Positions 1-21,536 of a stretch of DNA of 21,536 bases are shown piece by piece. The notes beneath the pieces were generated by a model. That model searched no databases. It was given only the letters and a program-made list of their open reading frames with translations, and was not told the origin of the DNA. This stretch comes from a virus. The stretch covers positions 1 to 21,536 of IMG/VR virus record IMGVR_UViG_3300007522_000079. One strand, 5' to 3'. Both the position numbers and the translations under genes were made by a program. Within the stretch, counting starts at the first letter, position 1. The number at the start of each line of letters is the position of its first letter.

Positions 1-1
1 A

Positions 2-397
2 ACTGCCGAGGTTAATGCAAAAGGCGTGTATGATGCTAAAAAAGACAACCTAACTTTCGCACAAAAAGAAACTGAAATGCGTTTGAACTCCGCGGATAAC
101 GCTGCCAGAATTGCAAGTCTGGATAGAAATGTCACAAGACAAATTAAAAGCGCGGAGAATACAGCGGTAAGAGATGATCTTAAATTCCGTCTAGGGCTCT
201 TTAAATCAACGCTTACTGAAGTAAATACAGCTATAACAGAAGCCCGCAAGGCATTTCCGCCAGACGAAGCTTTAATAAAAGACTTACAGCAGCAGTTTAA
301 TTCCACCTTCACAGCTATGAGTGCTCTGGCTAACCAAGGTGGCGATAACACAGGAAGCGGAGCAGCGGCTAATATGCGCTCTTATTTCACTAAATAA
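2..397 (+). CDS. C-terminal part of a coiled-coil virion protein (5' end outside window)
   Basis: The reading frame is open from the first complete codon of the window and no stop precedes the GTG at 26, so this is most likely the 3' end of a longer gene that starts to the left. About 132 residues are visible. They are rich in Ala, Lys, Glu, Asn and Gln with a helical, coiled-coil-like pattern, and end in a Gly/Ser/Ala-rich stretch before the last residues MRSYFTK. No catalytic motif is visible. It lies 14 bases upstream of the giant virion protein gene on the same strand, the position where podoviruses often encode internal core proteins. An internal virion or ejection protein is therefore plausible, but this rests on context only. 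The family is not recognised. Confidence 0.7.
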   Translation, partial: TAEVNAKGVYDAKKDNLTFAQKETEMRLNSADNAARIASLDRNVTRQIKSAENTAVRDDLKFRLGLFKSTLTEVNTAITEARKAFPPDEALIKDLQQQFNSTFTAMSALANQGGDNTGSGAAANMRSYFTK

Positions 398-411
398 GGT
401 AAAGGGTTTTT

Positions 412-3400
412 ATGGCATTTGATTTTGTAAGAGCATTTGCTGACGGGCATACCCCTGCGCAAGTAGCGGATTTTTTAGGTAAAGAGTATAAGTTCAACGT
501 TGCAGCTGCTCGTAAAGATGGGCACTCCGACTCTGATATTATCGCGTTTTTAAACACCCCCGAAAAAATGCCTGACGTTTCTTCCCAAAAAGAAGGGTTT
601 ATTCCTAGCCTTAAAGAAGGAGCTAGAGGGGTTCTTAATGCAACTGGGTTAGGTTTGTCCGCTCCTTTCCGATCAGATGAAAGTATACGTGCAGATTATG
701 AAGGGCAACAAAAAGCCGCGGACGAACGAAACGTAAGCCATACCCCTTTTGCTGCGGTACCAGAAGCTTTCAAAAATGAAGGGGTAATGTCTGGGTTAGG
801 TACAACGTACGACGCTACTAGAGATGCATTGGGAAGGTCTTTACCTTATATGGCTCCTACAATTGCGGGGGCTGCGGCGGGGGCTAGAGCAGGGGCGTTA
901 ACTTCTCCTTTTACTGGGTTAGCGGGTCCTGTTGTTGGGGGACTTTTAGGAGGTGTTGCAGGTGGAGTTTCTCAATTTGCAGGTTCTAATATTCAGCGAC
1001 GTATTGATGAAGAAACCCCCGGCCCTTTAGTAACCCCTGAAGTATACCAAACAGCTACAGGCCAAGCCGCATTAGATACCGCTGCCACAATGTTTACTTT
1101 AGGTACAGGCGTAATTGCTAAAGTTATAGGCCGCCCTATTGCAAATATTTCAGAAGGGCAGTTAATGCGTCTGGCAACTGCGTCTTTAGCTAAAACTGTA
1201 GGTACAGGAGCTGTACGAGGTGTAGCTAGTGAACTACCTACTGAAGTTGCGCAGCAAATATTAGAAAGGCGCCAAGCGGGGTTAGATTTAACTTCAGAAG
1301 AAGCTTATGCCGAATATGGTGAATCTGCAGCGGCTGGCGGAGTTTTAGGTGGGCTATTAGGTGGAGCAGGGCAAGTAGTAACAAGAGGTCAAGCAAGAGG
1401 GGCTGTAGAACGAAAAGAATTAGCCGCTCAACAGCTGGAACAAGGAGAACTCGCCAGAATACAAGGAGAACGAGATCAACAGCAAGCGACGGTAGATGAA
1501 GCCCAAGCACAAGCAAAAGCACAAGCCGACATAGCTGCGGAATTAGAAAACTCTAAACTAGGTTTAAATAGAACACTTCCTGGTGTAGATGAAGCAGTGG
1601 GCCCCGTGCCACAACAAGCGGAAGAGGCTTTAGCGGAGGAGCAAGTTCCAGATAATCAGCTAGGTTTATTTAGCTCAAGAGGTAACCCTTCAACTGAAGT
1701 ACTAACTGGTATCCAACGACAAAAACAAGCCGAAAGAGAAGGCGTAGCTGCGCAAAAAAAAGTTGAGCAAGAAGCCACCACCGCCCAAAACCAAATTGAA
1801 AAAGAAGCCGCCGCCTCTGCAAAAACAGCTGCCTTAGAACAGGCTCGCCGAACAAATTTAGCAATAGCTAATGAAAAGCTTGCTACACCAGAAGGCACTA
1901 CAGAGGTAATAGGCGCGTTAAATTCACCCGAGTCCTTTTTTAAAGGGTACTCAATAGCAGACCAAAATAAAATTCGCACTCAGTTACAACGGCGTTTAGA
2001 GGCTTTTAAAACTAAAGATTTAAACTTACAACAACAACGTCAGTCAGAATTCGAGACAGTGTTTGCAGCTATAGAGCCTACCCCAGAAACTGAATTAACC
2101 CCAGAAAAATTAAGTGCTGCAAAGTTAAGCAAAAAGAACCAAATTAAACTAGCAGGCTTAGATTTAACAATAAAAGAAAACTACGACCTAGTAGCCGACA
2201 TAGCTAACAGCAACCAAAACGACGCTGGACCTGCTGCTCGACTTCTTGAAAACATCGTAGAACCTGAGGTAGTACAAGAGCAAACAAACGTAGCTCCACA
2301 AGAGCAAGAAGCCGTTGATGACGAATGGGATAATTATGACACAGGAATTGCATATACAGATTTACCTAAAGAACAACAAACCAGAGTTAGAGATGCCCGG
2401 GAGGAGAATTACCTAAACCAAAACGAAGCAGACGAAATTGCCGGAGTAGCTAAGAGAAATACTAAACTTACTATTAAAGAAGCGGCTAAAGCTTTAGGGC
2501 GTGAAATTGACGCGGCTTTGACTAAAGGTTCTAAGTTAAATCTTACCGCCAACGAAACTCCTCCTGAGGTATTAAAAGCGCTTGTGCAGTTAATTGATGT
2601 TTTAGTGCGGGAGGGCGTGCAATCCCTTAAAGACGTTACATCTCGTATTCGCCAAGACTTAGGAGAAAATGTATTTAGAAGTATAAACCCAAAGGATGTT
2701 TCTAGAATACTGAACCAACAACGGACTCAAGCTAAAAAGCAAGCCGCTAGCAAACGAATTAAACAAGCGGGTGAGGCCAAAGCCCCTGCAAAATCAAGCA
2801 CTTTAGCAGCCCCCGTAGAAGATCTTACAGGCAAAGCAATATTTAAAGATTTGATGCAAGAAAGAGTTAAAGATGCTCGTTTAAATCTAGGAGCCGCGCT
2901 TAAAAAAATAGCGCCTAAGTTATTGTCTATGTACCAGCTAGTAGACCAATTTGGGCGTGAAATGAGTGCGTTAGTGTCATACTCTGAATTAAACGATACT
3001 ATGACTATGGCCCAACAGCGAATCCACCAAAAAACACATAAGTTTGTTTCTGAATGGGGTAGTTTTTCTTATAGTAATTCTGCACAAGCTAAAATTTTAG
3101 GTACGCTAATGGCGGACGCCTCTCGTTTAGGTATTCACCCTGACGAAGATATTAACTCTAAAGGCAACGCCCATTTAACTGCCGAGATGCGGAGGGATGA
3201 ATTTAACAAAATAAGTTCTACTTATAAAAACTTAATGCCTGAAGCAAAACAAATCTATCAAACAGCTAAAGCTATGTTGCAAGATAACTACAAACTAAGA
3301 AGTGACACATACAAAAGCTTAATTGCCGATGCATATAAAGAGGAATTAGAAAATGCATCCCCAAAAGAAACCGCGGCTATTAACGCTAAAATCAATATAG

Positions 3401-5625
3401 CCATCGACGAACATGAAGCTTTAATCGGTGAAATTAAAGGACCGTACTTTCCGCTAATGCGTAACGGGGAATTTATAGTAACAGCAAATTCAAAAGAACT
3501 TAGCGCTCTTAAAGAAAGTTTAGATAACGCTGTTGGTAATGAACGGACTCGTATAGTAAACCTTATACGTATGATGGAAAAAGACGAATCCCATTATCAA
3601 GTTCATGCAGCAGAAAAACGGTCAGAGCAAAACAAAATTACCAAAAGGCTACGGGCCAGGAATATGGACGTGTTAGAAAGTAAATCAGAAAACTATATGA
3701 ATAACCTTAGGGCTAGTTCTTTTGGTGCGATTGATCAGTTGCAAAAAGTATTTGATAAAGAGATTGACTTAGATATTGACCCTGGAGAAATGGCTAAACT
3801 TCGCCAAGCTATGATTAGCAGTGTGCTAGCAGGACTCCCAGAAAACTCAGCTCTAAAACGTCAAATTACTCGTCGGAATATTGCGGGTGCTTCTACTAAC
3901 ATGTTGCAGTCTTTTGCGGAATCAATGGAACGAGATTCGTTTTACCTATCTAGAATGCAATACATGAAGCCTTTATCTAAAGCTTTAATAGATATAAAAA
4001 AGCAGTCTAAAGGGGATATGGCGCTACGAGATGTTTACAATAATGTTCGTGCTCGTTTAAATATGGACATTAAGTACGACAACCACCCAATTCTAAGTAA
4101 GTTATCTGGTATTAGTTCTATCTACCATTTAGGTATTGCACCATCTTATTTACTTACGAATATGACTCAGCCTTTTATGATCACTGCCCCTGAGCTAGCC
4201 GGTAGGTACGGTGCAGCTAAAGCGAGCAAAGCAATTATAAATGCATGGAAAGATTCTCGTAACGCAATTTCTGGAGGCCGTAACGGGAAGTTCTTTAGTC
4301 TATCAGATGCCGATCTAAGTAAAGCTTTTTCGGGAAACGAACTTAAAATGGTTCGAGCTATGCAAGACTTAGGTAAGCTGGATATCGCCAACAATATGGA
4401 CACCGAAGTTTACACTAAAGGAATGAACCCAAAATCAATTAAGTTTTGGACTGTTTTTAATTGGTCTTCTCATAATATTGAACTAATGAACCGCCTAACT
4501 TCTGCTCTTGCCGCGTACCGTTTGGAATTAGAAAAGACTAACGGCGATCAAGATAAAGCTACATCCGCAGCCCGTAACGCGATCGAACGTACCCAGCTTG
4601 ATTATAGCGATACTAATGCTGCTTACTTTATGAAACAAGGGCATTTGGGAGGGTTAAATCGTATCCCTATGCAGTTCAGAAAATACCAGCAAGGTATGAT
4701 TTACTTACTAATTGATAACTTTAAAAAGGCTTGGGCTGGAGACAAAGAAGCTAGAAACGCGTTCTTCTATTTAATGGGTACTCAGTTAACTATGGCAGGG
4801 GTACGAGGAGTTCCAGTTGTTGCGCCTATATTGTTCTTAATGGGAGCTTTTGAGGATGACGATGACCCTAAAGGAGACTTAGAAACTCAAATACAAAATG
4901 CATTAGCCGATTCTGTTGGTCCTGAAGTTGCTAGAACGTTTTGGAAAGGGTTACCTGCTATGATGGGAGTCGACTCAGCTAGTTTAGGCATGGAGAATTT
5001 ATTTTTACCGTTCCCTATGATGAGAGCTTCTGAAATAACAGGCGCAAAATCAGGCAAAGACATGGCTTCTAACCTTTTTTACAATGCTGCAGGGGCTCCA
5101 GTTAGCTTAATGGCTAGGTTTGGAGATGGCGTTTTACTAGGAGCTGAAGGGGATTACCAAAAAATGTTTGAAAAGTTTCTTCCTAAAGTTATAGCCTCTG
5201 GAATTAAAGCGGAGCGTTTAGGAAGTGACGGGTTAACCACTCGTTCTGGAAATGTAGCAATAGAAGCCGAAGAGTTTTCCGCTTGGGATATGGCTATAAA
5301 AAGTTTAGGTTTTGCGCCTTTAAAAGAAACTCAATATTATGCGGCTATGATTGCAAAAGAAACTACAACTCGCGCAATTGATTCTCGTAGAAACATGATA
5401 ATTAAAGCTGCTGCTACTGCTAGGATGAACAACGAAGACCCTTCAGAAGCTATGCAACAACTTAAAGAGTTTAATATTGACCATCCAACCCGCGCAATTA
5501 CAGGGGATTCAATAAGAAGGTCTGTATCTAACCGTAAACGCGATAAACAACAACGAGATGAATCAGGTGTAAGGTTTAATAAACGCGAACGCGACTTAAA
5601 AGAAATTGATAGGTTTACTAGGTAG
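412..5625 (+). CDS. Giant internal virion protein, PLxRFG / large polyvalent protein type
   Basis: A 1737-residue protein starting at an ATG behind a purine-rich stretch (AAGGTAAAGGG). Residues 1-60 form a small N-terminal domain. About residues 145-200 are a Gly/Ala-rich hydrophobic segment that could enter a membrane. About residues 320-500 are Gln/Ala/Glu-rich and probably coiled coil. The long C-terminal part has features I associate with large polyvalent phage proteins: a hydrophobic stretch with NMTQPF followed by PELAGRYG, then PMQFRKYQQG, then PVSLMARFG at about residues 1563-1571, which resembles the PLxRFG motif, and a basic tail. Such proteins are thought to be packed in the capsid and ejected with the DNA. 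No lysozyme or transglycosylase active site was found. The gene ends just before a convergent terminator. Virion location is well supported by type; the exact role is inferred. Confidence 0.85.
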   Translation: MAFDFVRAFADGHTPAQVADFLGKEYKFNVAAARKDGHSDSDIIAFLNTPEKMPDVSSQKEGFIPSLKEGARGVLNATGLGLSAPFRSDESIRADYEGQQKAADERNVSHTPFAAVPEAFKNEGVMSGLGTTYDATRDALGRSLPYMAPTIAGAAAGARAGALTSPFTGLAGPVVGGLLGGVAGGVSQFAGSNIQRRIDEETPGPLVTPEVYQTATGQAALDTAATMFTLGTGVIAKVIGRPIANISEGQLMRLATASLAKTVGTGAVRGVASELPTEVAQQILERRQAGLDLTSEEAYAEYGESAAAGGVLGGLLGGAGQVVTRGQARGAVERKELAAQQLEQGELARIQGERDQQQATVDEAQAQAKAQADIAAELENSKLGLNRTLPGVDEAVGPVPQQAEEALAEEQVPDNQLGLFSSRGNPSTEVLTGIQRQKQAEREGVAAQKKVEQEATTAQNQIEKEAAASAKTAALEQARRTNLAIANEKLATPEGTTEVIGALNSPESFFKGYSIADQNKIRTQLQRRLEAFKTKDLNLQQQRQSEFETVFAAIEPTPETELTPEKLSAAKLSKKNQIKLAGLDLTIKENYDLVADIANSNQNDAGPAARLLENIVEPEVVQEQTNVAPQEQEAVDDEWDNYDTGIAYTDLPKEQQTRVRDAREENYLNQNEADEIAGVAKRNTKLTIKEAAKALGREIDAALTKGSKLNLTANETPPEVLKALVQLIDVLVREGVQSLKDVTSRIRQDLGENVFRSINPKDVSRILNQQRTQAKKQAASKRIKQAGEAKAPAKSSTLAAPVEDLTGKAIFKDLMQERVKDARLNLGAALKKIAPKLLSMYQLVDQFGREMSALVSYSELNDTMTMAQQRIHQKTHKFVSEWGSFSYSNSAQAKILGTLMADASRLGIHPDEDINSKGNAHLTAEMRRDEFNKISSTYKNLMPEAKQIYQTAKAMLQDNYKLRSDTYKSLIADAYKEELENASPKETAAINAKINIAIDEHEALIGEIKGPYFPLMRNGEFIVTANSKELSALKESLDNAVGNERTRIVNLIRMMEKDESHYQVHAAEKRSEQNKITKRLRARNMDVLESKSENYMNNLRASSFGAIDQLQKVFDKEIDLDIDPGEMAKLRQAMISSVLAGLPENSALKRQITRRNIAGASTNMLQSFAESMERDSFYLSRMQYMKPLSKALIDIKKQSKGDMALRDVYNNVRARLNMDIKYDNHPILSKLSGISSIYHLGIAPSYLLTNMTQPFMITAPELAGRYGAAKASKAIINAWKDSRNAISGGRNGKFFSLSDADLSKAFSGNELKMVRAMQDLGKLDIANNMDTEVYTKGMNPKSIKFWTVFNWSSHNIELMNRLTSALAAYRLELEKTNGDQDKATSAARNAIERTQLDYSDTNAAYFMKQGHLGGLNRIPMQFRKYQQGMIYLLIDNFKKAWAGDKEARNAFFYLMGTQLTMAGVRGVPVVAPILFLMGAFEDDDDPKGDLETQIQNALADSVGPEVARTFWKGLPAMMGVDSASLGMENLFLPFPMMRASEITGAKSGKDMASNLFYNAAGAPVSLMARFGDGVLLGAEGDYQKMFEKFLPKVIASGIKAERLGSDGLTTRSGNVAIEAEEFSAWDMAIKSLGFAPLKETQYYAAMIAKETTTRAIDSRRNMIIKAAATARMNNEDPSEAMQQLKEFNIDHPTRAITGDSIRRSVSNRKRDKQQRDESGVRFNKRERDLKEIDRFTR

Positions 5626-5630
5626 CTACC
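5621..5630. repeat. GGTAGCTACC palindrome, left copy
   Basis: A perfect 10-bp palindrome overlapping the stop of the giant virion gene, in the context CTAGGTAGCTACCAAAAAAG. A second copy in inverted context lies at 8770-8779. Only these two were found, one at each end of the primase/65-aa pair. Confidence 0.6.
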
Positions 5631-5655
5631 AAAAAAGAACCCCACCGAAGTGGGG
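5631..5655 (-). terminator. Rho-independent terminator of the minus-strand replication unit
   Basis: On the minus strand a perfect 6-bp stem CCCCAC/GTGGGG closes a stable TTCG tetraloop and is followed by TTCTTTTTT. It lies about 50 bases past the stop of the 65-residue gene and right at the end of the convergent plus-strand virion gene. In the plus direction the hairpin has no T-run, so it should act mainly on leftward transcripts. Confidence 0.85.
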
Positions 5656-5669
5656 CCAAAGAGGACTAC

Positions 5670-5690
5670 AAAAGTAACGAGGAGGTTACT
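5670..5690 (-). terminator. Possible second, weaker terminator hairpin
   Basis: Inverted repeat AGTAAC (5673-5678) and GTTACT (5685-5690) with a 6-base loop. On the minus strand it is followed by a short T-run. It precedes the stronger TTCG-loop terminator by about 15 bases, so the two could act in tandem. The stem is AT-rich, so it may not be functional alone. Confidence 0.35.
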
Positions 5691-5705
5691 AATCAATATC
5701 GTATA

Positions 5706-5903
5706 CTAAATTCTCCATACGCGCAAGCCATATATTTCTTGTTCTACAACAAACTTAACTACTAATTTAAACCCTAGCCGTTTAGCTTTTTTAGTTACAA
5801 AGTTTGCTACAGGCACCCTATTTAAACAAGGGATGAACATAGACGTGCCGGGAACAAACTTACTCCACTGTATTTCAATCGGTAGACCCAGAACTGAGAG
5901 CAT
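5706..5903 (-). CDS. Small conserved-looking phage protein of unknown function (65 aa)
   Basis: It follows the primase-helicase gene and overlaps its end by 29 bases in another frame. The chosen ATG at 5903 has only a weak AGG-type SD inside the primase gene, so translation is probably coupled. The protein pattern (W-S-K-F-V-P-G-T-S-M-F-I-P-C-L, a basic middle, then a short beta-rich C-terminus ending YGLRVWRI) resembles small proteins I have seen beside replication genes in other podoviruses, but I cannot name a family. It has no signal peptide, membrane segment or catalytic motif. It is the last gene before the terminator. It is very probably real because the frame is short but protein-like and the placement is operon-like. 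Confidence 0.7.
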   Translation of the reverse strand: MLSVLGLPIEIQWSKFVPGTSMFIPCLNRVPVANFVTKKAKRLGFKLVVKFVVEQEIYGLRVWRI

Positions 5904-8709
5904 TTTCTAGTGCCTTTTCATCAAAGTTAGGTAGCAAAGTAACGTCAAATTTAAGTACAGCAATAGCATTCATCCCACTAAAAGAAGTACCAGCCCCTAA
6001 TCGTTTAGTGCCTTCGTCTGAGATCAACGCTTTTGATTTTCTATGTGGGCGCAAAGATTCATCAAATCCAACTTGCAGTTTTTGGCAATACTGGCGGTAT
6101 GCTGGAATAGATACAAACAGCGTCTTAGTATCTGGCTCATATCTAATAGACATAGACTTACCCCTAGGCTCACGAATTGCCTGAGTGTCTAAGTTGGTAC
6201 GTTTGTCTTTAACCCCATTAGCAATAACCATTTCGTCCAAATGACTGTATAAATACGCAGAAATACTTTCGGCCGGGTCGGCAATATATTTTTTAATAGT
6301 CGCCCTAGATTCTTTTATGTGGGCTACAATAAACTCCATTACAGGTATATGGTCAATGTCATGCAGTCCTATTTTACGAGATATAAGCCCTGCAGTAATA
6401 GCCACCGCCGCCATACTAATCCAAAAACGCTCCGAGTTTTGTGCTTCAGCAAGTCTTTCAATACGAGCATGTACTTTTTCCATTAGCGTTTTTACTTCGT
6501 CTAAGTTAGCCACTAAGTATTGCGCAAAAGGTCGAATAGCGTGCCCGTAATTGTCATACAGCTGTCCAAAGTGCGTTCTAGACCAAGTAGGGTCAGCATC
6601 TTCTTCTTTCTGTATGTAAAACTCTAGCATACGGTTTAGCTCTCCATCTGGAATAGCCTTAAGGGAAAGCACATCATCTACTAAAGAACTATTACCCGTA
6701 CTAATAAGAGCAGTTTCCCATGAAGTTGTATTCTCTTGGATGCCGCTTTCGTATTGTTTGGCTTTATGTTTAGCCCTACCTTGAGTAGCTTGGTACACTA
6801 CATCTGATTTTTCCAACGGAGTCATATTAGTTATCTCATCAAACAATGCTGGAAAATTATGCAGTGTACCCATGATCTGCAGCTTCGCATTTATAGTATC
6901 TTTAGAGTTAACAATCTGTGGTTTCGGATTTCCATATATGCTTGCAATAGCGTGGAGGATGGTTGATTTTCCTGATCCCGAAGCATTACTCATTAAATGC
7001 AACACAAACCCTTCTACTTTAGTGTGCCGCACTAATAACGCCCCAAACCCTAGGAAGAAAGCGAAAGCTCTGGGCTCCATGCCTATTTTACCGTAGACAT
7101 TAACCGTGTCTTTCCAAACTTCAAAGCTGCCCTTAGGTTGAAATACAGGCACGAAAGATAGTGTTTGTGTTGTTGGGGGGCTGTAAACTGTTTCTGCAGC
7201 GCGTACTTCATCTGACCCCACAATAATAGCGTCGTTATCTGGAGTCCACCCGAATTGGGTTCTAGCTTTTTTGGTTTTCGTTGTATTTTGCAATTGGTCC
7301 GCCCATTTTGAAACGTATGTCATAAGTAATTCCACCTGTTTATGTGATACTGCCATTCCGTGAAAAGCAAGAGTATCTCTGAATCTGTCTTTAGAAAGAA
7401 CGCAAGAAAGGGGAGCCGTAAATTCTCTAACCCCATCTTTCGGAAGGTGCAGTCTAAATACAATTGTATGCCCTGTTTTAGGGTCGTCTATATGTTCTGT
7501 TACATAAAAGTCGTGAGGGTAAACCAAAATATCAGGTTCGTCTTCCATTCCTTTTAAGTATACCCCTCCAAACTTTCCTCTAATAAACGGAAAAGGGTAC
7601 TTTGGTACTGTTACTACTATTGGTTCATTCGTACTTTCTAATACCGTTTCAACTACATTTTCTTCTGGCGAAGCCTCAATTACTGCAGAGTGCAAATGTA
7701 ACGGGGTTGAAATCTTATGTTTACATCCTTCACATCCACTAGGATTAAACTTTTTAAATGTGTCGCATAAGTGAGGGCTAGTGTCTTCCGCTTTAGCAAG
7801 TACGGTTTCTCTGTTGTAGTCTCGGTGTCTGTGTGACATGAGGTGAATAGCTGTTTCTCTATCTTCACATTTATTAGCAATAGATAGTGCCGCTCTCCAT
7901 AAATCATATCCAACGGTTTCTTGTGTTTCATATGCTGTTCTTAGCTGATTACAACCTTCACCCTTCATACTTAACTGCATAATCTTTTTAAAAGAATGGC
8001 CTTTGTTTTCCAATAACCGTATAGCCATAGGGGCTATGGTGCTATAGTCTAACTTTTTACCCTTAAGGCCTAGCCCATTTACCAATGAGGGAAAGCGACC
8101 TTTAAACTCTTCAAAAGGCTTAGGTTTTCCCATAAATAATATGTTTACAGGCAATGGGTTGTCTTTGTCTTTTAAATGCAAAGTGCCCGGCACCCGTAAT
8201 ACCCGTGCCCCATCTGCAGGGACACTCATATCTACTTCAAACTTATTAGCCACACATGATTTTTTAAATTCTTCAGCGTGAGGAATCCACTCTTCATATG
8301 TAACAGGTTGCTCAAACGCCCAGTATGCGTGTAGTCCTCGGCCAGATGAAACCACCGTAGGTTTATGGATACCAGTTGCCTTGCAGTATTGCGTAAGGGC
8401 AGCTACACCCTCTGAAGCATCTTTATACGGCTTACCCTCTCCACAATCTATGTCTAGAAAGAAAGATTTTAAATGAGCTATGTTTGATGTAATTCTCGAT
8501 TTTGTTGTCTTATAAGAAGCTAATGCAAAAAATACATCATATCCTTTTTCTACAAATTCTTCCGATTTTGCTAACAGCTCATCTATAGACTCCACCCCTA
8601 TTTGGCGGACTGCGTTAGCGGATTTTACACTTGCTTGCTTAATCCCAAACAGAAAGTACTTGTCGGAAAGGGGTAGTACTGATTCTAAAAATTGTTTTGG
8701 AGTAGCCAT
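5875..8709 (-). CDS. AEP-type primase fused to DUF927-like helicase/ATPase
   Basis: A 944-residue replication protein. The N-terminal part has the archaeo-eukaryotic primase signatures: FLDIDCG with D86 and D88, SSGRGLHAYW at 121-130, and D160 followed by ARVLRVPGT at 168-176, which match the metal-binding and nucleotide-binding motifs of AEP primases. A Cys/His cluster (C315, C326, C329, H331) may bind zinc. The C-terminal half is a DUF927-like ring ATPase with Walker A SNASGSGKST at 574-583 and Walker B ALFDE at 621-625. It should unwind DNA and lay primers at the phage fork, the job done by gp4 in T7 with unrelated primase chemistry. The start at 8709 has a GAGGAC SD. A T-run terminator lies about 17 bases upstream, so expression probably depends on read-through. 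Confidence in the family is high. Confidence 0.92.
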   Translation of the reverse strand: MATPKQFLESVLPLSDKYFLFGIKQASVKSANAVRQIGVESIDELLAKSEEFVEKGYDVFFALASYKTTKSRITSNIAHLKSFFLDIDCGEGKPYKDASEGVAALTQYCKATGIHKPTVVSSGRGLHAYWAFEQPVTYEEWIPHAEEFKKSCVANKFEVDMSVPADGARVLRVPGTLHLKDKDNPLPVNILFMGKPKPFEEFKGRFPSLVNGLGLKGKKLDYSTIAPMAIRLLENKGHSFKKIMQLSMKGEGCNQLRTAYETQETVGYDLWRAALSIANKCEDRETAIHLMSHRHRDYNRETVLAKAEDTSPHLCDTFKKFNPSGCEGCKHKISTPLHLHSAVIEASPEENVVETVLESTNEPIVVTVPKYPFPFIRGKFGGVYLKGMEDEPDILVYPHDFYVTEHIDDPKTGHTIVFRLHLPKDGVREFTAPLSCVLSKDRFRDTLAFHGMAVSHKQVELLMTYVSKWADQLQNTTKTKKARTQFGWTPDNDAIIVGSDEVRAAETVYSPPTTQTLSFVPVFQPKGSFEVWKDTVNVYGKIGMEPRAFAFFLGFGALLVRHTKVEGFVLHLMSNASGSGKSTILHAIASIYGNPKPQIVNSKDTINAKLQIMGTLHNFPALFDEITNMTPLEKSDVVYQATQGRAKHKAKQYESGIQENTTSWETALISTGNSSLVDDVLSLKAIPDGELNRMLEFYIQKEEDADPTWSRTHFGQLYDNYGHAIRPFAQYLVANLDEVKTLMEKVHARIERLAEAQNSERFWISMAAVAITAGLISRKIGLHDIDHIPVMEFIVAHIKESRATIKKYIADPAESISAYLYSHLDEMVIANGVKDKRTNLDTQAIREPRGKSMSIRYEPDTKTLFVSIPAYRQYCQKLQVGFDESLRPHRKSKALISDEGTKRLGAGTSFSGMNAIAVLKFDVTLLPNFDEKALENALSSGSTD

Positions 8710-8726
8710 ACCGTCCTCGATCCGTC

Positions 8727-8788
8727 AAAAAAAAAATAGGGGGGCAAAGCACGACGGCAATGCTCTTTTGGTAGCTACCCTAGCCCCC
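8727..8788 (-). terminator. Terminator or attenuator immediately upstream of the primase gene
   Basis: On the minus strand GGGGGC (8788-8783) pairs with GCCCCC (8745-8740), followed by a short CTA and ten consecutive T. The 37-base loop can fold further: a GGT-AGCT-ACC mini-hairpin and an AGCA/TGCT stem. It lies between the HTH gene and the primase start, with the T-run ending about 17 bases before the ATG. No sigma-70-like promoter is seen between it and the primase, so the element may set the level of primase expression. Confidence 0.65.
8770..8779. repeat. GGTAGCTACC palindrome, right copy
   Basis: On the minus strand the context is CTAGGGTAGCTACCAAAAG, nearly the same as the left copy read on the plus strand. 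It lies in the loop of the terminator/attenuator before the primase. Confidence 0.6.
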
Positions 8789-8818
8789 TTCTAACCTTTG
8801 TTATTGTAATGCGTGTGG

Positions 8819-9067
8819 CTATCCCACTATGTTTAGTGCGCGTAAGAGATCGTTTATTTCTTTAAAATGCTTTCGAGGGACGTTACTCTCCCCTTTGAAC
8901 CATGCATATACTGTAGTTCGAGATACATTAAAAGTATTTGCTATTGAGATTACGGATACATCATATGTTATACAAGCAAGGGCTAGTTGCACCCCTGGTT
9001 TTGTATTGTCTGCCGCGTTAACGTCATCAATGAATCTCGTAGAATAGCCTCTATTGGAAGCTTTCAT
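8819..9067 (-). CDS. Small helix-turn-helix DNA-binding protein
   Basis: An 82-residue protein with a Cro/XRE-like helix-turn-helix: SVISIANTFNVSRTTVYAWF at about residues 38-57 has the expected small-residue turn and recognition helix ending in YAWFKG. It probably binds DNA as a dimer and could regulate this replication unit. ATG codons at 9085, 9076 and 9067 are in frame. I chose 9067 (MKASNRGYS) because GGATGGG lies at a workable distance upstream and it does not overlap the preceding stop at 9069; the 9085 start would add six residues. The stop is followed by the terminator/attenuator before the primase. What it regulates is unknown; autoregulation is only a guess. Confidence 0.8.
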   Translation of the reverse strand: MKASNRGYSTRFIDDVNAADNTKPGVQLALACITYDVSVISIANTFNVSRTTVYAWFKGESNVPRKHFKEINDLLRALNIVG

Positions 9068-9068
9068 A

Positions 9069-9953
9069 TTAGTCATCCCATCCATTTAGAATAGCAGTAA
9101 CATCAGCTTTTGCAGGGGCAGGGGCGGCACTGACTTCTTTTTTAGGTGACACTACTTTAGGTTCAGCTATTTCAGGTTTGGTTTGGGTAACCTCTTCCTC
9201 CTCTTCCGGTGCCGCTAGCGCAGGGGTTGAAGCTTTTGGAGCCATAACAGTCATAGTAATACAACGTTTAGCCTCTTCCGATTTCCCTTTCTCCATAGCA
9301 TTCATAAAGGCGTCTGTTTCTAAGTATGAAATACCTTTAAAAGTAAGTTTAGGAGTATCCGCGTTAACATCAAATTTCATCTCAGTCACTACCGCAGAAA
9401 CTGGAACACCTTGAGCCCCTAAGAACCTACCATATGCTTGTAAAGGCATGCGACCGTTATCCGCATCTCCAAAAATAGAAGTTGCCGCTAAATCCAGTTG
9501 GTATACATCTCCACGTGGGTCATTTTCTAACAGTACAGCTATCCGTTGGCGGTAGCGACAAGCTCTAGAATTTCCTTGCCCTGAGCCCGCAATGTTTTGC
9601 GCACATTCAGAACACTTAGATGCTTGAACATTTTTAGCTTGTGGGTTTGGTACTTCCCCGTCAGCCGACCAACAGTCAGGAGGAGAAGCATCTGCACTAG
9701 GGTCATAAACCCCTGCATAGAATACACGAGATATTTTTTCCGCCGCCGCTACAATAACTACATTCATCGCGTTTGCTTCACTCGTTGCAACTTCTTTACC
9801 ATTGGCAACCATGCGGAACACCCTACCTCGAATTGAAATACGATGACTCGTAGCACCTCCTCCGCCCATTAAAGCTTTGGTTGTATCATCTAATTCTAGT
9901 GCCCGTAAGTGAGCAGGTAAAGGCATATTATTTAAAGTTAAATCTGTAGACAT
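9069..9953 (-). CDS. Probable phage single-stranded DNA-binding protein
   Basis: A 294-residue protein preceded by AGGAG eight bases before its ATG. Residues 35-235 form a mostly beta-rich core. Inside it four cysteines (C94, C114, C117, C132) with nearby basic residues look like a zinc site. From about residue 240 the chain becomes a low-complexity linker rich in Glu, Pro, Ala and Lys and ends in a short acidic tip, GWDD. A beta-rich core, a disordered linker and an acidic C-terminal tip are the layout of phage and bacterial ssDNA-binding proteins, where the tip recruits partner enzymes. Its place between the coiled-coil gene and the primase fits that role. No definite OB-fold motif can be read by eye, so the function is inferred from layout and context. 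Confidence 0.6.
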   Translation of the reverse strand: MSTDLTLNNMPLPAHLRALELDDTTKALMGGGGATSHRISIRGRVFRMVANGKEVATSEANAMNVVIVAAAEKISRVFYAGVYDPSADASPPDCWSADGEVPNPQAKNVQASKCSECAQNIAGSGQGNSRACRYRQRIAVLLENDPRGDVYQLDLAATSIFGDADNGRMPLQAYGRFLGAQGVPVSAVVTEMKFDVNADTPKLTFKGISYLETDAFMNAMEKGKSEEAKRCITMTVMAPKASTPALAAPEEEEEVTQTKPEIAEPKVVSPKKEVSAAPAPAKADVTAILNGWDD

Positions 9954-9964
9954 ATAAAGGTCTC

Positions 9965-10378
9965 CTATCGTTTAGTTATAACTACGGCGTATCGGCTATC
10001 CACGTTTAAACCCGGCGGATGTAAATCGGGATTTTCTTCTAAAAAAGTAGCCATGTTTCCTTGACTAACTCGTTTTTCTAGCAGGTCTAATGCATCGTGC
10101 TCTTTAACAAAAGAGTGAAACGAATACCAATCGTTTGTATAGAATCGTTTATAGATCCGTTTGGTAATAGTCCCAAATTCAGTGCGCATACTTTCGGCCC
10201 CGACAGATTTTAGTACCTCTAACAGTTTTTCGTTTATTGTATCTATTTGGGCTTCTAATTCTTTATCTTCCTCCTCGTATGCATTTTTTAGTTCTTTACG
10301 TTTTTCCCTAATTTTTATGTAGACCTTGACTAATTTTTTAGCTAGGTCTCCATCTTCTAAGTCTACTGCGTCTGTCAT
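9965..10378 (-). CDS. Coiled-coil protein of unknown function, first gene of a transcription unit
   Basis: 137 residues from the ATG at 10378, which has AAGGA eight bases upstream. A longer frame from 10411 exists, but that ATG overlaps the -10 element of the promoter found here, so the shorter start is preferred. Residues 10-60 are highly charged (KIREKRKELKNAYEEEDKEL) and should form a coiled coil. The C-terminal half has aromatic and charged residues and ends PGLNVDSRYAVVITKR. The layout of helical hairpin plus small C-terminal domain is common in phage accessory proteins of replication regions, and is loosely reminiscent of Gam-like nuclease inhibitors, but I see no decisive motif. The stop is 11 bases before the ssDNA-binding-protein start. 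Confidence 0.75.
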   Translation of the reverse strand: MTDAVDLEDGDLAKKLVKVYIKIREKRKELKNAYEEEDKELEAQIDTINEKLLEVLKSVGAESMRTEFGTITKRIYKRFYTNDWYSFHSFVKEHDALDLLEKRVSQGNMATFLEENPDLHPPGLNVDSRYAVVITKR

Positions 10379-10409
10379 GGTGAGTTCCTTTTTGGTTAAC
10401 TGAAAGTAC

Positions 10410-10438
10410 ATTTTACTACCTTACATTAACATTGTCAA
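10410..10438 (-). promoter_or_regulatory. Strong sigma-70-type promoter
   Basis: On the minus strand a perfect -35 TTGACA (10438-10433) and a -10 TAAAAT (10415-10410, five of six) are separated by the ideal 17 bases. It starts two bases after the stop codon of the SNF2-like helicase gene. Transcription would begin near 10403, leaving a leader of about 25 bases with the AAGGA SD for the ATG at 10378. It would drive the coiled-coil, ssDNA-binding, HTH, primase and 65-residue genes using the host RNA polymerase. Confidence 0.85.
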
Positions 10439-10440
10439 CC

Positions 10441-11979
10441 TTATTCTGTAATAGAATTATATAGTTCAATAACTCTAGAATGAACGTCTATTTTTTCGTT
10501 TAACATTTTATAGATTTTAGTTTCTACGGAGCTGCCCTGCAGGTGTACTACAGTCACTGGGTTTCTTTGTCCTGCCCTATGCACCCTAGCATTTGCTTGT
10601 AAATATGTTTCTATTGAGGTTATAGGTGCCCACCAAACTACAACGTTTGCGGCATGTAATGTTACCCCGTGAGCTGCCGCTTGTGGCTGGATCACTAATA
10701 CTTTTGGTTCTGAAGTATCTTGAAACTTTGCAAAGATTGCTGCCCGTTTAGTTGCTGTGACCTCTCCGTTTATAACTTCATTTGTAATTCCACTATCCGT
10801 TAACTCTTCCGAAATCTGCTGTATAACATGTTTAAACGGGGCGAACACAAGTACTTTGTTACTCGCTTCCTCTATAACTTCTTTTAAAGCTTTCATACGG
10901 TCTGCACAGTCAAAGGCTACTGTCTCCCCACTATCCGAGTAAACTGCACCTGCCGCTACCTGCAGTAACTTATTTAACATCACCGCCGCATTAACCGCGG
11001 TTATTGCTTGTCCGTCAGCCTCCATAGTCATTTGTTTTCTTAAAAGCTCGTAGTACTTTTTTTGTTGCGCCGATAAAGGGGTTTCTCTAAACACTGTAGT
11101 TACTTCAGGTAAATCTAAACATTCTTCTTTTGTAAACCTAATCGCGGGTTGTAAGGCGTTATGTATTATATCTTCTGAGCGGGGGCGGGGGATGTACCTA
11201 AATTGAGAAACCTTGTACATTACCATTTCCTTAAACGCCCCTATAAATTTAGGAACTCCAGTTGGGTTTATTAACTTAGCTAGCCCATATGCATCTACGG
11301 GGGATTGCGCCGCAGGAGTACCTGTTAACATCCACAACCAAGAAGAAGGGGTTACTATTTTATTTAAAGTCTTCCATCGTTTAGTTTGTGGGTTTTTATA
11401 CGCGGAAGCTTCGTCTACTACAATAAGATCAAACTTACCTATTACCTCATCCATAATTATTTCTAGCCCATCAAAGTTGCATATAACAAAATCTGCATTG
11501 CTGTTGACAGCTTTTATTCGTTTTTCTTGTGTAGAACTATGAGCAATTGCACACGTACGGTGTATTGCAAATTTAAAAATATCGTTTTGCCAAGCGGGTT
11601 GCATGATTGATAAAGGGCATACCACTAAAACACGTTTAATAACGCCTATGTTCATTAGGTAATCTGCCGCCCATATAACACTCCCAGTTTTACCTGTTCC
11701 CATCTCTGAAAAACAAAATGCCTTGCGGTGTAAAGTTAAAAATGCGGCTGTTACTTTCTGATGGTCAAACGGCTTGTATAGTCCCGGCCAGTCATACTGA
11801 CCCATAATAGGGCTTGGTATGTTTTTATACCTTAGGTTTTTAAGTACTTGCGCTTCTTCTATGCCCCATTTAACTAGCACTTCCCCAGAGTCTAGCAATG
11901 CACTTTTAGGAATCACACTTGTAATTTTTTCAGGTTCTCGAACTTTTAAAAGCAACGCTCTATTGTCTATAATTTGCAC
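10441..11979 (-). CDS. SNF2-type superfamily 2 DNA helicase/translocase
   Basis: 512 residues with all core SF2/SNF2 motifs: a Q-like FDHQK at 71-75, Walker A EMGTGKT at 92-98, Walker B/DExx box VVDEAS at 187-192, motif III LTGTPA at 218-223, and motifs V-VI near ANVVVWWAP and QANARVHRAGQ at 461-471 with the arginine fingers R465 and R468. Such compact SNF2-like proteins are common in phage replication clusters and are thought to translocate on dsDNA during replication or recombination. The start is a GTG at 11979 with AAGGA seven bases upstream; a Rho-independent hairpin lies about 60 bases upstream. The stop is directly followed by the sigma-70 promoter of the next unit. Family assignment is firm; the precise role is inferred. 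Confidence 0.92.
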   Translation of the reverse strand: MQIIDNRALLLKVREPEKITSVIPKSALLDSGEVLVKWGIEEAQVLKNLRYKNIPSPIMGQYDWPGLYKPFDHQKVTAAFLTLHRKAFCFSEMGTGKTGSVIWAADYLMNIGVIKRVLVVCPLSIMQPAWQNDIFKFAIHRTCAIAHSSTQEKRIKAVNSNADFVICNFDGLEIIMDEVIGKFDLIVVDEASAYKNPQTKRWKTLNKIVTPSSWLWMLTGTPAAQSPVDAYGLAKLINPTGVPKFIGAFKEMVMYKVSQFRYIPRPRSEDIIHNALQPAIRFTKEECLDLPEVTTVFRETPLSAQQKKYYELLRKQMTMEADGQAITAVNAAVMLNKLLQVAAGAVYSDSGETVAFDCADRMKALKEVIEEASNKVLVFAPFKHVIQQISEELTDSGITNEVINGEVTATKRAAIFAKFQDTSEPKVLVIQPQAAAHGVTLHAANVVVWWAPITSIETYLQANARVHRAGQRNPVTVVHLQGSSVETKIYKMLNEKIDVHSRVIELYNSITE

Positions 11980-12188
11980 TGTATATCCTTATTAAATATA
12001 GCTAAACGCACCATATCGAAGTTTTCGAAGGTGTTTAAAAATGACCCGTAACGTGGGTCAAGCGAGTAAATCACAAAAAGAGAAAGACTATAAGGGTTTT
12101 CTGCTTTACTTGGTAAGGTTTGTTATGATACGGAAAAGCTTCCGCGGATAGGCCGCCACTCATACCTGACGCGACCTTTCTCTTGCAT
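11967..12188 (-). pseudogene. Possible interrupted small gene between the HNH-like and helicase genes
   Basis: An ATG four bases after the stop of the HNH-like gene opens a 21-codon frame (MQEKGRVRYEWRPIRGSF...) that ends at a TAA at 12125-12123. The same frame then stays open for 51 more codons, with a protein-like composition (SLDPRYGSFLNTFENFDMV...), to a TAG at 11969-11967, just inside the helicase start. It could be one 73-codon gene broken by a single nonsense codon, a read-through gene, or a genuine 21-residue protein followed by a chance open frame. No strong SD precedes the ATG. The second half overlaps a terminator-like hairpin. I see nothing else in the 213-base gap apart from that hairpin. 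Confidence 0.3.
12037..12060 (-). terminator. Rho-independent terminator upstream of the helicase gene
   Basis: On the minus strand TGACCC, a seven-base loop ACGTTAC, GGGTCA, then TTTTT. The 6-bp perfect stem plus T-run fits an intrinsic terminator. It would end transcripts that come from the polymerase/nuclease/HNH genes. No convincing promoter was found between it and the helicase start at 11979, so partial read-through is likely. The sequence also overlaps a protein-like open frame. Confidence 0.6.
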
Positions 12189-12192
12189 AATT

Positions 12193-12474
12193 CTATTTTT
12201 TCTTGCGTTCTTTCTTACTTGTCTCTGATACCATTGCACCAGATGAGGTACGTTTAAATGACCTATTTTTTGAAGGCGACTCTAACCGAACTCCATCTGC
12301 ATTACTGCCACCTTTTGACAAAGCTTTTACATGGGCTACATCTTTTCCTACGCGGCTTACCCCTTTAGCGTCTAGCTTTCGCCGTGCACGCTGGCGTTCC
12401 ATTCTGTTAGGTAGCTCCCCACGTTCTTGTTGGAGTTTGTAGTCTTGCTTGTAGTTCCGTTTTTTATCTGCCAT
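12193..12474 (-). CDS. Small HNH-nuclease-like protein
   Basis: 93 residues and very basic, with many Lys and Arg at both ends. The centre holds a pattern like the HNH core: D45-V-A-H48, then KALSKGGSNADGVRLE with N58, then SPSKNRSF with N70, as in HNH proteins that read D-x-x-H ... N ... N/H. The zinc-binding Cys pairs of many HNH enzymes are absent and the third histidine is an Asn, so it may be a divergent nicking or DNA-binding protein rather than a full nuclease. It is tightly packed, two bases from the RecB-like nuclease gene upstream in the transcript. A role in DNA processing during replication or packaging is plausible. The gene is real by its packing and composition; the activity is uncertain. 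Confidence 0.7.
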   Translation of the reverse strand: MADKKRNYKQDYKLQQERGELPNRMERQRARRKLDAKGVSRVGKDVAHVKALSKGGSNADGVRLESPSKNRSFKRTSSGAMVSETSKKERKKK

Positions 12475-12476
12475 GT

Positions 12477-13142
12477 TTAATTTCTCCCGTTATGGTGACA
12501 GTCTACTACTGAGCAGTATTGCCTACAAGTAAAATTTGGTTTAGGGCTCCAAGCGTTTTTTTCAATAGCTGCTTCTAAACGATTAGTATCTTCTATCCAT
12601 TTCATCCAGTGTATATGTTGCTTATCATGTTCATAGGAAGTTTTTACAAAGTCTTTAACTACGACAAACAACAAACCTGCTTTAATCTTTTTGACGTTTG
12701 GAAAATGTTTAAACACCGCTAAAGATAATATTTCTAGCTGTTTAGTATCTGCATACTTACTGCTTTTACTCGTCTTATAGTCTACTAAAAACGCTTTTTC
12801 ACCTCTAACGATTAACAAGTCAGCTACTCCGCGCCACCACACCTCAGGATCAAAAAATTCACAGGGAGATAAGTCCGCTTTTAGTCCCATTTTATGTTCA
12901 CAATATCTATCTCCTTCTATCTGTTCTAGCGGAGTTAGTTGCTCTTGTAAGAATATAAACTTTTCAGGTATAGGCACTGCATCCCTCATATACAGTTCAG
13001 CGGCTTCATGCACCATTGTTCCATATAGTAAGTGGTCTGCAGGGGGCTCTACTATGTCTTTCTTAATTCTAAGCCTGTAGTACTTTTGAGGGCACTGTAA
13101 GAATAAACTTAAACTACTGTACGACCATGTATATTTAGACAT
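12477..13142 (-). CDS. RecB/Cas4-like PD-(D/E)XK nuclease with Fe-S cysteines
   Basis: 221 residues. Motifs of the RecB/AddB/Cas4 nuclease family are in order: GTMVHEAAE with H45, GVADLL with D108, LVDYKTS with D121 and K123, and KQLEILSLA with Q135. One cysteine near the N-terminus (C17, in LQCPQKYYRL) and three near the C-terminus (C206, C210, C215) match the four ligands of the 4Fe-4S cluster in AddB and Cas4. It should be a metal-dependent exonuclease, likely doing recombination or host-DNA degradation as gp6 does in T7. The start at the ATG 13142 shares one base with the polymerase stop (TAATG) and has GGTGAT five bases upstream; a TTG at 13148 would add only two residues. There is no CRISPR array or Cas1, so it is not read as a CRISPR gene. 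Confidence 0.88.
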   Translation of the reverse strand: MSKYTWSYSSLSLFLQCPQKYYRLRIKKDIVEPPADHLLYGTMVHEAAELYMRDAVPIPEKFIFLQEQLTPLEQIEGDRYCEHKMGLKADLSPCEFFDPEVWWRGVADLLIVRGEKAFLVDYKTSKSSKYADTKQLEILSLAVFKHFPNVKKIKAGLLFVVVKDFVKTSYEHDKQHIHWMKWIEDTNRLEAAIEKNAWSPKPNFTCRQYCSVVDCHHNGRN

Positions 13143-15373
13143 TAACAATCACCATAGCTTTCCCCTACTCCTGATTCACAATCTAACGTTAACCCTGTAG
13201 CCCACTCTGGAACCCAACGCATACAAGATTCTATATACATTTGAGCTTCTTTTTGTTCTGCTATAGGGGCAATGCTTCCTACGGAGTCATGCACAGTTAA
13301 AATCACCCTGTACTTTTTGGCAATCATAACCATTTGCTCTGCGATAATACACCTAGCAATTGCTTGACATAGATTCTCTACTAACTTACCGCCATACAAT
13401 TTAACAGGTCCTTTACGGGTTTTATAAGAATACTCAAGGTAACCCTCGGCATTAGTCCCCTGTGTAAGTGTATCATACTGTTGCCATAACCCGTTAGGTA
13501 ACTTAAACCCTTTTCGTTCTGGATCAAAACTAACAATTCCATCTAACCCTAACGAGCAAGCACTGCCTGAAATCATTGCCTTAATACAAGTTTGTGCTTG
13601 GTTCCATAACTCTGGAATTTTAGCGTATGTTGCACGGTACACATTTATAATACGTTTGCATTCTTCTAGTTCCAGTTCCACCGTTGCCATTTTTAATTGG
13701 CTGTGAAATTTAGCGCTACCCATACCATACCCACAGTTATGTACTATCACTGGCCCCCTGTTTGTTGCTACTACGAATCTGTTCCTCGGCCCTGCATAAG
13801 CTAGATCGTAAGTCATTAATTTCTTTCTGCATTGCCCCTCCTCAAACTCCTCTGGTTTCGCCTGTAATGGTAATGCTTTCACTGCTATTTCCAATGCTTG
13901 AGAGAGTATATTTTCGTCTTGCTCCACTAATTGCGCTTCCTTCCACTGCGTCCCGCACAATATCTTGTGGTCTGGAGTTAACCACATCCCGCAAACGCTC
14001 AATGTTTCTTTTATTCCTTTCTTCACTAATCCTTGGTGGCATACCCACTCCTTTCCATCCCATACTGTATCTTCTAGGGAAACAGTTTCTATCGGTTTCC
14101 ACCCTGTACTACATAACACTAGAGTTCCCTCGGAAATACAACCAAGAATTGTTGTTTTCCCTACAAAGCGTTCGGCAGAGTCTATGGCTTCTACTGGTTT
14201 TAAATAGATACTTGCAGCCATAATTTTATACACGTCTTCTTTTTTTCTAAACGCTTCTGTTAAGTCCTCTTGTCCTGAAAACCAAGCAAGCACTCGGGCT
14301 TCAATTTGCGAAGAGTCACAGTCTATTACTACATACCCTTCAGGGGCTTTCATAGCCTTTTTAAGTTTGTTTGCGTTCTGCCCCCTAGCAGGTAGGTTTT
14401 GTAGGTTTACTTTATCTGACCCACCCCATCTGCCTGTATGTGCGGCATAATATTTAAGTGGTACGGGCATCGTTCCTCGGTTGGCAATCTCCATAAAGCG
14501 TTTAGTTCGGGTTTCTTCCAAAGTAGACTTTACCCCTAACCGAGCTGCCACTATCGATTGTACTCTAAGGTCAGAATGGTCTAGTAATGCATTAAATTCT
14601 TCATCAGTTTTAGCAAATGCATACGTGAGTTTCCCTGTTTTGGGGCTTATTTTTGTAGGTGGGTCTACTCCTAAAGTACGAAGTAATTCCGCTAGTTTTT
14701 CACCTGACATTATTGTTTCTTTGTCCGCGTCTATTGCGGCCATTAGCTTTTCTTTTTTACTAACTACACTGTACATATGTGATTCTAACATCAGCGAATC
14801 TAGTTCAAAAGAAGGCTCTGTAAACATCTTTAATGTCAGGTCAATTACTTTTAGTTCTTTAGGAGGAAACTTAGCCGCTAATATTTTAAATAGATCATGG
14901 GTTAGATTTACATCATTAACGCAATATTCAGCGTATCTGTTAAGTTCTTCCGCACTAAAATCCGCACGGTGTTTCCCTAGCGCATTGCCTACTTCCGTGC
15001 CTTTAACTCCAATATTATATCTCTCAGCTAAAACTTTTAATGACCCCCCTACTTCTACCCCATGCAGTGCTCTAGCCATGCTTAATGTATCTAGTAGTAC
15101 TTTAGGGTGGCAGTCAAAAACAAAAGAAAGAATCGCCCCATCAAACATCGCATTATGCGCAAGCATTGCGGCATTGCTCCAGTCTATTTTCTGAAGTTCT
15201 TTTTTAATCTCTTCTTTAGTGCCTGTGACCCAGTAAGGAGTTTCCTCGTTGATTTTAATACCACACAGTATGGCTTCAAATTTATAGCTTCGGATGTACT
15301 CTTCGGTGGTCACTTTAGTTAAAGAAAAATCCTTATCATAAAATGTCTCAAAGTCTAACGTTACAAAATTCAT
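13142..15373 (-). CDS. Family-A DNA polymerase with 3'-5' exonuclease, interrupted by an intein
   Basis: 743 residues including an intein at 412-546; the spliced polymerase would be 608 residues, shorter than the 704 of T7 gp5. Exonuclease motifs: LDFET with D7 and E9, HNAMFD with N74 and D78, and YCVNDVNLTHD with D154. Polymerase motif A is VVIDCDSSQIEAR with catalytic D353 and E358. Motif B is RFVGKTTILG at 402-411, continuing after the intein as CGYGMG at 547-552. Motif C is TVHDS with H695 and D696. The residue aligned with E. coli Phe762 is Leu410. The ATG at 15373 overlaps the upstream stop (TAATG). It replicates the phage genome, presumably with the primase-helicase encoded downstream. 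The enzyme family is certain. Confidence 0.97.
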   Translation of the reverse strand: MNFVTLDFETFYDKDFSLTKVTTEEYIRSYKFEAILCGIKINEETPYWVTGTKEEIKKELQKIDWSNAAMLAHNAMFDGAILSFVFDCHPKVLLDTLSMARALHGVEVGGSLKVLAERYNIGVKGTEVGNALGKHRADFSAEELNRYAEYCVNDVNLTHDLFKILAAKFPPKELKVIDLTLKMFTEPSFELDSLMLESHMYSVVSKKEKLMAAIDADKETIMSGEKLAELLRTLGVDPPTKISPKTGKLTYAFAKTDEEFNALLDHSDLRVQSIVAARLGVKSTLEETRTKRFMEIANRGTMPVPLKYYAAHTGRWGGSDKVNLQNLPARGQNANKLKKAMKAPEGYVVIDCDSSQIEARVLAWFSGQEDLTEAFRKKEDVYKIMAASIYLKPVEAIDSAERFVGKTTILGCISEGTLVLCSTGWKPIETVSLEDTVWDGKEWVCHQGLVKKGIKETLSVCGMWLTPDHKILCGTQWKEAQLVEQDENILSQALEIAVKALPLQAKPEEFEEGQCRKKLMTYDLAYAGPRNRFVVATNRGPVIVHNCGYGMGSAKFHSQLKMATVELELEECKRIINVYRATYAKIPELWNQAQTCIKAMISGSACSLGLDGIVSFDPERKGFKLPNGLWQQYDTLTQGTNAEGYLEYSYKTRKGPVKLYGGKLVENLCQAIARCIIAEQMVMIAKKYRVILTVHDSVGSIAPIAEQKEAQMYIESCMRWVPEWATGLTLDCESGVGESYGDC
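13736..14140 (-). other. Mini-intein inside DNA polymerase motif B
   Basis: 135 codons, in frame, from Cys412 to Asn546 of the polymerase precursor. It begins CISEGTLVLC with a block A-like pattern (GTLV, GWKPIETVSLEDTVW). LTPDHKILCG at 465-474 carries the block B TxxH motif (T466, H469). TYDLAYAG resembles block F. It ends VIVHN with the penultimate His545 and terminal Asn546, followed by Cys547 as the +1 nucleophile. Removing it rejoins ...KTTILG and CGYGMG..., restoring a normal motif B. With about 60 residues between blocks B and F there is no room for a LAGLIDADG or HNH homing nuclease, so it should splice but not move by itself. The block F histidine seems missing, as in many functional inteins. 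Confidence 0.95.
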
Positions 15374-15750
15374 TATTTTATTCCTTGTGTTTTAATTCCA
15401 ATACTATCTGCGCATATTTTCATTAGTTCTAGGGTTTGCGCATTTGGAGTAACCATTGGAGCACGTACTGCTGCTGACCCAACTGTATTTTGATATATAT
15501 TATTCGGAGAGGGTTCATATATCGTCGCCCCCATAAGGCCTTTAATTATATCTTTTTTCATTGCATCTCTACATATCAATGCTAGGGTGTTATCTATAAG
15601 GGCTTTTTCGGCTTTAGTGTACCCCTCATTTCTCAGTACTGAGCCCCAGCGCGTGAGCATATTCTTTGCGTTACTAAATTCATCGGGAAAGTTTTCCATT
15701 CTTTCTACCAACGCAACTACTTCTTCACATATTTCAGTATCATCTAGCAT
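15373..15750 (-). CDS. Unknown small protein upstream of the polymerase (125 aa)
   Basis: It lies directly upstream of the polymerase in the transcript and its TAA shares a base with the polymerase ATG, so translation is coupled. I chose the ATG at 15750, which has GGAG nine bases before it; an ATG at 15756 would add two residues but sits right on the SD. The first 75 residues look helical, with the segment MLTRWGSVLRNEGYTKAEKA and then a run of charged helices; the rest is low-complexity with Pro, Asn, Thr and Ala. Helical proteins of this size next to polymerase genes occur in other podoviruses, but I recognise no family and no catalytic residues. Confidence 0.75.
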   Translation of the reverse strand: MLDDTEICEEVVALVERMENFPDEFSNAKNMLTRWGSVLRNEGYTKAEKALIDNTLALICRDAMKKDIIKGLMGATIYEPSPNNIYQNTVGSAAVRAPMVTPNAQTLELMKICADSIGIKTQGIK

Positions 15751-15985
15751 GAACATCTTCTCCTACAAGTGAGTAATGGTTTACGGGGTGTTTTGAACTC
15801 CGCGTGGGTTTACTTAGGGCAACTACTATATACCCTTCCTCTAGTAACCACAACAAATGGCTACTAGCTGTCCTCCGTGCACATCTAAATTCTTTTGCAA
15901 CGGCATCGGCGGTAGCTAAATGTCTCTTTTTTATAAAGTAATATATAGCTTCCCTTCGCCCTTCGGCTAGCGATACGTCTCTCAT
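15740..15985 (-). CDS. Small winged-helix DNA-binding protein
   Basis: 81 residues with a MarR/ArsR-like winged-helix layout. A first helix (RREAIYYFIKKRHL) leads to TADAVAKEFRCARRTASSHLLWLLEEGYIVV at about residues 25-55, which reads as helix, turn, recognition helix and wing strand. A second strand pair follows (HPVNHYSLVGED). Its ATG overlaps the VRR-NUC stop in an ATGA junction, and its end overlaps the next gene's start, so it is part of the replication operon. It may regulate transcription, but no operator was located. The fold is a fairly safe call; the target is unknown. Confidence 0.8.
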   Translation of the reverse strand: MRDVSLAEGRREAIYYFIKKRHLATADAVAKEFRCARRTASSHLLWLLEEGYIVVALSKPTRSSKHPVNHYSLVGEDVHAR

Positions 15986-16287
15986 TTTTCTGCTTCCATA
16001 ATAATTTTAATACAATCCTTTAAATCTTCGATGTTGCTTTCATTTATAACCAAAGCATATCCTCCGTTCTCAGTTATAGATTTTAAGTGTTTTAGTTGCA
16101 AGGCAGTAGGCACCTTAGTTCCAGCTTTACATTCTATGCCTATAAACTTTTTCTTAAAACACGCTACAACATCAGGCACCCCTGAAGCCCCATACCCTCC
16201 TGTTACAGGGTAAAAATAATAAGCTCCCGCCTCTTCTAAAATATTAACTACTTTTAACTTAACTTTCTTTTCAGGTGTGTGCGCCAT
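15982..16287 (-). CDS. VRR-NUC (PD-(D/E)XK) nuclease, possible Holliday-junction resolvase
   Basis: 101 residues, about the size of stand-alone phage VRR-NUC proteins. The signatures are ASGVPDVVACF with D39 after the conserved GxP, IGIECKAG with E52 and K54 forming the ExK pair, and ALQLKHL with Q64. These are the active-site residues of the family, whose studied members act on branched DNA including Holliday junctions or flaps. In a T7-like plan this could do the job of gp3 endonuclease I. The ATG at 16287 has AGGATG seven bases before it. It overlaps the winged-helix gene by four bases (ATGA). The family call is firm; the exact substrate is inferred. Confidence 0.9.
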   Translation of the reverse strand: MAHTPEKKVKLKVVNILEEAGAYYFYPVTGGYGASGVPDVVACFKKKFIGIECKAGTKVPTALQLKHLKSITENGGYALVINESNIEDLKDCIKIIMEAEK

Positions 16288-16313
16288 TAAATCATCCTAT
16301 TTTTTATTTTAAA

Positions 16314-16535
16314 TTACTTGCCTTTTGTGCAATGAACGCTCATCCACTGGGCGAAAGAAGTTTTGTCGTTGGTGGGTACCACCATTTTTTCTACATAAAC
16401 ATAATGCAGTTTAATTTCAGGTTCATATTTTCTGTACATATCATGCCTAAGCTTTCTTGCCCCAGCAACAGAAGAACCCCACGCTAAAATTTCCCCCAAA
16501 ACAGGGTGCGTCGTTGATACTTTATACAACACCAT
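16314..16535 (-). CDS. Unknown small protein (73 aa)
   Basis: A 73-residue protein starting two bases after the stop of the gene before it, with AAGGAATAAAA as SD and spacer. It has an alternating hydrophobic/charged pattern (VLYKVSTTHPVLGEILAWGS, then a basic helix AGARKLRHDMYRKYEPE, then strands LHYVYVEKMVV), consistent with a small alpha/beta domain. It has no signal peptide, membrane segment or metal site. It sits between the clamp-like and nuclease genes in the same transcript. No family recognised. Confidence 0.7.
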   Translation of the reverse strand: MVLYKVSTTHPVLGEILAWGSSVAGARKLRHDMYRKYEPEIKLHYVYVEKMVVPTNDKTSFAQWMSVHCTKGK

Positions 16536-16537
16536 TT

Positions 16538-16804
16538 TTATTCCTTATAGTGAAGACCTTCGTTTCCGTTAGATCCTATAACATCGATTCTTCTTTCTGC
16601 TTCATCCCCAAAGTCTAACTTAAGTTGGTTTGAAACCCGTGGATTTTCCCCTAGCTCATCTATATCAACTTCTATTTCAGAGCCGTTAGGCAAACGCACG
16701 ATACCAGTTGTTGGAAAGTGTCCTGTTTTTATTACTTCAACCACACACTTACCTTTACCCCACCACATCCATTGGTGAAGATGTGAGTATTTAATTTCGC
16801 TCAT
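16538..16804 (-). CDS. Unknown small beta-rich protein (88 aa)
   Basis: It starts at the ATG 16804 behind AAGGAGTAATAAA, where the SD is formed by the last Lys-Glu codons of the clamp-like gene. Residues 10-50 read as a small beta barrel: HQWMWWGKGKCVVEVIKTGH then TTGIVRLPNGSEIEVDIDEL, a KOW/Tudor-like pattern of short strands around a Gly-containing turn that is seen in several small phage proteins. The remaining third is acidic and polar. It has no catalytic motif. It is translated with the clamp-like gene upstream. Function unknown. Confidence 0.7.
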   Translation of the reverse strand: MSEIKYSHLHQWMWWGKGKCVVEVIKTGHFPTTGIVRLPNGSEIEVDIDELGENPRVSNQLKLDFGDEAERRIDVIGSNGNEGLHYKE

Positions 16805-16808
16805 TTTA

Positions 16809-17393
16809 TTACTCCTTTGTTGTTATAGGTTTAGTCCAAACTGTAAACTCGGGGTTTGCCCTGTGCAGGGGCATAATTACCCCAATAACTCGCGTGTCTT
16901 GCCCTTGAATTGCTGCCGCATTTCTACCGTTTTGGTATAGCACTGGGGGATTTGAGTCCGCTCCTGTAGCTTTTTGCACGCTTTTGGCAACTCTACTCAA
17001 TGTGGCAAGGTCGTAACTCCCCACCTCTCCGCTAATTTTGTCAGGGATAATTCGGGCATATGGTGGAAACTTATGTTCTATAGGCTCAAAAACTATTGAG
17101 TCTAGGGCGTACCCGTATTTAGTAGCGCTTAATACTACGAACGTTTCTTTGACCTTAACTGCAACTGCAACGTTGGCTCGGGGTATAACTATCTGCCCTA
17201 TAAACTTGCCTCTCTCTTCAAACGTTGGGGTGCATTTCACCGCTACCAATATGTACCCGTCGGTGCCAGCAATTACCACTTCCTCCTCATTAAGGAAATC
17301 AACACACACCCCCGTAAGACTTTTACGAACATCTCTTTTTGCAGTGGCCTCTAAAGCTCCCGCTAGAAAACTACTACTTAACAAAACTTTCAT
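16809..17393 (-). CDS. Half-length beta sliding clamp-like protein
   Basis: 194 residues, about half of the usual 366 of bacterial DnaN. The N-terminal half reads like a clamp domain: a helix SSFLAGALEATAKRD, then strands ending IAGTDGYILVAVK (the clamp TDG motif). KFPPYARIIPD at 108-118 matches the FPDYxxxxP segment that opens a clamp domain. The end has RVIGVIMPLHR, like the terminal VMPMRL of DnaN. Two clamp-type domains per chain would need a trimer to make a six-domain ring, as in PCNA; this is inference. It has the best SD in the region, GGAGGTG just before the ATG. It may raise processivity of the PolA encoded downstream. The homology is likely, the function moderately so. Confidence 0.72.
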   Translation of the reverse strand: MKVLLSSSFLAGALEATAKRDVRKSLTGVCVDFLNEEEVVIAGTDGYILVAVKCTPTFEERGKFIGQIVIPRANVAVAVKVKETFVVLSATKYGYALDSIVFEPIEHKFPPYARIIPDKISGEVGSYDLATLSRVAKSVQKATGADSNPPVLYQNGRNAAAIQGQDTRVIGVIMPLHRANPEFTVWTKPITTKE

Positions 17394-17643
17394 TCCAGCA
17401 CCTCCGCTGAGATTAGTAGGCTACGCAGTGATTTAAAAAACTGACTGGTAACAAAAACAGTTCCGTCGACATGATTTTTCATTAGCCACTGGTACTCATA
17501 AACAGGTTCTGGCTTTGCAAACTTTTTTCATCTATTTTACTTTCCTCAGGTACTTCTCCTAAACGTGAGTGTAGATGTCCTGTACCACGCTCAGGTATTC
17601 CTCCTAAACGCATATTTAACTGCCATTGTGGTTTGTCTTCCAT
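17390..17643 (-). pseudogene. Frameshifted chimera of two neighbouring module genes
   Basis: The first about 40 codons copy the start of the 18049-18399 gene (MEDKPQWQLNMRLGGIPERG..., with two rather than three of its 15-residue repeats). The rest copies the 18420-18683 gene, with 102 identical bases including AKPEPVYEYQWLMKNHVDG. Near 17521-17529 one base is missing in a run of six A, so the first frame ends after 53 codons (17482-17643) and the second half is in the -1 frame. The shared ERLDKYKRE tail is lost; the second frame ends LISAEVLE at a TGA overlapping the clamp start. The SD has decayed from AAGGAG to AAAGAG. It is most likely a dead copy, although -1 slippage on the A-run would restore a full-length product. 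Confidence 0.8.
17416..17517. repeat. 102-bp perfect direct duplication, left copy
   Basis: Identical base for base to 18485-18586, including third codon positions. It encodes PEPVYEYQWLMKNHVDG...SLRSL in the pseudogene (here) and in the 87-residue gene (there). Perfect identity over 102 bases, beside diverged flanks, points to a recent copying event between genes 1.07 kb apart. Confidence 0.97.
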
Positions 17644-17663
17644 ACATTTCTCTTTTTTAATAA

Positions 17664-18044
17664 TTATTTTGCTTCACGTCTATATTTGTCTAGACGCTCA
17701 AAAAATTCTACTTCGTGGTCTGAATAGTCGTCGAGCATTTCCCCCTCTGTTTTATAAAAAGCAGAAGTATCAACCACGCCAACCTTGTACTTTAATAACC
17801 ATTGATACTCATAAACAGGCTCGTGGTCTGGCGTAAATGTAATATCAACTTTACCTTTACCGTGGAATAGAGAAATTGGTGATTCTTCTGATAACCTGCC
17901 ATCCGCTGTGTACTCTGCATAAGCGCCATTTTTAAAAAAAACTTCAACAGGTAACATACCGAGACGTGCATTTTCTGTGACCCTGCATACTCCTAATTCG
18001 GATGTTACTACTTCATCTACTTCAAATTCTTTAGGTTCTTCCAT
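17664..18044 (-). CDS. Modular paralogue 1: KOW/Tudor-like N-domain plus YEYQWL domain
   Basis: 126 residues from the ATG at 18044, which has AAGGAG seven bases before it, formed by the last codons of the previous gene; a longer frame from 18140 lies inside that gene and is unlikely. Residues 5-70 read as a small beta barrel: EFEVDEVVTSELGVCRVTEN, then VFFKNGAYAEYTADGRLSEES, a pattern frequent in small phage proteins. A TFTPD linker leads to the C-terminal domain EPVYEYQWLLK...ERLDKYRREAK shared by the neighbours. Its C-terminal half is closest to the 19534-19872 gene (same TFTP linker and RLDKYRRE ending). Function unknown. Shared tail plus different front suggests interchangeable modules. 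Confidence 0.78.
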   Translation of the reverse strand: MEEPKEFEVDEVVTSELGVCRVTENARLGMLPVEVFFKNGAYAEYTADGRLSEESPISLFHGKGKVDITFTPDHEPVYEYQWLLKYKVGVVDTSAFYKTEGEMLDDYSDHEVEFFERLDKYRREAK

Positions 18045-18048
18045 TTTA

Positions 18049-18399
18049 TTACTCCTTAACTTCACGTTTATATTTGTCGAGGCGATGTACACTAAATACG
18101 GCATGGGTGTATAAGCTAGAATACTTTTTAAAGACCTCATATATGGTTTTATGCCACCCAGTTATGCAAATAATTTCATGACCGTTCTCAATTAACCACT
18201 GATATTCGTAAACAGGCTCTGGCTTTGCAAGCATTTCTTCATCTATTTTATTTTCCTCAGGTACTTCTCCTAAACGTGTGTTTAAAGGTGCCGTACCCCA
18301 ATCGAGAAATCCTCCTACCTGTGTGTTTACATGTCCCGTACCACGCTCAGGTATTCCTCCTAAACGCATATTTAACTGCCATTCTTTTTTGTCTGTCAT
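18049..18399 (-). CDS. Modular paralogue 2: tandem LNTRLGG repeats plus YEYQWL domain
   Basis: 116 residues from an ATG with GGAG seven bases upstream. The N-terminal 40 residues consist of three copies of a 15-residue unit: LNMRLGGIPERGTGH, VNTQVGGFLDWGTAP and LNTRLGEVPEE. This is encoded by a 45-base in-frame tandem repeat. A KIDEEMLAKPEP linker precedes the C-terminal domain VYEYQWLIENGHEIICITG...VHRLDKYKREVKE. The neighbouring broken copy has only two repeat units, so repeat number has changed in this lineage. The final AAG GAG TAA also provides the SD of the next gene. No enzyme motif is seen. The repeat might act as a flexible or binding segment; that is a guess. Confidence 0.78.
   Translation of the reverse strand: MTDKKEWQLNMRLGGIPERGTGHVNTQVGGFLDWGTAPLNTRLGEVPEENKIDEEMLAKPEPVYEYQWLIENGHEIICITGWHKTIYEVFKKYSSLYTHAVFSVHRLDKYKREVKE
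18267..18375. repeat. 45-bp in-frame tandem repeat, about 2.5 copies
   Basis: Two full units and one partial unit of 45 bases coding the LNTRLGG(I/V)PE-type repeat on the minus strand. The units differ at many positions, so they are old, but keep the 45-base period exactly. The broken chimera at 17390-17643 has one unit fewer. Confidence 0.75.
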
Positions 18400-18419
18400 A
18401 CATTTCTCCTTTTTAATAA

Positions 18420-18683
18420 TTATTTTGCTTCACGTTTATACTTGTCTAAGCGCTCTAGAATTTCGATATGATTACCCATGCTACGTAGGCTACGCAGTGA
18501 TTTAAAAAACTGACTGGTAACAAAAACAGTTCCGTCGACATGATTTTTCATTAGCCACTGGTACTCATAAACAGGTTCTGGCTTTGGTGGGGGTAATGAT
18601 TCCGCTATTACTTTTAAAATATCAGCAAAATTAGCATCATTTATCTCAATACCCATTTGACGCAATTTTTCCCTAACTTTCAT
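18420..18683 (-). CDS. Modular paralogue 3: short helical front plus YEYQWL domain
   Basis: 87 residues. The ATG at 18683 overlaps the previous stop (ATGA). The first 30 residues are a short amphipathic helix pair (KVREKLRQMGIEIND, FADILKVIAESL), followed by a Pro-rich PPPKPEP linker and the shared domain VYEYQWLMKNHVDGTVFVTSQFFKSLRSL...ERLDKYKREAK. Its middle 102 bases were copied into the pseudogene at 17390-17643. It ends with AAGCAAAATAATTATTA, a spacer also found between paralogue 1 and the pseudogene, showing that whole gene borders were duplicated. Function unknown. Confidence 0.78.
   Translation of the reverse strand: MKVREKLRQMGIEINDANFADILKVIAESLPPPKPEPVYEYQWLMKNHVDGTVFVTSQFFKSLRSLRSMGNHIEILERLDKYKREAK
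18485..18586. repeat. 102-bp perfect direct duplication, right copy
   Basis: Partner of 17416-17517. The likely donor, because the gene here is intact whereas the left copy lies in a frameshifted chimera. Confidence 0.97.
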
Positions 18684-18877
18684 TTTATTTTTCCTTTGAG
18701 CTTTGCTGTTTGAGCAGCTCGTCTAGCTATTTCTTTTGCGCCCTGGTGAGGAAAATACCTGTTACAACTAGGTGGATTCTCATAGACTTTTCTTTCTAGT
18801 AGTTCTGTAAATTCGATTACTTGACGCATGCATACAGCTTTAATTTCTTTTCTAAATAGTTTTACTAGTACTTCCAT
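18680..18877 (-). CDS. Unknown small basic protein (65 aa)
   Basis: 65 residues, mostly helical and basic (VKLFRKEIKAVCMRQVIEFTELLERKVYE, then AKEIARRAAQTAKLKGKIK), with two Cys and a short NPPSCNRYFPH middle. It starts inside the end of the previous gene; GGAG is only two bases from the ATG, a close spacing, so coupling probably helps. It ends in an ATGA junction with the next module gene. It does not carry the shared YEYQWL tail, so it is an outsider in the array. No family recognised. Confidence 0.65.
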   Translation of the reverse strand: MEVLVKLFRKEIKAVCMRQVIEFTELLERKVYENPPSCNRYFPHQGAKEIARRAAQTAKLKGKIK

Positions 18878-19179
18878 TTCTCCTTAGTTAATCTTTTATA
18901 CTTGTCTAGGCGCTCTATAAGGTCGCCAGCGTGGTAGTCTTTATGCGCTTCTAATTCGCTTTCATAATAAGAGTCAGTAATTTTAAAAATGCCATTTCTA
19001 CCTTTTAATAACCATTGATATTCGTAAGTAGGTTCCGGCTTTACTCTGAATTTAGCATCAGTCCAACCAAACTCGCGAATATCAGTAACTAAACGCCACT
19101 TTAAAAAAGTTTGGTATTCAACCTCTACCCCATCTAACCATAACCTTACCCATTCTGCGTGTACATGTTTTGGTTTCAT
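18865..19179 (-). CDS. Modular paralogue 4: HAE-W-LDG phage domain plus YEYQWL domain
   Basis: 104 residues from the ATG at 19179, chosen because GGAAG lies eight bases upstream and because it sits just past the stop of the 50-residue gene; the longer frame from 19215 overlaps that gene. The N-terminal half (KHVHAEWVRLWLDGVEVEYQ...WTDAKFRVKPEP) matches a small domain I know from many tailed-phage proteins, usually HAExIKAWADGAxIEY ... P.W....YRIKPE. After that comes the shared VYEYQWL-type domain, here TYEYQWLLKGRNGIFKITDSYY...ERLDKYKR. Function is unknown even for the widespread domain. This gene shows most clearly that the tail has been joined to an unrelated front. Confidence 0.78.
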   Translation of the reverse strand: MKPKHVHAEWVRLWLDGVEVEYQTFLKWRLVTDIREFGWTDAKFRVKPEPTYEYQWLLKGRNGIFKITDSYYESELEAHKDYHAGDLIERLDKYKRLTKEKWKY

Positions 19180-19183
19180 TTTG

Positions 19184-19336
19184 TTACTTCCAATATTCAT
19201 TATCAAAAGGGACAAAGACCGCAGAACTTAAGTCTTGGTAAATCCACCCACGAGGCACTCTTGTTATCTTCATATTATTGTTAACGCACATATATTCATG
19301 AAGCTTTAATGTGTAAATAGTTTTTTCTTTTTTCAT
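19184..19336 (-). CDS. Short paralogue of the 112-residue gene (50 aa)
   Basis: A 50-residue frame starting at an ATG behind AAGGAGAATTAAA. It reads MKKEKTIYTLKLHEYMCV..., then RVPRGWIYQDLSSAVFVPFDN, and ends EYWK at a TAA. It is clearly homologous to residues 1-48 of the 19534-19872 protein (MKKEKTIYTLKLHEHMVV ... VAGGWIYGDSDSAVFVPFDNEF) but stops before the TFTP linker and the YEYQWL tail. So it is either a truncated paralogue or a free-standing N-domain. The strong SD and the clean frame suggest that it is expressed. Function unknown. Confidence 0.7.
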   Translation of the reverse strand: MKKEKTIYTLKLHEYMCVNNNMKITRVPRGWIYQDLSSAVFVPFDNEYWK

Positions 19337-19377
19337 TTTAATTCTCCTTAGTTATTTTATACACGGCTGTGTATAAA
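19295..19377. repeat. 83-bp perfect direct duplication, left copy
   Basis: Identical to 19831-19913. It spans the gene border: the last codons of the upstream gene (YTAVYKITKEN), the stop, the AAGGAG SD and the first codons (MKKEKTIYTLKLHE) of the next gene. The two-gene unit has therefore been duplicated in tandem, 536 bases apart. Confidence 0.97.
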
Positions 19378-19529
19378 TTGTTCCCTTTGCCGTATTGTTG
19401 CACCTCACACCAGCTTTTCCGCTCTGCAATTGCCGCTTCCTCACCGCAGAACAAACATAACTTATAACCTAACTTTGCCATGCCTGTTTCTACATCGTCA
19501 CCAGATTCTTTGCATTGAATTTCCATCAT
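19338..19529 (-). CDS. Small CxxC protein ending YTAVYKITKEN (63 aa)
   Basis: 63 residues from the first of two adjacent ATGs, with AAGGAG seven bases before it; the frame runs further upstream to 19550 but that part lies in the previous gene. It contains KLCLFCGEEAAIAERKSWC, in which the CxxC pair and a later Cys could bind zinc, and ends LYTAVYKITKEN. The last eleven residues are the same as in the 49-residue gene at 19874-20023, and the rest aligns weakly (MxKxxY ... EExA ...). Its end provides the SD of the next gene. Function unknown. Confidence 0.75.
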   Translation of the reverse strand: MMEIQCKESGDDVETGMAKLGYKLCLFCGEEAAIAERKSWCEVQQYGKGNNLYTAVYKITKEN

Positions 19530-19533
19530 GTTA

Positions 19534-19872
19534 TTACTCCTTAACTTCACGTCTATATTTATCTAGACGCTCTACAAGTTCTACCTTTCCACTATCGAGC
19601 TGACCAACCTCATGCAATCTATAATAGTCAGTGGTGCCGAGAGTTCCATCCTTGTATCTTACTAACCACTGATACTCATAAACAATCTCTGCCTCTGGCG
19701 TGAATGTAACATTTACTTTGCCTTCCATAAATTCATTGTCAAAAGGTACAAAGACCGCACTATCGCTATCTCCATAAATCCAGCCGCCCGCCACTCTTGT
19801 TATAAGTAATCCAGCGTTAACAACCATATGTTCATGAAGCTTTAATGTGTAAATAGTTTTTTCTTTTTTCAT
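19534..19872 (-). CDS. Modular paralogue 5: MKKEKTIYTLKLHE front plus YEYQWL domain
   Basis: 112 residues from an ATG with AAGGAG seven bases upstream. The front (1-55) is a small beta-rich domain, KTIYTLKLHEHMVV ... RVAGGWIYGDSDSAVFVPFDNEFMEGKV, which recurs alone as the 50-residue protein at 19184-19336. Next is VTFTPEAE, then the shared tail VYEYQWLVRYKDGTLGTTDYYR...ERLDKYRREVKE, closest to that of paralogue 1 (17664-18044). It is the rightmost gene carrying the tail. No catalytic residue is visible; the Tyr/Trp-rich tail looks like a small protein- or nucleic-acid-binding fold, which is only a guess. Confidence 0.8.
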   Translation of the reverse strand: MKKEKTIYTLKLHEHMVVNAGLLITRVAGGWIYGDSDSAVFVPFDNEFMEGKVNVTFTPEAEIVYEYQWLVRYKDGTLGTTDYYRLHEVGQLDSGKVELVERLDKYRREVKE

Positions 19873-19913
19873 TTTAATTCTCCTTAGTTATTTTATACAC
19901 GGCTGTGTATAAA
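19831..19913. repeat. 83-bp perfect direct duplication, right copy
   Basis: Partner of 19295-19377, across the border of the 49-residue and 112-residue genes. Confidence 0.97.
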
Positions 19914-20023
19914 ATGTTTCTTCTTCCTTGGGTTTCCTGTTCATATAGAGCATCCTTGCATAACTGCATTACTGCTAATTCTTCTGGCATTAAGCCAACC
20001 CCTACATACCTAACTTTAACCAT
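19874..20023 (-). CDS. Small paralogue ending YTAVYKITKEN (49 aa)
   Basis: A 49-residue frame starting MVKVRYVGVGLMPEELAV and ending ILYTAVYKITKEN. It aligns over its length with the last 47 residues of the 19338-19529 protein, without its CxxC. No good SD precedes the ATG, which lies 22 bases inside the end of the 26-residue gene, so it is probably translated by coupling. The last codons create the AAGGAG SD of the 112-residue gene. The paralogy makes a chance frame unlikely. Function unknown. Confidence 0.6.
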   Translation of the reverse strand: MVKVRYVGVGLMPEELAVMQLCKDALYEQETQGRRNILYTAVYKITKEN

Positions 20024-20082
20024 AAGTCTATTTTTGTAAGGGTCTCAATAGCTTTTGTTAGTGCCTCATTTTTTTTACTCAT
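20002..20082 (-). CDS. Very small protein (26 aa)
   Basis: A 26-codon frame, MSKKNEALTKAIETLTKIDLWLKLGM, with AGGAG eight bases before the ATG. It would form one amphipathic helix with a hydrophobic C-terminal end. It overlaps the start of the next gene by 22 bases. The good SD and tight packing favour a real micro-gene or a leader peptide that couples translation to the 49-residue gene; no homology is recognised. Confidence 0.45.
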   Translation of the reverse strand: MSKKNEALTKAIETLTKIDLWLKLGM

Positions 20083-20096
20083 TTTGCTTCTCCTAG

Positions 20097-20258
20097 TTAT
20101 TCATGCTCTTTTATTATGTCGTATTTAACTATCTCAAGTGCGCCGATAACTTCTGCTAGCGCAAACCCCACGCCTCTTACATACACCTCAGCTTTGATCG
20201 CATCTACCATCTCTTGTATATCTTTTTTTGCTACTGGAAACTTAAGTATGTTAGTCAT
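20097..20258 (-). CDS. Unknown small protein (53 aa)
   Basis: 53 residues from an ATG behind AGGAAG, one base past the stop of the previous gene. The sequence is largely alpha-helical: KFPVAKKDIQEMVDAIKAE, VYVRGVGFALAEVIGALEIVKYDIIKEHE. The middle part is hydrophobic but interrupted by charges, so more likely a helical bundle or dimer than a membrane anchor. No motif or family recognised. Good SD and tandem packing support it as a gene. Confidence 0.6.
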   Translation of the reverse strand: MTNILKFPVAKKDIQEMVDAIKAEVYVRGVGFALAEVIGALEIVKYDIIKEHE

Positions 20259-20259
20259 T

Positions 20260-20430
20260 TTATTTCTTCCTTTTTAGTTCTAGTGCGGTGCAGACTGCCT
20301 CGCCTTTGATTACTTCGGTTTGAGTACATTCGTACCCGAGTGTTTGTGCACCTTTGCCTACAAAAAACCCTAAGGCACTGCCTCCAAAAAACCCTACTGT
20401 TAAAAGCCCAAATACTAATAACTCATCCAT
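20260..20430 (-). CDS. Small single-span membrane protein with two cysteines (56 aa)
   Basis: 56 residues from an ATG with AGGAG seven bases upstream. Residues 4-26 (LLVFGLLTVGFFGGSALGFF) form a clear Gly-rich transmembrane segment with a short acidic N-terminus. A C-terminal part of about 30 residues has two Cys (in YECTQTE and AVCTALE) that could pair in the periplasm, and a basic end ELKRKK. By topology it could be a signal-anchored inner-membrane protein with the tail outside. Holin, superinfection-exclusion or host-takeover roles are all possible; none is shown by the sequence. Confidence 0.65.
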   Translation of the reverse strand: MDELLVFGLLTVGFFGGSALGFFVGKGAQTLGYECTQTEVIKGEAVCTALELKRKK

Positions 20431-20440
20431 TTTATTTCTC

Positions 20441-20677
20441 CTAGTGAACGTCTTTTCTAAGTCGTTTGATTTGTTGGTACGCGCGATACCCTGTAAAGTC
20501 CTCCAAAGAGTCTAGGTCTTCCATTAACCTCGATACAGCTTCTTCTTGAAGTTCCAGTCGTTTTTGCATTTCCAATATCCCTCCGTATAACCCTCTAAAA
20601 GTTTGTATGATTTCCGAGTCAGTTATTTTGGCGCTGTCATTAGGGCTATCGTCTGTGTCGTTCCAATTGTCTTCCAT
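20441..20677 (-). CDS. Acidic helical/coiled-coil protein (78 aa)
   Basis: 78 residues from an ATG behind CGGAGAATAAAA. The first 20 residues are acidic and disordered (MEDNWNDTDDSPNDS). From about residue 25 a long helix with heptad-like leucines runs through LYGGILEMQKRLELQEEAVSRLMEDLDSLED, followed by a basic end (QQIKRLRKDVH). An acidic front and a coiled coil are compatible with a small phage protein that binds a host protein, but nothing specific is recognised. It is tightly placed, two bases after the DUF3310 gene. Confidence 0.7.
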   Translation of the reverse strand: MEDNWNDTDDSPNDSAKITDSEIIQTFRGLYGGILEMQKRLELQEEAVSRLMEDLDSLEDFTGYRAYQQIKRLRKDVH

Positions 20678-20679
20678 TT

Positions 20680-20949
20680 TTATTCTCCGTATTCAATCTC
20701 CATTAGCATTTGTATAGTATGTATTGCTTTCTCTAAATCTTTTCTGCCATTTTTACTCCTAAATCTTAAAATGTATTTTATAGCTGTATGCTGGCAGGCA
20801 TCTAAGTTGTTTAGCATACTAAATTCTATAGGCTGAATAGCGTACTCTTTGTAATGCTCTCCATCTATTTGAGTTTGTAACGCTGTTTTCTTTCTTTCTT
20901 GTGGTTCTAACGCTGAGTTTTTTCTTGCTTGTGGGTCTTCAATAATCAT
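20680..20949 (-). CDS. DUF3310 protein (T7 gp1.7 nucleotide kinase-like family)
   Basis: 89 residues from an ATG behind AAGGAAAAG. Residues 28-85 (DGEHYKEYAIQPIEFSMLNN, then CQHTAIKYILRFRSKNGRKDLEKAIH) follow the DUF3310 pattern HYxxxxIQPIEF ... C..xAIKYILRxxxKNG..DLEKA. T7 gp1.7, a protein of this family, is a small nucleotide kinase; many short phage members are untested. It may adjust dNTP supply or the response to nucleotide analogues. The N-terminal 24 residues are two copies of a ten-residue unit, DPQARKNSAL and EPQERKKTAL, unlike the rest of the family as I know it. Family membership is firm; enzymatic activity in this short form is not. Confidence 0.88.
   Translation of the reverse strand: MIIEDPQARKNSALEPQERKKTALQTQIDGEHYKEYAIQPIEFSMLNNLDACQHTAIKYILRFRSKNGRKDLEKAIHTIQMLMEIEYGE
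20878..20937. repeat. 30-bp in-frame tandem duplication in the DUF3310 gene
   Basis: Two imperfect 30-base units, encoding DPQARKNSAL and EPQERKKTAL on the minus strand. They expand the region before the DUF3310 domain without breaking the frame. Confidence 0.7.
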
Positions 20950-20971
20950 ATCTTTTCCTTTATGTTAAATA

Positions 20972-21400
20972 CTACCATCCTAAAAACAACGACACCCCAC
21001 TTTGCATGCCACCATACGGGTGGGGTTTAATTTCATGCTTCTTTTTTTCTCTAGGTGGCGGAACCACCGTTGACATTTTAAACACTCTGCATACAGCTAA
21101 AGCTTCTGGTGGTAACGGCAACTCTTTATACGGAGGAGTTTCAATATCTTCAATCACCCTAGGTATATAAGGTGTTTTACCTAAGTTATACACTGCATAC
21201 CGTACCCGTCCATCGAAAGCAAAAGCTTTAGTTATGTGGTTTAAAGGTTCTAATTGGCCTAGGTAATGAGTAACTTTGTTTTTAGATAAATTTAAGTCTC
21301 GAACTACATCTCCTATGCTTACGTTTCTATTATCTTCTAAGTACTCATAAATCAGCGTTCTGTTTCTTTCTGCTTCTTTAAGTCTTTCTATGTGTTTCAT
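20972..21400 (-). CDS. Winged-helix DNA-binding protein with disordered tail
   Basis: 142 residues; the ATG overlaps the previous stop in an ATGA junction. Residues 1-70 form a winged helix: a first helix ERNRTLIYEYLEDN, then VSIGDVVRDLNLSKNKVTHYLGQLE as the helix-turn-helix, then strands ITKAFAF and VRYAVYNLG of the wing. The rest is Pro-rich (TPPYKELPLPPEA, VVPPPREKKKHEIKPHP) and likely disordered. A very similar layout appears in the gene at 21397-21536, so these may be paralogous regulators. A transcriptional role in early phage gene control is plausible; no target site was identified. Confidence 0.8.
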   Translation of the reverse strand: MKHIERLKEAERNRTLIYEYLEDNRNVSIGDVVRDLNLSKNKVTHYLGQLEPLNHITKAFAFDGRVRYAVYNLGKTPYIPRVIEDIETPPYKELPLPPEALAVCRVFKMSTVVPPPREKKKHEIKPHPYGGMQSGVSLFLGW

Positions 21401-21536
21401 ACCCTTTTTTCCCCATTTTCTCTATATACCGCAAATTTAGAGTCTGATATTTTAAGTCCTACTCCCCTAACAACCTTCCCTTCACCTGCCATTTTAAGAA
21501 TAGCTATTTTTACATCCTCCGTGGAACTCCCCGTAG
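21397..21536 (-). CDS. C-terminal part of a small, probably winged-helix, protein (start outside window)
   Basis: 46 codons are visible, from the window edge to a TGA that overlaps the next ATG. The sequence runs STEDVKIAILKMAGEGKVV, then GVGLKISDSKFAVYRENGEK. It could be the end of a winged-helix domain, with a short helix and a wing of two strands, but too little is present for a firm call. The junction (ATGA) supports one operon with the winged-helix gene that follows. Confidence 0.6.
   Translation of the reverse strand, partial: TGSSTEDVKIAILKMAGEGKVVRGVGLKISDSKFAVYRENGEKRV

What the first reader, a model, noticed from the sequence alone, without database searches (positions are those of the whole stretch)
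17390..19872. Array of six modular genes with one shared C-terminal domain and different N-termini
Seen: genes at 17664-18044, 18049-18399, 18420-18683, 18865-19179 and 19534-19872, plus the broken one at 17390-17643, share PEPVYEYQWL (the five intact ones also ERLDKYK(R)RE) behind unrelated fronts: a beta-barrel-like domain, a 15-residue repeat, a helix pair, a HAE-W-LDG domain and a MKKEKTIYTLKLHE domain. Inference: a common docking or scaffold tail carries variable effectors, or the tail is a recombination handle for swapping fronts. An array of this density in 2.5 kb is unusual and may be an uncharacterised anti-host or counter-defence toolkit.
Basis: partly seen in the sequence, partly recalled or inferred. 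Interest (0 to 1): 0.78.

Follow-up and report, generated by a model that had tools for sequence, protein, structure and literature searches.

The report
Phage gene array sharing one tail
A bacterial virus carries a short row of small genes in which one conserved protein tail has been attached to five different front parts, and a nearly identical sister virus shows the row growing or shrinking by recombination, so it is a clear, recent example of a phage assembling new proteins from parts whose jobs are still unknown.

Summary
Five intact genes plus one broken copy, in the early/replication region of an uncultivated phage, share a roughly 52-residue C-terminal domain behind five kinds of front. 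The tail is a real protein domain under purifying selection: it has 14 invariant residues, 12 of them encoded by varying synonymous codons. It is predicted as a small three-stranded beta unit after a flexible linker, and no library matches it. By sequence it was found only in this phage, a sister contig and one other phage.

Two fronts are widespread phage domains that normally lack this tail. One is stand-alone. The other usually ends in a different C-terminus, which this phage has replaced.

Recombination is documented. The broken copy joins a gene-2-like front to a 102-bp exact copy of part of gene 3's tail. The other phage pairs a gene-5-type front with a gene-2-type tail. A sister contig, almost identical over 6 kb around the array, differs by 711 bp, with the crossover in a 27-bp identical block.

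Domain mosaicism is the known kind; the tail and array are a new variant. A shared docking or pairing role for the tail is the best guess but untested. Nothing tested indicates a counter-defence function.

The parts
17664..18044 (-). g1: 126 aa; front not found elsewhere + GKVDITFTP linker + tail (tail about 17664-17825)
18049..18399 (-). g2: 116 aa; front with three 15-aa repeats + tail (tail about 18049-18222)
18420..18683 (-). g3: 87 aa; short front + tail (about 18420-18581); source or recipient of the 102-bp identical block
18865..19179 (-). g4: 104 aa; HAE..W.DG front (widespread phage domain) + tail (about 18865-19038) in place of the front's usual C-terminus
19534..19872 (-). g5: 112 aa; IYxLKLHE...TRVxGGWIY...FVPFDNEF front (widespread, mostly stand-alone phage domain) + linker + tail (about 19534-19692)
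17390..17643 (-). broken chimera: g2-like front (ORF 17482-17643) joined to a truncated, out-of-frame piece of g3-type tail
   Evidence: same broken tail present in sister contig L008
17416..17517 (-). 102-bp block 100% identical to 18485-18586 (g3 tail)
19184..19336 (-). tail-less paralogue of the g5 front (50 aa, 82% nt identity)
17541..17567 (-). 27-bp block CACGTTTAGGAGAAGTACCTGAGGAAA, identical at 18252-18278; crossover site of the 711-bp difference seen in L008
18252..18278 (-). partner copy of the 27-bp crossover block in g2
18680..18877 (-). 65-aa ORF inside the array, no tail
19338..19550 (-). 70-aa ORF inside the array whose 3' end overlaps the hairpin/Shine-Dalgarno leader repeat
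16809..17393 (-). sliding-clamp-like protein directly downstream; its start codon overlaps the end of the broken tail frame

Best explanation
This is a recombination-diversified array of small early phage proteins. A narrowly distributed C-terminal beta domain of about 52 residues has been joined to five unrelated front domains, at least two of which are common small phage domains that normally lack it (shown). The array gains, loses and reshuffles genes by homologous recombination between tail and repeat sequences within the array and with related phages (shown by the chimeric copy, the front/tail reassortment in a second phage and the 711-bp difference in a sister contig). The tail is retained as a functional protein module, most likely a common partner-binding or self-pairing surface that brings different fronts to the same partner (inferred; no partner known). 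Expression together as one early operon upstream of the replication genes is inferred from gene order and tight spacing.
For: Shared tail. Fronts unrelated. Purifying selection on protein: dN/dS 0.15-0.59 in 14 measurable pairs, and 12 of 14 invariant residues use more than one synonymous codon. Autonomous module: tail predicted as strand-strand-loop-strand alone (pLDDT 77.5) and as a separate beta unit after a low-confidence linker in full-length g5, whose front is modelled at pLDDT 90-96. Fronts exist without the tail: g5-type front in 74 viral loci, tail only in the four loci of the two phages already known; HAE front has 373 relatives, none of the 80 examined has the tail and at least 38 of 65 distinct ones end in the usual ...FDGETGKLKSAEV C-terminus, and the second phage's own copy ends in a like way. 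Reassortment: the second phage's tail groups with g2's tail (bootstrap 92; 1814 of 2000 resamplings) although its front is the g5 type (69% aa). Array change: L008 matches the window from about 15.06 to 21.41 kb except for isolated changes at 18330 and 20014 and the 711-bp difference, with the crossover in a 27-bp identical block.
Against: Only two independent phages carry the tail, so 'many fronts' rests on one array. The tail's partner and biochemical role are not shown by anything here; model confidence is moderate and no fold match is significant. The array change rests on one sister contig, and short repeats can be misassembled, although the same broken tail and a nearby private SNP in L008 speak for a real genotype. 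The L011/g2 tail grouping rests on about 50 codons.
Confidence: 0.62

Rival explanations
1. The tail is merely a DNA recombination handle (selfish or neutral repeat) and has no function as a protein; its spread reflects homology-driven copying.
For: Exact 102-bp copy between g3 and the broken copy; recombination at short identical blocks; in g2, g4 and g5 the tail's 3' end includes a Shine-Dalgarno-like AAGGAG, so a copied tail end can carry a useful junction to the next gene.
Against: Tails are only 51-68% identical as DNA but keep the same residues: dN/dS below 0.6 in all measurable pairs and synonymous variation at nearly every invariant residue. A pure DNA handle predicts the reverse.
Confidence: 0.12
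2. The array is a counter-defence or host-takeover toolkit: each front hits a different host target and the tail is a shared delivery or inhibitor module.
For: Location among small genes upstream of replication genes; recombination-driven copy-number change is how T4 amplifies an anti-defence gene (PMC9391042); the weak best structural neighbours of the tail model include phage inhibitor proteins p56 and Dmd, at Z 3.6 and 2.4.
Against: No match to the defence library (that library holds defence, not anti-defence, proteins); Z below 8 is not evidence of relation (note); no defence or host target identified.
Confidence: 0.2
3. The tail itself is the active domain and the fronts are passive leftovers of fusion events.
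For: The tail is the only part conserved across the five proteins.
Against: The g5 and HAE fronts are conserved across very diverse phages without the tail, so they must have functions of their own.
Confidence: 0.1
4. Assembly artefact: tandem repeats joined wrongly in the metagenome contig.
For: Both contigs are metagenomic; the repeats are short and alike.
Against: The five tails differ by about half their residues, so they cannot be copies made by an assembler; gene order outside the 711-bp difference and the same broken tail are seen in two contigs; a tail of the same family occurs in a distinct phage seen in three metagenomes.
Confidence: 0.04

Closest known systems
Domain mosaicism (fragment shuffling) in phage proteins, Smug et al. 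2023 (PMC10684548)
   Same: Otherwise unrelated phage proteins share a homologous fragment, and shuffling is ongoing.
   Different: [quoted passage not shown] here one tail sits on five tiny unknown proteins side by side in one apparent operon, and a broken intermediate and an array-length variant are visible.
[quoted passage not shown] 2022 (PMC9391042)
   Same: Gene copy number in a phage genome changes by homologous recombination between short repeats.
   Different: There a whole locus is amplified as tandem copies under selection by a known defence; here the copies are diverged and parts (fronts, tails) are exchanged; no selecting defence is known.
HAE..W.DG small phage proteins (PHROGs 34112, 13152, 15048, 21668, 21375; unknown function)
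   Same: The front of g4 belongs with these proteins, whose shared domain already appears at different positions in different PHROG families.
   Different: The usual C-terminus is replaced by the tail described here.
IYxLKLHE / TRVPGGWIY small phage proteins (no Pfam or PHROG model matched)
   Same: The fronts of g5 and its tail-less neighbour belong to it.
   Different: Elsewhere mostly stand-alone proteins of about 45-85 residues, never seen with this tail except in the second phage.

Membership tests
Phage domain mosaicism (shared fragment, unrelated remainder) | Homologous fragment shared by proteins whose other parts are unrelated | tested here: met
   Tails align with 14 invariant residues; fronts score at or near shuffle level apart from the g1/g5 linker
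Phage domain mosaicism (shared fragment, unrelated remainder) | Fragment of at least 50 residues and 30% identity (part of the sequence-based criterion of PMC10684548) | tested here: met
   52-57 residues, 37-57% identity; the paper's further criteria (coverage at most 50%, profile probability at least 95%) were not computed here
Phage domain mosaicism (shared fragment, unrelated remainder) | Evidence of recent shuffling | tested here: met
   102-bp exact block in a chimera; front/tail conflict in L011; array-length difference in L008
HAE..W.DG phage proteins (g4 front) | N-terminal HAE..I..W.DG domain | tested here: met
   Front aligns with its relatives in viral contigs
HAE..W.DG phage proteins (g4 front) | Usual ...FDGETGKLKSAEV C-terminus | tested here: not met
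   g4 has the YEYQWL tail instead; the family itself is variable there, so this does not exclude membership of the front domain
Counter-defence toolkit | Member proteins related to known anti-defence or defence-interacting proteins | tested here: inconclusive
   No match in PADLOC, Pfam, NCBIfam, PHROGs, but PADLOC does not cover anti-defence proteins
Counter-defence toolkit | Restores phage growth on defence-bearing hosts | not testable with these tools
   needs experiment
p56-type or Dmd-type small phage inhibitors (tail fold) | Same fold as p56 or Dmd | tested here: inconclusive
   Z 3.6 (rmsd 2.4, 41 aligned) and Z 2.4 (rmsd 3.4, 44 aligned) only

The most novel reading that the evidence does not exclude
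The tail is a phage-specific plug: a common docking or pairing domain that lets one phage attach many unrelated small effector domains to a single host or phage hub, with recombination in the array continually supplying new front/tail combinations.
Probability: 0.25. Interest if true: 0.72.

Novelty: new variant of a known kind. Interest (0 to 1): 0.5.

Why it matters
How phages invent their many small unknown early proteins is an open question. Here the building parts, a failed intermediate (the broken chimera), a second phage with a different front/tail pairing, and two array lengths on nearly identical backgrounds are all visible in 2.5 kb. The tail also gives a handle for experiments: if it binds one partner, pulling it down would assign a common target to five unknown proteins at once, and two of the fronts belong to domain families found in many other phages.

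Tried and rejected
Library searches with tail and full proteins in Pfam, PHROGs, NCBIfam and PADLOC gave no credible family. PDB sequence search with the tail profile: best E 0.19, taken as chance. Foldseek against PDB and viral models: nothing below E 0.29 for either model; VIA-align best Z 3.6 to p56, treated as a lead only. tblastn of the array proteins in 50,697 phage records: only the fronts of g5 (Nekkels phages, E 4e-3) and g4 (E 0.5) gave meaningful hits; hits for g1, g2, g3 and the tail alone had E of 2 or worse, and those inspected were unconvincing. Tail search in 84,980 bacterial and archaeal genomes: none confirmed. Tail profile over 100 whole phage contigs that carry the g5 or HAE fronts: two hits at E 0.02, one with an internal stop and one partial, both judged chance. 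C-termini of HAE proteins that look vaguely like the tail (e.g. L155, L124) gave hhalign probabilities of about 1% at best, so no homology is claimed. A MAFFT alignment mixing tail fragments with fronts misaligned them and was discarded. Handle-list limits stopped two calls (68, 71), which were then split.

Full report
WHAT WAS CHECKED. The window is a 21,536-base virus record with no near relative among 50,697 phage records. Almost all genes run on the minus strand: a winged-helix protein (20972-21400), a DUF3310 protein (20680-20949), small ORFs, the array, then a sliding-clamp-like protein (16809-17393), a nuclease-like protein (15982-16287), a family A-like DNA polymerase (13142-15373), an exonuclease, a helicase and a primase-like protein. 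The polymerase is most similar (34% and 31%) to Rhizobium phages RHph_TM and Pseudomonas phage KPP25 relatives. The array therefore sits just upstream of the replication genes.

THE OBSERVATION. Their C-termini of 52-57 residues align with 14 invariant residues (E, YEYQWL, RLDKY, R, K). The sharing is far above chance, while the parts in front of it are hardly more alike than shuffled sequences, with one exception: g1 and g5 also share a linker of about ten residues. The array also holds a tail-less copy of the g5 front (19184-19336) and two other small ORFs.

THE TAIL IS A PROTEIN DOMAIN. Tails are 51-68% identical as DNA. dN/dS is 0.15-0.59 in the 14 pairs where it could be estimated (one pair was saturated), and 12 of the 14 invariant residues are encoded by more than one synonymous codon. 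This is selection on protein, not a DNA repeat. Alone it is modelled as strand-strand-loop-strand (mean pLDDT 77.5, six sequences). In full-length g5 the front (about residues 1-45) is modelled at pLDDT 90-96, residues 51-60 at about 49, and the tail again as three strands; the low pTM (0.44) leaves their mutual placement open. No sequence or structure library gives a significant match.

WHERE THE TAIL OCCURS. A scan of 2.9 million viral contigs with the tail found one sister contig (L008) and one further phage represented by three contigs (L009-L011). The scan starts from short conserved motifs, so diverged tails could be missed. No confirmed hit came from 84,980 bacterial and archaeal genomes, nor from profile searches of 100 whole phage contigs carrying the g5 or g4 fronts. 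The tail thus appears confined to a narrow set of phages, within the reach of these searches.

WHERE THE FRONTS OCCUR. The g5 front (IYxLKLHE ... TRVPGGWIY ... FVPFDNEF) was found in 74 viral loci and seven genome contigs, most of the latter from Flavobacteriia-type hosts. In the viral loci it is mostly a stand-alone protein of about 45-85 residues, and it bears the tail only in the two phages already named. The g4 front (HAE..I..W.DG) has at least 373 relatives; of the 80 examined (65 distinct) none bears the tail and at least 38 end in the usual ...FDGETGKLKSAEV C-terminus. The second phage's own g4-type protein also ends that way. So in this phage the tail has taken the place of the usual C-terminus, and fronts and tail are separable parts.

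RECOMBINATION SEEN DIRECTLY. First, the broken copy is a chimera: a g2-like front joined to a 102-bp exact copy of part of the g3 tail, cut short at the clamp gene and out of frame with the front. Second, the second phage pairs a g5-type front (69% identical) with a tail that groups with g2's (bootstrap 92; nearest in 1814 of 2000 codon resamplings). Third, L008 matches the window from about 15.06 to 21.41 kb with only isolated changes (18330, 20014) except in the array, where 711 bp (the g2 tail, all of g1 and the broken copy's start) is absent and the join lies in a 27-bp block identical in g2 and the broken copy. Direction (loss in L008 or gain in the window) is not determined. The same broken tail is present in both contigs.

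MECHANISM. Shown: modular make-up, protein-level conservation of the tail, shuffling and array-length difference. Inferred: common early transcription, and a common role for the tail. A conserved add-on surface retained on unrelated fronts is best explained as a shared partner-binding or pairing module; enzymatic activity seems unlikely for so small a domain, but this is a judgement, not a test. Structural neighbours p56 and Dmd (phage inhibitors) at Z 3.6 and 2.4 are too weak to use.

COMPARISON WITH KNOWN SYSTEMS. Fragment sharing between unrelated phage proteins and ongoing shuffling are established (PMC10684548). Copy-number change by recombination between short homologies is established in T4, where it amplified the ToxN-inhibitor gene tifA (PMC9391042). 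What is new here is the tail itself, its presence on five fronts in one apparent operon, and the visible intermediates.

VERDICT. A real feature, a new variant of a known kind. The strongest part is the evolutionary evidence; the functional part is a well-defined open question. No counter-defence claim is warranted from these data.

Noticed in passing
window about 19343-19378 and 19879-19914 (minus strand); L008:699, 3981, 6666, 7202: A 36-bp repeat TTTATACACAGCCGTGTATAAAATAACTAAGGAGAA, a perfect 9-bp hairpin followed by a Shine-Dalgarno sequence, lies just before the start codons of four genes in L008 (two of these copies are in the window); predicted RNA hairpin -8.2 kcal/mol, z -3.75. It may be a shared leader or operator and also supplies the LYTAVYKITKEN ends of two small ORFs.
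   Followed up: partly
L008:2128-3222: A second tandem array in the same phage: four paralogues with different N-termini and a shared ALRW...FG..VP ... LTQKA(I/L)D.IKES core, two of them 82% identical over 298 bp. The early region seems prone to such arrays.
   Followed up: partly
window 20014: A one-base difference from L008 shortens the ORF upstream of g5 (69 aa in L008, 49 aa in the window).
   Followed up: partly
window 412-5625: A 1737-aa ORF, on the strand opposite to the rest, with LPD39 and DarB-like similarity, probably a large injected or virion-associated polyvalent protein.
   Followed up: no
window 16809-17393: The clamp-like protein scores best against a PHROG called RusA-like resolvase but against sliding-clamp models in Pfam and NCBIfam; the PHROG name may be wrong.
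   Followed up: no
window 20097-20258; L051:2885-3088: A 53-aa ORF near the array has a relative (E 4e-6) next to a g5-type front in another phage, hinting at a conserved neighbourhood of small unknown genes.
   Followed up: no
L133:1770-2222, L180:203-607: In some phages the HAE front is itself preceded by another small domain, so this domain also moves to internal positions.
   Followed up: no
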